Assembly (NCBI GenBank): GCA_000961655.1
Contig: LADR01000029.1
Location: 62,001-126,000 of the forward strand
DNA: 64,000 nucleotides
Direction of reading: 5' to 3'
From: Desulfatitalea sp. BRH_c12
GTDB lineage: Bacteria; Desulfobacterota; Desulfobacteria; Desulfobacterales; Desulfosarcinaceae
This document shows positions 1-64,000 of the stretch, piece by piece; the stretch's first letter is position 1; each line of letters starts with the position of its first letter. Both the position numbers and the translations under genes were made by a program. The notes below the pieces were generated by a model. The model worked only from the letters and a program-made list of their open reading frames with translations. It was not told where the DNA came from and made no database searches.

Positions 1-188
1 TGGGGGTTGCGGCCGGTGCGGGCTTTGCGTTCACTTACTTTGAAGCTGCCGAATCCGGCGATCTGTACAGTGTCCTTGTCGGCCAACGCCTCGGTAATGG
101 CGTCCAACATGCACTCTACTGCTTCTTTGGCTTGTTTCTGGGTACCGACGACGGTAGCGACTTTAGCGATTAAATCGGTTTTGTTCAT
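1..188 (-). CDS. HU family DNA-binding protein (3' end outside window)
   Basis: Small basic nucleoid protein that bends and packages DNA as a dimer. The minus strand reads MNKTDLIAKVATVVG and continues with QIAGFGSFKVSERKARTGRN, which carries the hallmark GFGSF turn and the start of the RxxRxGRNP DNA-binding arm of the HU/IHF family. About 62 of the usual 90 residues are present; the C-terminal arm runs off the left edge. A strong Shine-Dalgarno sequence (AAAGGAGGAAG) lies just before the ATG at 188, which fixes the start. The gene is divergent from the next one. HU is favoured over IHF because of the MNKTDLI start, but the two cannot be separated with certainty on a fragment. Confidence 0.93.
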   Translation of the reverse strand, partial: MNKTDLIAKVATVVGTQKQAKEAVECMLDAITEALADKDTVQIAGFGSFKVSERKARTGRNP

Positions 189-398
189 CGATCTTCCTCC
201 TTTAAGTGGAATTACATGTTATGCGGACAATGGTCGAAATGGGTGGCGGCCATGCCGTACCTGGATGCACCGCCGCGCTTCACTAAGCCTTGCCTTCGAG
301 ATGAACCTCCCGAAAAGACTTGAACATTTATCGTATTGGCTGAGTGTAAAGCGGCTAACACATACCTGCGCCCACCGAAATATACAAGATCAAAACCT

Positions 399-427
399 TT
401 GACAGCAACAATTTTTCACATTATAGG
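399..427 (+). promoter_or_regulatory. Putative sigma-70 promoter before the B12-fold gene
   Basis: A perfect -35 TTGACA (399-404) is followed by a 17-base spacer and a -10 TATAGG (422-427), about 55 bases before the proposed start of the downstream gene. It lies in the 293-base gap between the divergent HU gene and the B12-fold gene; nothing else was recognised in that gap. Confidence 0.6.
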
Positions 428-481
428 CCCTCAGGCACCCTTCATCAAGGGGATCGCGCGGAGGCGTAAATCTAATCCGAT

Positions 482-1054
482 TTGAGCTGGTGTATGGCAT
501 CACCGACTACAGCAGCAGCCTTTGGCAGGCCTCATGGGATATTGCCGATGCACTCATTGCGCCAACTATTGGAGGATTTGAGTCGAGAATGGATCCACAA
601 CGGCCTTCCGTCTCGCGAACAGGTTATCCAGGCCGCCCATACCGTCATCCGGAACAAGCAACACCACAGCCTCCCGGGACTGTGGCCTGTTCGGCCACGC
701 ATCATCACGGCCACGTTAGATGACGGAATTGGACAAGGTATTGAATTAATTGAAATATTTTCAGACGCGCTGGGTCTTGAGGTGGTCTCCCTCGGATTGA
801 TGCAAAAACCTGACGCGATTCTGTCCGCGTGCCACCTTCACGTTCCCCGATATGTGGGGCTGACCGTGCTCCAACTGGACACGGAAGATGATTTAATGCA
901 CATTGGCCGGCACTTGCCGGCAAGCATCCGCCTGGTTGCAGGCGGGCCGGCCTTCAGATATGACTCGGACCTGGCCGCACGTTGCGGGGTTCATGCCACT
1001 CCTGTGAATGTAGCCCATTTCATCGCTTTCATGTTATCGGAAGCATTAGAATAA
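482..1054 (+). CDS. Cobalamin-binding-fold protein lacking the B12 histidine
   Basis: A 190-residue soluble protein. The segment from about residue 70 to the end follows the alternating beta/alpha plan of B12-binding domains: PRIITATLDDGIGQGIELI, then LGLEVVSLGL, then YVGLTVLQL, then IRLVAGGPAF. The canonical DxHxxG motif that supplies the cobalt-ligating histidine is DDGIGQG here, so His is missing and binding of cobalamin in the base-off/His-on mode is unlikely. The N-terminal 70 residues may be a helical cap. The start is uncertain: TTG at 482, ATG at 494 or ATG at 548 are all possible, with no strong Shine-Dalgarno before any. It lies 149 bases upstream of a co-directional histidine kinase, so a sensory or partner role is conceivable but only inferred. 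Confidence 0.6.
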   Translation: MSWCMASPTTAAAFGRPHGILPMHSLRQLLEDLSREWIHNGLPSREQVIQAAHTVIRNKQHHSLPGLWPVRPRIITATLDDGIGQGIELIEIFSDALGLEVVSLGLMQKPDAILSACHLHVPRYVGLTVLQLDTEDDLMHIGRHLPASIRLVAGGPAFRYDSDLAARCGVHATPVNVAHFIAFMLSEALE

Positions 1055-1090
1055 TGCTCTTCAGTGACTATAGGCGTTTTCGGGATTGGA

Positions 1091-1127
1091 GCACGGAGGA
1101 GGTGAGCCGGGTGGGTGGTCCGCGCCT
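1091..1127 (+). repeat. Copy of dispersed repeat family 2 (GTGGTCCGCGCC type)
   Basis: GCACGGAGGAGG followed by CCGGGTGGGTGGTCCGCGCC lies between the B12-fold gene and the kinase gene. Almost the same string, including the GCACGGAGGAGG lead, is found in reverse orientation at 35531-35570, and the core recurs at 35317-35339 and 51131-51150. Confidence 0.6.
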
Positions 1128-1203
1128 TCACTCCACTCCGTATCTCACTTGACCGAAGTGGATTACCAGATAATGCTCTTGTCACAAGATCCGGGAAAAA
1201 TTT

Positions 1204-3093
1204 ATGGAACGGCCGCCGCCTCCGGACCCATCGGATCAATCCACTGCCAACCGCAAGGCGCGTATTGACCGGGAACGCGTTCATCTGCTGTACAGGCAAT
1301 CCAGGATTGGTATCGCCGGGACACTCGGCAATGCCACCATCCTTTCTATTGGCTTGCGGCATCAGATCAAACCTACCCCGCTGGTCTGCTGGCTGATTAC
1401 GCTTCTGCTGTTATCACTTGTCCGCTTTTTCTTGATCTACCGATACCCGCGTCAGATGGCGGCGCCCGCCCAAGCGATCCGCTGGGGGCGCTGGAATTGC
1501 ATTTCCCTGGGCCTGACGGGCTCTGCCTGGGGAATGGCCGCCTGGGTGCTGTTTCCGCTGGATTCGGTCACGCACCAATTGCTACTTGCCTTGCTGATCT
1601 GCGGCTTGGTCGCCGGCAGCGCGATGGCTTTCGGCGTTATGATACGGGCCTTTTCGGCCTTCGCCATCCCGGCCATGCTGCCCCTGATTGTACGCTTGCT
1701 CACCCTTCCACGCGAGGAGTACGTGCTGGTCGGCATCATGGCCATGCTCTTTTTGGGGTTGAGCTACGTCATCGCCACCAACTATCAAAAAACACAATTG
1801 CAACTGCTGCACCTGAAAGAGGATCTCACCGACCGGGTCGCCCAGCGCACTTCCGAATTGGTTGCGGCCAACGACCAATTGCGCTCTGAAAACCAGCAGC
1901 GCAAGAATGTCGAGGCGCATTTACGCGAAGAGCGCGACCGACTGGAAACGATCACTGGGAACATCGGCGCCGGCCTGGCTGTCATCTCACGGGCATATGA
2001 GGTTCTGTGGGCCAATCGCGTGCTCAAGACCCTGTTCGGAGAGGTGGAAGGCAGGTCCTGCTTCGAGTCCATTTATAAGGGCCAGGAAATAAAACGGTGC
2101 AATGCCTTCCGGGTGATTGAAGAAGGCTGCGAAAAAGTGTTGCAGGAGCAATCAGGGCACGATGCCCAGGGACATCCGATCTGGTCCCAAATCATTACGA
2201 CACCCCTTCGCGACAGCGAAGGAGCGGTGACGGCCGCCCTTGAACTGGTCTTGCCCCTGACGGATATGAAGCGGCTTCAAGCGGAAAAAGAGCACATGGC
2301 GGCCCAGCTTGAAGAGGCGCGCAAACTGGAGGCGGTGGCCACGTTGGCCGGCGGCATGGCCCATCAGTTCAACAATGCACTGGCGATCATCATGGGGTAT
2401 GCCGAATTGCTGCAGCATGATCACGGTCGGGATCACGATATCCACACATACATCTCACCGATAACACGCGCGGCCGCGCAGATGTCCGGAATGACGGATC
2501 AATTGCTGGCGTATGCCAAGGGTGGCAAATACAAGGCGGCACCAGTGGCGATGGACGCTTTTGTTCGCGAAACGCTGGCCCTGTTGCAGCATAGCCTGCT
2601 GGAAAAGGTGTCGCTGGTCATGACCCTGGAACCGTTGCTGCCGTGGGTCAAGATCGATGTGACCCAGATGCAGATGGTCTTGTCGGCGGTCGTGGCCAAT
2701 GCCGGCGAAGCCATGTCGCATGGTGGCACCGTGTCCATCCGCTGCGAACGCCACACAATAGATACGCTACAAAGCCGTCGATATGACGTGGCCGCAGGAG
2801 ACTATGTGCTTTTGACGATCGGCGATGAGGGCATGGGGATGGATGCACAGACGCTGCAGCGCGTCTTCGAGCCATTTTTCAGCACCAAATATCAAGGCCG
2901 CGGCCTGGGCATGGCAGCTGTATACGGTATCGTTCGCAACCATGACGGTCATGTGACGGTCCATTCCCTGCCCGGCGAGGGTACGCGCGTGAACATTTAC
3001 CTGCCTGCCCTGCAAAGCGCGGCAGTTGTCACAAGTCCACTCAGTCCTGCTCGTAACGGTTTGCGAAATCAGCGATCGTCTGTTCGTTCATGA
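1204..3093 (+). CDS. Membrane-bound PAS sensor histidine kinase
   Basis: Predicted two-component sensor of 629 residues that autophosphorylates and would pass phosphate to an unlinked response regulator. Order of parts: cytoplasmic N-terminus; about six hydrophobic segments (residues ~45-200) forming a multi-span input module; a coiled linker (~200-245); a PAS domain (~250-340); a HisKA dimerisation domain with phospho-acceptor His387 in GGMAHQFNNAL; and a HATPase domain with N box NAGEAM, G1 box GDEGMGMD and F/G2 region FEPFFSTKYQGRGLGMA. The HQFNN H-box is typical of NtrB-like orthodox kinases. No receiver domain and no regulator gene adjoin it. The ATG at 1204 has a weak ribosome site. Its last 53 bases overlap the convergent thioesterase gene. 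Confidence 0.88.
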   Translation: MERPPPPDPSDQSTANRKARIDRERVHLLYRQSRIGIAGTLGNATILSIGLRHQIKPTPLVCWLITLLLLSLVRFFLIYRYPRQMAAPAQAIRWGRWNCISLGLTGSAWGMAAWVLFPLDSVTHQLLLALLICGLVAGSAMAFGVMIRAFSAFAIPAMLPLIVRLLTLPREEYVLVGIMAMLFLGLSYVIATNYQKTQLQLLHLKEDLTDRVAQRTSELVAANDQLRSENQQRKNVEAHLREERDRLETITGNIGAGLAVISRAYEVLWANRVLKTLFGEVEGRSCFESIYKGQEIKRCNAFRVIEEGCEKVLQEQSGHDAQGHPIWSQIITTPLRDSEGAVTAALELVLPLTDMKRLQAEKEHMAAQLEEARKLEAVATLAGGMAHQFNNALAIIMGYAELLQHDHGRDHDIHTYISPITRAAAQMSGMTDQLLAYAKGGKYKAAPVAMDAFVRETLALLQHSLLEKVSLVMTLEPLLPWVKIDVTQMQMVLSAVVANAGEAMSHGGTVSIRCERHTIDTLQSRRYDVAAGDYVLLTIGDEGMGMDAQTLQRVFEPFFSTKYQGRGLGMAAVYGIVRNHDGHVTVHSLPGEGTRVNIYLPALQSAAVVTSPLSPARNGLRNQRSSVRS

Positions 3094-3544
3094 TCTTCAT
3101 GCGCCGCATCATCTTGGCGCTCAGCAATGCAAATCGGCCGGTGGCAGTTGCGCAGATCCGGTTGTCTTCATCGAACAACACCGCCCGCACCAGTGCCTCG
3201 GTGTTCTTGATCTGACGTTCGATGCTCCCTTCGGTCCGCAGCAGTGTATTCGGCGGCACCGGCAAAATGAACCGGATCTCGATCGTGCGGGTCAGGATCA
3301 ATCGTTTGAGAAGATGAATGGCGGCCCAGCTCATCGTTTCATCGAGCAAGGTGGTGATGATGCCGCCGTGGACCAGATTGCCCCAGCCACACAAATGGCT
3401 CGGGACCGTGACATGCGCGGCGACCGTTTGACCGTCGCTGCTTAATTTCATGTGTAACCCGAAGGGGTTTTTGGATCCGCAGGCAAAGCAGTGATTGTCG
3501 CTGCTGAAACTCTCGATGGGTTCATAGCCTGTACCATTTTGCAT
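3041..3544 (-). CDS. PaaI-like hotdog-fold acyl-CoA thioesterase
   Basis: A 167-residue single-domain hotdog protein predicted to hydrolyse an acyl-CoA or aryl-CoA thioester in the cytoplasm. The family signature is the helix and loop reading VHGGIITTLLDETMSWAA (about residues 58-75), in which the HGG turn and the acidic residue of LDE belong to the active site of PaaI/YdiI-type enzymes. An N-terminal CFACGSKNPFGLHM segment is common in the UPF0152/DUF4442-like branch. The substrate cannot be read from sequence. The gene is convergent with the kinase gene and stands alone. Confidence 0.8.
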   Translation of the reverse strand: MQNGTGYEPIESFSSDNHCFACGSKNPFGLHMKLSSDGQTVAAHVTVPSHLCGWGNLVHGGIITTLLDETMSWAAIHLLKRLILTRTIEIRFILPVPPNTLLRTEGSIERQIKNTEALVRAVLFDEDNRICATATGRFALLSAKMMRRMKIMNEQTIADFANRYEQD

Positions 3545-3788
3545 CTTGGGCAGCTTCCTTTCAGAAGGGATGGCAGGTCGGGGCTTCGGAAGCGACCGTT
3601 CGACCCGCCACCAGCAATTTTTCGGTGTCCGATGGATAATCAGATTATGCTTTGAGATTCAAGGATATCGTTGCGATCCCAACAAAAGACTTGAAAGCGC
3701 CATGCCGTTATGGTAGTCGATTTTCTTGTTTTTCATCGCTCGGTGGGATGCTTTTCAAATAATTCTAAGAAGTAAGGGACTTGTGCAG

Positions 3789-4238
3789 ATGACTTCCAAG
3801 AAGCACCGAATGATCGTATACGGCGTGGCACTGCAACTTCTCCTCGTAGCCATCGTTTGTTATGCCGCCTTTCCTGTTAAGCCACCCGAGGAACCGCTCA
3901 GGCTGATGTATCAAACCAATGCCGGCAAAGTCCTTTTTGATCATCAGATGCATGCGACAACCAAAGGCTATGCGCTCGCATGCGCGGACTGTCACCACCC
4001 GCACTATGACGCTGAACTCGAGCCCATGTCCTGCAGCATGTGCCATCCGCCTCGGCCCGAAGGCATCAAAACCCCTGAATCCTGCCTGGATTGCCATGAT
4101 GATATCTCCGAAATCGAAAACACGGAAATCATGAAGCGTTCGGATGCGTTTCATTCGCAGTGTATCGGGTGTCATGACCAATACGGCCAAGGCCCCCCAT
4201 CCGGTCCCGAGGGATGCGGCCAGTGCCATGTACTGTAG
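3789..4238 (+). CDS. Pentahaem class III-type cytochrome c of the Rnf operon
   Basis: A membrane-anchored periplasmic multihaem cytochrome of 149 residues. Residues ~8-28 form an uncleaved or cleavable hydrophobic segment; five CxxCH haem sites follow (CADCH, CSMCH, CLDCH, CIGCH, CGQCH) with extra histidines (FDHQMH, ADCHH, DAFH) suited to bis-His ligation as in the cytochrome c3/c7 group. The ATG at 3789 is chosen over an in-frame upstream codon at 3726 because it directly precedes the positively charged signal MTSKKHR and has AGTAAGGGA upstream. It lies 69 bases ahead of rnfC, in the same position as the multihaem cytochromes linked to Rnf in Methanosarcina (MmcA) and Desulfovibrio, so it probably exchanges electrons between Rnf and the periplasm or quinone pool (inferred). 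Confidence 0.85.
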   Translation: MTSKKHRMIVYGVALQLLLVAIVCYAAFPVKPPEEPLRLMYQTNAGKVLFDHQMHATTKGYALACADCHHPHYDAELEPMSCSMCHPPRPEGIKTPESCLDCHDDISEIENTEIMKRSDAFHSQCIGCHDQYGQGPPSGPEGCGQCHVL

Positions 4239-4307
4239 TGCCGCTGGAAAATGGAGGATGTCCCACATCGTTCACAGTTATCGTTGCAGCCCAGTAAAGG
4301 TTAAATC

Positions 4308-5591
4308 ATGATAAAACCCTTCTTTGGTTATGCCAAACCCAAATTTCACTATGAGTTGTTGAGCACAGCGCTCCCGCAGCCGCTGACAATCACCGTGCCG
4401 CCCAAGGTGACGCTGCTGCTGCCCAGGGAGATGGGGCCCGAGCCCTCTGCCGCGCTGAAACCGGGAACACGCGTTCGCACCGGCCAGCGACTGACATGGG
4501 ATGATGCGCCCGGACCGTCGATCGTGTCCAGCGTAACGGGCACCATTCAGGCGATTGCGCCGCAGCTCGGCGATTACGGCCGTAAGTTTACCGCCATCAC
4601 CATTGCGGTGGATGCCCGTGACGAGTGGGACGATGCCTTCGGCGAGGCCTGCGCGAAAATCGATCTGCAAACCTTGCGCGACTATCTGACCGGCGTGCCG
4701 GGGGCCCCTGCCCTGGCAAACCTGGCCGACCCCAGACATCCGATCCACACCATCGTCATTTACGGCGGCGACACCGACCTGCTGGTGGACACGAACCTTT
4801 ATGTGCTCAAAACACAAACCGTCATGGTCGAAAAAGGCATCCATGCCTTAAAAGAGATCAGCGGTGTGGAAAAAGTCATACTGGCCGTGCCGGGCGAAAG
4901 TTTCCAGAATTTCGATGGTCACCTGGAGGCCGATGTTCGGGCTGTTTCCAACCGGTACCCATATGGCCAACCGCTGATGCTTTTCTATCAGCTGTTTGGA
5001 CGTATTCTGGACCAAGGCCAGACCTTTCAGAGCCAGGGGGTCGCCTTCATGCGCGCCGAAGCCGTCGCGTCCATCGGCCGGGCGCTTTCCGACAAGCGTG
5101 TTCCGAATGAAAAGCTGCTGACCGTTTTGGACAAACAGGGCCGCAAACATTTGGTCTTGGCCCGGATCGGCACACCCGTCGGTACCATACTCAAGGCACT
5201 GAATATCACCTTGAACGATCGTGACCGGCTGGTTTTCGGCGGTCCCATGACGGGCACAGCCATCTATTCGGAAGAGCAGCCGATTCAATCGGACAGCGAC
5301 GCCATTCTGGTCCAGGATGCCGCTGACATCACTCTTTCAAGCGATTACCCCTGCATCAACTGCGGTGAGTGCGTTCGCGTCTGTCCATCGAATATTGCGG
5401 TCAACATGCTGATCCGATATCTCGAAAACGGGCAGTATCAAGACGGCGCGGATCTGTACGATCTTTATTCGTGTGTCGAATGCGGGCTATGCGGTTATGT
5501 CTGTTCTTCACGCACGCCGATTCTGCAATATATCAAATTGGCCAAGTTCGAACTCGCACGCACCACGCCTGTGGAGGAAGAGAATGAATAG
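4308..5591 (+). CDS. rnfC: RnfC, divergent electron-transfer subunit
   Basis: Peripheral iron-sulfur subunit of the Rnf ion-pumping oxidoreductase, 427 residues and without the long C-terminal extension of enterobacterial RsxC. The C-terminal half is typical: SLBB-like segment, then two 4Fe-4S sites, C349/C352/C355/C359 (CINCGECVRVCPSN) and C389/C392/C395/C399 (CVECGLCGYVC). The N-terminal half departs from the family: where canonical RnfC reads NGAECEPYITADDR in the 51-kDa nucleotide/flavin domain, this one reads YGGDTDLLVDTNLY, and the YPxGGxKQL motif is RYPYGQPLMLF. NADH binding is therefore doubtful (inference from remembered family motifs). It overlaps rnfD by 8 bases. Confidence 0.9.
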   Translation: MIKPFFGYAKPKFHYELLSTALPQPLTITVPPKVTLLLPREMGPEPSAALKPGTRVRTGQRLTWDDAPGPSIVSSVTGTIQAIAPQLGDYGRKFTAITIAVDARDEWDDAFGEACAKIDLQTLRDYLTGVPGAPALANLADPRHPIHTIVIYGGDTDLLVDTNLYVLKTQTVMVEKGIHALKEISGVEKVILAVPGESFQNFDGHLEADVRAVSNRYPYGQPLMLFYQLFGRILDQGQTFQSQGVAFMRAEAVASIGRALSDKRVPNEKLLTVLDKQGRKHLVLARIGTPVGTILKALNITLNDRDRLVFGGPMTGTAIYSEEQPIQSDSDAILVQDAADITLSSDYPCINCGECVRVCPSNIAVNMLIRYLENGQYQDGADLYDLYSCVECGLCGYVCSSRTPILQYIKLAKFELARTTPVEEENE

Positions 5592-6543
5592 CCCGAACAA
5601 GCTTATTGTTTCCCATGCGCCTTTCTGGCACATCGGCAGCGGCGTTCCGGAACGCAACTACAACATCCTTGTGGCCGCCTTGCCTGCCGTGCTGATGGGT
5701 GTGGTTTTCTTCGGCATTCCCGCCATCGGGGTGATTTGCATGGCTGTTTCCTCGGCCATCGTCTGGGAGATGCTCTCCAACCTGATCGCCAAACGGACCG
5801 ATACGGTGGCCGATGGTCATGCCGCCCTGATCGGTCTGATCTTCGGCATGCTGCTGCCTGCGACCGCGCCCTGGTGGCTGGTGATCACCGGCACTTTCAT
5901 GGCTATCGTGATCGGCAAACAGATATTCGGCGGCATCGGTGCCAATCCGTTCAACCCGGCGGTGCTCTCGTTTGCCATTTTATCGATCGCCTGGCGCAAC
6001 TATTTCGACTTCGATGCGCAGCTGGTAAACTTCAACCTCGAATATCCCGCCTTTTACCCATTGGTCGCTGCCAAAGCGTTCGGTACTGCGGCCGTCGACA
6101 GCATTCCCCTGATGGACTTGTTTATCGGCAAAGAAGTCGGAGGGCTCGGGTCGACCAGCGGCGTGGCGCTGATGATCGGCGGCATCTATCTGATCGCCCG
6201 GGGTTTCGTGCGCTGGGAAATCCCGGTGGCGTTCATCGCCGGGCTGCTGATCACGGCCGGCCTGTTTCACCTGGCGGACCCTGGCAAATATGCCGGCGCG
6301 CTGTTTCATCTGCTCACCGGCTACTCCCTGATCGCCGCGTTTTTTCTGGCCACAGAAGACAGTTCATCTCCTGTCAATACTGTCCCGATGTTGATCTACG
6401 GTGCGGTGGGCGGTGTGATGACCATGTTGATTCGCAATATCGGTGCCTATCCGGAAGGGGTTATCTACGCTGTTCTGTTGATTAACCTGATGAATCCGCT
6501 GATTGACAAGATCCGGCCTAAGGCAATTGGAAAGGTGGCATGA
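5584..6543 (+). CDS. rnfD: RnfD, membrane subunit
   Basis: Integral membrane subunit of Rnf, 319 residues with about nine hydrophobic helices, homologous to NqrB. The start is the ATG at 5584, overlapping the end of rnfC; GGAGG/AAGAGA lies just before it. Family-typical stretches include ERNYNILVAALPAVLMG at the N-terminus and GGIGANPFNPAVLSF in the middle. Most RnfD proteins carry covalent FMN on a threonine in an (S/T)xATPL motif; the equivalent place here appears to be D172-S-I-P-L176, with isoleucine in place of threonine, so covalent flavin may be absent. The next gene begins one base after the stop, which implies translational coupling. Confidence 0.92.
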   Translation: MNSPNKLIVSHAPFWHIGSGVPERNYNILVAALPAVLMGVVFFGIPAIGVICMAVSSAIVWEMLSNLIAKRTDTVADGHAALIGLIFGMLLPATAPWWLVITGTFMAIVIGKQIFGGIGANPFNPAVLSFAILSIAWRNYFDFDAQLVNFNLEYPAFYPLVAAKAFGTAAVDSIPLMDLFIGKEVGGLGSTSGVALMIGGIYLIARGFVRWEIPVAFIAGLLITAGLFHLADPGKYAGALFHLLTGYSLIAAFFLATEDSSSPVNTVPMLIYGAVGGVMTMLIRNIGAYPEGVIYAVLLINLMNPLIDKIRPKAIGKVA

Positions 6544-6544
6544 T

Positions 6545-7135
6545 ATGGAAATGATCAAAATGGTGGTGGTGCTCACCATCTTGAGTGTTATCTCAGGCGG
6601 CGGTCTCAAGTGGCTGGAAGAGTTTACCAAGCCGATGATCGAGGTCCAGGAACTGGAGCTGGTCAAAGGCCCGGCTATTCGCGAGATTCTGAAGGGAGCG
6701 TCCAACGATCCGGTCGAGTCGCGCTTCAAAATTCAGGATGGCGACGAAGAACGCACGGTGTTCGTGGGGGCCTTCGACGGCGAACCGCGGGTAGCCGTAC
6801 TGGAAGTCTCGGGCAAAGGATTTGCCGATAAATTCGGATTGCTGGTGGCTTTTGACGTCGTGGAGGATAAATTGGCCGGCATCAGCGTCACAACCCACAA
6901 AGAGACGCCCGGGTTAGGCGGCGAAGCCAAGGACAACCCGGCCTGGGCCGCGCAATTCAAGGGCAAGCCCGTCAACAAACAATGCAAGGTAACCAACGAC
7001 GGCGGCGATATAAACGCCCTCAGCGGTGCGACAATCACGTCGCGCGCCGTGTGCGACGCCACCAATCAAGCCTTGGCCAAATACGAAGAGTTCAAACCGC
7101 AACTGGTCGAAAACATGAAGAGCGCAGTTAAGTAA
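6545..7135 (+). CDS. rnfG: RnfG, periplasmic covalent-FMN subunit
   Basis: Single-span membrane protein of 196 residues with a periplasmic FMN-binding domain. An N-terminal hydrophobic helix (MIKMVVVLTILSVISGGG) anchors it. The flavinylation motif SGATIT is intact at residues ~160-165, with Thr165 as the expected FMN attachment site, and the family pattern ETPGLGGEA lies upstream. The ATG at 6545, one base after the rnfD stop and preceded by AAAGGTGG, is the best start; longer readings run into rnfD. Maturation would require an ApbE flavin transferase, which is not encoded in this window. Confidence 0.92.
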   Translation: MEMIKMVVVLTILSVISGGGLKWLEEFTKPMIEVQELELVKGPAIREILKGASNDPVESRFKIQDGDEERTVFVGAFDGEPRVAVLEVSGKGFADKFGLLVAFDVVEDKLAGISVTTHKETPGLGGEAKDNPAWAAQFKGKPVNKQCKVTNDGGDINALSGATITSRAVCDATNQALAKYEEFKPQLVENMKSAVK

Positions 7136-7150
7136 TAGGAGCTAAACGAC

Positions 7151-7774
7151 ATGGCGAAATCTCTGGCACAGGAGTTCACCAAAGGGCTTTGGAAGGAAAT
7201 CCCGCCGTTTCGGCTGGTGCTCGGACTCTGTCCTGTTTTGGGTGTTACCACCTCGATGAAAAACGGCATCGGCATGGGTCTGGCCACGGCCTTTGTGCTG
7301 ATTTGCTCCAACATTCTCGTTTCATTGCTGCGCAAGGTTGTCCCATCCAAGGTCCGCATCGCCTGCTTCATCATTATTATCGCCACATTCGTCATCGTGG
7401 TCGAAATGATGATGCAAGCCTTTGTGTATGGCCTCTTTCTCGATTTGGGCGTGTTCATCCCCCTGATCGTGGTGAATTGTATAGTTCTGGGCCGCGCCGA
7501 AGCTTTTGCCTCTAAAAACAGCGTCATTCCTTCAATGGCGGATGGGATGGGCATTGGACTCGGGTTCACCTTCTCTCTGGCCGCTCTGGGTGCTGTGCGC
7601 GAATTGCTGGGAACGGGCGGGCTCGCAGGCGATATTTTCGGTTTCCTGCCGTATGAGCTGCCGAATCTTTTCGGCGCCTCTTTCGAACCATTCGCTTTTG
7701 CGGTGCAGGCTCCCGGCGCGTTTATCTGCCTGGGCCTGATGTTGTTTCTCTTGAACCTGGTCCCGAGCAAGTAG
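7151..7774 (+). CDS. rnfE: RnfE, membrane subunit
   Basis: Six-helix integral membrane subunit (207 residues), paralogous to RnfA and to NqrD. RnfA and RnfE sit as an inverted pair in the membrane and hold a shared 2Fe-2S centre through cysteines near the membrane mid-plane. Conserved text includes NPPFRLVLGLCPVLGVTTS-like residues here as IPPFRLVLGLCPVLGVTTS and the second cysteine-bearing half PLIVVNCIVLGRAEAF. TAGGAGC precedes the ATG by eight bases. It is 15 bases downstream of rnfG and 15 upstream of rnfA. Confidence 0.94.
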   Translation: MAKSLAQEFTKGLWKEIPPFRLVLGLCPVLGVTTSMKNGIGMGLATAFVLICSNILVSLLRKVVPSKVRIACFIIIIATFVIVVEMMMQAFVYGLFLDLGVFIPLIVVNCIVLGRAEAFASKNSVIPSMADGMGIGLGFTFSLAALGAVRELLGTGGLAGDIFGFLPYELPNLFGASFEPFAFAVQAPGAFICLGLMLFLLNLVPSK

Positions 7775-7789
7775 CCATAGGAGATCACC

Positions 7790-8362
7790 ATGGAGTATTT
7801 CGAGATCATTGTCGCCGGCATTTTCGTCAACAACATCCTTTTGGCTCAGTTCCTGGGAAACTGCCCATTTTTGGGCACTTCCAAAAAAATGGAAACCGCC
7901 ATCGGCATGGCAATGGCGGTCATTTTCGTTTTGGTCATGGCCGGCGTCATCACGTGGCTCATCTATTACTGGCTGCTGATGCCGTTTAAATTGACCTTCC
8001 TGCGCACGATCTCTTTCATCCTGGTGATCGCGTCGCTGGTGCAATTTGTTGAAATGTTTTTAAAGAAAAGTATTCCGGCGCTGTACGCCGGTCTGGGAAT
8101 TTTTCTACCGTTGATTACCACCAACTGTGCGGTTTTCGGCGCGTGCGTGCTCAATATTGACAAGGAACTGACGTTTATGCCGGCACTGCTTACTTCATTT
8201 GCATATGCGGCCGGTTTTGGGCTGGCGCTGATCCTGTTTGCCGGCGTTCGCGAACGCATCTTGCTGGCGCGGGTGCCCAAACCCTTGCAGGATACATCCA
8301 TTGCCCTGGTCACGGCCGGTATCATTTCCTTGAGTTTTTACGCATTTCGAGGCATGGTATAA
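7790..8362 (+). CDS. rnfA: RnfA, membrane subunit
   Basis: Integral membrane subunit of 190 residues with six hydrophobic helices. The family signatures are NNILLAQFLGNCPFLGTSK near the N-terminus and PLITTNCAVFGACVLN in the second half; each contributes a cysteine to the 2Fe-2S centre shared with RnfE. A good ribosome site (TAGGAGA) precedes the ATG. The operon continues to rnfB, but across a 162-base gap that contains a hairpin. Confidence 0.94.
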   Translation: MEYFEIIVAGIFVNNILLAQFLGNCPFLGTSKKMETAIGMAMAVIFVLVMAGVITWLIYYWLLMPFKLTFLRTISFILVIASLVQFVEMFLKKSIPALYAGLGIFLPLITTNCAVFGACVLNIDKELTFMPALLTSFAYAAGFGLALILFAGVRERILLARVPKPLQDTSIALVTAGIISLSFYAFRGMV

Positions 8363-8410
8363 AAAAACCACGAACTTCCGCCCCGGGCGGATTGCGCACC
8401 CTTTATGCAC

Positions 8411-8450
8411 AACCGTTCGGAGCTTTATGTTCTGAACGGTTTGTTATTTT
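8411..8450 (+). terminator. Hairpin between rnfA and rnfB (attenuator or terminator)
   Basis: Perfect 8-base stem AACCGTTC (8411-8418) / GAACGGTT (8434-8441) with a 15-base loop, followed by TTGTTATTTT. It resembles a leaky intrinsic terminator and could lower rnfB transcription relative to the membrane genes. Confidence 0.5.
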
Positions 8451-8524
8451 AAGTAGCGGAACCCGCCCGTGAGGCGGTCCACTGATATTTCGTATGAACC
8501 TGGTAAGGTTCTAAGGAGGCCCCC

Positions 8525-10606
8525 GTGCTTGTAGCCGTTATCGTCATGTTAGGCATTGGAGCGACTTGCGGAATCGTTCTCAGCGTCGCATCCAAGCTGT
8601 TTTATGTATGGGAAGACCCACGCATCGCCCAGGTGGAGTACTATACCGCAGGCGCCAATTGCGGGGGCTGCGGATTCGCCGGCTGTTCGGCCGCGGCCGC
8701 ATCCATTGTCGCTGGCAAAGCCGCTCCGAGTGTCTGCATTGTGGCCGGTCCGGAAGCGGCCGCACAGATTGCCGGCATCATGGGTGTGGATGCCGGTACC
8801 GCCGAACCGTTGCGCTCCATGAACGTGTGTTCTGGCGGCAATCGCGCAGCTGACAAATATTACTACGATGGCGCTCAAACCTGCGCCGCCCTGGCCAACC
8901 TGCATGGTGGGCGCAGGGTCTGCTCGATCGGCTGCCTGGGCATGGGCGATTGCATCCGCTCATGTAAGTTTGACGCTATCCATATGGGCCCTGAGGGCTA
9001 TCCGGTGGTCGACGAGGCCAAATGTGTCGGCTGCGGCGCCTGCGAAAAGGCCTGCCCCAAGAATATTCTGACTGTGCGCACGATGAGCCAGCGGCTGCTG
9101 CACTTCAATGAACTGGACGACGCCCTGGCGCCATGCCAGCAAACCTGCCCGGCCGAAATCAATATCCCCCAGTATATCGATCAGATCCGCAAGGGCGATT
9201 ACGCCGGCGCGATCCATACGATCCGCGAACGCAATCCGCTGCTGCTCAGTTGCGGGCGCGTCTGCCCGCATCCGTGCGAAAATTATTGCCGCCGCGGCAT
9301 CGAGGACGAACCGGTATCCATCAACCAGCTCAAACGATTCGTGGCCGATTGGGAGATGAATTCAGGCCAGCGGCTGCCTATTCCCTGCGCCCCTGAAACA
9401 GGTAAAAAAGTCGCAGTGATCGGCGGCGGTCCGGCCGGTGTCAGTTGCGCTTATTTTTTACGGCGCCTGGGGCATTCGGTGACCATTTACGAGGCCATGC
9501 CCAAATTGGGCGGCATCACGCGTTACGGCATTCCCGAATACCGCCTGCCCGACAAGGTTCTGGATTGGGAAATCCAGGGCATTCTTGACTTGGGCATCGC
9601 AGCCCACACTGAAACGATTATGGGACGCGATTTTACCATTCAGTCCCTGCGCGATGAGGGCTATGATGCTGTTTTCCTCGGCATCGGCGCCTGGAAGGAT
9701 TATGCCATCGGCATTCCCGGCGAAGACATGCAAGGGTGCTGGAAAGGCATCGAATTTCTTTCCAAAGTGGCCGGCGCACCCGACAAGAAAATTCCCATCG
9801 GCAAAAGAGCGGCGGTGGTCGGCGGTGGCAACTCAGCCATCGATTGCGTGCGCACCCTGCTGCGGTTGGGCGCCGAAGAGGCCTACATCGTTTACCGGCG
9901 GACACGCAAAGAGATGCCGGCCAACGAGGTCGAAATTGTGGCAGCCGAGCATGAAGGGGTCAAGTTCCAGTTCCTGGCCGCACCCAAGCGCGTGGTGGCT
10001 GACGAGAACGGCCGCGTCGCCGGACTCGAATACCTGCGCATGGAGTTGGGCGAACCCGACGCCAGCGGTCGGCGCAGGCCGATTCCCGTGGAAGGATCGG
10101 AAACGATTCTGCCAGTGGATATGCTCATTTCCGCCATCGGGCAACAGCCTGAGCTTGACTTTCTGGAAAAAGAAACCGCAGCGGAAAAGCCCAAGATCAC
10201 CCGCTGGAACACCTTTGACAACGATCCGGAACTGCTGCAGACAAGCTTGCCGTATGTCTTTACCGCCGGCGATGCCGCTACCGGACCATCGCTGGTGGTG
10301 GATGCCATCGGCGGCGGTCGGCGGGCGGCGCGATCCATTCACCAATTCCTGACCGGCGAAAAGGTTCAGAGCTCGCCCAAGTCGTTGCGCAAAAAACACA
10401 TCGCCGAGTCGCTGTTCAAAACGGTACCGGGTGTGCAGAAGAAAAACCGCACCCCCATGCCCGAATTGCACGTCGAAGAGCGCATCACCAGCATGGTTGA
10501 AGTCGACCAGGTCATCAGCGAAAAAGATGCGGCCTACGAATCTCAGCGCTGCTTGAATTGCTGCCGGATCTGTTACAATCCAGAGGAAAATTCGAAAGTC
10601 GCCTAA
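8525..10606 (+). CDS. rnfB: RnfB fused to a GltD/NfnB-type FAD-NAD(P) oxidoreductase
   Basis: Fusion protein of 693 residues. Residues 1-20 form the usual RnfB membrane helix; C46, C49, C54 and C71 make the first 4Fe-4S site; two ferredoxin sites follow (C133/C137/C143/C147 and C167/C170/C173/C177). From about 200 to the end it is a complete glutamate-synthase small-subunit-like module: N-terminal cysteine domain (CQQTCP, CGRVCPHPCENYC), FAD fold VAVIGGGPAGVSCAYF (~296-311), NAD(P) fold AAVVGGGNSAIDCVRTLL (~430) followed by YRRT, where the arginines suggest NADPH, and the FAD-closing TAGDAATGPSLVVDAIGGG. A final CLNCCRIC may be another cluster. GTG start with AAGGAGG before it. The module could let ferredoxin-side electrons meet NAD(P)H inside Rnf (inferred). 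Confidence 0.93.
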   Translation: MLVAVIVMLGIGATCGIVLSVASKLFYVWEDPRIAQVEYYTAGANCGGCGFAGCSAAAASIVAGKAAPSVCIVAGPEAAAQIAGIMGVDAGTAEPLRSMNVCSGGNRAADKYYYDGAQTCAALANLHGGRRVCSIGCLGMGDCIRSCKFDAIHMGPEGYPVVDEAKCVGCGACEKACPKNILTVRTMSQRLLHFNELDDALAPCQQTCPAEINIPQYIDQIRKGDYAGAIHTIRERNPLLLSCGRVCPHPCENYCRRGIEDEPVSINQLKRFVADWEMNSGQRLPIPCAPETGKKVAVIGGGPAGVSCAYFLRRLGHSVTIYEAMPKLGGITRYGIPEYRLPDKVLDWEIQGILDLGIAAHTETIMGRDFTIQSLRDEGYDAVFLGIGAWKDYAIGIPGEDMQGCWKGIEFLSKVAGAPDKKIPIGKRAAVVGGGNSAIDCVRTLLRLGAEEAYIVYRRTRKEMPANEVEIVAAEHEGVKFQFLAAPKRVVADENGRVAGLEYLRMELGEPDASGRRRPIPVEGSETILPVDMLISAIGQQPELDFLEKETAAEKPKITRWNTFDNDPELLQTSLPYVFTAGDAATGPSLVVDAIGGGRRAARSIHQFLTGEKVQSSPKSLRKKHIAESLFKTVPGVQKKNRTPMPELHVEERITSMVEVDQVISEKDAAYESQRCLNCCRICYNPEENSKVA

Positions 10607-10626
10607 GCTTTACAAACAAAGAATAG

Positions 10627-10662
10627 CCCCCTCCGGCCTGGCTGCCGTGAGGGGTTTTTTTT
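10627..10662 (+). terminator. Intrinsic terminator of the rnf operon
   Basis: Stem CCCCTCCGGC / GCCG-T-GAGGGG with a six-base loop and a run of eight T residues, 20 bases after the rnfB stop. Confidence 0.85.
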
Positions 10663-10978
10663 CACTGCCGCTCCGCCTACCTAACTGATACGCCTGTCAG
10701 TAACAGACATTGTTCGTCCATACCAAACAAAATTAGCTCTCCAAGGCTGCGATCCTTTGCTACACGTGCATAATCTTTCTGTGACGCTTTTGTGCGTTGA
10801 CACCGACAGGGGTGTCTGCCATACTGAACACGCCTTGATGTTATTGTTCTTTACATCTTTTATTTTCATTATTTAGCGACTGAGGGCAATTTATTGTCAA
10901 ACCACTGAAAATGGGAGCACAAACGACCGGCTCCCCTCCGCTACCTAAACCCCACTTTTCGTAACCAGGAGGATCACT
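10663..10978. other. Intergenic region before the TRAP operon
   Basis: About 315 bases between the rnf terminator and dctP. It holds the candidate dctP promoter described separately and a small inverted repeat ACTGA/TCAGT at 10684-10700. The minus strand is open for 62 codons (10681-10869), but there is no ribosome site and no recognisable protein, so it is not called as a gene. Confidence 0.5.
10797..10825 (+). promoter_or_regulatory. Putative dctP promoter with a palindrome in the spacer
   Basis: TTGACA at 10797-10802, a 17-base spacer and CATACT at 10820-10825. A perfect inverted repeat GACACC / GGTGTC (10799-10804 and 10811-10816) straddles the -35 and spacer, a place suited to a repressor operator. 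Confidence 0.45.
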
Positions 10979-12055
10979 ATGCAAGGCAAATCACGCGTGC
11001 TTGTTCGTTCGTTAGTTTTGCTGGCATCTTTTGTCGCCCTGACTTTCAATGCGCCCCTGGCGGATGCTGCGGATAAAGTCATCAAGTGGAAAATGCAAAC
11101 CCATTGGCCCCCTTCGAGTTCATCCTACAAGGATAGCGCCCAGGTGCTGGTCGAAAAACTCAAGGAGCGTACCGGCGGACGTTTGAACATCGAGCTGTTT
11201 TCGGCCGATGCGCTTGTCCCTTCCAAAGAGCTCTTCAACGCTGCCAAGCGTGGCATGATCGAGATCGTCGGCACCTCATCCGCTTACCCCCGCGATCAGG
11301 TGCCTTTGATGGATGTTGCCTCCGGTCTGCCGATGAATTTCAAAGATACCTGGGAATGCGCCTATTTTCATAAGGAAATGGGCTTTGACGATATGGTCGG
11401 CAAAGCATTCGCCAAGCATGGGCTTTACTACACGCCCGACAAGGTCTACCCCACCGAACTGTCTCTCAAGAAGCCGGTACGCAAATTCGAAGATTTCAAA
11501 GGATTGAAGTTGCGTTCATCGGGCATCCTGCAGGTCTATCTCACCGCGATCGGCGCAGCGGGTTCCCCACTGCCCGGCAGTGAAATCTATGCCGCCCTGA
11601 CCTCGGGTGTCGTCGAAGGTGCGCACTGGGGCGCGGTTCAAGGCAGTGACAGCATGGGCTTTTACGAGGTCAACAAATATCACTTGCGTCCGGCCCTCAA
11701 TGTGGCGTCCACCGACATCTGGCTGATCAATCAAAAGGCATTGAACGCCCTGCCTCAGGACATCCAGAAAATATTGAAGGACACTCTGGACGAACATTTC
11801 TGGCTGCGAACGGATGAATACCAACACCTCGAAGAGGTTACCCTGGCCAAGGTACAGAAAGAAAAAGGGGTCGAACTCATCCAATTGGCCAAGGAAGACA
11901 TCAAGAAGATGAGTGATGCGGCCCAACCCATCTGGGAGGATGTCGCCAAAAGAAGCCCCGACAATGCCGCCGCGGTTGAATTGCTGCGGAAGTTCCATGC
12001 AACGGACAAATCCGAGGCGGTCCAAAAACTCAAAGAAGCGCATGCAACCAAATAA
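10979..12055 (+). CDS. dctP: TRAP transporter substrate-binding protein (DctP type)
   Basis: Periplasmic solute receptor of 358 residues that captures an organic acid and hands it to the DctQM permease. A Sec signal peptide (residues 1-30, cleaving near PLADAADK) precedes a DctP fold: KWKMQTHWPP strand, ELFSADALVP, and the conserved arginine in GLKLRSSG that usually grips the substrate carboxylate. AGGAGG lies seven bases before the ATG. The ligand cannot be read from sequence; the neighbouring 2-hydroxyacid dehydrogenase makes lactate, glycolate or a related acid conceivable. A hairpin follows the gene. Confidence 0.93.
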   Translation: MQGKSRVLVRSLVLLASFVALTFNAPLADAADKVIKWKMQTHWPPSSSSYKDSAQVLVEKLKERTGGRLNIELFSADALVPSKELFNAAKRGMIEIVGTSSAYPRDQVPLMDVASGLPMNFKDTWECAYFHKEMGFDDMVGKAFAKHGLYYTPDKVYPTELSLKKPVRKFEDFKGLKLRSSGILQVYLTAIGAAGSPLPGSEIYAALTSGVVEGAHWGAVQGSDSMGFYEVNKYHLRPALNVASTDIWLINQKALNALPQDIQKILKDTLDEHFWLRTDEYQHLEEVTLAKVQKEKGVELIQLAKEDIKKMSDAAQPIWEDVAKRSPDNAAAVELLRKFHATDKSEAVQKLKEAHATK

Positions 12056-12093
12056 TATCTGAGTCTCGGCGGCACACGCTTTTAAAAAACCAG

Positions 12094-12131
12094 GAGCATC
12101 CGGTCCGGGTACGATTTGTGGCCGGATGCTC
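12094..12131 (+). promoter_or_regulatory. Strong hairpin between dctP and dctQ
   Basis: Perfect ten-base stem GAGCATCCGG (12094-12103) / CCGGATGCTC (12122-12131) followed by TTTG. Such structures after receptor genes usually stabilise the upstream mRNA and reduce read-through, giving more binding protein than permease. Confidence 0.7.
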
Positions 12132-12152
12132 TTTGTCCGATGGAGGCAATGG

Positions 12153-12695
12153 GTGCAAACAGTGAATGCGGTATTGCGTTTTATCGATCAACTGAATGAA
12201 TGGGTCGGCCGCGTATTGGCGCTTTCGATCCTGCTCATGTTCGTCCTGGTGGTGACCGAGGTGGTCCGGCGCTACTTTTTCAACTCCCCGACGGTCTGGG
12301 GTAACGAACTGGTTCAACTTCTTTTCGGGGCGTATGTCATCTTGTCCGGCGGACATATTCTGAAACACAACGGCCATGTCAACGTGGATATTTTCTATGC
12401 GCGTTTTTCAGCCAGAACCAAAGCCGTTCTGGATATTTTCACTTTTCTGCTTTTTTTCCTGTTTTGCGGGATGCTTCTCCTGTACGGCGGCCAATTGGCA
12501 TGGGAATCCTTGTCTACTTGGGAACATTCCCAATCCGCCTGGAACCCGCCGGTCTATCCGTTTAAACTGATGATCCCGCTGGGCGCCTTGCTGTTGCTTC
12601 TGCAAGGCACCGCCAAGCTCATTCGCGATATTATCATCTTAGTGACCGGCCAGGAATTAGAGGGAACGGGACCTGCGGAGAAGGAAGCCTTATGA
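12153..12695 (+). CDS. dctQ: TRAP transporter small permease subunit (DctQ type)
   Basis: Four-helix membrane protein, about 180 residues, that pairs with DctM. Helices lie near residues 20-45, 55-75, 95-115 and 135-155; typical pattern is TEVVRRYFFNSPTVWGNE, where WxxE is conserved in DctQ. The GTG at 12153 is preferred because TGGAGG lies five bases upstream; the ATG at 12126 falls inside the hairpin and has no ribosome site. The stop overlaps the dctM start (ATGA). Confidence 0.9.
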   Translation: MQTVNAVLRFIDQLNEWVGRVLALSILLMFVLVVTEVVRRYFFNSPTVWGNELVQLLFGAYVILSGGHILKHNGHVNVDIFYARFSARTKAVLDIFTFLLFFLFCGMLLLYGGQLAWESLSTWEHSQSAWNPPVYPFKLMIPLGALLLLLQGTAKLIRDIIILVTGQELEGTGPAEKEAL

Positions 12696-14008
12696 GCATC
12701 GAGCTACTGACCTTTTTGTTCTTTCTGTCCTTATTCTTTTTTCTTTTCTCGGGGCTGCCGCTTACATTTGTCCTCGGCGGGGTTTCCATCATCTTTCTAT
12801 ACTTTACCTGGGGACCGGACGCCCTTTACATGGTGGCGGCCCAAACCTGGGGAACGATGGAAAAATTCACATTGGTGGCGATTCCCCTGTTCATTTTCAT
12901 GGCCATGGTGCTGGAAAGATCCGGCACAGCCAACGATCTGTACGAAATGATGTATGTGTGGTTCGGGCGGGTGCGCGGCGGCCTGGTCATCGGGACCTTG
13001 GTAATTTGCGCTATTTTTTCGGCCATGTGCGGCATCAGCGGGGCGGCCGTGGTCAGCATGGGATCGATCGCCCTGCCCTCGATGCTCGCGCGTGGGTATG
13101 ACAAACGCATGGCCGTGGGCTGCATCAATTCCGGCGGCGGCTGGGGCATCCTGATCCCGCCCAGCGTCATCATGATTCTTTATGCGCTGATCTCCGGCGA
13201 ATCCGTGGGCAAACTGTTCGCGGGCGGCATCTTGCCGGGTCTGCTGCTGCTGACGATCGTCTCCATCTATGTTTTGGTGCGCTGCTATTTCCAGCCGCAC
13301 CTGGGACCGGCCTTGCCGAGCGACCAGCGCGGCGATTGGGGCCGGAAATTCAAAGCGCTGAAGGCGATCATCCTGCCGGTCAGCATCGTATTCGCCGTTC
13401 TAGGCTCGATCGTTTACGGGCTGACCACGCCTACCGAGGCTGCGGGGGTGGGCGTGCTGGGGTCGCTGATTTCGGCGGCTGTCTACAAGAAGCTGAACTG
13501 GAATCTTCTCTGGGAATCCAGCATACGCACCTTCCGCCTGACCGGCATGGTCATGTGGATTCTTTTCGGGGCCTATTGCTTCACGGCGGCCTATCACAGC
13601 ATGGGTGGCACGCATTTAATCGAAAAAGTCATGACCTACGTGCCCGGCGGGCCCTGGGGCACCATCATTTTCATTCAGTTGCTGCTGCTGGTGTTGGGTA
13701 TGGTTCTCGATCCGGCCGGCATCATGATGATCACCGTGCCGGTCTTTTTACCTGTGATCAAGGCGCAAGGCTTCGATCCTCTGTGGTTCGGCATCCTTTT
13801 CATCATGAACATGAATATCGCCTACATGACGCCGCCGTTCGGGTTCAATCTGTTCTACCTGAAGGCGATCTGCCCGCCATCGGTGACCATGGCCGACATC
13901 TATCGGTCGGTCGTTCCTTTCATGCTGCTGGAATGCACAGGGATGCTGTTGGTCATGTTTTTCCCGGAAATAGCGACATGGCTGCCGAATAAATTTTTTG
14001 GGGGATAA
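12692..14008 (+). CDS. dctM: TRAP transporter large permease subunit (DctM type)
   Basis: Twelve-helix sodium-coupled transport subunit, 438 residues, the catalytic channel of the TRAP system. Family marks are the N-terminal PLTFVLGGVSIIFLY, the re-entrant region FSAMCGISGAAVVSMGSIALP, the NSGGGWGILIPPSVIMILY hairpin, the TTPTEAAGVGVLGSL loop and the C-terminal MTPPFGFNLFYLK. It begins in a 4-base overlap with dctQ and ends the operon; a strong terminator lies 250 bases on. Confidence 0.95.
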   Translation: MSIELLTFLFFLSLFFFLFSGLPLTFVLGGVSIIFLYFTWGPDALYMVAAQTWGTMEKFTLVAIPLFIFMAMVLERSGTANDLYEMMYVWFGRVRGGLVIGTLVICAIFSAMCGISGAAVVSMGSIALPSMLARGYDKRMAVGCINSGGGWGILIPPSVIMILYALISGESVGKLFAGGILPGLLLLTIVSIYVLVRCYFQPHLGPALPSDQRGDWGRKFKALKAIILPVSIVFAVLGSIVYGLTTPTEAAGVGVLGSLISAAVYKKLNWNLLWESSIRTFRLTGMVMWILFGAYCFTAAYHSMGGTHLIEKVMTYVPGGPWGTIIFIQLLLLVLGMVLDPAGIMMITVPVFLPVIKAQGFDPLWFGILFIMNMNIAYMTPPFGFNLFYLKAICPPSVTMADIYRSVVPFMLLECTGMLLVMFFPEIATWLPNKFFGG

Positions 14009-14060
14009 AGAAGAAACCCGATGGATTCGAAGGCCCCATCTGCCAATTGAATAATCTGGT

Positions 14061-14148
14061 TATGCACTTCGTTCCAGTGATTATGGGGCGAAGTGTTAAG
14101 TGTAAAGTTTAAAGTGTAAAGGGAGGCATTCTGTCGATTCGATATGCT
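14061..14148 (+). repeat. Direct repeat, left copy
   Basis: An 88-base copy of a sequence that recurs at 15773-15858 with only a few changes and two one- or two-base indels. The shared core (from GCGAAGTGTTAAG to GGGAGGCATTCTGTCGATT) is identical over about 55 bases. The two copies bracket the FAD-linked dehydrogenase gene. Confidence 0.85.
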
Positions 14149-14256
14149 CAACTCTCCACGTTGAAGTTTTGTTAAAGGTTCTAAAAATTACTATGTAACC
14201 TTCTTGTGACATCTTACTGTGTCTTACTGGATTGAATAACCCTGGAATGGTCGTTG

Positions 14257-14310
14257 AACGCTGTAGGGGGTGAACCTTGTGTTTGCCCCTACAGCGTTTT
14301 CGTTTTTATT
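14257..14310 (+). terminator. Strong hairpin terminator related to repeat family 1
   Basis: Perfect 13-base stem AACGCTGTAGGGG (14257-14269) / CCCCTACAGCGTT (14286-14298) followed by TTCGTTTTTATT. It can end both dctPQM (plus) and, less well, the convergent dehydrogenase gene. The loop GTGAACCTTGTGTTTG matches the hairpin arm of the dispersed family-1 element. The rest of the 339-base gap 14009-14347 holds only the left direct repeat. Confidence 0.8.
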
Positions 14311-14347
14311 AGAATGCCCGCGCGGTGAAACGGGGCATTGTGAAAAA

Positions 14348-15745
14348 CTATTCGTTATCAGGAAACATTTTGCCCGGGTTGAGGATGCCGTTGGGGTCGA
14401 AAAGGTGTTTGATCTTGCGCATCCATGCCAGGGAGGGCCCGTGCTCGGCGGTCATGAACTTGATCTTGCCAATACCCACGCCGTGCTCGCCGGTCGCTGT
14501 GCCGCCCAGCGCGAGGGCTTTGGCGACCATCCGGCTGTTCAGGGCGTCGATGGCCTGCCAGGTCTGGGCGTCTTTAGGGCGCGCCCCGACCACCAGGTGG
14601 ATATTGCCGTCGCCGGCATGACCGAAGGTGTAGGCCGAGGCGGCATCCACCTTCAGGGATTCTTCACGGGCATAGGCGATCATTTCCGGGTAGGTCGAAA
14701 TCGGTACGGCCACATCGATGACGACCCGTTTATGGTCCGGATGCGCCTGGGCAATCATTTCGCCCAAAGCGTGGCGCGCTTCGACCAGGCGGTCGCGTTC
14801 GGTCCGGTCCAAACCTGGTTTGAATTCAAGACAGCCTTCATTGCGACAGATCTCTTCCAGGATCTGCATGGCATCGGCCAAATGCTGCCGCGTGGGACCA
14901 TGCAATTCGACAAAGAGGGTCGGTGAACAGGTCAGGCCGAACTGCCTGGCGCGATTGATCACTTCAATGCACTCCGGGGCCAGCAGTTCAATGGCGGCCG
15001 GATCGATGCCCGAGCGCCGGATGTCGAATACGGCCCGTCCGGCCGCTGCGATGGTCGGCAGGGTTGCCACCGCCCAGGCAAACTCTTCCTGGATGCCGGT
15101 CAGTCGCAACGTGGCCTGGGCCACTACGCCCAGCATGCCTTCCGATCCGACAAACAGGTGGAGCAGATCGAAACCGGACGAACTCTTGGCAGCCCGATTG
15201 CCGATCTCGATAATTTCCCCGTCAGCCAGGACGACTGTCAATTGCTGCACATAGTCTTTGGTGGAACCGTAGCGCACGGTGCGCGTTCCGCTGGCATTGT
15301 TGGCGATCATGCCGCCGATGGTCGCCGCAGCGCCCGGATCGGGGGGGAAAAAGAGTCCCGTGTGGCGCAGTTGGTGGTTCATTTCCTTGTAAATCACGCC
15401 CGGCTGCACATCGACTTGAAAATCATTGTCGCGGATATCCAGAATGCGGTTCATTTGAGCAAAACTCAGGACGATGCCGCCGGCCACGGGAATCGGATTG
15501 CCTTCCAGGCTGCTGCCGGCGCCCCAGGCCGTGACGGGCAGATGGCGCTGATCGGCATAGCGCAGGATGGCCGCGATCTCTTCTGTGGTATGGGGCCAAA
15601 TCACCACTTCGGGGCGCACCGCGGGATGCCGGGACTGATCGCGCGAATGAGTATGCAGGTTGGACTGGCCGGTGGAAATGCGATCCGGCGGCACCAGAGA
15701 GGCGAGATAATGGTGATCGTGTTCGTCGAGATGGTTTAAAGACAT
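14348..15745 (-). CDS. FAD-linked 2-hydroxyacid dehydrogenase (GlcD / D-lactate dehydrogenase type)
   Basis: Predicted flavoprotein of 465 residues that oxidises a 2-hydroxy acid such as D-lactate or glycolate. The N-terminal half is a PCMH-type FAD domain: PHTTEEIAAILRYA, then the FAD-pyrophosphate loop TAWGAGSSLEGNPIP, PGVIYKEMNHQL, and DPGAAATIGGMIANNASGT. The C-terminal half is the FAD-oxidase C domain, with THE-like catalytic histidines in GHAGDGNIHL and GTATGEHGVGIGK. No iron-sulfur partner (GlcF) adjoins it. The gene stands between two nearly identical direct repeats and is convergent with the TRAP operon. Either D-lactate or glycolate is possible. Confidence 0.9.
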   Translation of the reverse strand: MSLNHLDEHDHHYLASLVPPDRISTGQSNLHTHSRDQSRHPAVRPEVVIWPHTTEEIAAILRYADQRHLPVTAWGAGSSLEGNPIPVAGGIVLSFAQMNRILDIRDNDFQVDVQPGVIYKEMNHQLRHTGLFFPPDPGAAATIGGMIANNASGTRTVRYGSTKDYVQQLTVVLADGEIIEIGNRAAKSSSGFDLLHLFVGSEGMLGVVAQATLRLTGIQEEFAWAVATLPTIAAAGRAVFDIRRSGIDPAAIELLAPECIEVINRARQFGLTCSPTLFVELHGPTRQHLADAMQILEEICRNEGCLEFKPGLDRTERDRLVEARHALGEMIAQAHPDHKRVVIDVAVPISTYPEMIAYAREESLKVDAASAYTFGHAGDGNIHLVVGARPKDAQTWQAIDALNSRMVAKALALGGTATGEHGVGIGKIKFMTAEHGPSLAWMRKIKHLFDPNGILNPGKMFPDNE

Positions 15746-15772
15746 ACAAATGCCCCTGTAATGGTTTCTGCT

Positions 15773-15858
15773 TATGCATTTCGCTCAAGTGATTATGGGC
15801 GAAGTGTTAAGTGTAAAGTTTAAAGTGTAAAGGGAGGCATTCTGTCGATTGATATGCT
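15773..15858 (+). repeat. Direct repeat, right copy
   Basis: An 86-base near-identical copy of 14061-14148, lying just upstream of the minus-strand dehydrogenase gene and downstream of the IclR gene. See the left copy. Confidence 0.85.
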
Positions 15859-15895
15859 TGCCTCCCCCTGTTGCACGCTTTGACGTGCATGCAAA

Positions 15896-16687
15896 TCAGT
15901 GCGCACGTGGCGCTGAGGCCGTTTCGCTGAATCCGGGCAGATGGCCCATGTACCTGGATATTTCAGCGGCCGTTTTCAGCAGTGCTTCGGCATGATCTTC
16001 CAGTCGGTCGCCCATGATACGCGCGACCGCTCCGGACAGGCTGATCGCACCGGCCACGCACCCGTCGCGTTGAAACACCGGGGCTCCCAGGCAACCCATC
16101 CCATGCACGGCCTCCTCGCGGTCCATGGCATACCCGCGCCGACGGGTTTCGGCCAGATCGGCCACAAGCACTTCGCGTTCGGTGACGGTGTGGGGCGTAA
16201 AAGCGACCAGTTCGGTGCGTTCAAGGTACTGGGCCAGCAGCTTTTCGTCCAGAAACGCCAGAACCGCTTTGCCCATGGCCGAGCAGTAGGCGTGAACGCG
16301 CGGGCCGAATTGGTGCGGCAGCACAGCCCGCGGCCGCGGGTGGGCGTCGGAGGTGATCACCACCGAGTCGCCGTCCCAGATGGAAACCCGGCATACCATC
16401 TGAGTGGTTTTGGCCAGTTGATTGAGTGGGCCAGCAGCTTTTTGGTTGATCTCCATGGTGCCGGCAAAAATAATTCCCAGCTCATAGATCTTCAGTCCCA
16501 GACGGTAACGCCGTGAAGGCTGGTCTTGTTGGAGAAAGCCTTGACGCAGCAATGTACGGATCAGGCCATGCACGGTTCCTTTGGATAGTCCGACGGCCTG
16601 GCTGATCTCGGTAACGCCCAGCGCGGGGGTGCGATGCGAAAACAAGGTCAAGATCTGCAGTGCTCGATCAACGGACTGGATGGACAT
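15896..16687 (-). CDS. IclR family transcriptional regulator
   Basis: DNA-binding regulator of 263 residues. Residues ~5-65 form the IclR winged helix-turn-helix (VTEISQAVGLSKGTVHGLIR), and residues ~80-250 the GAF-like effector domain, with family text such as HAYCSAMGKAVLAFL and REEAVHGMGCLGAPVF. IclR proteins usually control a neighbouring catabolic operon and respond to an aromatic or short organic acid; the flanking MBL hydrolase and dehydrogenase genes are natural targets. GAAGGTGA precedes the ATG. It lies 10 bases after the MBL gene in the same direction, so the two are likely co-transcribed. Confidence 0.92.
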   Translation of the reverse strand: MSIQSVDRALQILTLFSHRTPALGVTEISQAVGLSKGTVHGLIRTLLRQGFLQQDQPSRRYRLGLKIYELGIIFAGTMEINQKAAGPLNQLAKTTQMVCRVSIWDGDSVVITSDAHPRPRAVLPHQFGPRVHAYCSAMGKAVLAFLDEKLLAQYLERTELVAFTPHTVTEREVLVADLAETRRRGYAMDREEAVHGMGCLGAPVFQRDGCVAGAISLSGAVARIMGDRLEDHAEALLKTAAEISRYMGHLPGFSETASAPRAH

Positions 16688-16697
16688 GGGTTCACCT

Positions 16698-17606
16698 TCA
16701 CTTGGTTTCTGCGTCTATTTTCTTAGCTATGAAACGGACCATTTGCCCGGCCACCAGAGCGCGTACGCCGGCCGACAAAAAGGAATCGGTTTCCCGTTTG
16801 AGGAAAAGGGCCGTGACCTCTTGCGTGCATTTTTCGACATCGCGTGTCCTGCGATAGGTATCTTCCAGCAATCGGCGGGTTCGCGCGGCGGCCTCCATGG
16901 CTTTGGGGATGAAAGCGCGCGCATCGTCCCCCTTGTAAGCGCCGAAATGCTCAAGCAGAAGGCGTTCCACATCGTAGGTGGCCAGTTTGGCCAGGGTCTG
17001 CTGGTATTGGTCGTAGTTGGCGTTCGGGGTCGGCTGATAGACGCCTTTGAGGCGCATACCGACGGCGTCCGAGGCAAAAAGAGCTTTTTCGGCCGGCACA
17101 TAGACGGCCATCGAACAGGAGGAGTGCCCTGGCGCTCCGATGACGGCAAGCTCCAGGCTGCCGCAGCGCAGCACGTCGCCATCGGTCACGGTGCGGTCGA
17201 TCGGTAGCGTTTCGAATGGCAGGCCCAGTTCCCCGGCGGTCTGGCTGAGCCCTGTCGCGGCCAGGGCGTTTTGATTCATGTCGGACACGCTTTGCGCGAT
17301 GAGCGGTTTGTCGAGGAGTTCCTTGGCACGCGCCGAACCCACGACCTGGACCCAGGGCCATCTCTTTTTGAGAAAAGGCACGATACCGCAATGGTCGAAG
17401 TGGGCGTGCAGTATCCAGATCTGGCGGATGCACTGTTCATCGAGCCGGAGGGTTTCGATCTGATGCAGCAGATCGGGGATGATATAGGTCATGCCGCCGC
17501 CCATGAGTACGGCTTGCCGCTGGTCTTCAACCCAATAGACGCACGATTCATGGCGACCTAACAGGGTGATACGATCTGTGATGGGCCCTGCCTGGAAACC
17601 GTTCAT
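16698..17606 (-). CDS. MBL-fold metallohydrolase
   Basis: A 302-residue metallo-beta-lactamase-fold hydrolase. The metal-binding HxHxDH motif is HAHFDH (about residue 87), followed by the third ligand in GAPGHSSCSM and the bridging aspartate in LFASDAVGM. A C-terminal helical part (~210-300) is typical of glyoxalase II-like and lactonase-like members. No dioxygenase or rhodanese domain is present. The substrate is unknown; a thioester or lactone is likely from the family. GGAAAGGCGG lies upstream of the ATG. Confidence 0.85.
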   Translation of the reverse strand: MNGFQAGPITDRITLLGRHESCVYWVEDQRQAVLMGGGMTYIIPDLLHQIETLRLDEQCIRQIWILHAHFDHCGIVPFLKKRWPWVQVVGSARAKELLDKPLIAQSVSDMNQNALAATGLSQTAGELGLPFETLPIDRTVTDGDVLRCGSLELAVIGAPGHSSCSMAVYVPAEKALFASDAVGMRLKGVYQPTPNANYDQYQQTLAKLATYDVERLLLEHFGAYKGDDARAFIPKAMEAAARTRRLLEDTYRRTRDVEKCTQEVTALFLKRETDSFLSAGVRALVAGQMVRFIAKKIDAETK

Positions 17607-18333
17607 CTAAAACCGCCTTTCCGTAACCGATCCGGGAGCCCGCGCCTTTGTCAGGCGATCCCGTCGTCCGTTTAGTATCGTCGAACAGCGGGTTCATGCT
17701 ACTTACCTATCACAGCGTGGTTTAGATTGTCAAAAGCATAGCGGTCATACGTCGGTCATACGAGACCTCTCGTTGCCATGCTATCGCAGGGGATTTCACC
17801 TGTAAGGGCGACCGCGGTCGCCCGGTGCGGGAGCAAAGCCACCGCCCCCGGCAATTATGGGTGCGGGAGAATAAGCCCTCGCCTTCATGGGCGATGCCCC
17901 CAATTCAATGGTTCGCGTGGGCGAGAGCCGGTCGCCCCTACAGCGGACATCGTGATCATCAAGGTGTCCATTCGCCCCTGGAATCCCATTGACATCTCCC
18001 GCACCGGGCGAACACAAGATTCGCCCCTACAGGTAATGGGACACCGTGCATGAACGGAATTTCGCGCGCCAGGCGACGGTGTCGATCAGGGAACAGCACA
18101 CTACGTGCCAAGGTTTGAATGCGATGGCCCTGACCGTGTCGACTTCCAATGTTGACAAGGCATGCGGAACTCTTTTAAGCTGATTCCGCTTTTGTGAGGG
18201 TGCGCCGCACGCATTTTACCCGCGTTTGCGGCTGCGTCATCGTTGTTTTTCATTCCTACTCCGGCGGCCGCATCACCGGAGCGGGTGACTTAACCGCCTA
18301 CGCAGGCCATTTCCAAACTATCAGGAGACATTC
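17607..18333. other. Gene-free region with one family-1 repeat copy
   Basis: No supported gene in 727 bases. The region 17780-18032 is repeat copy A (separate entry). Beyond it a possible -35 TTGACA at 18152-18157 lies 177 bases before the ABM gene, but the -10 (TTAAGC) is poor. An open frame of 91 codons at 17778-18053 lies inside the repeat and is not preserved in the other copies. Confidence 0.6.
17780..18032 (+). repeat. Dispersed repeat family 1, copy A
   Basis: Begins GCTATCGCAGGGG and ends in GGGCGAACACAAGATTCGCCCC. Internally it holds GGCGACCGCGGTCGCC, GGTGCGGGAGAATAAGCC, GGTTCGCGTGGGCGA, GGTCGCCCCTACAGCG and CATCGTGATCATCAAGGTGTCC, in the same order as copies B (31021-31296) and C (31389-31661). 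The element is built of three palindromes separated by conserved non-palindromic blocks. Confidence 0.85.
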
Positions 18334-18633
18334 ATGATTTCAGTCATCGCAAAACTTCCGATACAAGAAGGCAAAGCCGACCAAGCCGTTGCCATGTTCA
18401 AAGAATTGCTCACGAACGTCATGACCGAAGAGGGAACGCTGCTTTACAGTCTGAATCGTAAGGGTTCCGATCCAAACACCATCGTGGTCATTGAAAGGTA
18501 CAAAGACAAGGATGCCCTGACCGCGCACTCCTCAACGGCCCATTTCAAGGAATTTTCCGGAAAGCTGGCGACTGTGCTGGCCGGCAAACCTGAAATCACG
18601 ATCATGGAAGAATTCGGTGTGTCTGTTAAATAA
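18334..18633 (+). CDS. ABM-superfamily monooxygenase-like protein
   Basis: A 99-residue dimeric alpha/beta-barrel protein of the antibiotic biosynthesis monooxygenase superfamily (YgiN/LsrG-like), predicted to act on a quinol or a small metabolite. Typical features are the opening strand MISVIAKLPIQEGKADQAV, the ERYKDKDALTAH helix start and the histidine pair HSSTAHFKEF. AGGAGA lies seven bases before the ATG. The gene may form an operon with the acyl-CoA dehydrogenase 78 bases on. Confidence 0.85.
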   Translation: MISVIAKLPIQEGKADQAVAMFKELLTNVMTEEGTLLYSLNRKGSDPNTIVVIERYKDKDALTAHSSTAHFKEFSGKLATVLAGKPEITIMEEFGVSVK

Positions 18634-18711
18634 GTCCCCTTGAGCGCACGACATCACCAGATCAAGATGGCGATAGGAACAAGGCTCAGAGGACCATAAC
18701 CATAGCATAGG

Positions 18712-19875
18712 ATGGCGACCATGCAATCGATGCTTGCTCAAGACGATCTGGCCTTCAAAGCCCAGTGCGAGGCCTATGCCCAGGGTGAACTGGCCGCTTT
18801 GGCGCAGAAACTGGGAGAAATCAGCGATGTCCCCGATGCCCTGAAAACTTCTCTGGCCCAATCCGGCATCTATGGCCCGCTCTTTCCCCAGGCATACGGC
18901 GGGCAAGGCGTGAGCGCTGTGCGCATCTGCCTGGCTCGCGAAGCCATTGCCGGCGTCTTCGCACCGGCGGACACGACGTTTGCCATGCAGGGCCTGGGTG
19001 GATATCCCATTATCCTGGCGGGCAGCGCGGCGCAGAAGGCGCGCTACCTGCCCGCGCTGGCCGAGGGCAAACGGCTGACCACCTTTTGCCTGACCGAACC
19101 CGAAGCGGGATCGGATGTGGCTGCCATGCAGACCACCGCCTTGCCGGACGGCGATCATTTTGTGATCAATGGCCGCAAGCATTTTATATCCAATGGCTAC
19201 TCGGCCGACATGGGCGTGCTGTTCGCCCGCACGCCGACCGCCGACAATCCCAAAGCAATTTCGGCTTTCATCGTGGAAAAAGGCATGCCGGGCTGGAACG
19301 TGGACCACCGGATCGCATTGCTGGCCAGCCATGACATTGTTGCGTTCGAGATCAAAGATTTGCGGGTGCCGGGCGAAAATCTGCTGGGACCCGTGGGCGC
19401 GGGCTACAAAACGGCCATGCAGACGCTGGACCTGATGCGCATGTCCGTGGGCGCCGCTGCCTTGGGCATGGCCCGCACGGCCTTGAAAGCAAGCATGCGC
19501 TTCGCCCGCCGGCGCGTCCAATTCGGCCGCCCGATCGTTGAGTTCCAGGCGATCTCCTTCAAATTGGCCGACATGGCCGTCGATATTCAAGCGGCCGAGA
19601 GTCTTGTCTACCTGGCGGCGCTCAAAAAGGACAAGGGCGACCCCGCCGCCGCCCTGCACTCTTCGATTGCCAAGCTTCATGCCACCGAGGCCGCCTTCCG
19701 TTGTATCGATCAGGCCGTGCAGATCCATGGCGGCGCGGGCGTCGTCAAAGGTGCCGTCGTGGAGCGCCTTTACCGTGAAATTCGGCCGCTGCGGGTGTAC
19801 GAGGGCACGACCGAAATCCAGAAACTGATCATCGCCGCCCATCTTTTGAAACAGGCTAAGAACGAAGACGTTTAG
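18712..19875 (+). CDS. Acyl-CoA dehydrogenase
   Basis: FAD enzyme of 387 residues that introduces an alpha-beta double bond into an acyl-CoA. The N-terminal helical domain is followed by the FAD motif CLTEPEAGSDVAAMQTTA, the beta domain (KHFISNGYSADMGVLF), and the C-terminal helices with RVQFGRPIVEFQAISFKLADM. The catalytic base is the glutamate of RVYEGTTEIQKLI near the C-terminus, as in short- and medium-chain enzymes. The electron acceptor would be ETF. Either ATG 18712 or ATG 18721 may be used. No other beta-oxidation gene adjoins, so substrate chain length is open. Confidence 0.93.
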   Translation: MATMQSMLAQDDLAFKAQCEAYAQGELAALAQKLGEISDVPDALKTSLAQSGIYGPLFPQAYGGQGVSAVRICLAREAIAGVFAPADTTFAMQGLGGYPIILAGSAAQKARYLPALAEGKRLTTFCLTEPEAGSDVAAMQTTALPDGDHFVINGRKHFISNGYSADMGVLFARTPTADNPKAISAFIVEKGMPGWNVDHRIALLASHDIVAFEIKDLRVPGENLLGPVGAGYKTAMQTLDLMRMSVGAAALGMARTALKASMRFARRRVQFGRPIVEFQAISFKLADMAVDIQAAESLVYLAALKKDKGDPAAALHSSIAKLHATEAAFRCIDQAVQIHGGAGVVKGAVVERLYREIRPLRVYEGTTEIQKLIIAAHLLKQAKNEDV

Positions 19876-19897
19876 GCGGCCTCTGGGGGGTGAATAG

Positions 19898-20320
19898 CTA
19901 TTCCTTGAATTTCAATCTTAGTTTTTCTTTGCCGTCCGTAGATTTGATTTTGACTTCCAAATCGATGCTGTCGCCGCGCAGGCCAATGGAAAGCGGCAGT
20001 TTGCCTTTTTCTTCGATATGCGTGATCTCGCGCACGACATCGATCACCGCGCTGGCGATTCTTGCGTCTGGCGGCGGCAGTTCGGTGTCGCGGTACTCGG
20101 CCGTCACGCGCACGCGGCCATCCTCTTTGCGACCCAAGGCAATCTCTTCGGCATTGCTGTTGATTCCGTGAAGGATCGCCAAAGCCAGCCATTTGACGGC
20201 CGATTCCCGGGTATCTTCCTTTTGTGTGGCCATTTTGGCCATCTCCTCGAGCGGATCGGTGGTGGCATAGCAATCGCACATTTCCTGGACGCGTAAATGC
20301 AAACTTTGGATATCCTTCAT
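19898..20320 (-). CDS. Conserved-looking protein of unknown function
   Basis: A 140-residue soluble acidic protein that I do not recognise. It starts MKDIQSLHLRVQEMCDCY behind an ideal ribosome site (TTAGGAGGTTCCC). The first 65 residues are helical, with WLALAILHGIN; the second half alternates strands and charged residues (VIDVVREITHIEEKGKLPL, then DSIDLEVKIKSTDGKEKLRL). No signal peptide, no membrane helix and no metal motif beyond a Cys-x-Cys at residues 14-16. It is convergent with the acyl-CoA dehydrogenase and on the same strand as the VOC gene upstream. Confidence 0.75.
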   Translation of the reverse strand: MKDIQSLHLRVQEMCDCYATTDPLEEMAKMATQKEDTRESAVKWLALAILHGINSNAEEIALGRKEDGRVRVTAEYRDTELPPPDARIASAVIDVVREITHIEEKGKLPLSIGLRGDSIDLEVKIKSTDGKEKLRLKFKE

Positions 20321-20407
20321 GGGAACCTCCTAAGCCGGCTTTGCCGGAGTTGACAGTGGAAAGTATAAAGAAGATACACGCTGCGGCGTGCCGTCCCGCC
20401 ATGTCGC

Positions 20408-20450
20408 CCGGGCTTTCGGGGGCTGCTTGACACAGCCCGCGAAAGCCCGG
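20408..20450 (-). terminator. Long hairpin after the VOC gene
   Basis: CCGGGCTTTCG (20408-20418) pairs with CGAAAGCCCGG (20440-20450), and inside it GGGCTG pairs with CAGCCC. No long T run follows on the minus strand, so termination is likely but not certain. Confidence 0.5.
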
Positions 20451-20464
20451 ACGGTTGTTTCATT

Positions 20465-20908
20465 TTATGCTTCGGGGGGCTTCATCTTTTCGGGAGGCAC
20501 ATCTTCGACGTGCTGGCCAAATGTCCACTGATGCCCTTCTATATCCAGGCTGGCATATATGCGATCTCCCCAAAACATGGTTTCCGGTTCCATGATGATT
20601 CGGGCACCGGCTTCCCGGGCCCGTTCGTAATGGCGTTGCAGATCGTCGACATACACGTACAGACCCTGATTGACAGCCGGCAGATCCCTCGGACTCAGAG
20701 TGCCGTGCGCCTTGTTGGCCGGGCCCATCATCACGAGCCCATCCGCTAAAACCATCTCCGCGTGCATCAGACCGCCTTTGGGGTCCGGCAAAGTGAACCG
20801 GGGCTCCAGACCATACGCTTTTTCAATCCATTGGACCGCTGCGGCTACATCCTGGTAATGCAAATAAGGTGTAATCCGCGGCATATTTTTCGGGGGGTTA
20901 TCCACCAT
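20465..20908 (-). CDS. VOC family protein (glyoxalase/PhnB-like)
   Basis: A 147-residue vicinal-oxygen-chelate protein made of two beta-alpha-beta-beta-beta units. Typical text: RITPYLHYQDVAAAVQWIEKAYGLEP at the start and PETMFWGDRIYASLDIEGHQWTFGQH at the end, which is characteristic of the PhnB/3-demethylubiquinone-like subgroup. Activity and metal are not predictable. GAGGTGA precedes the ATG by two to three bases. The C-terminal tail DVPPEKMKPPEA is a usual feature of this subgroup. Confidence 0.85.
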   Translation of the reverse strand: MVDNPPKNMPRITPYLHYQDVAAAVQWIEKAYGLEPRFTLPDPKGGLMHAEMVLADGLVMMGPANKAHGTLSPRDLPAVNQGLYVYVDDLQRHYERAREAGARIIMEPETMFWGDRIYASLDIEGHQWTFGQHVEDVPPEKMKPPEA

Positions 20909-21100
20909 AAGTCACCTCTGCATTCTTTCTGCGCATTTTTTGGATAAATGACTCAGATGCAAACAAGCTAACCGCAAGTAGATCGTTTTCAAGTCTGGCG
21001 CGAAACGAAAGCAATCTGATTTTGACTCCCGAAGGCAGTTGTGCAATATACCCGGTCACAAAAAGGCAACTTCTCATCAATTTCTGCAAGGAGACGAACT

Positions 21101-22045
21101 GTGAATAAATCGATCGCTTGTCTACTGGCCCTGATTTGTATGCACTTTTTGACACTTTCCAACCTCGCCGCCGCTGATTTCCCGAAAAACAAGGGGAATC
21201 TTCGCTATTCCATCACGGTAACCCAATTCGAAAACCAAGCCGGCTGGAGTGGTCAATGGGACATCGGCGAGGGGTTCGGTGAGATCATGACCGCTGCCCT
21301 CAACGAATCCGGTTGGTTCATCGTCCTGGGAGAAAGCGACATGCGCGCAGCGGCCATGGAAGAACAGGATTTTGCGGCCAGCGGCAGAGCCGCCGGCGGT
21401 AAAAAAGCCCCTAAAATCGGCCGTATGACCCCAGCCCAGCTACTGGTCAAAGGCGCCATCACCCATGTCCAGGATAGTACCACCGGCGGCGGTGGCGGCT
21501 TTCAATTCAAGGGCATTTCCCTTGGTGGTTCATCCGATTCCGCTGAAATCAACATGACCATGTACCTGGTCAATTCGGAAACCGGCCAAGTCGCGGCATC
21601 GACCAAGGTGACCGGCAAGTCGGGTCGCAAGGGCCTTGGCGTTGGTTACTGGGGCGACAAATTGGGCGGGTTGACTGGCGACATGGAAGGCTTCATGAAG
21701 GATAATGTCGGCAAAGCCTGCGAAGATGCCGTTGGACAGGCGGTCACCTATTTGATCGATCAGGTTCAGTCAATGCCCTGGGAGGGCAGTGTCATTCTGG
21801 CCAAAAATGGCAAAATTGCCATCAATCGCGGATCGCGCGAGGGTGTCGCGGTCGGCAATACCTTCGATGTCGGCAGCACGGAGCAACTGGTCGATGAAGA
21901 TACCGGTGAAGTGCTCGATGAGGAAATGGACCTGATCGCTACGATCCAGGTGACCGAAGTGAAAGAAAAGCTCGCCTATGGCAAGGTGATCCGCGGCAGC
22001 GGCGACCGAATCCAGAAAGGGATGAGCGTTCATCCGGCCAAGTAA
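21101..22045 (+). CDS. CsgG/HfaB-type secreted protein with a FlgT-like C-terminal domain
   Basis: Exported protein of about 314 residues. The GTG at 21101 is chosen because AAGGAGACGAACT lies directly before it; the codons upstream to 21041 look non-coding. A signal peptide (residues 1-24, ending LAAADF) has no lipobox cysteine at the cleavage site, unlike true CsgG. Residues ~30-215 match the CsgG/HfaB fold (VTQFENQAGW, GEIMTAALNESGWFIVLGE, AQLLVKGAITH, MTMYLVNSETGQV). Residues ~230-314 resemble the FlgT C-terminal domain (INRGSREGVAVGNTFDV, DEDTGEVLDEE, IQVTEVKEKLAYGKVI). No curli or flagellar gene adjoins, so the role is unknown. Confidence 0.8.
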   Translation: MNKSIACLLALICMHFLTLSNLAAADFPKNKGNLRYSITVTQFENQAGWSGQWDIGEGFGEIMTAALNESGWFIVLGESDMRAAAMEEQDFAASGRAAGGKKAPKIGRMTPAQLLVKGAITHVQDSTTGGGGGFQFKGISLGGSSDSAEINMTMYLVNSETGQVAASTKVTGKSGRKGLGVGYWGDKLGGLTGDMEGFMKDNVGKACEDAVGQAVTYLIDQVQSMPWEGSVILAKNGKIAINRGSREGVAVGNTFDVGSTEQLVDEDTGEVLDEEMDLIATIQVTEVKEKLAYGKVIRGSGDRIQKGMSVHPAK

Positions 22046-22088
22046 TCTGACGGCGGCGGACGCTTGTCCGCCGCCGAATATCATCTTG

Positions 22089-23690
22089 TCAGTTTTTCAA
22101 TTGGTGCTTCAATATTTTGCCGGTGGGGTTGCGCGGAAAACTTTCCATAAACGTCACCGTCTCTGGAATCTTGTACTTGGCAATCTTATCTTTCAGGTAG
22201 TCGCGCACCTCTTCCGCACGCATGCTGCCTGGCTCTTTTAAGACGATGCAGGCACGCACGCGCTCGCCCAGCGCCGGGTCGGGCTGACCAACCACGGCCA
22301 CTTCGGCGATTTTAGGATGTTTTTCCAGGGGGATCTCGATTTCGCGCGGGTAGATGTTCTCACCGCCGCGATTGATCATTTCTTTGATGCGGCCCGCGAT
22401 ATAAATGTAGCCCTGCTCGTCCATGTACCCCATGTCACCGGTGTGCAGCCAGCCGTTGCGCAGGCTTTCGGCGGTGGCCTCGGGCTTGTTCAGGTAACCG
22501 AGCATGACCGCATCGCCTTTGACGCAGATCTCGCCTGTTTCCCCGTAGGCCAAGATCCGGTTGTCATTGTCCATGATTTCAACTTCCAAGCCGGGAAAGG
22601 CCATACCGATGGCTTTCCAGTTGGGCGGCAGACCCGACCCGGTGGTCGACACGCCGCAGGCTTCGGTCAAGCCGTAACCGTCGATCACCTGCACACCGAA
22701 CTTGTCCTTGAAAGCCTGCACCAGACGGACCGGCATGGGCGCCGCGCCGGAATGGGCCAGGCGCAGCTTCAACTTGCTGTAATCGATCTCCTTGGGATCG
22801 GCCGCATTGTAGATATAGTCGAACATGGCCGGTACGCCCTGCACGATGGTGACCCCGTAGCGGATGATCGCCGGCCAGAAGTCGGTGGGCGAAAAACTGC
22901 GCCGGATGCACAAGGTCAGCCCCTGGAATATGGAGGGATAGGTCCACACACATAGCGGGTTGGTGTGAAACATGGGCAAAATGATCATCATGATATCGCC
23001 AGGCTGATTGATCCCGAGGGTCGCCCGGCCGTTGCAAATACACAGTTGATTTCGATTGGACAGCAAAATGCCTTTGGGCATGCCGGTCGTGCCCGATGAG
23101 TAAAGCAGCAGGATGGGATCTTCCAGGCTTTGCGGTACAAGGCACTCGGCACTCGGATAACCGTCCAGGATCTCTTGCAGCGTGCTTTCGGCAATCGATA
23201 GGCCATGGTCGATATCGGTCACCACTTCCACCACGATCGGCTTGTGGTGCGACATTGCCAGGCCGGCCGCAAAATCCTGCATGTACTCGCTGCCCACGAA
23301 AACCACTTTGGGCTTGGCATCCTCGAGAACATAGGCGATTTCAGGGCCCTTGAGCATGTAGTTGATCGCACCGGCAACCGCACCCAGTTTCTGGGCGGCG
23401 AACATGGTGTAATACACCTCTGGGGCGTTCAGGATCATGGTTGACACCATGTCACCCTTGCGCACCCCTTTCGATTGCAGATAGTTGGCCACGCGATTCG
23501 CCCGTTCGTTGCATTGTGCATAGGTGACTACCTCATCGTAATAAAGAACCAGCGGGGTATCCGGGATTTCAGCGGCCCGTTGCACGAGCATCTCGGCAAT
23601 GCTTTCGAAATTCAGGCGCTTGCCTTTCAGCGTGGCCAGTTCGTCGAGGGGAACCAGGGGACGGACGTATCGTTTGCTTTTATCAATCAT
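22089..23690 (-). CDS. AMP-forming acyl-CoA ligase
   Basis: Adenylate-forming enzyme of 533 residues that activates a carboxylic acid to its CoA thioester with ATP. Core motifs: the P-loop-like LLYSSGTTGMPKGILLSNRN, the A5 motif DGYGLTEACG, the A7/A8 motifs HTGDMGYMDEQGYIYIAGR, and RGGENIYPREIE, with the catalytic lysine in NPTGKILKHQ at the C-terminus. It is most like long-chain or aromatic acyl-CoA ligases; the substrate is not defined. GGAGAG lies nine bases before the ATG. It is convergent with the CsgG-like gene and stands alone. Confidence 0.92.
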   Translation of the reverse strand: MIDKSKRYVRPLVPLDELATLKGKRLNFESIAEMLVQRAAEIPDTPLVLYYDEVVTYAQCNERANRVANYLQSKGVRKGDMVSTMILNAPEVYYTMFAAQKLGAVAGAINYMLKGPEIAYVLEDAKPKVVFVGSEYMQDFAAGLAMSHHKPIVVEVVTDIDHGLSIAESTLQEILDGYPSAECLVPQSLEDPILLLYSSGTTGMPKGILLSNRNQLCICNGRATLGINQPGDIMMIILPMFHTNPLCVWTYPSIFQGLTLCIRRSFSPTDFWPAIIRYGVTIVQGVPAMFDYIYNAADPKEIDYSKLKLRLAHSGAAPMPVRLVQAFKDKFGVQVIDGYGLTEACGVSTTGSGLPPNWKAIGMAFPGLEVEIMDNDNRILAYGETGEICVKGDAVMLGYLNKPEATAESLRNGWLHTGDMGYMDEQGYIYIAGRIKEMINRGGENIYPREIEIPLEKHPKIAEVAVVGQPDPALGERVRACIVLKEPGSMRAEEVRDYLKDKIAKYKIPETVTFMESFPRNPTGKILKHQLKN

Positions 23691-23850
23691 CGTCGGGCGC
23701 TCTCCACAAAAAATGGTATTGGTGATTTCGATTCATTCCAAGAACAACGTAGACTATATCTGCAGCGAGGGGCTTTTGACAAGGGGTGAAAGGGGCAGAT
23801 CTTTGGTGGGTTCGCCCTCGGCAGCGGACTTCCGACGACAACAATGACAA

Positions 23851-23880
23851 AAAAAAAGCCTGCCAATAATGGCAGGCTTT
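23851..23880 (-). terminator. Intrinsic terminator of the tRNA-Val/tRNA-Asp transcript
   Basis: Stem AAAGCCTGCC / GGCAGGCTTT with a six-base loop; read on the minus strand it is followed by a run of T residues, just after tRNA-Asp. Confidence 0.85.
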
Positions 23881-23888
23881 TATATGTA

Positions 23889-23966
23889 TGGCGGGAGCGA
23901 CGAGACTCGAACTCGCGACCTCCGGCGTGACAGGCCGGCGTTCTAACCGAACTGAACTACACCCCC
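23889..23966 (-). tRNA. tRNA-Asp (GTC)
   Basis: 78 bases including encoded CCA. Acceptor GGGGGTG pairs with CGCTCCC, and the anticodon stem CCGGC / GCCGG encloses the loop CTGTCAC, giving anticodon GTC. T arm GCGAGTTCGAGTCTCGT. Confidence 0.97.
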
Positions 23967-24082
23967 GAATTGTACCTATCCTTCGTTTACTCTATTCTCT
24001 ATTTTAATCGTTGACCCGTTCTTGGCGTTCTTGGCGTCTTTTAAACGCTTTTTTAGAACAAATCAACGATAAACCTACTGTA

Positions 24083-24158
24083 TGGTAGGCGGAACAGGGC
24101 TTGAACCTGTGACCCTCGGCTTGTAAGGCCGATGCTCTCCCAGCTGAGCTACCCGCCC
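24083..24158 (-). tRNA. tRNA-Val (TAC)
   Basis: 76 bases including encoded CCA. Acceptor GGGCGGG pairs with TCCGCCT; anticodon stem TCGGC / GCCGA encloses CTTACAA, giving anticodon TAC. It lies 116 bases upstream of tRNA-Asp on the same strand. Confidence 0.97.
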
Positions 24159-24266
24159 CCGGATCATGAAACCCTTGGGCCCCAAAAGAGTCGCATAGCT
24201 ACCAGCTCTCCCGATCGATGTCAAGCGGATTTTATGCCATACGCCATCTTTTGCACGGGTCCACCG

Positions 24267-26714
24267 CTAATTGATCGGTGCATGCTCGCCCGGTTTGCCG
24301 CCATGTTGGGGACGGCTGATATCGAACGGCACATCGTGCTTGGGGAACATGGTTTCGCCCTCACCCAGAACCAGGGCGTGGGGCAACACTTCGTCCATAT
24401 GGTCGACCGATACGATCTCCAATTGCTTGGATATCGATTCCGGAATGTCCTTCAGGTCTTTTTCGTTTTCCCTGGGGATGATCACCTTTTTGATGCCCCC
24501 CCGGTGCGCCGCCAGAATTTTTTCTTTAAGCCCCCCGATCGGCAGGACGCGGCCGCGCAGCGTGATCTCACCGGTCATGGCGACTTCCCGACGCGCGGGG
24601 CGCTTGGTCAAAGCCGAGATCACGGAGGTACACATGGCGATACCGGCCGAGGGGCCATCCTTGGGAATGGCGCCTTCGGGAATATGAATATGCAGGTCCA
24701 TTTTGCGATAGAATTTGTCGTCAATGCCCAGCAGATCGGCCCGCGAGCGCACGAAACTGATGGCCGCCTGGGCCGACTCTTTCATGACATCGCCCAATTT
24801 ACCGGTCACCAGGATCTGACCGCGGCCAGGCATGCAGAGGGTTTCCACAAACAGCAGCTCGCCGCCAAATTGGGTCCAGGCCATGCCGGTGGACATGCCG
24901 ACCTGATCCTGCTCTTCGATCTCCGTGCTTTTGAATCGCGGCGGCCCCAGGTATTGGACCACGAGCGCTTCATCAACCGTCAACGGCTTGTCGGTTTTTT
25001 CCTTGACCACCTGGCGCGCCACCTTGCGGCAAACCGCGGCGATTTCGCGTTCTAAATTGCGCACCCCCGCTTCACGCGTGTAGCGGTTGATGATCATGGA
25101 GACGGCTTTGTCGTCGATGTCGATCTGTTCGGAGGTCAAGCCGTTGAGCTTGATCTGTTTCGGCACCAGAAACTTTTTGGCAATGCTGAGTTTTTCATGT
25201 TCGGTGTACCCGGGCAGCCGGATGATTTCCATGCGATCTTGCAGGGGCAAGGGAATATCGGGCAAAGTATTGGCGGTCGTGATGAACATGATTTCGGACA
25301 GATCGTAATCCAGATCCAGGTAGTGATCGTTAAAAGCGAAATTCTGCTCGGGGTCCAGGACCTCCAGCAGGGCCGCACTTGGATCGCCGCGGAAATCCAT
25401 GCTCATCTTGTCCACTTCGTCCAGACAGAAGACCGGGTTGTTGGTGCCGGATTTTTTGAGAGACTGGATGATTTTACCCGGCATGGCGCCGATATAGGTG
25501 CGTCGGTGACCGCGAATTTCAGCTTCATCACGCACGCCACCCAGCGACAACCGCACAAAACGGCGTCCGGTGGCCCTTGCCACCGACCGGGCCAGAGAGG
25601 TCTTGCCGACGCCCGGAGGCCCTACCAGGCACAGGATGGGTCCGCGAATTTTCTTGACCAGGGCCTGCACGGCCAAATACTCGACAATGCGTTCCTTGGG
25701 CTTTTCGAGCCCGTAGTGATCTTCATCCAGGATCCGTTCGGCACCGGTAATATCGATATGGACACGACTGCGTTCGTACCAGGGCAGGCTGATAATCCAT
25801 TCTATATAGTTACGCACCACCGTTGCTTCGGCGGACATGGGGGTCATCAACTTGAGTTTTTTGAATTCCTGGCGCGCTTTGTTGGCAGCCTCTTTGGGCA
25901 TACGCTTGCGCTTGATGCGTTTTTCCAGCTCCTGCAGTTCGTCGACCGCCTCGTCTTCGGAGCCCATCTCCTTGCGAATAGCCCGCATCTGCTCGTTGAG
26001 GTAATAGTTCTTCTGGGTCTTTTCCATCTGCTCTTTGACCCGGCCTTTGATACGTTGATCCATACGGAATACTTCGATTTCCATATTGATCAACTGGACC
26101 AGCAGGCCGAGCCGCCGCTCGATGGGAACCGCCTCCAACAAGCGTTGCTTGTCCTCTATTTTGAATGAAAAATGACTCGCCACCACATCGGACAGCCGGG
26201 CATGTTCGGCAATGCTGTCGATCTTGGCGACCAAATCCTTGGAAATATTTTTATTGAGCTTGGCGTAAGCTTCGAACTTCTCCTTCACCGAGCGTGCCAG
26301 GGCTTCGGCTTCGGCCTCGGAAGCAACCACATCGACCAGGGGCTCAATTTCAACCTGGAAGAATTCATCCGCGTGAATGAACCGGCGGATGCGCGCCCGC
26401 GCCTGCCCCTCGACCAGGGCCTTGACGGTGCCGTCGGGAAGCCGCAACAGTTGCAGCACCGTTCCGATGACACCGATGTGGCTGATATCCTTTTCGCTGG
26501 GGTTGTCCACGTTGGCATTGCGCTGGGTCGCCAGAAAAATATGCTTGTCCGCAGTATTCATGGCGTTGGACAGGGCGGCCACCGATTTGGGACGCCCCAC
26601 AAACAGGGGCGCCACCATCTGAGGAAAGATGACGATGTCGCGCACGGGCAGCAGCGGCAGTATCTGGCCAGGTCCATTATCCTCGTTTTTGAAAAACCGC
26701 GTAATATTAACCAT
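24267..26714 (-). CDS. lon: ATP-dependent Lon protease
   Basis: Cytoplasmic AAA+ serine protease, about 815 residues, that degrades misfolded and regulatory proteins. Order: N-terminal substrate domain ([20 protein letters not shown]), coiled-coil middle, AAA+ module with Walker [14 protein letters not shown] and Walker [11 protein letters not shown], sensor region, and the protease domain with catalytic Ser689 in [13 protein letters not shown] and the partner lysine in [13 protein letters not shown]. The ATG at 26714 (MVNITRFF) is chosen because AGGAAG lies nine bases upstream; an in-frame ATG at 26747 would add 11 residues but has no ribosome site. It closes the tig-clpP-clpX-lon cluster, 202 bases after clpX. 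Confidence 0.97.
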
Positions 26715-26916
26715 CTTTTTTGTCTTCCTATTTAATATATCATCCACCGTCGGGCGATGGATACGAACACAACCACTTATCGATCACGGGCACAACCAGA
26801 GTTTCAGCAAAGCTTCGGTTTTACGAAGCTTTCGGAGCAGCGCGGCGGGAGTCGGCGGCAAATAGCCTCCATTCCGGAAGAGGGTATGCAGCCTGAAGGA
26901 AGGTACTGCCAGGAGA

Positions 26917-28161
26917 TCAGGCTTTCTTCTTTGTCTGCTCATACAGCAGGATCGGGTCTTCGTGATGCAGCACCACATCCTCGCCGATGACGCACTCTTT
27001 GACATTCTCGATAGAAGGAATTTCGTACATGATTTCAAGCATGCAATTTTCCAATATCGCGCGCAAGCCGCGCGCCCCGGATTTTCGCATGATGGCCTGA
27101 TCGGCGATGGCCGACAGCGCACTATCGGTCAAACGCAGATTGACCCCTTCGACCTCGAACAGTTTCTGATACTGCTTGACCAGCGCATTCTTGGGCTCTG
27201 TCAGGATACGCACCAACGATTTGGAACTCAATTCTTCCAAGGTGGCGATCACTGGCAAGCGGCCTAAAAATTCCGGGATCAAGCCATATTTGATCAGATC
27301 CTCTGGTTGTACTTCTTTGAGAATGTCCCCCAGACTGAGCTCTTTGCCTTTCGATATCTTAGCGCCGAACCCCATACTTTTGGAGCCCAGGCGTCTACGC
27401 ACGATCTGGTCGAGCCCGCTGAAGGTTCCGCCGCAGATAAACAGGATATTGGAGGTATCCACCTTCACAAAATCTTGCTGGGGATGCTTGCGCCCACCTT
27501 TGGGAGGCACACTGGCCGTGGTCCCTTCAATGATCTTGAGCAAGGCCTGCTGCACGCCTTCACCGGAGACATCCCGCGTTATGGACGGATTGTCGGATTT
27601 ACTGGCGATTTTATCGATTTCATCGATATAGACAATGCCACGCTTGGCTTTTTCCACATCGTAATCGGCATTCTGCAACAGCGCCAGGATGATGTTTTCC
27701 ACATCCTCGCCCACATAACCGGCTTCGGTCAGACTGGTGGCATCGGCGATGGTGAAGGGCACATTGAGAAAGCGCGCCAGGGTTTGCGCCAGCAAGGTCT
27801 TGCCGCTCCCGGTCGGGCCGATGAGCAGAATGTTGCTTTTCTGTATTTCCACCTCGCTGGTCGAGAGCACCGAGTCGAGTCGCTTGTAATGATTATAAAC
27901 GGCCACCGCGAGAATCTTTTTGGCCGTTTCCTGTTCGATCACATATTCATCGAGCTTGCCCTTGATCTCCTGAGGAATCATCAGGTTGGACAACTCACCG
28001 GCCTCCTTTTCGGACTCCTCTTCGATGATTTCGCTGCACAGCTGAATGCATTCATCGCAGATGTAAACGGCCGGTCCGGCGATCAGCTTTTTAACCTCTT
28101 TCTGGTTCTTTCCGCAGAATGAACAGAACAGGTTATCATTGGGATCGTCTTTTTTTGCCAT
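26917..28161 (-). CDS. clpX: ClpX, unfoldase of the ClpXP protease
   Basis: AAA+ unfoldase of 414 residues that recognises degrons and feeds substrates into ClpP. The N-terminal C4 zinc-binding domain is [11 protein letters not shown] followed by CDECIQLC (residues ~13-42). The AAA+ domain shows Walker [16 protein letters not shown], Walker [12 protein letters not shown], and the pore and sensor segments; the ClpP-docking loop is IGF-like, here MGFGAKI. It begins six bases after clpP, in the usual order, with TTGGAGAA before the ATG. Confidence 0.98.
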
Positions 28162-28166
28162 AATGG

Positions 28167-28781
28167 TTATTTCTCCAACTTATCAATTTGATCCAAGTCA
28201 TCGCGGTTCCGGATCACATGATCCACAATTCCGTATTCCTTGGCTTCCAGTCCCGACAGGAAATAATCCCGATCGGTGTCTCTCTGGATTTGTTCAAGAT
28301 CCTTACCAGTGTGTTCCTTCAGGATCTTGTTGAGCGTTTCTTTCATACGCAGGATCTCCCTGGCCTGGATTTCGATATCCGACGCCTGGCCTTGAAATCC
28401 TCCCATCGGCTGATGGATCATGATGCGCGAACTCGGCAACGAGTACCGCTTTTTGGCAGTGCCCGCAGCCAGCAGCAGGGCGCCCATACTGGCGGCCTGT
28501 CCGATACATACGGTGGCGATTTCCGGCTTGATATATTGCATGGTATCATAAATCGCCAATCCAGCGGTAACCGATCCGCCCGGCGAATTGATATAGAAGT
28601 TGATATCCTTATCCGGGTCTTCGGATTCCAAAAACAGCAACTGGGCAATGAGCAGGTTAGCCACTTCATCGTTGATGGCTGTCCCCAGAAAAATAATGCG
28701 ATCCTTAAGCAGACGCGAGTAGATGTCGTATGCCCGCTCTCCCCGGCTGGTTTGGTCGATGACCATTGGAATGACTGGCAC
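28167..28781 (-). CDS. clpP: ClpP, proteolytic subunit of ClpXP
   Basis: Tetradecameric serine peptidase of 204 residues. The catalytic triad is visible: Ser98 in [11 protein letters not shown], His123 in [10 protein letters not shown] and Asp172 in DRDYFLSG. The N-terminal [25 protein letters not shown] matches the family; the start codon is GTG with AAAAGGAGC ten bases upstream. It lies 127 bases after tig. Confidence 0.98.
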
Positions 28782-28908
28782 GCTGAAGCTCCTTTTACAA
28801 TTGGTTTAAACGCTTTTCAGGACAGCCGGCCAAGCCTGTTGTCCGTGGAACAGACGCTGATCAATTATATCGCTTTAATCGCACAGATCAAGAGGCCTTG
28901 TTTGTGGA

Positions 28909-30237
28909 TCACGAATTGTCCGCCTCAGTCCCTTTTTTCTCCGGCGCCACCTCTTTGACGGCTCCGCTATCAATAATAACTTTCAACGCTTTCTTTTCAA
29001 GCAGGGTGTGTTTAAAAAAGGCCAGGCTATCCGGGTCCTGCTTGTAGAAGGCTTTCAGGTGCTCTACGGGTTGCCTGTATCCCTTAGCCATTTCTTGCAA
29101 TCCTTGTTCCAACTCTTCGTCTGACAACTCGAATTTTTCCTGATCGATCAGCTTGGAAAGTATCAGATGCCGCCGGACCTGCTTTTCAGCCACGGGCTTG
29201 TATTGTTCCGCCAACATCTCCCGCGAAATACCGACATCCTCGAAGGACTTGTTGCTTTGCGAAAAGGATTGTTCGGCATCATTGAGAATGTGCTGCAACT
29301 CGGAATCGATCATCGATTCAGGAACTTCAAAGCTGGTTTGTTCCAACAGATGGTTGAAAACCTGTTCGTTGAGCTCCTGTTCAACCCGCTTGTCGTAGCC
29401 GCTCTGCAGGTTTTCACGAATTCTGTTTTTCAGATCATCGAGGGACTCAAACTGATCGCCCAGGGTTTTGGCCAGGGCATCATCGATCTCCGGCAGAACC
29501 TCCTCGCGGATTTCATTCAGGTGCGCTTTGAACGTGATTTTGACGCCGGCCAGGTCTTTGCTGAAGTAATCGTCCGGAAAGGTCGCCTCAATCTCTTTGT
29601 CCTCACCGACCTTCATTCCCACCAGGCCCTCTTCGAGGTCCTTGACGACGCGCCCTTCGCCGATCTTGACGACAAAGTTTTCCGTGCGCTGGGTGGCTTC
29701 AAAGGGCTGGCCATCTTTAAAGCCTTCATAATCGATCACGGCCACATCGTCGGCGCGCAGGGGGCGATTCTCTTCCACCTTCTTATGCTGGGCCAGTTTA
29801 CGTTGCAGCATTTTGATCTGCAGGTCAATCTCTTCATCGCTGACGGCATATGTGCTGCGGGTCAGCTCAAGTCCCTTATAGTTGATATCGGCGATTTCGG
29901 GCCGGACTTCCACGGTCGCATCGAAGGCATAGTCTTTGGTCTCGTCCAGTTCGGGCGGATCCACTTTGGGCGCGCCGATCAGCTTCAGATCGTTTTCCTT
30001 GAGGGCTTCCATGAACCCTACCTGGATCAACTTGGAAACCACATCGGCATGAACATCCTTGCGATACATGCGTTCCAAAACCGATCGCGGCGCCTTGCCC
30101 GGGCGAAAGCCTTTAATTTTGGCGGTTTTTTTCAGCTCTGCATAGGCACTGTCCAACTCGCGGGTCACAACCGCCTGAGGCACCTCGATGTGCAAAACTT
30201 TTTTGACGCTGCTCAGGTTTTCAACGGTCACTTTCAT
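28909..30237 (-). CDS. tig: Trigger factor, ribosome-associated chaperone
   Basis: Peptidyl-prolyl isomerase and chaperone of 442 residues that meets nascent chains at the ribosome. The N-terminal ribosome-binding domain contains the signature GFRPGKAPRSVLE (residues ~43-55, usually GFRxGKxP). The FKBP-type domain (~155-245) includes DYEGFKDGQPFE and the helical C-terminal arms follow. GAAAGGTATG precedes the ATG. The order tig-clpP-clpX-lon is a classic proteostasis cluster. Confidence 0.97.
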   Translation of the reverse strand: MKVTVENLSSVKKVLHIEVPQAVVTRELDSAYAELKKTAKIKGFRPGKAPRSVLERMYRKDVHADVVSKLIQVGFMEALKENDLKLIGAPKVDPPELDETKDYAFDATVEVRPEIADINYKGLELTRSTYAVSDEEIDLQIKMLQRKLAQHKKVEENRPLRADDVAVIDYEGFKDGQPFEATQRTENFVVKIGEGRVVKDLEEGLVGMKVGEDKEIEATFPDDYFSKDLAGVKITFKAHLNEIREEVLPEIDDALAKTLGDQFESLDDLKNRIRENLQSGYDKRVEQELNEQVFNHLLEQTSFEVPESMIDSELQHILNDAEQSFSQSNKSFEDVGISREMLAEQYKPVAEKQVRRHLILSKLIDQEKFELSDEELEQGLQEMAKGYRQPVEHLKAFYKQDPDSLAFFKHTLLEKKALKVIIDSGAVKEVAPEKKGTEADNS

Positions 30238-30589
30238 GATTTCATACCTTTCTAAACAATAATAAAAGTGCCTCGAGCCTGTGGTCTCAAGGCACCTGCA
30301 TTCTCGCGCCAGCCTGCCCTTCCGGCCGCGTGCGCCGAAACCGGAAATCCAATTCCTTCAACGTGCGGATCGCATCCGCCGCACTCATAATCCGCCGGTC
30401 GACGAAACAGCGGTCATGCGCGACCGGATGCCCAATCTATCCTGTCTGCAAACAGCTTTGCTGTGTCCAGATACGAACAGACGCCAAAAAGTTACACGAG
30501 CAAGCCGACGCCCAGAGCCGCAAGCGTCGCACCCGCTTTGCCATGAAAACAATCACCGTCAACGGACACATTAAATGGATTGTTCAAAC

Positions 30590-30676
30590 TGGTGCGAGAG
30601 GGGAGACTTGAACTCCCACTCTGTCGCCAGAGCTGGATCCTAAGTCCAGTGCGTCTACCAATTCCGCCACTCTCGC
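30590..30676 (-). tRNA. tRNA-Leu (TAG)
   Basis: 87-base class II tRNA with encoded CCA. Acceptor GCGAGAG pairs with CTCTCGC; anticodon stem CTGGA / TCCAG encloses CTTAGGA, giving anticodon TAG; a long variable arm (CTCTGGCGACAGAG) follows. It lies upstream of tig on the same strand. Confidence 0.97.
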
Positions 30677-30762
30677 AAATCGCTTGTCCAGACCGATTCA
30701 GGTGGTTTAGCTTCTACCTTTTTTTAAGCCAACAATAAACAAACTGCGTTTAAAGAGGAAAA

Positions 30763-30791
30763 TAGTTAATATTAAACTAGATAGGTGTCAA
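30763..30791 (-). promoter_or_regulatory. Possible promoter for tRNA-Leu
   Basis: On the minus strand TTGACA (30791-30786), a 17-base AT-rich spacer and TAACTA (30768-30763). The -35 is perfect, the -10 weak. A transcript would start roughly 80 bases before tRNA-Leu. Confidence 0.4.
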
Positions 30792-31020
30792 GCTAAATTC
30801 AGCCGTTCAAGTGTGCGTAACGGCCGGAAAAACCGCCAGTTGTCAGCGACCGGAGGCCCGGCCGCAGCCTGCTGCCGGATCGCGTGCCGCACCATCTCTG
30901 GATGGGTGAAGGCACCTCAACCACCGGGGCCATAGATGAAAAAGACATGAATGCGCGCCGGACAAATACATCGAGGACGACGCCGCACTTTTCCTCGGCT
31001 TTAAGAGAACCCCGTTGCCC

Positions 31021-31296
31021 GCTATCGCAGGGGCTTCCACCTGTAGGGGCGACCGGCGGTCGCCCGGTGCGGGGTGCAAAGACAGCCTTCCAGCCAATCA
31101 TGGTGCGGGAGAATAAGGCTCGCCATTTTTGGCGATGACCCGAATACAGTGGTTCGCGTGGGCGACCGCCGGTCGCCCCTACAGCGAGCACCTTGTCCAT
31201 AAGCATTATGATCGTAACATCGTGATCATCAAGGTGTCCGTTCGCCCCAGGGATCAACCGACATCCACGCCCGGGCGAACACAAGGTCCGTCCATA
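31021..31296 (+). repeat. Dispersed repeat family 1, copy B
   Basis: Starts GCTATCGCAGGGGCTTCCACC, has GGGGCGACCGGCGGTCGCCC, CAAAGACAGCCTTCCAGCC, GCGGGAGAATAAGGCTCGCC, GCGACCGCCGGTCGCCCC, ATCGTGATCATCAAGGTGTC and ends with GGGCGAACACAAGGTCCG. Nearly identical to copy C 93 bases further on, with a few indels. Confidence 0.88.
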
Positions 31297-31388
31297 AATA
31301 AAACGATGCCGCCTTGCCACAATCAAACGGCGTAACCTTTTCTGCGAACCTTAGGCGTCTGCGCCTTTAGGCGAACCCATTTCGCCGT

Positions 31389-31661
31389 GCTATCGCAGGG
31401 GCTTCCACCAGTAGGGGCGACCGGCGGTCGCCCGCTGCGGGGTGCAAAGACAGCCTTCCAGCCAATCATGGGTGCGGGAGAATAAGGCTCGCCATTTTTG
31501 GCGATGACCAGAATACAGTGGTTCGCGTGGGCGACCGCCGGTCGCCCCTACAGCGAGCATCGTGCCCATAAGCATCAGAATCGTGAGCATCGTGATCATC
31601 AAGGTGTCCATTCGCTATAGGGACATCCACGCACCGGGCGACCCAGGGTTCGCCCCTAAGA
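31389..31661 (+). repeat. Dispersed repeat family 1, copy C
   Basis: Same architecture as copy B and in the same orientation, starting GCTATCGCAGGGGCTTCCACC and ending GGGCGACCCAGGGTTCGCCCC. Between copies B and C lies an unrelated 93-base spacer containing TTCTGCGAACC and CCTTAGGCG. Confidence 0.88.
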
Positions 31662-31771
31662 AAAGAACGATGTTCCATTTCTGAAAATGCGGCCCATACG
31701 CAATGCGTTACCTCGGGATAAAACCTTATAAGCTTGCTTCAATCCGGTTGTCATGCTATGCAGCGCGGAAT

Positions 31772-31848
<77 letters not shown>

Positions 31849-31857
31849 TATTCAGCC

Positions 31858-32045
31858 TGCCATGGTTTGACGGGTTCTTCTTTGTGGGTTCCAGCGAATC
31901 GTGTAGATGCCAGCCACGTTCACCGCCCGGATCCAGTCACTTGAGGTTTCGACGAGTAAGCGGCATTTTTGCTCACTCACACGCAGAGTCTCCTCGCTCT
32001 TCTGGCGCTCGGCGATGTCCCGGAACGACCCCCCTGCAGCGCAAC
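31858..32045 (-). pseudogene. Remnant of a PAS sensor kinase gene
   Basis: A single open stretch on the minus strand reads FRDIAERQKSEETLRVSEQ, then CRLLVETSSDWIRAVNV and AGIYTIRW. This is the end of one PAC motif and the start of another PAS domain as found in multi-PAS kinases (usual forms [17 protein letters not shown] and LLVETSSDWIWEVN). It has no start, is bounded by stops, and ends after about 62 codons. It lies between tRNA-Pro and the intact 915-residue kinase, and it is not a duplicate of that kinase's own PAS sequences. Confidence 0.65.
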
Positions 32046-32058
32046 ACCATTAACTCCT

Positions 32059-34806
32059 TCAATCAAGGGGCGCGTCGTTGTCGCGAACGATACCATAAAT
32101 TGCGCTCAGCAGTCCCGCCGAGGATGCCGTTTTATTCAGGAAGGCTTCCGCCCCTGCATGGCGCATGGTCAGAGCGAGCTGTTTATCCTGGTGCATCGAT
32201 AGCCCAATCACCCGCACATCGGGCAGTTCGGCCTTAATCCGGCGGGTGGCTTCGATGCCGTCCATTTCCGGCATGGAAATATCCATTACGACCACATCCG
32301 GACGGAGCTGCCGGGCAAGTTCGAGGGCTTCCCGCCCGTTGGCCGCTTCCCCCACCACCAGAATGTCGGGCTGACCGGCCACCAACCTGATCAGCCCCTT
32401 GCGCATCACTTCATGATCGTCGGCAAAAAGTATGCGTATACAGGTAGTAGGGGCGGAACCCACCCGGTCGATCCGAGGCTGGTGTTCGGCTTTCAGCACG
32501 TCCGCTTTGGCCTGGCACTCTCCGGTTAAGCTGAAGGGAACCGCAAGCGTGAAACGGGCGCCTTTTCCCGGGGCGCTTTCGATGACCAGTTTGCCCCCGA
32601 TATAATGCGCTCGCTCTCGCAGGCTCAGCAGCCCCAGGCCGAGCTTTTTTCTTGCGAAATCCAGTATTCCGGGATCAAATCCCTGCCCCTGATCGCTGAC
32701 AGTGATCATGAGGCAGGTGCCGGAGCCGGCCAGATGTACATGGACGTTTTTGACACCAGCGTGCTTTACGGTATTGAATAAGAGCTCCTGTACGGCGCGG
32801 AACAAAAACATCTTCAAGAGCGGGCTCTCAAACGGAAATTCCTGATGGACTTCCAAGGCAACGTGCAACCCAAACTGTTCATGCATCTGCCGGGCAAGCC
32901 ACTCCAAAGAAGCGACCAGTCCGGAATGGTAGAGCACCGGTGGGCTCAGTTCATGGGACAGCTGTCGCGTTTTACCGATGGACGCTTCCAGCAACTGCTC
33001 CACATTCGGCAACAAAGTGTCGTCCGTTAAGGTGTCACAAACCGCCTGCAGCTGCATTTTAGCAGCGGCCAGCATCTGTTGTAAATCCTCGTGCAACAAC
33101 TCGGCAATCCGCCGCCGCTCGCGCTCTTCGGCCTCGATCAACTCAACGGCCAGTGTCTGAAGCTGTTTTGTGCGCGCTTCAGCCAGTTCGGTACGTTCGG
33201 CTACTTTTTGCTCAAGTGTTCGGGTAAGTTCCTGCAGATCCTGCTCCGCCTTTTTGCGGTCCGTAATATCGATGATCAGCGTGGCGACTTTCGCATCTTC
33301 CGGGCAGTACGCGTACGTTCTGTACCAGCGGCCATTCACCCTGTTGAGTCGTTCGAATTGTATGGGTTGCTTATCCATGGCAACCTGGCCGTAAGCCTCA
33401 ATCCAGTATGGATCGATGCGTGGGAGTACCTCCAGAATGGTCCGCCCGTTAATCGCTTCCGGGGGGAGCCCCCTGAGGCGCGCGCCTGCGTCATTGATCT
33501 CAACGTAACGAAAGTCATATGGATAGCCGTTTGCGTCCAGGATTGGCTCCAGAAGGGCGAATGCTTCCATGGACTGAAACAAAGTGCGATAACGGCGCTC
33601 GCTTTTGCGTAAAGCTTCCTCGGCCTGTTTGCGTGCTGTAATATCGGTTTCCACACCTGCCATTTGCACCACATTGCCGGTTGCATCGCGTCGGGCAAAA
33701 CCGCTATCTGCAATCCACATCCAGGTCCCGTCTTTGCGACGGACGCGATACTCTTCCGCATAGGTAGCCGTTTTTCCGTCGTAATGCGCTTTCAGGGAAG
33801 CCTTCACGCGGGGCTTGTCCGCAGGATGAATGCTCTTTTTCCATTCCTCCAGCGCATCGCTGACCTCGTCTTCTGCAAAACCGCGCATTGTTTTCCAGCG
33901 TGGCGTAAAAACCACTGTGCGGCGCGCCACGTCCCAGTCCCAGATGGCGGCATTGGTCCCCGCCACCACAAGCTCGTAACGCTGATTGGCGTCTTGCAGT
34001 GCCTGCTCCATTTTTTTGCGAGCGGTGATATCGTGGACCATGCCAACCGAGCGCACAATAACGCCGTTGGCATCGTGGAAGTGTTCGCATTTTTCATGAA
34101 CAAACCGAATTTCACCGCTCTTACGCACAATCCGGTGCTCAATCTCGTAAGAATGCTGGTTTTCACGCAGCGAGCGGGTGTATGCAGTGTCAACTGCGGC
34201 GCGGTCATCAGGATGCACCCGCTCAAGAAAGGCTTCGTAGGTTGGTTCGAACGCCTGAGGATGCAAGCCGAAAATACGGTACACTTCGTCGGACCAAACA
34301 AGTTTTTGATTGACCAGATCAAGTTCCCAACTGCCCAGATGCGCGATCTTTTGCGAGCGATCCAGCCGTTCCTCGCTTTTGCGCAACGCCTCTTCCGCCT
34401 GCTTGCGGTCCGTGATGTCATGAAAAAAGACAGTCATACCCCCTGCGGAAGGATATCCACGACATTCGACCCATATGTTCAGGGGGTCTGGGTAAAACTC
34501 CTCGAAGTGAACAGGCTTATTGGTCTGGACCGCACGGTGGTATTCGCTTTTAAACTTTGTGGTAATCGCGTGGGGAAAAAGATCCCATACACATTTGCCA
34601 AGCAGTTCCTCGCGCTTCATACCGCTGAGCAGGACACCGGTTTCATTGACGTAGGTAATGCATGCACCTCGGTCCAGCGCCATGAAGGCATCGGATATGC
34701 TCTCAATAATCGTGCGGCGTCGTTGTTTTTCGACAGTCAGCTCTGAGCGCACCACAGCCAGTTCCTGGATCAGCTGTTCTCGTGATTTGCTATGGTCGGA
34801 TCTCAT
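32059..34806 (-). CDS. Hybrid multi-PAS histidine kinase with C-terminal receiver
   Basis: Soluble sensor protein of 915 residues. Four PAS/PAC units (~30-130, 145-265, 275-390, 400-515) lead into a coiled linker and a NarL/DegS-type HisKA_3 domain with His572 in [18 protein letters not shown] HATPase follows ([27 protein letters not shown]). The last 130 residues are a receiver, [14 protein letters not shown], with phospho-acceptor Asp842 in [13 protein letters not shown] and the lysine of [10 protein letters not shown]. This receiver is of the NarL type yet ends without a LuxR helix-turn-helix, so output must go to another protein. No transmembrane helices. Confidence 0.9.
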
Positions 34807-34881
34807 CGATTTTCAAACATCCCTTTAGCAGGTCCATGAAGCCAGTCTTGGGGCATATCACTTTACAGCCCCTCCAAATGG

Positions 34882-35148
34882 TCACTTTAACTGACTATCT
34901 TTGCTGCCACGGCGATTGAAGCCAGTGGGCGTTGTCTGCCGTTTTTCGAGCTCCGACTGGCATGTGACACATAGGCGTACGCCAGGGATTGCTTTGCGGC
35001 GATTGTCTGGAATTGCGTTTTCGCATTGCTCACAATGCGTTAAGCTCTGCCCGTCGGGCAATCGACTCCTGGCCAGCTTTACGGCATCTTGAACACTGGC
35101 ATCTATTTGATCTTGCACAGCCCCATCTCGGGACCAACCACCAGCCAT
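34882..35148 (-). CDS. DksA/TraR-family C4 zinc-finger protein (YbiI-like, short)
   Basis: Short protein of 88 residues that probably binds RNA polymerase through the secondary channel or acts as a small zinc protein. The zinc finger is CEQCENAIPDNRRKAIPG followed by CVTCQ (residues ~39-63), the pattern of the DksA/TraR C-terminal domain. The N-terminal helix (QDQIDASVQDAVKLARSRL) is much shorter than the DksA coiled coil, as in TraR and YbiI. GCAAGGAGCAAGTC precedes the ATG. Confidence 0.85.
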   Translation of the reverse strand: MAGGWSRDGAVQDQIDASVQDAVKLARSRLPDGQSLTHCEQCENAIPDNRRKAIPGVRLCVTCQSELEKRQTTPTGFNRRGSKDSQLK

Positions 35149-35310
35149 GACTTGCTCCTTGCTAAAAACCCGTCCATTTATGGGTTTATCTCACTTGCGC
35201 TTGTTTGTATCTGAATCATTGCATTCAAATCCACACGCATTAACGCTTCTGACGGACCCGGTCATGATGAAATGCTATGGGTTATCCACTTCAAAAAAAG
35301 CCAAAACCCC

Positions 35311-35370
35311 GGTGATCCGGGTGGGTGGTCCGCGCCACCATCCCGAATGTAGGGTGGGCATTGCCCACCA
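35311..35370 (+). repeat. Dispersed repeat family 2, left arm of an inverted pair
   Basis: Reads GGTGATCCGGGTGGGTGG, then TCCGCGCCACC, then TAGGGTGGGCATTGCCCACC. The second part is itself a hairpin (GGTGGGCA/TGCCCACC type). The same two blocks occur in reverse complement at 35501-35557. Confidence 0.75.
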
Positions 35371-35500
35371 CTATTCCCCGCAAACAACGTCATCGGTTTC
35401 TGACACTGATACCGCCCAAGCGATTGGATAGACACCGGAGCGAACTTAGCGCTGAAACGTTGGACACGGCCAATCTCGGAAGCCATCGACATAAGACAAC

Positions 35501-35570
35501 GGTGGGCGATGCCCACCCTACCTGGCTGACGTGGCGCGGACCACCCAACCGGGGTCCCCTCCTCCGTGCC
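35501..35570 (-). repeat. Dispersed repeat family 2, right arm of an inverted pair
   Basis: Reverse complement of the left arm: read on the minus strand it gives GGCACGGAGGAGGGGACC, CCGGTTGGGTGGTCCGCGCC and TAGGGTGGGCATCGCCCACC. The 130 bases between the arms are not repeated elsewhere in the window. The GCACGGAGGAGG part matches the copy at 1091. Confidence 0.75.
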
Positions 35571-36085
35571 AATTGCGCATACACTTCGCCAATTGTCTCA
35601 CTGAAGCGAAATGGATAACCAAAAAATATAATCGCACGTCGGATTCGATCATTCAATCTTGATATTCTGGTCCGTTCGTGGGGCATCGGTGCTTGTTTCA
35701 TCCATCGGTTGTCAATTTATACGCCCGCCATAAACTGCGGCCACCTGGGACAGGAACCCGGTCTGAATTCTTACCGTCCATACTATTGGGCCTGCTTCCA
35801 GAATATGCTGTATAACGCAACTTCTGGGCACCAACCGCCGGTGGGCCGGACGGCGTGCTGATTGGGTCGCATCAACGCCCGGTTCTTCCTGGTCACGATC
35901 CGTGTCCCTACCCATTTAAACTGTATAATCACCATTTTTTGTTGTGCTTTTGCACCCAGGCATGACTTTTAAGACTCGTCTGATTAATTTATCGTGTTCT
36001 GTGAAAAATGGTGCGCAAATGCTCATGGATGAAGCGATACCCCGAGAACAGTTGATTCAGGGGCTGTCGGCCGTGCTCGTGGCTG

Positions 36086-36154
36086 CATAGAACAATTTTA
36101 TTGGTAAACAAGGCTTGGCGGGAGTTTGCTGAACAAAACGGCACTTCACAAGTG
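36086..36154 (+). pseudogene. Fragment of a PAS domain gene
   Basis: The plus strand reads HRTILLVNKAWREFAEQNG, the characteristic central strand and helix of a PAS domain (usual form ILxVNxAWRxFAxENG), then runs into the 3' end of the MaoC gene. Just before it, in another frame, lies REQLIQGLSAVLVAA followed by a stop, so a frameshift probably separates two parts of one decayed gene. Confidence 0.5.
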
Positions 36155-36172
36155 GTCCAAGCCACCCGAAAA

Positions 36173-36628
36173 TCAATCGGTTGCGATGCGGCGCGGCACC
36201 CACACTTTGGTTCGACCCATCGCTACCAGGGTTTCACGAACGAAAGCCTCAGCATTGAGAAACACGCGTTGCTTGTCCGCAAGTATTTCAGCAACGGTCA
36301 CTTTCGCCGTAACCGTATCACCAATATACACTGGTTTTAAAAAAGTTATCTCTTGACTCATGTAGGCACTGCCCGGCCCCGGCAGTTTCGTCCCAACCAA
36401 CGTGGACCACAAACTTGTTGTCAGCATGCCGTGCACGATCCGCTGTTTGAATCGGGTTTGTGCGGCGAACTCAGCATTGAGATGCAAGGGGTTCGTATCA
36501 CCAGAAACAGCCGCAAACATCAATACATCCGCCTCGGTTACTGTTTTGGCAAAGACGGCCTGCATCCCGATTGAGAGATCTTCCAGATAGTAACCGTGCT
36601 GCATGGTATAGGTGGTGGCCTCGCGCAT
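36173..36628 (-). CDS. MaoC-like (R)-specific enoyl-CoA hydratase
   Basis: Hotdog-fold hydratase of 151 residues (PhaJ/MaoC type) that adds water to trans-2-enoyl-CoA, yielding the (R)-3-hydroxyacyl-CoA. The hydratase-2 motif is present: the Asp and His of FAAVSGDTNPLHLNAEFA (around residues 41-58), then RIVHGMLTTSL. No ACP or dehydrogenase domain. TAAGGAAATACC precedes the ATG. The gene stands alone; overlapping the PAS fragment at its 3' end. Confidence 0.92.
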   Translation of the reverse strand: MREATTYTMQHGYYLEDLSIGMQAVFAKTVTEADVLMFAAVSGDTNPLHLNAEFAAQTRFKQRIVHGMLTTSLWSTLVGTKLPGPGSAYMSQEITFLKPVYIGDTVTAKVTVAEILADKQRVFLNAEAFVRETLVAMGRTKVWVPRRIATD

Positions 36629-37230
36629 GATGGTATTTCCTTAGTTATATGGTTGGGCAGTTCGCTCCCGTGATCCACTATCGCCTGACGGAATAGCGTC
36701 GACAGTGGCAAGTAGAAAGTTGAAAATGAAGGTCTCCAAGCAAGGTCTTTGGCCACTTCCATACATTGTTTGTTACCTGAAGGCGCAATCGAATGCAGGC
36801 CGCTTGGCATCGCCCATGGCAGTATGGCCTTGCTAAACGATCTTCGTCAACTTCGGTTTTCAGCCCTCGGCGGTCGGGATGGGTTTTGAAAGCTTAAAAC
36901 TGCGACCTAAGCCCGTATCAAAGCCGCACATCGTACGCATACTACATTCACCCCATTTACGACTTAAAAGCCTGCTCCTAGTTTGCTGAAAACCAGAAAA
37001 CAAGGTGCGTAGCTCAGACATCCCGCCCGGCTTGATCCGGTTGTGCTTTCAAATCGCAATGGCGTAGGATATTTTGCCTGCACCGCATACAACGCTTTAA
37101 AAGAGCCTGATGCTTTTATGTCGATTTTTTTGGGTAAAAAGAATACTCTTGCAAAAAACTCAAGGGCAGACAGCCGGCTGATCTCTGGGAAAACCGCCAT
37201 CCGAAGACAACCAACTCCGACGCGTGCGAT
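36629..37230. other. Intergenic region without recognised features
   Basis: About 600 bases between the divergent MaoC and AsmA-like genes. Open frames here (36964-37200 and 37116-37337 minus) lack ribosome sites and overlap the start of the next gene. No strong hairpin or promoter was found, though the AT-rich segment 37100-37150 is a plausible promoter area for the gene at 37231. Confidence 0.5.
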
Positions 37231-40200
37231 ATGAACAAATTGAAAAAATTCGTAAAAAGCAAGGCATTCATTATCGCCGCGGCGGTCATCCTGCTATACA
37301 CGTTGGCCGGATTCCTGCTCGTGCCGCTCCTGGTCAAACACTACATACCTAAGTACCTGCGGGAAAAGCTCCACAAGGAGGCAAGCGTCGCCAAGGTGCG
37401 CGTCAATCCTTATTTCTTCACTTTTGGTGCGGACACGTTTCGTCTGACCGAACCCGACGGACAGCCGATCGCCGGCTTTGAGAGCGTCTTCATCGATTTC
37501 GAACTCAAAAGCCTGTTTATGTGGGCGTGGACATTCCGCGAGGTCACCCTTGTGAACCCGACGGTCGCAGTCGTGATCCAGAAAGATGGCGGCCTGAACC
37601 TGGCCGATCTTGCCCCGCCTTCGGAATCGAAAAAAGAGCCACCGCCTCCTGAACGCAAGGACGACTCGCCGCCGCGTCTGATCGTCGAAACAGTAACCGT
37701 CACCCAAGGCCAAGTGGATTTTACGGACCGGCGGCACACCACACCGGCCAAAATCACACTGGCCCCTTTGGACGTGCACATCAGCCATCTGAGTACCCTG
37801 CCAGACCAGGAGGGAAGTCATTTGGTGACCGCAACCAGCGCCGAGGGCGAGACCATCCACTTGTCCGGTCCGATACGTCTGAACCCGGTGATGGTCAAAG
37901 GTCGCCTCGTGCTTGAAAACGTGAAAACGCCTACCCTGACGCAATTTGCCCGGGACAGCCTGAATATCGCGCAGCCCGGCGGAAGTATTCAGGCCACGGC
38001 CGATTACAGTGTACGCTTGGGAAATGAACCCTTGCAGGTCCTGATTTCGGACGTCCGCATAGCTCTGCGCGGTCTGGTGCTAAAACTGCCCGAAGCGCGC
38101 GCTCCCTTTCTGCAACTTTCCGAGAGCCTGCTCGACGGTGGCGGCTTCGATCTGGCAGGCAAACGGGTGGATCTTGGAAACGTCGCCATCAAGGGTGGGC
38201 GTGCGCGCCTGGACGTGGACGCAGCGGGTATCTTCAACGTACAGCACATCACCAAGGCCCCCGAGCCGACTCCGGCCAAGCCGCGCCCGTCGCCAGCGCA
38301 GGAAAGCGCCAGCAACGATAGACCATGGAAAATCGATCTGAAGGCATTGGCTTTGAGCGGACTGGCCGTCGATTACGAGGATGCCAGCCGCAAAGCCGGG
38401 CTCGAGGCCGGTATCGGCGAACTCAAAGCAGACCTCGCGGCCACTATCGAAACCGGCCAGCGCCCCACAGGGCAGGTCAAAGCAGTCCAAATCGGCATCA
38501 CCGATATTCAGGCCGGTTTCCCGGGTTCCGAACCGCTTATCCGCATTGAAACGGCCTCTGCCGAAGGCGGTGCCTATGGGTTCGCCGACAATCGTTTGAC
38601 CGCTGCAAAAATTGCCATCGAAAACACCCGCATGGATATTCTTCGCGAGGCCGATGGCGCCCTCAACCTGGCACGGCTGTTCGGCGGGCAAGAAGAAAAA
38701 AAAGAAGCGCCCGGCGGGCCGAGCGCGTCGGACAGCGCGGAGGCGGGCCCTCCGTTCCAGTTTATGGTCAATAGCGTAAAAGTGTCCCGATTGCAGGCGG
38801 CCGTTGCCGATCACACAGTGGCAACCGAGACAACGGTGCTAAACTTGAACGATGTTTCCCTGGCGCTTTCCGATCTGGACGGAAAAACACCCATGCCGTT
38901 CGAGTTGGATGTCCAGATCGGGGAAGGCGGTCAGATCGAGGCTGCCGGCACGCTGGACCTATCGGTGCCATCGCTGATGGCCACCATTCAGGTGAAAGCG
39001 CTGGCCATGGCACCGTTGCAGCCTTACCTGGCCCAGGCGGCCGCGGTGGTGCTCAAATCGGGAACCTTGTCGACCCAGGGCACATTGCGGCACGGTATTG
39101 CCGGCACCGGGGCCCAAACAGTTTATGAAGGTGGCTTTTCGGTGGACGACCTGCGCCTGACCGAAACAGATGCCAATGAGACGCTGATCGCCTGGAATTC
39201 CGTACGGAGCGAACAGCTGAAACTGCTCCTGCGGCCAAATTCAGTGGACATCGGCGATATCAGGGTGGTGCAGTTGGACGCCAAAGCCATCATCGAAAAA
39301 GACGCCAGCTTCAACCTGGCCAATGTCATCAAGACCGATACCGCCGATTCCAAAGTATCCCCAGAGGCTGCTCAAAAGCCGGCAGCCCCGGAGGCGGACG
39401 GCCCCTTCGCTTATCGCGTACGTCGCGTGCTGGTCCGCGACAGCCTGGTCAATTTCGCGGATTTGAGTCTGCCGATCCCCTTTGGCACCAAAATTCACGA
39501 GGTCAGGGGCAATCTGGCCGGCATCTCTTCTACGCAGAATGCCCGCACCCAGATCAGGCTCAATGGCCGCGTGGAGGATTACGGCACCGCGAGAATCGAG
39601 GGTGAAGTCATGACATCCGATCCCAAACGCTTTGCCGATATCGACTTGGTCTTCCGCAATGTCGAGATGTCCACGCTGACCCCGTATTCGGGCAAGTTCG
39701 CCGGCCGCAAGATCGACTCGGGCAAGTTGTCGGTCGATCTGGCGTACAAGATCGCGCGCGGCCGTCTGCAGGGCAACAACCAGATAGTGGTGGAGCAGTT
39801 GGACTTGGGCGAAAGGGTCGAAAGTCCGGACGCAATCGATTTGCCGCTCGACCTCGTTATTGCGCTGTTACAGGATAGCAAGGGGGTCATCAATTTAGGA
39901 CTGCCCGTGCAGGGCGACCTGAATTCTCCGCAATTCAGCCTCGGCGCGCTGGTCGGCAAAGCGTTTGCCAACCTGGCGAAAAAAATCATTTCGAGCCCCT
40001 TTCGCGCCTTGGCGGGATTGATTCCGGGCAGCGACGAAGAAACCATCGACCGCATCGTCTTCGAGCCCGGCAGAACGGGCGTGCCGCCGCCGGAAAAAGA
40101 GAAGTTGGCCAAATTGGCCGACGCGCTGCGGAAGCGACCGCGGTTGACGCTCGTGGTCCAGGGACGCTACCACCCGGAAAAAGACCGCACAACATTGGCG

Positions 40201-40626
40201 CGGCGCAGTGTGCGACGCGCTCTGGCCGAACGTGTCGGGCAATCCCAAACCCCCGGCGAGGCATTTGGGCCGGTGGATTTCAGCAGTCCGGAGACCGGCG
40301 AGGCCATGGAGGACATGTTCACGGAACGCTTCGGCCGTGACGCATTGAAGGCCCTGAAAGCCGAGTTGAAGAACAGGCCCCCAAAGGAGGAGCAGTCCGA
40401 GGATGCCGGCTCTACGGCCAAAAAGCTTTTTGCGCGTTTGGTGGAAGCCGAACCGGTCAGCGAAGCTCAGTTTGTGCAATTGGCTGACGCGCGCGCCGCG
40501 GCCGTGATCGCCGAATTGAGCGGTCCGCAAGGGGTCTCGCCCGAGCGCCTGGCCACCCGGGACAGCACCGCCCTCGCGCCAAAAGAACCGGTCTTTGCCG
40601 CACTGGATCTGGAGGTGGCACGCTGA
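37231..40626 (+). CDS. AsmA-like/DUF748 envelope protein with OmpA-like C-terminal segment
   Basis: Very long envelope protein of 1131 residues. One N-terminal membrane helix (residues ~12-34, FIIAAAVILLYTLAGFLLVP) is followed by a periplasmic body of repeated AsmA/DUF748 beta-rich units, each beginning with patterns such as VRVNPYFFTFGADTFRLTE and GGLNLADLAPPSE or GALNLARLFGG. Proline-rich linkers (~135, 350, 490) separate them. Near residue 945 the text VFEPGRTGVPPPEKEKLAKL resembles the peptidoglycan-binding OmpA-type fold that ends many DUF748 proteins. AsmA relatives bridge the periplasm and are thought to move phospholipids outward; that role is inferred. Ribosome site weak; no operon partners. 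Confidence 0.85.
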   Translation: MNKLKKFVKSKAFIIAAAVILLYTLAGFLLVPLLVKHYIPKYLREKLHKEASVAKVRVNPYFFTFGADTFRLTEPDGQPIAGFESVFIDFELKSLFMWAWTFREVTLVNPTVAVVIQKDGGLNLADLAPPSESKKEPPPPERKDDSPPRLIVETVTVTQGQVDFTDRRHTTPAKITLAPLDVHISHLSTLPDQEGSHLVTATSAEGETIHLSGPIRLNPVMVKGRLVLENVKTPTLTQFARDSLNIAQPGGSIQATADYSVRLGNEPLQVLISDVRIALRGLVLKLPEARAPFLQLSESLLDGGGFDLAGKRVDLGNVAIKGGRARLDVDAAGIFNVQHITKAPEPTPAKPRPSPAQESASNDRPWKIDLKALALSGLAVDYEDASRKAGLEAGIGELKADLAATIETGQRPTGQVKAVQIGITDIQAGFPGSEPLIRIETASAEGGAYGFADNRLTAAKIAIENTRMDILREADGALNLARLFGGQEEKKEAPGGPSASDSAEAGPPFQFMVNSVKVSRLQAAVADHTVATETTVLNLNDVSLALSDLDGKTPMPFELDVQIGEGGQIEAAGTLDLSVPSLMATIQVKALAMAPLQPYLAQAAAVVLKSGTLSTQGTLRHGIAGTGAQTVYEGGFSVDDLRLTETDANETLIAWNSVRSEQLKLLLRPNSVDIGDIRVVQLDAKAIIEKDASFNLANVIKTDTADSKVSPEAAQKPAAPEADGPFAYRVRRVLVRDSLVNFADLSLPIPFGTKIHEVRGNLAGISSTQNARTQIRLNGRVEDYGTARIEGEVMTSDPKRFADIDLVFRNVEMSTLTPYSGKFAGRKIDSGKLSVDLAYKIARGRLQGNNQIVVEQLDLGERVESPDAIDLPLDLVIALLQDSKGVINLGLPVQGDLNSPQFSLGALVGKAFANLAKKIISSPFRALAGLIPGSDEETIDRIVFEPGRTGVPPPEKEKLAKLADALRKRPRLTLVVQGRYHPEKDRTTLARRSVRRALAERVGQSQTPGEAFGPVDFSSPETGEAMEDMFTERFGRDALKALKAELKNRPPKEEQSEDAGSTAKKLFARLVEAEPVSEAQFVQLADARAAAVIAELSGPQGVSPERLATRDSTALAPKEPVFAALDLEVAR

Positions 40627-40695
40627 AACGGCAAATGCTGCCATGACGCCTTCCCCATCGAGTGCCATTGCGCACGCTTCACGACCGCCCCGGCA

Positions 40696-41358
40696 TCATT
40701 CGAGATGTTTGCTGTGGCGCACGATTTCGCCTTCGATCAGGTACACCACCTCTTCGGCGATGTTGGTGCTGTGATCGGCCACACGCTCCAGATGCCGGGA
40801 CACGAGCATCAGATTGATCAGGTACCCGACACGGTCGGGATGCTCCTTGATGGCCTCTTTGATACGGTCGTATGCCTGGGTCTGGATGGCATCCACCCCA
40901 TCGTCCATGGTAATGACTTTGAAGGCTAGATCGACATCGAGATTCACGAGCGCGTCCAGGCTCATCTTGAGCATGATCTTGACCTTTTCGGCCATGGGCG
41001 AATAGTCGAAGACAAACTGCATCGGCGGCCGTTTGGCCATGATCATCAGACGCTCGGCAATGTTCACCGATTCATCGCCGATGCGTTCCAGATCGTTATT
41101 AATCTTGATGGTGGCGATCAAAAAACGCAAATCGACCGCGACCGGTTGATACAGCGCGAGAATTTTGAGGCAATCTTCTTCGATTTCCACTTCGGCTGCG
41201 TCAATTTCCCAGTCCGAATCGATAATCCTTTGCGCGGTGGCCACATCGCGCGATACGACGGCCTGAACCGCCATGCGGGCGCGCTCTTCCGCCAATGCAC
41301 CCAGCGACAGCATTTTCTTCTTTACTTTATCCAGTTCCCTGCGCAAATGTTTGGACAT
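40696..41358 (-). CDS. phoU: PhoU, phosphate signalling regulator
   Basis: Two-repeat helical-bundle protein of about 220 residues that damps phosphate uptake and PhoR signalling by contacting the Pst transporter. Each repeat carries a metal-cluster E/DxxxD-type motif: RIGDESVNIAERL in the first half and RVADHSTNIAEEVVYL in the second. The ATG at 41358 (MSKHLRREL) has AAAGGAGC ten bases upstream; the ATG at 41367 sits too close. Last gene of pstCASB-phoU. Confidence 0.96.
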   Translation of the reverse strand: MSKHLRRELDKVKKKMLSLGALAEERARMAVQAVVSRDVATAQRIIDSDWEIDAAEVEIEEDCLKILALYQPVAVDLRFLIATIKINNDLERIGDESVNIAERLMIMAKRPPMQFVFDYSPMAEKVKIMLKMSLDALVNLDVDLAFKVITMDDGVDAIQTQAYDRIKEAIKEHPDRVGYLINLMLVSRHLERVADHSTNIAEEVVYLIEGEIVRHSKHLE

Positions 41359-41388
41359 GAGATTCATGCTCCTTTGCAGTACTTTTTT

Positions 41389-42294
41389 TTATCCGAATCG
41401 ACCGGTGATGTAATCCTGGGTCAACCGGTGCCGCGGGGTGGTAAAAATCTGTTCGGTTTTGCCCACCTCGATCAGATCCCCGAGATGAAAATAGGCTGTA
41501 CGCTGGGACACGCGCGCCGCCTGCTGCATCGAATGGGTCACAATCACGATGGTGTATTGCCTGCGCAATTCGTCAATTAATTCTTCAATCTTACCGGTGG
41601 CGATCGGGTCCAAGGCACTGCAGGGTTCGTCCATCAGAATCACTTCCGGGCCGACCGCAATGGTACGGGCGATGCACAGGCGCTGCTGCTGGCCACCGGA
41701 AAGACTCGTCCCTGAATGGGTCAACCGGTCCTTGACCTCCGCCCACAGTCCTGCTTTTTGCAGCGATGTCTCCACAATCTCATCGAGTTCGGCGCGATTG
41801 CCGGCCAATCCGTGAATTTTCGGCCCATAGGCGACATTGTCGTAAATCGATTTGGGAAAAGGGTTGGGCTTTTGAAACACCATGCCCACCTGGGCGCGCA
41901 AGGGCACCACGTCGACCTGTTTGGCGTAGATATTCTGATCATCGAGCAGAATGTCACCGGTCACCCGGCACCCCTCGATGGTATCGTTCATTCGGTTGAG
42001 GCACCGGATAAACGTGGACTTACCACACCCTGACGGCCCGATCATGGCGATGACCTGGTGATTGGCGATATCCAGGGACACCTCCCGCAAGGCATGTTTT
42101 TCGTTATAGTGAACGTTCACGTTTCTGCAGATGACACGCGGATTGTCCACATACGGCGTGCCGACCGTGGGCGCTGGGCTTTGACCTGGCGCCATGCCCT
42201 CCTGCGTTTTTGCAGGCTTGCCATCGACCCGCCCCAAAGAATCACCCTTGGAATCCTTGGGCGCCGAGTATTTGTGTTGAAAGGCCAATTTCAT
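41389..42294 (-). CDS. pstB: PstB, phosphate ABC transporter ATPase
   Basis: ATP-binding subunit of 301 residues. Walker A is [15 protein letters not shown], the signature [15 protein letters not shown], Walker [14 protein letters not shown], and the switch histidine lies in [15 protein letters not shown]. It has an N-terminal extension of about 50 residues (polar, proline-rich, ending near [16 protein letters not shown]) that PstB normally lacks; the ATG at 42294 has AGGTGG in front, so the extension is probably translated. It is 30 bases upstream of phoU and separated from pstS by a family-1 hairpin. Confidence 0.96.
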
Positions 42295-42376
42295 TGTTTA
42301 CCACCTGACCGGCTTGAAATGTAAAGTTCACTACGTGCTTGAAACATGTCATCGCGATGGCCCGTTTTCAACGGAC

Positions 42377-42399
42377 AGGGCGAACACAAGGTTCGCCCT
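42377..42399 (+). repeat. Isolated family-1 hairpin inside the pst operon
   Basis: AGGGCGAAC (42377-42385) pairs perfectly with GTTCGCCCT (42391-42399) around ACAAG. It equals the last palindrome of the composite repeat (GGGCGAACACAAGGTTCGCCC) and lies in the 144-base gap between pstS and pstB. Confidence 0.8.
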
Positions 42400-42438
42400 A
42401 CCGATAAGACGGCATTTCGTGCCATTCGCGACAAGAGG

Positions 42439-43509
42439 TTATTTCAACTGATCGATACGCAATGTCTTGAGCTGTTCCACGTCGGATCGGAGTTGTTCGT
42501 GCTCGTCAGCGGGCATGGGGATCAATCCTTTATCGCTCAGATACCCTTCGGGGCCCATGGCCTTGGATGATGTAAATTCATCCAGGTATTCACGAATACC
42601 GGGAATCGTTCCCGCATGCGCTTTTTTGACATAAAAATAAAGCGGCCGCGATACCGGATAACGCCCGTCGGCAATGGCTTCGAAAGTGGGCGCAACCCCA
42701 TCGACCTGGGCTCCTTTGATTTTATCCGCGTTCTGGTCAAGGAAGCTGAAACCGAAGATACCCATGGCGTTCGGATTCGCGTCAAGTTTCTGGACGATCA
42801 GGTTATCGTTTTCGCCGGCTTCGATATAGGCACCGTCTTCACGGACCGTTTGAGAAATGGCTTTGTATTGGTTTTTGTCGCTTTTCTCCAGCGCCCGGAT
42901 CCACTCGAACATGCCGGCCCCATGCTCCATGACCAATTCGACAAAGGCATCGCGTGTACCGGAGGTCGGCGGCGGTCCCAATACTTCAATTTTAACATCC
43001 GGCAAGGCTGGGTTGACTTGTTTCCATGTTTTGTAAGGGTTGGGGACCACATTCTGAGCCCCCTGGGGATCGGGCACCTGCTTAGCCAATGCCAGGAAGA
43101 GGTCTTTGCGGGACAGTTCCAGTTGCGGTGCTCTTTTAGCGTTGGCCACGACAATGCCATCATAACCGATCTTGACCTCGACAATATCCTTGACCCCTTT
43201 TTCAAAGCAGATCTCGTATTCGGAGGGTTTCATCCTGCGGCTGGCGTTCGTGATGTCGGGATGACCGACGCCTACGCCGGCGCAAAACAGCTTGAATCCG
43301 CCGCCCGAGCCGGTCGATTCGATTTTAGGGGTTTTATGGGAAGTGGTTTTGCCGAACTGCTCGGCCACGACCGTGGCGAACGGGTAGACAGTGGAAGATC
43401 CGACAATGCTGATATAATCCCGGGCCGCGGCGCTGATCCCCGGTGTCGTCGTTGTCGCCCACAGCAATGCCGCTGCGGCGGCCGATAGAGCCAATTTTTT
43501 TTTGTTCAT
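42439..43509 (-). CDS. pstS: PstS, periplasmic phosphate-binding protein
   Basis: Phosphate receptor of 356 residues with a Sec signal peptide (MNKKKLALSAAAAALLWATT, cleaving near ISAAARD). The phosphate pocket is seen in SIVGSSTVYPFATVVAE, ESTGSGGGFKLFC and GPPPTSGTRDAF. The ATG at 43509 is chosen because AAAGGAGAAGGTC lies just before it; the longer frame reaching 43686 overlaps pstA. It lies between pstA and pstB rather than at the head of the operon. Confidence 0.96.
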   Translation of the reverse strand: MNKKKLALSAAAAALLWATTTTPGISAAARDYISIVGSSTVYPFATVVAEQFGKTTSHKTPKIESTGSGGGFKLFCAGVGVGHPDITNASRRMKPSEYEICFEKGVKDIVEVKIGYDGIVVANAKRAPQLELSRKDLFLALAKQVPDPQGAQNVVPNPYKTWKQVNPALPDVKIEVLGPPPTSGTRDAFVELVMEHGAGMFEWIRALEKSDKNQYKAISQTVREDGAYIEAGENDNLIVQKLDANPNAMGIFGFSFLDQNADKIKGAQVDGVAPTFEAIADGRYPVSRPLYFYVKKAHAGTIPGIREYLDEFTSSKAMGPEGYLSDKGLIPMPADEHEQLRSDVEQLKTLRIDQLK

Positions 43510-43556
43510 GACCTTCTCCTTTGAATGATTGTTGCAAGCATTTAACATCAAAATAG

Positions 43557-44816
43557 TTACCAGCGGCGCTCGAATTTTTTGCGCAGCAATACAGCCAGGC
43601 CATTCATGACGATCAGGAAGACCAGCAAGGCCAGCGTGGCGGCGGATGTAAGCTCGACAAACGCGCGTTCGGGGCTGTCCGCCCACAAGAAGATCTGCAC
43701 TGGCAATGCTGTGGCCGGATCCAGAAAACCGCTTGGGATGTCCACGATAAAGGCTACCATGCCGATCATCAGCAGCGGCGCGGTTTCACCCAGGGCGCGC
43801 GCCATGCCGATGATCGTGCCGGTGAGAATGCCGGGCAGGGCCAGAGGCAGCACATGGTGTACGATCATCTGCATTTTGCTGGCCCCCACGCTCAATGCGG
43901 CATCGCGAATCGATGGTGGTACTGCTTGCAGGGCTGCGCGACTGGCAATGATGATGGTGGGCAGCGTCATCAGCGAGAGCACAAGCCCGCCGACCAGCGG
44001 GGCAGATCGGGGTAATCCGAAGGCATTCAAGAAAACAGCCAGGCCGAGCAGGCCGAACACGATCGATGGCACGGCCGCCAGATTATTGATATTGACTTCG
44101 ATCAGGTCGGTCCAGCGATTGCGCGGCGCGAATTCTTGCATGTAAATGGCCGTGGCCACGCCGATGGGAAAGGAGAGCAGCAACGTCACGATCAGGGTGA
44201 AAAAGCTGCCGCTTACCGCACCCCATATACCGGCCAGTTCCGGTTCACGGCTATCGCCGGCCGTAAAGAAGGTCGTGTTGAATTTCTTTTCAAGTTGGCC
44301 TTGTGTGGCGAGGTGCTCGATCCACTTTACCTGAGCGGGCGTCAGACGACCGCCATCCCACTCCAGATGCCCTTTGACAAGCATGTCCACGTCATCGTCG
44401 GCCGGCAGCCACACCGATTGACGGGTGCCGATCAGGGCACGATCTTCCAGAACCATGCGCCGCAGCTGGAAGGCGGCCCCCGAACTGATCAATGCGTATA
44501 ACTGCCGTTTTTCGGTCCGCCCGGTCACAGTGGGGAACATGGCGGCCATAGACGCCTTGACCAGACGCGGATAGTCGGCCGCGCCGATGTCGCCTTCGGT
44601 GAAGATTTGGGGATCGAAATGAATGTCCAGCTGAATCCGGGTCTGGACAAAGGCCGAGTACCCCTTGCTCGCAATGGTAATGAACAGGAAAGACAAGAAT
44701 GCGAGACTGATCAGGATGGCCGCCAGCCCCATACGCCGGAAACGCCGTTCGGCCCGGTAGCGACGTTCAAGTCCCTGCTTTACGATATCAATGGTTTTCA
44801 ATTGGGTGGTATCCAT
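43557..44816 (-). CDS. pstA: PstA, phosphate transporter permease with periplasmic insert
   Basis: Membrane permease of about 419 residues. An N-terminal helix (residues ~33-55) leads into a periplasmic insert of about 160 residues (DUF3333-like, as in alphaproteobacterial PstA), then the ABC permease core of five or six helices with the EAA loop RDAALSVGASKMQMIVHHVLPLALPGI. The ATG at 44816 (MDTTQLKT) is preferred over the TTG at 44822. The downstream pstS begins 47 bases on. Confidence 0.94.
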   Translation of the reverse strand: MDTTQLKTIDIVKQGLERRYRAERRFRRMGLAAILISLAFLSFLFITIASKGYSAFVQTRIQLDIHFDPQIFTEGDIGAADYPRLVKASMAAMFPTVTGRTEKRQLYALISSGAAFQLRRMVLEDRALIGTRQSVWLPADDDVDMLVKGHLEWDGGRLTPAQVKWIEHLATQGQLEKKFNTTFFTAGDSREPELAGIWGAVSGSFFTLIVTLLLSFPIGVATAIYMQEFAPRNRWTDLIEVNINNLAAVPSIVFGLLGLAVFLNAFGLPRSAPLVGGLVLSLMTLPTIIIASRAALQAVPPSIRDAALSVGASKMQMIVHHVLPLALPGILTGTIIGMARALGETAPLLMIGMVAFIVDIPSGFLDPATALPVQIFLWADSPERAFVELTSAATLALLVFLIVMNGLAVLLRKKFERRW

Positions 44817-44874
44817 TTTCAAAAGTGACCCGATCTTCTTTAACGTTCCTCTTTCAATTTTGCTGCTTTCTTTC

Positions 44875-46266
44875 CTATTCGTATTGCTCCCTGTATCTGC
44901 GCACGACCTGCAATGCGATGATATTCAATCCCAAGGTGATGACGAACAGCAGCAGTCCCAACGCAAAAGCCGCCAGTGTTTTGGGGCTATCGAACTCCTG
45001 ATCGCCGACCAGCAGCGTGACGATCTGCACAGTTACCGTGGTGACTGTTTTGAACGGGTTCAACGTCATGTTGGCCGTCAGCCCGGCCGCCATGACGACG
45101 ATCATGGTTTCTCCGATGGCCCGCGACACGGCCAGCAGCACACCGCCGACAATGCCCGGCAACGCCGCAGGCAGCACGACCTGCCGGATCGTTTCAGCCC
45201 GGGTGGCCCCCAGACCGAATGCGCCATCGCGCAATGATTGGGGCACGGCATTGATCATGTCGTCCGAAAGCGACGATACGAAGGGGATAATCATAATGCC
45301 CATGACCAGGCCAGCGGCCATGGCGCTCTCCGAGGAAACATCCAGGCCGATGCTTTGCCCAATGCCGCGAATGGCGGGGGCGACCACCAGGGCCGCAAAA
45401 AATCCATACACGACAGTGGGAATACCAGCTAAAATTTCCATCAGGGGTTTGGCAACGGCGCGCAAGCGTTTACCCGCATATTCGGACAGGTAAATGGCCG
45501 CCATCAAACCGATGGGAACGGACACGCTCATGGCGATGGCCGAGATCAGTAACGTACCGGCAAAAACCGGTATTGCGCCAAAAGCGCCGGACGATCCCAC
45601 CTGATCGCTGCGGATGGCCACCTGCGGGCTCCAGTGCAAGCCAAAAAGAAATTCCGTGACCGGCACCATTTTGAAAAACCGCAAGGCTTCGTACAATACC
45701 GATAAGACAATGCCGATAGTGGTAAAAATAGCCAGGGTTGAACAGGCGGCCAAAGCCCAGAGAACCAGCCGTTCGACATGATTGCGTGCTCGCAGGCGCG
45801 TATCGATGCGCCGGTAGGACAGCACCAGGCCCAGCAGGGCGACGCACAAGACCAGCACCGCCACCGCAGCATGGCTGATATACTGGATGTGACGGTAGTG
45901 CGCGGCTGCGGCCTGGATTTGCGGGTCGATTTTGGATGGCGCGATATTGCCCGCGATGAGGTTGCGGATGTCGTTGAGGAGCAGATTCAACTGCGCCGGA
46001 GAAAGAGACTGAAGATCAGGCGGCAAATCTGCGATCACCCAATGGGTGATAAGCCGGGTTTCCACTGCCTGCCAGCCGACATAGATCAGCAACGCCGGCA
46101 GCCCGCACCACAACGCGGTCAGCAGGCCATAATAGGTCGGGCGCGAATGCAACCGGCGCACCGCCCGGGTCCCGCCCGCGACGGCCACCGACCGCCGAAG
46201 ACCAGCGTAATAAGCAAGCATGGCCATCGATAACAGCACAAATACTATGGTCGAAGGTGATGTCAT
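44875..46266 (-). CDS. pstC: PstC, phosphate transporter permease with N-terminal insert
   Basis: Membrane permease of 463 residues, head of the pst operon. The N-terminal 150 residues hold two helices enclosing an extra periplasmic domain (ITHWVIADLPPDLQSL... type), and the last 280 residues form the ABC permease core with the EAA motif RDGAFGLGATRAETIRQVVLPAALPGI. AGGAACTCTC precedes the ATG. No clear Pho box was found upstream. Confidence 0.94.
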   Translation of the reverse strand: MTSPSTIVFVLLSMAMLAYYAGLRRSVAVAGGTRAVRRLHSRPTYYGLLTALWCGLPALLIYVGWQAVETRLITHWVIADLPPDLQSLSPAQLNLLLNDIRNLIAGNIAPSKIDPQIQAAAAHYRHIQYISHAAVAVLVLCVALLGLVLSYRRIDTRLRARNHVERLVLWALAACSTLAIFTTIGIVLSVLYEALRFFKMVPVTEFLFGLHWSPQVAIRSDQVGSSGAFGAIPVFAGTLLISAIAMSVSVPIGLMAAIYLSEYAGKRLRAVAKPLMEILAGIPTVVYGFFAALVVAPAIRGIGQSIGLDVSSESAMAAGLVMGIMIIPFVSSLSDDMINAVPQSLRDGAFGLGATRAETIRQVVLPAALPGIVGGVLLAVSRAIGETMIVVMAAGLTANMTLNPFKTVTTVTVQIVTLLVGDQEFDSPKTLAAFALGLLLFVITLGLNIIALQVVRRYREQYE

Positions 46267-46604
46267 TGGTTGAGAGTTCCTGTCGCGATGCGACGATACC
46301 TAGAGTTCTTTTCAAGAAACCTATTTTGAACATCGCCAAGCTACAGACCGCCTGTTGGTATTTCGTGTGTTGAATGTTAGAATTTTGCTAGCGGTTTTGT
46401 GGCCGCGACGGGTGGGTGCGCTCGGTGAAAAGGTGACTATGAGGTTTTTTACGATGTATCGATGCTGGAAACAAAAAAAGCAAATCGCCCACCGGCGATT
46501 TGCTTTACTTCACATAGAGATCAGCCATTGATGTCGTGAAGAGCGATTGCCCTCTTGCGCATCAAGGATGGAATAAACGATATTTCAGGAAAGCGGAAGA
46601 ACGA
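46267..46604. other. Intergenic region between pstC and the RRM gene
   Basis: 338 bases holding the 3' terminator of the RRM gene (46471-46506) and the pst upstream region. No phosphate-regulon box matching CTGTCAT repeats could be found by eye. A frame at 46016-46339 overlaps the pstC start and is not a gene. Confidence 0.55.
46471..46506 (-). terminator. Intrinsic terminator of the RRM gene
   Basis: AAAGCAAATCGCC pairs perfectly with GGCGATTTGCTTT around a four-base loop; on the minus strand a T run follows. It lies about 100 bases after the RRM stop codon. Confidence 0.85.
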
Positions 46605-46988
46605 CTACCAACGGTCTCGACCGCGGCCGCCACCGCCACCGCCACCGCCACCGCCACCATACCCACCGCCACCACCGCCGCCATACCCACCGCCACCGCC
46701 ACCACCGTATCCGCCACCGCCGCCGGCACCACGACCTCTCGTCTTGGTTTGGGGGCGGGCTTCGTTGACGACGATTTGCCGGCTCTGCAGGTTCTTGCCA
46801 TTCAGAGCCTCGATGGCCTGCTCGCCTTCACCGCGCGATCCCATTTCCACGAAAGCAAATCCTTTGGATTTACCAGAAAAACGGTCGGTAATAATTTTGG
46901 CACTGGCAACTTCGCCATAAGCCTTGAAAAGTTCGGTCAATTCATCTTCGGTAACGCCGAAGGCAAGATTGCCCACATAAAGTTTCAT
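46605..46988 (-). CDS. RRM-domain RNA-binding protein with glycine-rich tail
   Basis: A 127-residue RNA-binding protein of the bacterial/cyanobacterial Rbp type. The RRM carries RNP2 KLYVGNLAF (residues 2-10) and RNP1 KGFAFVEM (residues 41-48). From residue ~85 the tail is almost only Gly with regularly spaced Tyr (GGGYGGGG units), ending in GRGRDRW, a low-complexity arm like that of cold-inducible GRPs. TTAGGAGGAAATGC precedes the ATG. The cold-shock protein gene lies upstream on the same strand. It likely stabilises RNA in the cold (inferred). Confidence 0.93.
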   Translation of the reverse strand: MKLYVGNLAFGVTEDELTELFKAYGEVASAKIITDRFSGKSKGFAFVEMGSRGEGEQAIEALNGKNLQSRQIVVNEARPQTKTRGRGAGGGGGYGGGGGGGYGGGGGGGYGGGGGGGGGGGRGRDRW

Positions 46989-47154
46989 ACTGCATTTCCT
47001 CCTAACGGATGGTGGTGTATGAACCTGCTTTTACAAGCACCTTTTCGGCATTGACGCGCGGCGCTTATGCCCGCAGGCGAACCTGACATCGATTGAGAAC
47101 GGCACTGGTTTGATCTTGCAGGGGGTGTCAGCGGTGAAGGCTCTTTCCACACGT

Positions 47155-47355
47155 CTAAATAGCGGTAACATTTTGGGCAGACAGACCTTTGGGTCCCTGC
47201 ACCACATCAAAGCTGACCCGGCTACCTTCTTGCAGCGTCTTGAACCCGGGCATATTGATGGCACTGTGATGAACAAAAACGTCCTTGCCCTCTTCCTGTT
47301 CGATGAATCCAAAGCCTTTGGATTCATTGAACCACTTGACTGTTCCATTAGCCAT
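47155..47355 (-). CDS. Cold-shock protein (CspA family)
   Basis: A 66-residue single cold-shock domain that binds single-stranded RNA and DNA. RNP1 is KGFGFIEQ and RNP2 is VFVHHSAI, both intact; the start [16 protein letters not shown] is typical. The ATG at 47355 has AAAGGAGGACGCC just before it; upstream in-frame codons to 47388 contain that ribosome site and are not translated. It is 166 bases upstream of the RRM gene, on the same strand. Confidence 0.97.
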
Positions 47356-47591
47356 GTGGCGTCCTCCTTTCAATGCATTATACATCAATAAAAATGTCTC
47401 TCGGTCTCGAACGAATGGCGTCGGTTGTTGGAAAGGATTACGCCTTCAGGAAGGAAACCGGCCTGTACTTCAGGCCTTTAAAGATTGAGATGACAATATA
47501 GCATTATCCGGTATTGTCAAATCAAATTTCGCTTTGCACGATGTGACGGACGGGGCGCACCCATCCTGCCTGGTTTCGGTCACCAAAACGT

Positions 47592-49166
47592 TTATAGCCT
47601 GGTGTTCAAAACGGACAAACGCCGGACGAGTTTGGCCCAAAAAACATCCCAATCCATAACTTGAAAATGGAAGAGTGTCACGCCGCCGGCAATGATCGCA
47701 ATGGTCACCAGAGTAGCCACTACTCTCCGAAGGCGTCGTCGCCAGATGTCCCCCGCGGTCTCGATCAGCGGAACCATTGCCAGCACCGGAAAGGATGTCA
47801 TCCCGGCCAAAATATCAGGGTCCTGCACCGACTGGTCGGTAAATTCGCGAAGGGCCGCAAAGCCGAATCCAGCGCCAAGCCCCAGGACCGCTCCGATCAG
47901 CACGATGACCATGCGATTGGGCTTGTAAGGTTTTTCCGGCAGTCGGGGGGCTTCAACCAAGGTAAACCGCTCACCCTTTTCCTCTGTTTCAAGCCCGTGG
48001 GCCACACGTGCATTCATGAGCTTGGCCATCAGATCATCATATTTGTCTTGGGTGCTCTTGCGCGTGCTGATCAGATCGTTGTACTGGTCTTCAACACTTG
48101 GTGTATCGGCAACTCTGCGTTTGTGCTCGATCCTTTCCCTTTGCAGGTTCGCTTTTTGCTGCTGAACCGACACCAATTCTGACCGCACACTGGCCAATTG
48201 CGCACTCATCGTAATAAAGGCGGGATTGTCCGGCAGTTTAATATAACCGGATTCCGTCCTGTTTAACTTTTCTTCCAGCTTGGTGATCTCGGCGCGGACA
48301 TTTTTCACATCCGGATACTCTTCCGAAAAGCGTTGCGTCAGGGCCACCAGTTCGATTTTCAACGCCTCCAGACGCAAACGACTTTCGTTATCGAGGCTTG
48401 GATTCAAGGTACTCAACTGGGACTGGAAGTAGCTTTCACGCTCTTTCAAGGTGCGTATCTGCTGATCTATATTTTCCAAATCACGCTCGATATTGTTCAG
48501 GCTTTGCAAATTGAATTGCAGCATCTCGGGAAGTTTATGGATGTGCTGTTCCTTGAAATCGGCTATTTTGTTATCTATCGTGGACATATCGGTTTTGATC
48601 TTCGCGATTTCCGCTTCGAGGAACGAAGAGGTGTCCTCCACTTTCTGCACGCGTTCTTTTCGATTTTGCTCAAGAAACAAAGAGACCAGAACATTGGTGA
48701 CATGTTGGACGACTTGCGGGTCGCGACCTTCATAGCCGAGTATGAAAGCGATCGTAGCCGTTGCCGATCTTCCCGTGCGACGGTCCATGACTTCCGCGCT
48801 GACCGGCTCCAAGGATACGTCTGATCTCATTTTGGCGACGATCTCCTCAGAAGTGAATTTGTCCCGCATCGTCGGATACAAGTTATTCGCGTTGATGATC
48901 TGCAACAGATTCGTGTACCCCATGATTCTTTGATGGATGGCCTGAATGCGTTGTTCCACCAGACTGGTGACGGTGCTGGTCACGAAATCGACGGGAATCT
49001 CCTGCTCCTCGATAAAAATGGTGGCTTCGGATCTGTAGATCGATGGCAGCATGAACGCAAGGACCAGGGCCACGATGAGGACGCCTGCAGTCGGAATCAA
49101 AAAGGACCATTTGCGACGCTTCAAAATATCCAGGTAATCTCCAAGTCCCAACATCTTTTCTTGCAT
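47592..49166 (-). CDS. Polysaccharide chain-length determinant (Wzz/GumC-like)
   Basis: Inner-membrane polysaccharide co-polymerase of 524 residues. A first helix (residues ~20-40, SFLIPTAGVLIVALVLAFML) and a second near 440-460 (MVIVLIGAVLGLGAGFGFAAL) flank a long periplasmic coiled-coil (~175-400). A third hydrophobic stretch lies near 488-505. The proline motif before TM2, RLPEKPYKPNR, is that of Wzz/GumC proteins in exosortase-linked (EpsF/XrtA) loci. No C-terminal tyrosine-kinase domain and no separate kinase gene adjoins. CAGGAGATTC precedes the ATG. Confidence 0.9.
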   Translation of the reverse strand: MQEKMLGLGDYLDILKRRKWSFLIPTAGVLIVALVLAFMLPSIYRSEATIFIEEQEIPVDFVTSTVTSLVEQRIQAIHQRIMGYTNLLQIINANNLYPTMRDKFTSEEIVAKMRSDVSLEPVSAEVMDRRTGRSATATIAFILGYEGRDPQVVQHVTNVLVSLFLEQNRKERVQKVEDTSSFLEAEIAKIKTDMSTIDNKIADFKEQHIHKLPEMLQFNLQSLNNIERDLENIDQQIRTLKERESYFQSQLSTLNPSLDNESRLRLEALKIELVALTQRFSEEYPDVKNVRAEITKLEEKLNRTESGYIKLPDNPAFITMSAQLASVRSELVSVQQQKANLQRERIEHKRRVADTPSVEDQYNDLISTRKSTQDKYDDLMAKLMNARVAHGLETEEKGERFTLVEAPRLPEKPYKPNRMVIVLIGAVLGLGAGFGFAALREFTDQSVQDPDILAGMTSFPVLAMVPLIETAGDIWRRRLRRVVATLVTIAIIAGGVTLFHFQVMDWDVFWAKLVRRLSVLNTRL

Positions 49167-49192
49167 TGAATCTCCTGGCGAACGGTGCGACT

Positions 49193-50392
49193 TTAATCCA
49201 TCACGTCGTATTCAAATCGTAATTGACACAATGCCCGATGCCGAGCGATCGAAACATCAGTCTCCTTGTCGGCCACACGGGTATATTGATAGCTGCCCTC
49301 AATATAGAAATTGCGATGGATCTGCCAGCGCAGAAAAGGCCTGACGCTGAAAGTATCTTCTTCTTGTTCAAGCGTCGAATAGTCGCCGGCATCGGTGCGA
49401 TTCAAGTAATAGCCTGTGAAAAGGCCGATAGCGAATTTTTCCTGAATAAGGTAGCGCAAGTCTAAAAGCAACCGGGTCAAATCGGAGGCGCCGGTTCGGC
49501 TTCCGGCTGTTCTCAGGTCGTGGAGCAGGGTCAGGCTGCATTTCGTACGCTCGCCAAGGTAGTCTATGCCAATGCTGCCGATGCCTCCCCAGGTTTGGCT
49601 CGTTTCGGTTATTGTCGCCGGCGGCGGCCCGACCACGCCCACGTCAAACCTGGAATCCATGTAGCGTGCGCCACCGCTGACCTTCAGGCGCAGGACCTCA
49701 TCGAGCATGCGTTGCATGCCGAAAGTGGCGTATACCGCATCGATCCGGGAAGTGTCGTATTCGTGACGGCCATATCCGGCGTTCAGCAGCAATTGCGTGG
49801 CTCTGAACCAGCGGCCGATGTCGTAGCTGTACAAGAAATCCAACGCATGCCCATGATAGTCTTGCCGTTGCGCACCATCTTTCCAATCGTGTTGATCGTA
49901 GCTATAGGACAGCGTTGCCGTATGGTTTTCATGCACTATGTACTGCGTGGAAGCCTGGCCGTGATAACTGCGGCGTTCATTGCTGCCGAAGATCAGGCCG
50001 CTGGTCTCGAGATCCCGGTCGGGCCGGTTGTCGATTCGAAAAAAGCCGTCCGTGCGCAACTGCCAGCGCGGCGTCAATCGGTACCCGAAGCCGGCAAGAC
50101 AATCCAGGTCGACTTCGTCGAAATCGGATTGATCCTGATAGAAAAATGGCGCAACGGTCCCCTTAAGGGTCAATTCGTAGCGTTCGGACCGACTCGACCA
50201 CGCGATGCCTCCAATGAGGGTCGTGATCCAATCTTCGACCGCATCCTCCTTGTCGAAGAAAAGGTTATCGTTATACTCTTCAATGACGGCGATCGACGGA
50301 ACAAAGTGAACCTCATCCGCCATAACCGGTACCGCCAAACTTTCCAACAACGCTATTGCTGCAATCATTGTCAGCCAATGTTTCACTGTCAT
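49193..50392 (-). CDS. Outer-membrane beta-barrel protein of the exopolysaccharide locus
   Basis: Exported protein of 399 residues. A signal peptide (1-25, ending PVMADE) precedes IAVIEEYNDNLFFD, an N-terminal motif frequent in barrel proteins of PEP-CTERM/exosortase loci (TIGR03016-like). The rest alternates amphipathic strands with aromatic residues and short turns, about 14-18 strands, with a terminal strand LCQLRFEYDVMD. It may form the outer-membrane exit for the polymer. It lies between the Wzz-like and Wza-like genes. Confidence 0.75.
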   Translation of the reverse strand: MTVKHWLTMIAAIALLESLAVPVMADEVHFVPSIAVIEEYNDNLFFDKEDAVEDWITTLIGGIAWSSRSERYELTLKGTVAPFFYQDQSDFDEVDLDCLAGFGYRLTPRWQLRTDGFFRIDNRPDRDLETSGLIFGSNERRSYHGQASTQYIVHENHTATLSYSYDQHDWKDGAQRQDYHGHALDFLYSYDIGRWFRATQLLLNAGYGRHEYDTSRIDAVYATFGMQRMLDEVLRLKVSGGARYMDSRFDVGVVGPPPATITETSQTWGGIGSIGIDYLGERTKCSLTLLHDLRTAGSRTGASDLTRLLLDLRYLIQEKFAIGLFTGYYLNRTDAGDYSTLEQEEDTFSVRPFLRWQIHRNFYIEGSYQYTRVADKETDVSIARHRALCQLRFEYDVMD

Positions 50393-50469
50393 CCTCGCGC
50401 CGTCTCAATCGCATCAAAAAACGTGTGAATATCCGTCGCATACCGCGTGTCTTGCATCTTGCGCGATCC

Positions 50470-51051
50470 TCAGGGAACCACAACAAGATCTCCGCGTTGC
50501 AAAAGAATATTTTGGGCCAGGTTGTTTCCCTTGGATACGTCGTCGTAGTCAAATGGCAGATATTTCTTCGGGTGACCCTCTCGAAACACCTTGATCGATC
50601 CCTGCTTGGCGAAGGTGTTCAGACCCCCGGCCATCGCCAGCGCCTGCATGACCGAGATATTGCTGCCGATCACGAAGCGGCCTGGGTTGTTGACGCGTCC
50701 GATGACATACACAATCATGCTGTTGACCTGAGTGACGATTACGCTGAGGTCCACCTCCGGAACATAGCGTGACAGCCGCTGTCGCAGCTCTTCACTCAAT
50801 TGCGCCACGCTCTTTCCAGCGGCAAGAATCTGGCCGAGCAAAGGGAAGGTGAATTTTCCATCCGGCAAAACTGTGATCACCTTGGTCAGATCCGGATTTT
50901 TCCACACCGAAATCTCCAATACGTCGCCGGGACCGATCTTATAATCCTCGGGTTCCACCACTTCGGCGGCCTGAACATGTGGTGCCGACATTGCCACCAG
51001 CCATATCACTGCCAGCAATAATCCGGCGCATTGCAGAATTTTGTGTGCCAT
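50470..51051 (-). CDS. Polysaccharide export protein (Wza-like, short)
   Basis: Periplasmic/outer-membrane export protein of 193 residues. Signal peptide 1-28 (ending HVQAAE); no lipobox cysteine at the site. The Poly_export domain is YKIGPGDVLEISVWKNPDL to PDGKFTFPLLGQI, followed by one SLBB domain (VYVIGRVNNPGRFVI...ALAMAGGL). The short length and XrtA-type sequence fit the EpsE family of exosortase loci. AGGGAGATTGG precedes the ATG. Confidence 0.9.
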   Translation of the reverse strand: MAHKILQCAGLLLAVIWLVAMSAPHVQAAEVVEPEDYKIGPGDVLEISVWKNPDLTKVITVLPDGKFTFPLLGQILAAGKSVAQLSEELRQRLSRYVPEVDLSVIVTQVNSMIVYVIGRVNNPGRFVIGSNISVMQALAMAGGLNTFAKQGSIKVFREGHPKKYLPFDYDDVSKGNNLAQNILLQRGDLVVVP

Positions 51052-51100
51052 GGTCCAATCTCCCTGTTTTTCGTCGATCCCTGAATGTTAAAAAGGGTTT

Positions 51101-51191
51101 TCAACTTTCGGGTTCCAAACGCTGGTGATCCGGGCGGGTGGTCCGCACCACACGCCCGGATCACCTCACTTCGTGCAATCCCGAAAGTTGA
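51101..51191. repeat. Nested palindrome containing family-2 core
   Basis: Outer arms TCAACTTTCGGG (51101-51112) and CCCGAAAGTTGA (51180-51191) are perfect inverses. Inside them GGTGATCCGGGCG (51124-51136) pairs with CGCCCGGATCACC (51153-51165), and GTGGT with ACCAC within that. It is in the 164-base gap between the TPR gene and the Wza-like gene, and may end or stabilise transcripts. Confidence 0.85.
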
Positions 51192-51215
51192 GAAGGGTGT
51201 CCGCAAGAGCCGTTT

Positions 51216-53615
51216 TCATGCTTCCCGGAGCATCTTCAACACGGCTTCGGCCTCCTGGCGGCCAAAAAAATCTTCTTCACTCGCCAATGCTTTGCGCAAT
51301 AATTTGGCGGCTTTCCTGGAATCTCCCGTTTTAAAAAGCACCATACCGGTATGGTACGCGATAATATCCGACTCCGGGGCGATCTGCAGGGCTTTCTCGA
51401 GCGCACCGATCGCATTGGCATAGTCGGCCATGCGGTAGTAAATCCACCCCTTCGTGTCGAGCATGTCGGGATCGTCCGGACGCGCTGCAAGCGCCGGTTC
51501 CAACACTGCCAGCGCGTCGGCCAGTGCATCAGGCTGCCGGGCGCTTTCGCAGATCAGGAACGCCAGGTTGTTGGCGGCCGCATAATTTTCCTTATCCTGC
51601 GCCAGTACCTGGCGGTAGAGCGCTATCGCGCGATCATACTCTTTATCCGACTGGTAGATCGCCCCCAATGTCATATACGCCGCACTGTCGCCGGGATGAC
51701 CGGCAATGATATTGCGCAACCGGGTTATCGCTTCGTTCTTTCTGCCCTGCAGAAGATATATTTTGGCCAGGGTGTTGTGGATGTCCGCCGCCAGCGGATC
51801 GAAGGCCAATGCTTTTTCGATCGTTCGTTGTGCTTCTGACAAGGCTCGGTTTTCGATGTGCACATAGGCCAGCAGATTGAAAGCAAACGCATCATTGGGA
51901 AATTGGCCAAGAATTTCCTGGGCGACTGCCAGGGCCTGCTCAGGGTTGCGGTGTTGCACATGGTACGTGACCAACGCTGAGGCCAGCGGTTTGGAAGATG
52001 GATTGCGGCGGTATCCGTCCGCCAATACGGCCAATGCCTTTTGATGTTCTTTGCGAAGCAGATGATGATCGCTCAAACGCAAATACCCCAGATCTTCGTT
52101 GGGAAAGGCCTGCGTGGCCTTCAGGTACCATTGTCCGGCCACGGCGGCGTTGTTCTGTTCCGCATAAAAATCCCCTAAATTGACGTAGGCTTCAATTCGC
52201 TGCGGTTCCAGGTCCATAACTGCGAGCAATTGACGCTCTGCCTGGTCAAAATCCTTTTGGAGACCATGCACGCGGGCAAGCTCGTTGCGGATCAAAACTT
52301 CGCGCGGATGTTCTTTGAGCGCTTTATTCAGGATCGTCAGGGCCAGTTCGATTTCATTGCGCATCTGATGCGCCTTGGCCAATCCCACCACAGCGGGGAT
52401 AAAAGCAGCCTGTTCATTGAGAACCCATCTGAATTCAGTGATGGCTTTGCCGCCATTGCCTGCGGCCAAATGGAGGTTTCCCTTCAGGAAATGGGCCTCC
52501 ACGTTGCCGGGTTCTTCCCCGAGAACCTGATCAATAAACTGTTGGGCGTCTTTTGTTTGCCGCAACGCCAGGTAAATCCGGGCCAGCTCGTTTTTAACCA
52601 GAATACTGTCGTCCGGGCTTGCGGCGACATTGGGATCCAGGCATTCCCGCAGCGTTTCAAGCGCCTTTGCGCTCTGTCCGTCGCGAAAGTAGGCCTCTGC
52701 GAGGATCAATCGCACGCCAACATTGCGGACATCGGATTGGATACATTGCCGGAGCAACGCGAAACCTTTCTGGACAGCGCCCTGATCCAGGTAGAGACGG
52801 GCGGCGGTTGATAGAACGCCAATGTTCTTCGCATTATCGCCGACGATCTGACCTACCAATGCGTCGGCTGTTTGATTTTGTTCCATTTCCCAATAAAGTT
52901 CGGCCAGCAGGAATTTGTAGGCGACCTCATCGGGCGCCATTTCGATCAGACGCTTGTAGGCGGCTTCGGCTTGATCATTTTTCCGGGAAAGCCGATACAG
53001 GCCGGCGATCTCCAAATACAGCTGCGCATGCCCGGAATGCACAGCCAGTCCTTTTTGCAGTATCTTTTCTGCCCTGGAGAGATCATCGAGGCGACCGTAA
53101 GCCCCGGACAACAGGGTATAAAGTTCCGGCGGCATTCCCTGAACCGACAGCATCGGCTCAAGGTGTGCAATGGCCTTTTTCGGTTCCTGAGCCTCGATCA
53201 ATATGGCTCCTTTTAACAGGGACGCTTCGAAATGTTCTGGATTCTCCGATAAAACATGGTCGGCCTTGGCCAGCGCCTCATCGTAGACCCGCGCCGAAAG
53301 CAGCAAGGCGCATAGACGCACCTGACTGTCCAGCAAACCCGGATCCAGCACAACGGCTTTGCTGAAGGCCGCGAATGCCTGCCGCAAACGATCGGCTTTC
53401 AACTCGGCCATGCCCAGCATCTGAAATGCTTCCGCAAAACGGGGATCGATTTGAATCGCATTTTTAAATTCCAGGCGGGCTTTGACGAATTGCCCCTGCT
53501 CATAAAAAATTCTGCCTTTGTTCATGAATTTTTGTTTTTTCTGCTCTGACGTACCGCAAGCCGTCAGCACCAGCATCAGTGCGATGACGACCGATAAGGC
53601 CTTACACGCTCTCAT
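51216..53615 (-). CDS. TPR lipoprotein of the exosortase system (PrsT-like)
   Basis: A 799-residue lipoprotein made of about twenty TPR units. The signal peptide ends in the lipobox LTAC with Cys20, so it is likely anchored in the outer membrane or inner leaflet. Repeats start at YEQGQFVKARLEFKNAIQIDP and continue to the end with the usual A..P spacing (for example ALAFDPLAADIHNTLAKIYLL). PrsT/EpsK-like TPR lipoproteins accompany PEP-CTERM/exosortase clusters and are thought to scaffold export. CAGGAGAGAAA precedes the ATG. Confidence 0.9.
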   Translation of the reverse strand: MRACKALSVVIALMLVLTACGTSEQKKQKFMNKGRIFYEQGQFVKARLEFKNAIQIDPRFAEAFQMLGMAELKADRLRQAFAAFSKAVVLDPGLLDSQVRLCALLLSARVYDEALAKADHVLSENPEHFEASLLKGAILIEAQEPKKAIAHLEPMLSVQGMPPELYTLLSGAYGRLDDLSRAEKILQKGLAVHSGHAQLYLEIAGLYRLSRKNDQAEAAYKRLIEMAPDEVAYKFLLAELYWEMEQNQTADALVGQIVGDNAKNIGVLSTAARLYLDQGAVQKGFALLRQCIQSDVRNVGVRLILAEAYFRDGQSAKALETLRECLDPNVAASPDDSILVKNELARIYLALRQTKDAQQFIDQVLGEEPGNVEAHFLKGNLHLAAGNGGKAITEFRWVLNEQAAFIPAVVGLAKAHQMRNEIELALTILNKALKEHPREVLIRNELARVHGLQKDFDQAERQLLAVMDLEPQRIEAYVNLGDFYAEQNNAAVAGQWYLKATQAFPNEDLGYLRLSDHHLLRKEHQKALAVLADGYRRNPSSKPLASALVTYHVQHRNPEQALAVAQEILGQFPNDAFAFNLLAYVHIENRALSEAQRTIEKALAFDPLAADIHNTLAKIYLLQGRKNEAITRLRNIIAGHPGDSAAYMTLGAIYQSDKEYDRAIALYRQVLAQDKENYAAANNLAFLICESARQPDALADALAVLEPALAARPDDPDMLDTKGWIYYRMADYANAIGALEKALQIAPESDIIAYHTGMVLFKTGDSRKAAKLLRKALASEEDFFGRQEAEAVLKMLREA

Positions 53616-53657
53616 TTTCTCTCCTGTTTTGGGTTGCGGCTGGGCAAGGCTCTCACG

Positions 53658-55652
53658 CTAACCCCGGTTCAGCGGAATCAGCATACATTCGTTGCCGACA
53701 GGAAATTTTTCGGAGGGCGGTGCCACCGCTTTTTTTTTGTATGCTTCAGATGGACAATAGGTCGGCACCATTTGCGTGAAGACATCGATAAGGCCTTGCG
53801 CGTCATGTGCGTGGATCAGCCGCAGAATCTGTCTGACCTGCCTTTGAATCACATCGGGATTGATTTGCTCGCAGGCGGCGGCACGTATGCGGGGGTGCTC
53901 GGTGGCGATCAGGCACTCGTTGGCCGTAAAGAGCTCTTCGTACATCTTTTCACCTGGGCGCAAGCCGGTAAATTTCACTTTCACATCCTGGTAGGGTCGT
54001 TTTCCGGACAAGGCGATCAACTTTTCGGCCAGGGCCAGTATTCGCATAGGTTTGCCCATATCCAGAACGAAGATCTCGCCGCCGCCGCCCATACATCCCG
54101 CCTGCAGTACGAGCTGTACCGCCTCGGGAATGGTCATGAAAAAGCGTTCGATACGTGGATGGGTCACGGTCAGCGGTTTGCCTTCGAGCAGTTGCTTTTT
54201 GAATATGGGAATAACGCTGCCCGCACTGCCCAGAACGTTACCGAACCGGACGGTCATGAACTTGGTGTGGCCGGAGACGTTGCTGCTTTGAACGATCATC
54301 TCGGCAATCCGCTTGGTGACGCCCATGATGTTGGTAGGGTTGACGGCTTTGTCGGTGGAGATCATCACGAATCGCCTGACGCCCGCGATAACCGCGCTGG
54401 TGACAAGATTGTAGGTTCCAACGATGTTGTTGTAGGAGGACTCGACCGGCACCGCTTCCATCAAGGGCACATGCTTGTAGGCAGCCGCATGGAAAACGAC
54501 TTCGACGCGCTGTTCGCGCATGAGGCGCTCTATGCCGGGCCGATCATTGATCGTGGAAATCGAAGCCATCAGGTCCAATTGCGGAAAGTGTTCTTTCAAG
54601 CCAAGTTGCAAAGCATACAGATTGCTTTCAGACCTTTCCACCACCACCAGTTTTTTAGGGCGATAGCTTGCAATCTGATGGCACAGTTCCGAACCGATGG
54701 AGCCACCGCCACCGGAAACAAGCACCACCTTGTCACTCAGATAATCGCTGATCTGCGCCATGTCGATGCGGACACTCGGCCTGTCAAGCAAATCGTGAAT
54801 TTCGACATCCCGAATCTCACTGATGGTAATTTTGCCGGACAGAAGTTCTTCGACATGGGGTATTTTTTTAAAAGGGGCATTGATGAATTGGAGTTGATCG
54901 ACAACGGCATCCAATTGCGAACGCGATGCTTGCGGCCAGCACAAGATGATTTCATCGATCGGGGTACGATTCCGGCAACTCTCTATTGTTTTGGCATCCG
55001 TGAAAACCCGAACATCGCTGAGGCGGACCTGGCTGAACCGGTCGGCGTTTTCCGGGTCCAGAATGGCCACCGGGTTGAAACCGCTACTTGGGTTGCCGAG
55101 CATCTCCTTGACAAGTGGGAATATGGTTTGAACCGGCCCCACCAGCAAGGCATCTTTCACCTTGCCTCCCGAACCGCTTTTGATCAGATTTTCACGAATA
55201 TTGCGCACCACCATGCGGATGCCGCCGACCAGAACAATGGTGAGAATAAAATCAATGCAGTACAAATATTCCGAAATAGCGGCAGGGGCCCAGATCAACC
55301 CCAATCCATAGAAACAAAATAAGCTGGCGATGCTTGCGCGAATGATATTCAGAAGATCTTCAAAGGAGACATACCGCCACAATCCTTGAAACAACTGGTA
55401 ATGAAAAAAGATAGCCATCTTGATTATCAGTAGTGGCACTAACGTATACGGCAGCTTTTCCTTGAAAATAAAAAGGCCGATATTCCCATGCACCAGCCAG
55501 AGGCCGCATAAATAACTCGATGCAAAAACAGCTAAGTGGACGCCGATGATCACCCATTGCCGATAGGCGATCACCCGGAGAACCTGCCGGTAAATTCCCG
55601 GGCGATGCAGAATGTGGTAGATCTTCGTATAACTCCACTGCAAAAAATTCAT
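53658..55652 (-). CDS. Membrane nucleotide-sugar 4,6-dehydratase (PglF/WbpM/CapD family)
   Basis: A 664-residue protein with four N-terminal membrane helices, a linker domain, and a SDR-type dehydratase (~305-640). NAD-binding is VVLVSGGGGSIGSELC; the catalytic region is MISTDKAVNPTNIMGVTKR, which in PglF/WbpM converts UDP-GlcNAc to the 4-keto-6-deoxy sugar. Further family text is FMTVRFGNVLGSAGSVIPIF and TGLRPGEKMYEELF. It is the first enzyme of a bacillosamine-type pathway; the aminotransferase and acetyltransferase follow nearby. A short ribosome site (AAGGTG) precedes the ATG. Confidence 0.92.
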   Translation of the reverse strand: MNFLQWSYTKIYHILHRPGIYRQVLRVIAYRQWVIIGVHLAVFASSYLCGLWLVHGNIGLFIFKEKLPYTLVPLLIIKMAIFFHYQLFQGLWRYVSFEDLLNIIRASIASLFCFYGLGLIWAPAAISEYLYCIDFILTIVLVGGIRMVVRNIRENLIKSGSGGKVKDALLVGPVQTIFPLVKEMLGNPSSGFNPVAILDPENADRFSQVRLSDVRVFTDAKTIESCRNRTPIDEIILCWPQASRSQLDAVVDQLQFINAPFKKIPHVEELLSGKITISEIRDVEIHDLLDRPSVRIDMAQISDYLSDKVVLVSGGGGSIGSELCHQIASYRPKKLVVVERSESNLYALQLGLKEHFPQLDLMASISTINDRPGIERLMREQRVEVVFHAAAYKHVPLMEAVPVESSYNNIVGTYNLVTSAVIAGVRRFVMISTDKAVNPTNIMGVTKRIAEMIVQSSNVSGHTKFMTVRFGNVLGSAGSVIPIFKKQLLEGKPLTVTHPRIERFFMTIPEAVQLVLQAGCMGGGGEIFVLDMGKPMRILALAEKLIALSGKRPYQDVKVKFTGLRPGEKMYEELFTANECLIATEHPRIRAAACEQINPDVIQRQVRQILRLIHAHDAQGLIDVFTQMVPTYCPSEAYKKKAVAPPSEKFPVGNECMLIPLNRG

Positions 55653-55814
55653 AATGGCACCTTGTTTGCTGTGCTTTTACCAGCATCGATTCCCCCAGGT
55701 CCGCCTTGCCGACAACCGTCCACTTTAAAGTCCCACGTTGGACGCCGACGGCGTCGGCCTGGACGGTGGTTGCGACCTTGCGAAGGCATCGTCATCATCG
55801 ATGACACCTTTTTG

Positions 55815-57374
55815 TCAGGGGAGATAATCGGTTAGTTGCAGACTCACAAATTGCGCGAATGGGTCCAATACCCTTCGGCCTTCGGTCACGTCGATACCCG
55901 TGAGCGGAAGCATCAAACGCACCAGGGCACCGTCGCTGCGCCGACGCCACAGCCCGTCCCAGACCAGAAAGAACTTGGCCACATATTCACTGGTAATGTT
56001 ACGGTCGCGGCCCTGGTACCAATAGTACACCAGCTGCCGTTGGCCTTCATTGCTGACCAGCATTTCATTAAACCGCAATTTGGCACCCAAACCCGTTTCG
56101 CATGGTGCGATGGCAACGGTTCGCTTTCGATTCTGCTCTACGAACCAACCGGCGCCGGGCAGACACAGTTTGGGAGAATGGATAAAATCGCCGGCCATTC
56201 GTTGGTGTTCGTAATACGCAGTATAAAAATTCACCGGCGGGAATGGGTGTTTGAGGTAATCGATAATGACATAGTGCTGTCCGCCGACCCTGTCCCATAT
56301 CCGGCCATCCATTTCAGAGGCAACGCCTGAATAGTCCCCGAATTGCTTTGGAAATGTTGCCAGAGACATTTTAAGCGTCTTCGGTGGCACCCTGGCCCAC
56401 CGTTCGATGGCCCAGGGTGCGGCGAGAACCAGAAACGATGCCAGAGCCAGGGGCCACCAGGCAATTCGGTAGGCGCGGCAAACGGGTGCGGCCGTGGATT
56501 GCAACCGAAGCTCCGCGGGTAGTGCTTTTTCGGCCGGCAGCAAGCAAAGCAAACGGAGCATGATGGCATAGCCACACAAGCTGATGACAAATACGACCCA
56601 ACCCGAAAAAAAATGAAAAAAACCGGTTGCGGCCTCCGGGCTCCCCAGGACCGAAATGATCCCGGTACCGGAAATGCGCAGGATGTTGGCCAGAATGGCA
56701 AACGGCACGGCAGCTGCCACGACTATCAAACGCCTCCCGAGACCATGGCGTCCGAGAAAAGCAAACAAAACGCCCAGTGCGAGCAGGGGAAGTATGAAGC
56801 GCAGGCCGTTGCAAGCTTCCGCGACCTGAAGTTGTGTGCTCCCCAGGTCGATAACGTTGCCCTCACGCACGGCGCCGATCCCCATCCAGTGGAGGACGGC
56901 CACCGACCATTTGGATGACAGCAACTGCAAGGGGAAGGTGATATTACGATAGACAAGCCCCGGCAAGGGCAGCATCAGGAAAAGAAACACCAGGGAAAAG
57001 CGCAAAATCCTGACCACGGGGGAACCATACAGCAGCCAAAAAGCGCCTATAAATGTAATAATCATCGAAGCGCGAACGGTGAAAAGCTCCGCACCCAGCT
57101 CACCGATCAAGCTGCCGGCCAAACCGACCGCCATGACGATTACACCGCGCCAATCCGGTGCAACTGCCACCCTTCCGAGATCACTGCGTTTGCGCCAGGC
57201 AAGCCCCACGGCGATAGCGACAACCACCATGCCATAGGAAAAATCATCATTGTGCACCCACTCGAACGCGAGCACCCGAAGGGTTCCAAAATTGGAAAAA
57301 ATCATGGTGCCTAAAAGAACGGCCGCTGGAATGAGGGGGTGAATCACCCTGACTTTTCCGACAAGAGGTGTCAT
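55815..57374 (-). CDS. Exosortase fused to EpsI domain (XrtD-like)
   Basis: Fusion protein of 519 residues. Residues 1-285 form an eight-helix exosortase with the catalytic cysteine C188 (EACNGLRF), Arg233 (NILRISG) and His254 (FFHFFSGW), the Cys-Arg-His set of exosortases that cleave PEP-CTERM-like sorting tails. Residues ~300-519 are the periplasmic EpsI domain (ERWARVPPKTLKMSLATFPKQFGDY, YYEHQRMAGDFIHSPKLCLPGAGW). Such fusions are known in XrtD, the VPLPA-CTERM exosortase. No protein with a sorting tail is visible here. The start overlaps the stop of the upstream aminotransferase (ATGA). Confidence 0.93.
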   Translation of the reverse strand: MTPLVGKVRVIHPLIPAAVLLGTMIFSNFGTLRVLAFEWVHNDDFSYGMVVVAIAVGLAWRKRSDLGRVAVAPDWRGVIVMAVGLAGSLIGELGAELFTVRASMIITFIGAFWLLYGSPVVRILRFSLVFLFLMLPLPGLVYRNITFPLQLLSSKWSVAVLHWMGIGAVREGNVIDLGSTQLQVAEACNGLRFILPLLALGVLFAFLGRHGLGRRLIVVAAAVPFAILANILRISGTGIISVLGSPEAATGFFHFFSGWVVFVISLCGYAIMLRLLCLLPAEKALPAELRLQSTAAPVCRAYRIAWWPLALASFLVLAAPWAIERWARVPPKTLKMSLATFPKQFGDYSGVASEMDGRIWDRVGGQHYVIIDYLKHPFPPVNFYTAYYEHQRMAGDFIHSPKLCLPGAGWFVEQNRKRTVAIAPCETGLGAKLRFNEMLVSNEGQRQLVYYWYQGRDRNITSEYVAKFFLVWDGLWRRRSDGALVRLMLPLTGIDVTEGRRVLDPFAQFVSLQLTDYLP

Positions 57375-58558
57375 GCTTCCTTTTTGATATGGCCCCTGTG
57401 GACGTCGCGGACGATCGCGATCACGCGGTCCATTTCACGCAGGGTCATCGCGGTGCCAGAGGGCAGGCACAGTCCGCGTTCGAAGAGTATTTCGGACACC
57501 CAGCCGCCAACTTGGCGGGCCTGGATTCCCGGCGAGCCGACGGTTGCGGGGGCGGCACTCTTTCGGAAAACCGGCTGCATGTGCATCGGTTTCCACACCG
57601 GCCTGGATTCTATATTTTCGCTTTCAAGAGCCAGGCGAATATCTTCACGTCCCGCACCGAATACGCCCGGCTCAACGGTGATCACCGTCAACCAACGATT
57701 GCTTTGGCCATACGGGGCTTCCGGCATAAAGCCGATTCCAGGAAGATCGCCCAAGGCACGCTGGTAGTAGGCATAAATCTCTCTTTTGCGTGCCACGCGC
57801 GACTTCAGACAACCGAGCTGGGCGAGGCCGATGGCCGCGACAATGTTGCTCATCCGATAGTTGTAGCCGATTTTCGAGTGTTCATAATGCGGCACCGGAT
57901 CGCGCGCTTGCTGGGACAAACAACGGGCCTGTTCGATGAAATCGCGATTTGCGGATACCAGCATACCGCCGCCCGAAGAGGTGATAATTTTGTTGCCGTT
58001 AAAAGAATACACTGCGGCGAACGAACCGGCCCCTGCGGGACTGTTTTTGTAGGTGGCGCCTAATGCTTCAGCCGAATCCGCAATGACCGGCACCCCGAAT
58101 CGGCGGCAGACGGCGCCGATTCGGTCCATGTCCGCACATTGCCCGTACAAATCGGTCGGCACCACGGCCTTGGGAAGACGGTCTTGGCGATAGGCGCTTT
58201 CCAGCGCCTTTTCCAGAAGATCCGGGTCCATGTTCCAGGTTTCGATGTCGGCGTCGATGAAAACCGGCCGCGCCCCTTGAAATACGATGGGCGACACGCT
58301 TCCGATGAAGGTCAAGGTCGACGCGAAAACCTCGTCACCGGGCCCTACGCCGAGACTGCGCAAAGCCAGGTGCATGGCGGCGGTGCCGCTGTTAACGGCT
58401 AAAGCATACGGCCTATCGACCGTCTCGGCAAAAGCCTTTTCAAAGGCATCCACCATCGGTCCCAAAGGGGCGATGTAATTGCTGGCAAAAGCCTGGGATA
58501 CCAAAGCAAGTTCACTGCCGCCCATATGGGGCGGCGACAGATAAAGACGTTCTTTCAT
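57371..58558 (-). CDS. DegT/DnrJ/EryC1 sugar aminotransferase (PglE type)
   Basis: PLP enzyme of 395 residues that transfers an amino group from glutamate to a 4-keto-6-deoxy nucleotide sugar. The PLP lysine is Lys190 in FNGNKIITSSGGGML; the phosphate-binding stretch is VNSGTAAMHLALRSLGVGPGDEV and the aspartate contact DLYGQCADMD. In context it would follow the dehydratase in making UDP-4-amino-4,6-dideoxy-GlcNAc. Four-base overlaps with the genes on both sides indicate tight translational coupling. Confidence 0.93.
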   Translation of the reverse strand: MKERLYLSPPHMGGSELALVSQAFASNYIAPLGPMVDAFEKAFAETVDRPYALAVNSGTAAMHLALRSLGVGPGDEVFASTLTFIGSVSPIVFQGARPVFIDADIETWNMDPDLLEKALESAYRQDRLPKAVVPTDLYGQCADMDRIGAVCRRFGVPVIADSAEALGATYKNSPAGAGSFAAVYSFNGNKIITSSGGGMLVSANRDFIEQARCLSQQARDPVPHYEHSKIGYNYRMSNIVAAIGLAQLGCLKSRVARKREIYAYYQRALGDLPGIGFMPEAPYGQSNRWLTVITVEPGVFGAGREDIRLALESENIESRPVWKPMHMQPVFRKSAAPATVGSPGIQARQVGGWVSEILFERGLCLPSGTAMTLREMDRVIAIVRDVHRGHIKKEA

Positions 58559-59241
58559 TGGGCGGATTCCCTCTTGCGGAGCAGTGTCGTTTCCGCGTTT
58601 TGCATGATCCGGGCCGGCACTCCTACGGCAGTGACATTATCCGGAATATCCGTTGTGACAACCGCACCGGCGCCGATAAGCGTATTTTTCCCCACGGATT
58701 TCCGGTTGATGATCTTGGCGCCGGTACCCCAGTAGGAGGCCTTGCCGACGATGACTTCACCGGAAATATTGCAGCCCGGCATAAAAGAACAGTAGTCGTC
58801 GACGGTGGTTTCATGCCCGACCGTACACATCAGGTTGAAAATGACATGTCGGCCGATAATGATGTTCGTCGTGAAAATGGTCCCCGCGCACACGATGCTG
58901 CCTTCGCCGATGCGCATATATTTGGCATTGCCGGCAATAGCGGTCGGATGAATCAGAACCGGATAGCTGATTTTCGGGTTTTCGATTCTTTCGACAAATG
59001 CTTGGCGTGTGCGCGGCGTACCGATCGCAACCACCACGGCCAAAGGCGTTGGCCATCGATTCAAGGTGTTCATGGCACCGAGCACGGTAAAGTCATTGAT
59101 GCTGCAGCCGGCCGGCTTGTGATCGTCGAAAAAACCGAGCATTCGCCATTGCGGCGCTACGGCATTGATTTGCTGGATGAGGGCGCAGACTTCCAGCCCA
59201 AAGCCGCCCGCGCCGAATATGGCGATGTCATGATAGCCCAT
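58555..59241 (-). CDS. Sugar O/N-acetyltransferase (PglD/NeuD family)
   Basis: Left-handed beta-helix acyltransferase of 228 residues. An N-terminal Rossmann-like domain (IAIFGAGGFGLEVCALI) precedes hexapeptide repeats, with the catalytic histidine in LMCTVGHETTVDDY and helix turns such as GAGAVVTTDIPDNVTAVGVPARI. PglD-type enzymes acetylate the 4-amino group of the bacillosamine precursor. GGGAGGCATACC precedes the ATG. Confidence 0.92.
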   Translation of the reverse strand: MGYHDIAIFGAGGFGLEVCALIQQINAVAPQWRMLGFFDDHKPAGCSINDFTVLGAMNTLNRWPTPLAVVVAIGTPRTRQAFVERIENPKISYPVLIHPTAIAGNAKYMRIGEGSIVCAGTIFTTNIIIGRHVIFNLMCTVGHETTVDDYCSFMPGCNISGEVIVGKASYWGTGAKIINRKSVGKNTLIGAGAVVTTDIPDNVTAVGVPARIMQNAETTLLRKRESAQ

Positions 59242-59422
59242 GGTATGCCTCCCGTTACCGGCTGCGCCGGTGTTACGTGCACGCCCCTATTCTGCGTACG
59301 TGGTTTCAGGGAAGAAGGCCTGCCGGTAGCCTCTGCATCTGTGAGCAGCCATGTTAGTGATGGGTGCGCAGGCCTGCCCGTGAATCCCTGCCCTTTTGCG
59401 AAACTTGAAAGGGTGGGATCGA

Positions 59423-60088
59423 TTAAAATGCGAGCTCACGAATCACCGAAAAAGCCTCGGCGGCTTTCATACGGACGGTGCTGCCGCGAAATTCCGCCAG
59501 GGCTTTCAGGCCATGCAGGGATCTTGGGTGGGGATACTCTTTCAATTGAGAACGGTAGCATTGCATGGCCTCCAGCTTGATATCGAGATGGGCCTCGATG
59601 TCCACATACTTCTGAGGTATAAAAACGCTCCCGTTTTTTGGGGGGGCCCAATCGGTTTCGGAACGGGTCTCGTAATTGAGCAGAACCGCGACTGCTGAAT
59701 CGTCCAGGGGACGGCTGGCCACCATGGTGGCCAGAAATACGGCGCGGTGATCGGAGTGCAGATCGTCCTCGAAAGGAAAATAGATCATCGTCGGACGAAT
59801 CTGGCGAATCACTTCGCGGACGGCCGAGGCCAACCGACAGCCCGGCAGGGTATCAAGCAGGGGCGCAGGAAAATCCAGGTGGATCGTTTTTGCGACCCCC
59901 AACAGCGCGTGCGCCTGCCGGCATTCATTCTTGACAATGCCGACCTCTTCAGCTGAGAAGTGATCGGCATGCCCGGTTGTGACCACCAGGACGTGCACCT
60001 TGTCGCCTGCGGCCACATGCCGCGCCATGACACCGCCGCAGCCGAGTACTTCGTCGTCCGGGTGGGGCGCAATGACCAGTATATTCAC
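59423..60088 (-). CDS. PIG-L family deacetylase
   Basis: Zinc deacetylase of 221 residues with the first motif APHPDDEVLGCGG and the second HSDHRAVF, which together give the two histidines and aspartates for zinc and catalysis. It would remove an acetyl (or other acyl) group from GlcNAc-type sugars on polymer or lipid. The GTG start overlaps the stop of the upstream formyltransferase (GTGA). Confidence 0.9.
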   Translation of the reverse strand: MNILVIAPHPDDEVLGCGGVMARHVAAGDKVHVLVVTTGHADHFSAEEVGIVKNECRQAHALLGVAKTIHLDFPAPLLDTLPGCRLASAVREVIRQIRPTMIYFPFEDDLHSDHRAVFLATMVASRPLDDSAVAVLLNYETRSETDWAPPKNGSVFIPQKYVDIEAHLDIKLEAMQCYRSQLKEYPHPRSLHGLKALAEFRGSTVRMKAAEAFSVIRELAF

Positions 60089-61113
60089 ATTTTCACCTCC
60101 GATGGCGTTGGCTTGGTCAGCCGGTTCACAGATTCTTCCAACTGAGCAATTCTCTTTTTCAGATTGTGAATTTCATCTTCAGCGCAATACCCCAGCTTAC
60201 TGCCGACGATAAAAATGGCGCCTTCCGGGTTCACCGGCGCGGCCCATTCGACTTCGTCCAGCCAGAGCAATCCATCGCCCGTTTGAACAAGGGGGCGCTG
60301 GGGGATGTCCATGTGCACGATCCGGCCGGTCACCCCCCGTATGCGCATGCGCTTTTCGACCGTGCACCGCCATACGATCAGCCTGGCACCCCTGTAGTAC
60401 GTATACGCGCCGGGATGTGGGTGGGATGTTGCGCGTACAATGCGGTAAAGTCTCTGCGCGCTCATGTGCCAATCGAGCCATCCGTCGGAGGGTGCTCTGC
60501 GCGCCAGGCAACTGGCGGCATCCGTACATTGCGGCACCTCCTGCCACGTGCCGGCGATAAGCTGTGGGATCAGGCGATCCAATGCGATTTTCATGGCGAG
60601 ATCGATTTTCGATACGATGTCGGACGCATAATCATCGCTGCCGACATCGAACACTTGCTGAACCAGAACCGGACCGGAATCGACGCCGTCGTCGATCAGA
60701 AAGAACGTGGCCGCTCCGGGCTGGCCATCCATCACCAGCCAGGCCAGTGGCGCGCGGCCGCGCCCGACGGGAAGCCGGGTCGGGTGAAACCCGATACAGC
60801 CGATGGTGGGCACCTGAAGCAATGCATCTCCGACCACTTGCGAAAGTCCGACCACGAAAAGCAGATCGGGCTTCCAATCGGCAATGGCGCTAACGACATC
60901 GGGCGCATTGATATTGTCGAAAGTACAATAGGGCAAGTGCGCATCCGCGGCCAGATCGTCGAGCCCGGCGTAGCCGCTGACCTTATGGGCATATTTGCGC
61001 GACAAGCCTGCAACGCCTACGACGTCGGCTTTGTGCTCCAGCAGGGACCGTAAGGTCCGATGGGTCGAACTGACGCTTCCGGCGACGACGATTCTAGGAT
61101 TGGGGATCTTCAA
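60085..61113 (-). CDS. Formyltransferase-domain protein
   Basis: Predicted N10-formyl-THF-dependent formyltransferase of about 342 residues acting on an amino sugar or lipid. The start is taken as TTG at 61113, whose stop-start overlap (TTGA) with the sugar-transferase gene and AAGGAAACC ribosome site fit; the open frame to 61407 overlaps that gene and is not coding. Core text: IVVAGSVSSTHRTLRSLLEH, CIGFHPTRLPVGRGRAPLAW, and DDGVDSGPVLVQQ. The catalytic triad has His (GFH) and Asp (DDGVDSG) but a glycine where Asn is usual. C-terminal coiled coil (~310-340). Confidence 0.8.
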   Translation of the reverse strand: MKIPNPRIVVAGSVSSTHRTLRSLLEHKADVVGVAGLSRKYAHKVSGYAGLDDLAADAHLPYCTFDNINAPDVVSAIADWKPDLLFVVGLSQVVGDALLQVPTIGCIGFHPTRLPVGRGRAPLAWLVMDGQPGAATFFLIDDGVDSGPVLVQQVFDVGSDDYASDIVSKIDLAMKIALDRLIPQLIAGTWQEVPQCTDAASCLARRAPSDGWLDWHMSAQRLYRIVRATSHPHPGAYTYYRGARLIVWRCTVEKRMRIRGVTGRIVHMDIPQRPLVQTGDGLLWLDEVEWAAPVNPEGAIFIVGSKLGYCAEDEIHNLKKRIAQLEESVNRLTKPTPSEVKM

Positions 61114-61709
61114 AGGTTTCCTTGTTGGATTCCGGCCTGACCGGCGTGTTCGCCGAACACGATGACACGGAAGGTTTGCAACAGGATGGCTATATCGCGT
61201 CGCAGTGAAATCGTATGCACGTATAAAATGTCGTACTTCCAGCGTTCGGACCAGGGAAGATAAATATTGCCGCTGATCTGCGCCAGACCGGTCAACCCCG
61301 GTCGGACATCGAGCCGTCTGATCGTCTCCGCATCCAGTTGCAAAGCCTGTGCGGGCAGCGCGGGTCGCGGCCCAACCAGCGACATGTCGCCCTTTAAAAC
61401 ATTCCATAGTTGGGGCAGTTCATCGAGCTTCAATCGTCTCAAGAAATAACCGATCCGGGTCACTTCCGCATCGCGCCCATAAATTTCGCGGTTATGCATG
61501 CGGGGCCTGTCGTACATTGTCCGGAATTTAAGCAGGTGGAAGCGGGTGCCTTTGCGCCCCAGCCGCTCCTGCTCGAAAAAGACCGGGCCTTTGGAATCCA
61601 TCAGGATCAAGAGGGCGACCCCCAGAAAAAACGGCAGCAAAAGGGGCAGCGCCGTCCAGCAGACGGTCATGTCCAGCACGCGCTTCAATCCATCATGGTA
61701 GGGACGCAT
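61110..61709 (-). CDS. Small phosphoglycosyl transferase (PglC-like)
   Basis: Monotopic enzyme of about 199 residues, the size of PglC. One N-terminal re-entrant helix (VLDMTVCWTALPLLLPFFLG) is followed by the catalytic domain with the Asp-Glu pair in LKLDELPQLWNVLKGDMSLVGPRPAL, and FHLLKFRTMYD. It would load a sugar phosphate, likely diacetylbacillosamine, onto undecaprenyl phosphate at the cytoplasmic face. The ATG at 61709 is preferred; TTG at 61715 is possible. Confidence 0.92.
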   Translation of the reverse strand: MRPYHDGLKRVLDMTVCWTALPLLLPFFLGVALLILMDSKGPVFFEQERLGRKGTRFHLLKFRTMYDRPRMHNREIYGRDAEVTRIGYFLRRLKLDELPQLWNVLKGDMSLVGPRPALPAQALQLDAETIRRLDVRPGLTGLAQISGNIYLPWSERWKYDILYVHTISLRRDIAILLQTFRVIVFGEHAGQAGIQQGNL

Positions 61710-61717
61710 CTTCAACG

Positions 61718-63112
61718 CTATCTCTTTACACTCCCAAAACCTGAATCGGCGGCAAGGTGTTCAATGCTGATGCCCGGGCCGTCCAGCGACGGGGACGGGG
61801 CATGGGGTTGGGCTTTGACAAACGGTTTCAATGAACGGGCATAATTGCGCATGATGTCGAAATGGGCCTGACCAAAAGAAAAAGCGTTCAAGCCCAGGCT
61901 TTCCCGCTGGCGTCGGTCCAAATGCAGGGCGGTGCCGATGGCGGCCGTGAGCGCCGCCGCGGTGGGCAGACTTTGGATGACGTGGTTTTCGCCCAGTCCA
62001 TATTGGTTGTGGCTGGCCAGAATGATCGGTTTGGCAGCCATAAGATAATCTATGAGCTTATTTGGAAACCCATAAGCCACATCTTTTTCGACAAGAAGAA
62101 GCGCGTCGGCCTGTTTATATATCGCTTGCAATTTGGATTTCGGAACGAGCTTTCTGAAAAAAATATTCCGACCCAACAGATCTCCCGCCGCTGCTTTGAT
62201 TCTTTCCTTGTCCGGCCCTTCCCCTACGATCTCCAGCAAAATTTTACGTTGGGTATGCGCCTGGACTTCACGAAACGCTTTTACGGCTTCGGCGATGGGG
62301 TATAATGGACCCAGGGCACCGGAGTAGATCATTCGGAATTGGTCCTCTCTGGCAACAGCCTGGGCAGCGTCCGCCTTTTCAAAAGGAATGCCCGACGGCA
62401 GCAGGATGATTTTGGCCGGATTCACGCCGAGGTCTTCCAAGAATTTGCGTGCATCTGTATTCAGAACGATGATCAGCTCAGCTTTACGATACAACACCCT
62501 TGAGATAAGTTTCAGCAGTATCGCCAAGGGCGAGTGCCGGCGAAGGGTGCCGGCGCGAATAAGACCTTCAGGCCAGATATCGCCAATATCCAACCAGAAA
62601 GCAGCCTTGTTTATCCGGGCAACGCAATAGGCGGCGATAGCGGCGAAACTGTGCGCGACAGAGCCTATCACGATATCCGGCCGGATGCCCTGCGCACGGT
62701 ACTTCCAGGCAGCACGCCAACCGTTGGCCGCGTAGTGCAACATACCGATCAATCGACGGAGGCCGTTTTGGCGGTAAGCGACCCCTTTCAACCACACGTA
62801 GGGTATACCGTCACAGCTCTCTTCGCTGAAGAAGCCTGGAAAATGCCGAACGCTTCTTTTGAGAAAATGATGGTAGGCGCTGGCGAAAATAAAAGGACGA
62901 TCGCCATCGTTCCGCATGGCCTTGGCCAGATAGTGATGACGTGTGCTTCCGGGCAGTGTCGGCGGCGATGCATAGTGCCGGAAAATGAAGATGCGCTTGC
63001 ATTTGGCGGCGGGTTGCTGGCGATCCTGTAAAACGCCTCCGGAAATGCGGCGCCTACCCGGCCGTTTGTCGCGCAATACCGTAAAAAACACCCAACATGC
63101 TCGTACGAACAT
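61718..63112 (-). CDS. Glycosyltransferase (GT4/GT1 family)
   Basis: GT-B fold glycosyltransferase of up to 464 residues. The N-terminal domain begins KRIFIFRHYASPPTLPGSTRHHYLAKAM, and the C-terminal domain has the sugar-nucleotide region FRMIYSGALGPLYPIAEAV, LLEIVGEGPDKERI and LLLVEKDVAYGFPNKLIDYLMAAKP. The start is unclear: no ATG/GTG/TTG lies close before the conserved N-terminus, and the ATG at 63112 falls inside the upstream flippase gene. GGAGG at the end of that gene would fit a rare start further on. Sugar specificity unknown. Confidence 0.85.
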   Translation of the reverse strand: MFVRACWVFFTVLRDKRPGRRRISGGVLQDRQQPAAKCKRIFIFRHYASPPTLPGSTRHHYLAKAMRNDGDRPFIFASAYHHFLKRSVRHFPGFFSEESCDGIPYVWLKGVAYRQNGLRRLIGMLHYAANGWRAAWKYRAQGIRPDIVIGSVAHSFAAIAAYCVARINKAAFWLDIGDIWPEGLIRAGTLRRHSPLAILLKLISRVLYRKAELIIVLNTDARKFLEDLGVNPAKIILLPSGIPFEKADAAQAVAREDQFRMIYSGALGPLYPIAEAVKAFREVQAHTQRKILLEIVGEGPDKERIKAAAGDLLGRNIFFRKLVPKSKLQAIYKQADALLLVEKDVAYGFPNKLIDYLMAAKPIILASHNQYGLGENHVIQSLPTAAALTAAIGTALHLDRRQRESLGLNAFSFGQAHFDIMRNYARSLKPFVKAQPHAPSPSLDGPGISIEHLAADSGFGSVKR

Positions 63113-64000
63113 TTTTCAGAATCTCTCTTTCTTTTTCGCGGATGACAAAGTGGTAATATATCAGGAGGCTCAGCGCTGACACGGCGCCCAAGAAAAGCGC
63201 CATTTCGGCAATGACTGGCAGCCCGGTTTTAGCCAATAGATGTTTCAACGCCAGGCAGGCCGGAATAAGGATGAGAAACCAGAGGCTTTGCGGGGATATA
63301 GGCGTAAGATGATAGTACTTATAAAGGATGATGTTCCGCAGGGTGGTCATTGTCGCTTTGGATACCAAAAACGCGACGGCCGCACCGCTGATGCCGAAGG
63401 CGGGAATGGTCAGGTAGCACAGCAGCGCGTTGCCGACACCGCCTACGACGGTAACGGCTGTCTCATACCTGTACTGGGTCGACATAATCAAAAAGGGATA
63501 GTTGGAACCGGTCACGGTATAATAAAAAAAAGCGGCCCCGATCAAGACGACGATATCTTTGCCCTCCACAAAATCGGGTCCATAAAGAAAGAGCAAATCA
63601 CCGGCATAGTAAAACATCAAGGCGAACAGGGGAGCGTTGAACATGGTGACGGCATTGAAGGACGCCTTGAAAAGGACACGCAGGTTCTGCTGGTCTTTGG
63701 CCTGATGAAGCCGCGCCACCATGGGCATCACAACCACATTGACCGCCCCCAGCCCAAGAACCAGCAGGCTCCCGATATTTATCGCCACACTGAAAATGCC
63801 GATTTGCGCCGGGCTTCCGGAATACCCCAGCAATAGGCGCGAAGCATGCATCAGAAGCAATCCCATCACCGCATTTAACAAAAGCGTCCAATTGAATCTG
63901 ATGAAATCCTTGCGTTCCACAAAGGGCGGCAGCTTGGCTGTCAGAATGGCTTTCAAACCGAATGTGTCACCGCCATATCGCCGGCCCCAGGTAAAATAGA
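63054..64000 (-). CDS. Wzx-type polysaccharide flippase (5' end outside window)
   Basis: C-terminal two thirds of a MATE/MurJ-like flippase, about 315 residues with nine or ten helices. The frame stays open to the right edge: YFTWGRRYGGDTFGLKAILT precedes the TTG at 63956, so that codon is not the true start. Helices include FNWTLLLNAVMGLLLMHASR and GLGAVNVVVMPMVARL. It would turn the lipid-linked repeat unit to the periplasm. Its 3' end overlaps the glycosyltransferase frame by up to 59 bases. Confidence 0.9.
   Translation of the reverse strand, partial: YFTWGRRYGGDTFGLKAILTAKLPPFVERKDFIRFNWTLLLNAVMGLLLMHASRLLLGYSGSPAQIGIFSVAINIGSLLVLGLGAVNVVVMPMVARLHQAKDQQNLRVLFKASFNAVTMFNAPLFALMFYYAGDLLFLYGPDFVEGKDIVVLIGAAFFYYTVTGSNYPFLIMSTQYRYETAVTVVGGVGNALLCYLTIPAFGISGAAVAFLVSKATMTTLRNIILYKYYHLTPISPQSLWFLILIPACLALKHLLAKTGLPVIAEMALFLGAVSALSLLIYYHFVIREKEREILKNVRTSMLGVFYGIARQTAG

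Follow-up and report, generated by a model that had tools for sequence, protein, structure and literature searches.

An Rnf2-type operon of Desulfatitalea sp. BRH_c12 with RnfB fused to a putative NADP(H)-type, StnC-like module and with an RnfC that has lost its FMN/NADH loops

The stretch of DNA analysed here, hereafter the window, comprises 64,000 nucleotides of contig LADR01000029.1 from Desulfatitalea sp. BRH_c12. It contains a full rnfCDGEAB set in the order cytochrome-rnfCDGEAB on the + strand, with a fused rnfB as the last gene, and both the SGAT site of RnfG and the Cys pairs of RnfA and RnfE are intact. The genes upstream of rnfB are listed below, with the evidence used for each.

3789–4238, + strand: c-type cytochrome with five CxxCH and an N-terminal hydrophobic stretch (PF02085, class III type; start inferred)
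4308–5591, + strand: rnfC without FMN/NADH loops, with two [4Fe-4S] motifs (profile, alignment, motif counts, model)
5584–6543, + strand: rnfD (PF03116 and TIGR01946 over cut-off; start inferred at ATG 5584)
6545–7135, + strand: rnfG, SGAT flavin site (NF045876 and TIGR01947 over cut-off; start inferred)
7151–7774, + strand: rnfE, both conserved Cys motifs (LCP 26, NCI 109; TIGR01948 over cut-off)
7790–8362, + strand: rnfA, both conserved Cys motifs (NCP 24, NCA 112; TIGR01943 over cut-off)

The rnfB gene itself is a single uninterrupted frame encoding 693 aa, with a GTG start preceded by aaggagg and a TAA stop. The stop is followed at about 10628–10662 (located by eye) by an inverted repeat, CCCCTC/GAGGGG, and then eight T's, in keeping with rnfB being the last gene; a TRAP transporter binding protein starts downstream, at 10979. 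The parts of the fusion are as follows.

8525–10606, + strand: rnfB-GltD fusion gene (open frame, Pfam, PDB sequence matches)
8528–8599, + strand: RnfB membrane helix, residues 2–25 (AF2 helix 2–25; hydrophobic stretch)
8651–8740, + strand: RnfB FdI, FeS domain, residues 43–72 (PF04060; C46, C49, C54, C71)
8930–9070, + strand: RnfB FdII, two-cluster ferredoxin domain, residues 136–182 (PF00037, PF12838)
9128–9364, + strand: Fer4_20 cluster domain of the GltD-type module, residues 202–280 (PF14691)
9332–9334, + strand: K270, equivalent to StnC K170 (Glu in NfnB; hand count in PDB sequence alignment)
9404–10315, + strand: FAD and NAD(P) Rossmann folds, residues 294–597 (PF07992; Foldseek to NfnABC, StnC, NfnB)
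9821–9925, + strand: NADP(H)-type motif, GGGN to YRRTRKEMPAN, residues 433–467 (conservation in fused rows)
10550–10573, + strand: C-terminal CxxCCxxC, residues 676–683 (C676, C679 and C683 invariant in 48 rows)

An earlier note on this DNA had proposed that an RnfB with its membrane helix and cluster sites is joined in one protein to a complete GltD/NfnB-like module, and this is confirmed by the domain search and by PDB matches. Pfam domains, all over cut-off, follow one another as FeS (43–72), Fer4 (160–182), Fer4_20 (202–280) and Pyr_redox_2 (294–597). In the PDB sequence search, residues 2–191 match RnfB of C. tetanomorphum (7zc6_B, 1.5e-49), chains of NfnABC and StnC match approximately residues 179–682, and chains of NfnB and GltD approximately 201–613. 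The helix and cluster sites are borne out by the AF2 helix, by Pfam and by the conserved cysteines: C46, C49, C54 and C71 of FdI are each present in 98% of 49 fused rows (window included), and the cysteines of FdII (C133, C137, C143, C147, C167, C170, C173, C177) and of Fer4_20 (C204, C208, C247, C251, C255) are invariant in 48 aligned rows. This alignment (A1) comprises the window and 47 of 60 other fused proteins, and its rows include the paralogues L019 and L143–L145 and the short forms L135 and L136. The fusion stands as proposed, but the module does not follow a complete RnfB. This genome also encodes a canonical RnfB, L020, of 303 aa, which has further cysteines after its second ferredoxin domain; we take these as FdIII, the term used for C. 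tetanomorphum (PMC9588780). Compared with L020, the window protein has the GltD-type module in place of FdIII, the third ferredoxin part.

The same note had named evidence of a frameshift or assembly join near position 9120 as an objection to look for. The frame is continuous there, and a fused RnfB is found in 48 of 60 fetched loci from separate genomes. In addition, published proteomics found every Rnf2 subunit but RnfA2, five out of six, in the membrane fraction whatever the condition tested (PMC5109826). As the fusion recurs across loci, an assembly artefact is rejected, and we give practically no credence to a frameshift, chimera or join as its origin.

The fusion, the RnfC loss and the cytochrome are already known, being in print for the Rnf2 of Desulfobacula toluolica and Desulfococcus multivorans. 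For D. toluolica Tol2, PMC5109826 describes an RnfB that is about 700 aa long and has NAD+ sites, together with an RnfC lacking NADH and ligand-binding domains; this second cluster is found there again in D. multivorans, accompanied by a small cytochrome, and the mode of action of the Tol2-type Rnf is said to await testing. The name Rnf2 is used in PMC11887813, which describes the complex as core to the Desulfobacteraceae and abundantly formed, and some Rnf2 genomes, namely those of D. multivorans and D. autotrophicum, also have a second, canonical Rnf (PMC5109826; PMC11887813). The window has the same anatomy, with an RnfB of ~700 aa, an RnfC without an NADH site and a cytochrome. Two points are added here to the published account. 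RnfC domains said there to be lacking (PMC5109826) are predicted by our RnfC model to be still present as folds, with the loops lost, and the RnfB module is placed with StnC and credited with a motif of the NADP(H) type. A limited search of one open-licence library brought up no mention of a StnC-type Lys in Rnf2, of its assignment to NADP(H) or of the order in which the two changes took place. The substrates of Rnf2 bear on energy conservation in a large group of marine sulfate reducers.

Elsewhere in the genome, which comprises 5,997,605 bases, we see two more RnfA/E-like pairs besides that of the window operon. Contig C83 carries a canonical rnf operon with an FMN-loop-positive RnfC and a short RnfB, and on contig C34 an RnfA/E-like pair adjoins an RnfD/NqrB-like gene. 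Contig C28 carries a second RnfB-GltD fusion, of 676 aa, with NuoE- and NuoF-like genes before it and an RseC-like gene after it.

The window RnfC aligns with solved RnfC along its length. Missing from it are the CECEP and YPQGSEKQ stretches and the glycine-rich loop that reads GIVGLGGAAFPT in L020, and its Complex1_51K score of 22 bits is below the cut-off of 31.2. The loss was assessed for 61 Rnf2-type RnfC, those of the 60 fetched loci plus that of the window, with the 22 remaining RnfC of the class sample for comparison. GGAxFP is found in 0/61 vs 19/22, YPxG[AS]x[KR] in 0/61 vs 16/22, G[LM]GG in 1/61 vs 18/22 and [ACSG]xCEP in 2/61 vs 19/22. Among 133 columns conserved in 15 canonical RnfC, 73 have the canonical residue in <10% of the 61 Rnf2-type proteins and 31 keep it in >90%. 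The eight cluster Cys are present in all 61, and also in all 41 rows of a wider alignment (A4). An AF2 model of the window RnfC (mean pLDDT 90) fits best to RnfC chains, with TM values of 0.75–0.79, and next to NqrA chains of whole Nqr structures, with 0.64–0.67 (normalised by query). As the model still folds as RnfC, the cofactor residues have gone while the fold, as predicted, has stayed, together with the relay cysteines. The earlier note spoke of a possible by-pass of the usual NADH site, which is too weak a wording for a protein from which the site residues have disappeared. FMN is presumably absent from Rnf2 RnfC. Compared with the canonical Rnf of Acetobacterium, Clostridium and Azotobacter, the window complex shares the six subunits, the helix and FdI/FdII of RnfB, the RnfG flavin motif, the Cys motifs of RnfA/E and the cluster domain of RnfC; it differs in having a nucleotide module in place of FdIII, an RnfC without FMN/NADH loops and a cytochrome upstream.

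RnfC matches at E <= 1e-10 were found in 264 of the 291 genomes of the class (both RnfC types counted), and canonical RnfC matches at E <= 1e-60 in 95. From these, 60 loci at Rnf2-type matches and 20 at canonical-type matches were fetched, hand-picked for spread over families, so the class-locus counts given here are not frequencies. Of the 60 Rnf2-type loci, 48 have a fused RnfB. Two others have a short RnfB (L099, L101), and in ten no RnfB was recognised within the stretch, L075 and L097 among them stopping at the contig end; in L082, also one of the ten, a GltD-type piece of 550 aa lies upstream and may represent a truncated fusion. Fused proteins are 686–714 aa long, except in L083 where the gene is cut at the stretch end, and the fusion lies upstream of the cytochrome in L081, L083 and L095. 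A cytochrome gene with 3 to 8 CxxCH adjoins rnfC in 60/60 Rnf2-type loci, and no match to the window cytochrome was found in the 20 canonical-type loci. In the latter, RnfC has all three motifs in 15 (L112–L126), two motifs in L127 and L131, and none of the three in L128–L130; RnfB is short in 19 and L113 is cut before any RnfB. No fused RnfB was seen in these 20 loci, nor in L138–L142. In the stretches of L138 and L139, a separate GltD-type gene is present.

A second sample comprised 80 named loci from many phyla (among the matches listed), with no record titled Desulfovibrio. GGAxFP is present in the RnfC of 75, and these have a short RnfB in 61 cases and none in reach in 14; a fused RnfB beside such an RnfC occurs in 0/75 (again among the matches listed). 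Five of the 80 lack GGAxFP (same scope): L160 (Candidatus Desulfofervidaceae) has a short RnfB, L183 (Desulfocarbo indianensis) a fused one, and L193, L201 and L230 have a short RnfB and keep one or two other RnfC motifs, and are counted as pattern misses, not as decayed sites. In one stretch of the collection, L094, an RnfC with the FMN loop is found next to a separate Rnf2 operon that has the fusion, which counts against the relocation reading given below. At phylum level, the window RnfB is matched at E <= 1e-150 in 46 of 395 genomes, some of these matches being partial and to other GltD-type proteins.

The order of the two changes was read from a tree of RnfD with 94 rows, 71 with decayed and 23 with intact RnfC. 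All decayed-RnfC rows lie on one side of a branch with support 100/98. Within them, 64 rows are grouped at 96/89, comprising 53 with fused RnfB, nine with no RnfB seen and two with short RnfB (L099, L101). Seven other rows with decayed RnfC and short RnfB (L128–L130, L132–L134, L137) fall outside the fused group. A strict rule that a decayed RnfC always goes with a fused RnfB is rejected on account of these nine short-RnfB loci. The least number of changes on the tree is one for the RnfC trait and two for the RnfB trait, the latter count leaving out nine decayed-RnfC rows and one other row, all without RnfB. Given the nested groups (100/98, 96/89), the nucleotide site of RnfC was probably lost first and the module of RnfB gained later, as judged from an RnfD-only tree with a bootstrap that had not settled (0.978) and a weak outermost branch of L134/L137 (79/25). 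This order, followed by one replacement of the module by a short RnfB, holds with the root among intact rows, where it is placed in a quick tree by one NqrB-type row whose length makes its branch unsure. Since each trait changes in what is close to a single event, finding the two together is no statistical proof of a functional link. Some members combine a decayed RnfC with a short RnfB, so a pump of this type may work with no nucleotide site that we recognise, which also counts against the relocation reading.

We then come to the kind of module that RnfB has acquired. By Foldseek, NfnABC of Caldicellulosiruptor and Thermococcus and StnC rank at the top, at 37–42% identity, followed by NfnB and then by GltD and DPD; the module is nearer to StnC/NfnABC than to GltD or NfnB, a small correction to the label GltD/NfnB-like. 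It shares with StnC of StnABC and with NfnABC the Fer4_20 domain, the FAD and NADP(H) folds and a Lys at the K170 position, but it lacks their NuoG-like part, has no StnAB-like pair in its operon and is fused to a membrane RnfB. No StnAB/HydBC partner was found among the proteins scanned around the fusion; a NuoE/NuoF-like pair adjoins the paralogous fusion L019. With NfnB (NfnL) of NfnAB, the module has the fold and the NADP(H)-type motif in common, and it differs in lacking the Glu ligand and the N-terminal CxxC and in having a C-terminal CxxCCxxC. The missing CxxC is seen as CLQCKKPGC in the NfnB-like protein L012 of the same genome. The C-terminal CxxCCxxC may supply the ligands of the missing motif or those of an extra cluster. 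This idea draws on the cluster ligands of this fold in DPD.

The earlier note had expected a nucleotide site on the RnfB side that changes the whole complex, possibly by bifurcation. A site of this type is present and the complex is changed, but bifurcation is not favoured. Counted by hand in the PDB sequence alignment, K270 aligns with StnC K170 and R340 with StnC R239, and both are invariant in the 48 aligned rows. In same-genome homologues, the K270 position is Glu in the NfnB-like L012, Lys in L010 and L014 and His in L013 (a comparison leaving out L008, L009, L011, L015, L017 and L143). According to PMC10482914, K170 of StnC appears to ligate the FAD-proximal cluster in place of the Glu of NfnB, the FAD of StnC is reported as a non-bifurcating flavin, and the Arg at the NfnB FAD, R201, is kept in StnC too as R239. 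Published StnC variants lose activity with Ala at this Lys position and keep part of it with Arg. Were the module to bifurcate or confurcate, NADP(H), ferredoxin and the pump chain would share its FAD, coupled to ion pumping. The homology to NfnB (5jca_L, 5.4e-102; Foldseek TMt 0.80) is in line with this, and the retention of R340, equivalent to StnC R239 and so to NfnB R201, counts against a non-bifurcating reading. However, a Lys replaces the Glu cluster ligand in 48/48 aligned rows, as in StnC, reported as non-bifurcating (PMC10482914), and no NfnA-like match was found among eight proteins scanned at 3.7–12 kb of the window, around the fusion. The exchange of Glu for Lys lowers bifurcation as a leading reading, and we regard it as very unlikely; the residues instead suggest a module of the non-bifurcating StnC kind.

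The nucleotide is addressed by the stretch after the second fold, where the earlier note saw a YRR indicative of NADPH. The full GGGN...YRR...EMPA motif is found, and Y457, R458, R459, E463, M464, P465, A466 and N467 are each kept in at least 97% of 49 fused rows, which by likeness of motif points to NADP(H) rather than NAD(H). An alternative has the same relocated site serving NAD(H), making Rnf2 an NADH-fed pump of Nqr-like polarity with the nucleotide at the A/E side. The published description of D. toluolica speaks of NAD+-binding sites (PMC5109826), and in Nqr the NADH subunit NqrF lies near the A/E-type subunits, as RnfB does (PMC9588780). Set against these points, YRR...EMPA is also the motif of StnC and NfnB and is kept in fused rows, and the same-genome homologue L013 has lost YRR (C, L, E). 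We therefore consider NAD(H) unlikely as the nucleotide of the window protein. YRR is also lost in L014, and in the paralogous fusions L019 and L145 the NADP motif is degenerate, a point against an NADPH-fed pump.

The fusion, the intact module motifs, the RnfC loop loss with eight Cys kept, the one-group tree pattern and the Lys for Glu were all computed here. From these observations, we think it fairly probable that the window encodes an Rnf2-type complex in which the pyridine-nucleotide site has moved from RnfC, the output end, to RnfB, the input end. In the canonical complex of C. tetanomorphum, electrons pass from ferredoxin through RnfB, RnfA/E, RnfG, RnfD and RnfC to NAD+ (PMC9588780). 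For the window complex, we infer both the electron path and the partner at RnfC. NADPH would reduce the FAD of the module by hydride transfer. From this FAD, electrons would go one by one via the module clusters into the ferredoxin domains of RnfB, continue through RnfA/E, RnfG and RnfD, and arrive at the two [4Fe-4S] clusters that RnfC has kept. Lacking FMN or NADH binding, RnfC would pass them to a putative partner, and the multihaem cytochrome of the operon may accept or donate electrons on the outer side. If core coupling is kept, such that flow from B to C pumps outward, NADPH feed would pump only with an acceptor above NADPH, for which the RnfC partner and the cytochrome are candidates. 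Reverse use is on a par with this: driven by ion inflow, electrons from the periplasm would be raised to NADP+ or ferredoxin at RnfB. For a Desulfovibrio Rnf with a cytochrome, PMC4287179 suggests that electrons are exchanged between NAD(P)H/ferredoxin and the pool of periplasmic cytochromes.

Against this relocation stands a reading in which the GltD part has a function independent of the pump, either as an NADPH:ferredoxin reductase anchored in the membrane or in regulation, with the RnfB fusion as a tether. Fused RnfBs do occur away from other rnf genes (L146, L147, L151, L019, L145), so that the link between module and pump is perhaps not a fixed one: L019 and L145 are beside NuoE/NuoF-like genes, and L146 is beside nitrate-reductase-gamma-like and Fer4 genes resembling DsrM/DsrK. 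Soluble-looking forms of 595–599 aa (L135, L136) align only from residue 76–99 on. Yet in the window operon the fusion is the sole RnfB, accompanied by five other rnf genes, and the residues of FdI and the helix are present and conserved among fused rows. We consider a tether of this kind very unlikely.

Returning to a relocated nucleotide site, we see an NADH end that is gone, a new site that looks NADP-type and non-bifurcating, and RnfC clusters kept for a partner. A tentative scenario, which we hold as possible but would not call probable, is that Rnf lost its NADH end first and became a ferredoxin-fed pump to a cytochrome or RnfC partner, and then acquired a non-bifurcating NADPH feed at the ferredoxin end, with NADPH as its nucleotide and a new partner at RnfC. 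If true, this reversed logic would make Rnf2 an evolutionary parallel to Na+-NQR. The two would share nucleotide input on the RnfB/NqrF side (PMC9588780), and NqrA is likewise described as without FMN and NADH site (PMC4014512, PMC9588780). They differ in that the window RnfC keeps its clusters and in that the input module is not NqrF-like by Pfam.

Finally, a minor observation concerns genus g140. In three of its four species (L152/G379, L153/G344 and L154/G307), an in-frame TGA stands in rnfE where the codon for the PLIVVNC cysteine would be, and in the fourth (L155/G407) the codon is TGT. The frame is open on either side of the TGA, and selB is matched over cut-off in all four genomes; no tRNA-Sec was found in three short loci scanned. 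Hairpins after the TGA in the two tested cases are not stronger than shuffled (z −0.75 and −0.99), and a Cys-codon control (L156) gave −1.08, so the hairpin is no evidence. Selenocysteine had also been considered for g140 RnfC and was dropped, as L132 and L133 each have a complete RnfC frame of 431 aa; the TGA there is most likely an ordinary end, and the in-frame TGA is that of RnfE. The PLIVVNC position is one of the conserved RnfE cysteines, which bind the metal between RnfA and RnfE. A single iron is described between these two subunits (PMC9588780). The TGA at this metal-site cysteine may be more novel than the Rnf2 fusion itself.

A paralogue of the RnfB-GltD fusion (RnfB joined to a GltD-type FAD/NAD(P) module) is encoded at locus L019, in the window's own genome, and at locus L145.

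L019, 7829-13276, minus strand: second RnfB-GltD fusion region
L145, 3180-8779, plus strand: second RnfB-GltD fusion region

At both loci NuoE- and NuoF-like genes precede the fusion and an RseC-like gene follows it; no rnfCDGEA was recognised beside the paralogue, in which the NADP motif is degenerate. We also see that the RnfB of the Rnf2 operon (the type with fused RnfB and decayed RnfC) at L143 and L144 is a fusion closer to this paralogue.

Two further fused RnfB regions likewise have no recognised rnf genes beside them.

L146, 9883-15753: fused RnfB region
L147, 980-6755: fused RnfB region

In L146, the fusion adjoins RsbRD-like, nitrate-reductase-gamma-like (DsrM-like) and 540-aa Fer4 (DsrK-like) genes; neighbour families were scanned in this locus alone, and L147 was likened to it by equal gene sizes.

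Shorter forms of 595-599 aa retain the second RnfB ferredoxin domain (FdII) and the GltD part, without membrane helix and FdI.

L135, 6864-8657: FdII + GltD protein
L136, 6970-8751: FdII + GltD protein

In-frame TAA codons occur in the matches of genomes G422 (L136) and G472. The source of L135 (G394) has an rnf operon (L134) with a short RnfB, lacking the GltD-type module, and a decayed RnfC, which has lost its FMN/NADH loops and is identical to that of L160, a Candidatus Desulfofervidaceae record. The same pairing is seen in L128, L129, L130, L132, L133 and L137, and no nucleotide site was recognised at either Rnf end of these seven loci. Among these seven, only the fetched stretches of L132 and L133 contain a cytochrome gene carrying three or more CxxCH motifs; an ORF in L130 carries two.

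RnfE carries an in-frame TGA at its conserved cysteine position (PLIVVN-TGA-xxLGRAEAF) in three of the four species compared from a single genus.

L152 (G379), L153 (G344), L154 (G307): RnfE with TGA at the conserved Cys
L155 (G407), fourth species: RnfE with TGT at the same codon

The observation also concerns L132 and L133. A hairpin downstream of the TGA showed no significance against shuffles; selB was found in all four genomes compared. The TGA codon is a candidate selenocysteine in the ion-pump core.

TRAP transporter genes follow the window's rnf operon.

Window, 10979-14008: TRAP transporter genes

The binding protein was assigned by Pfam, and two putative membrane genes of the transporter were judged just from their place and appearance.
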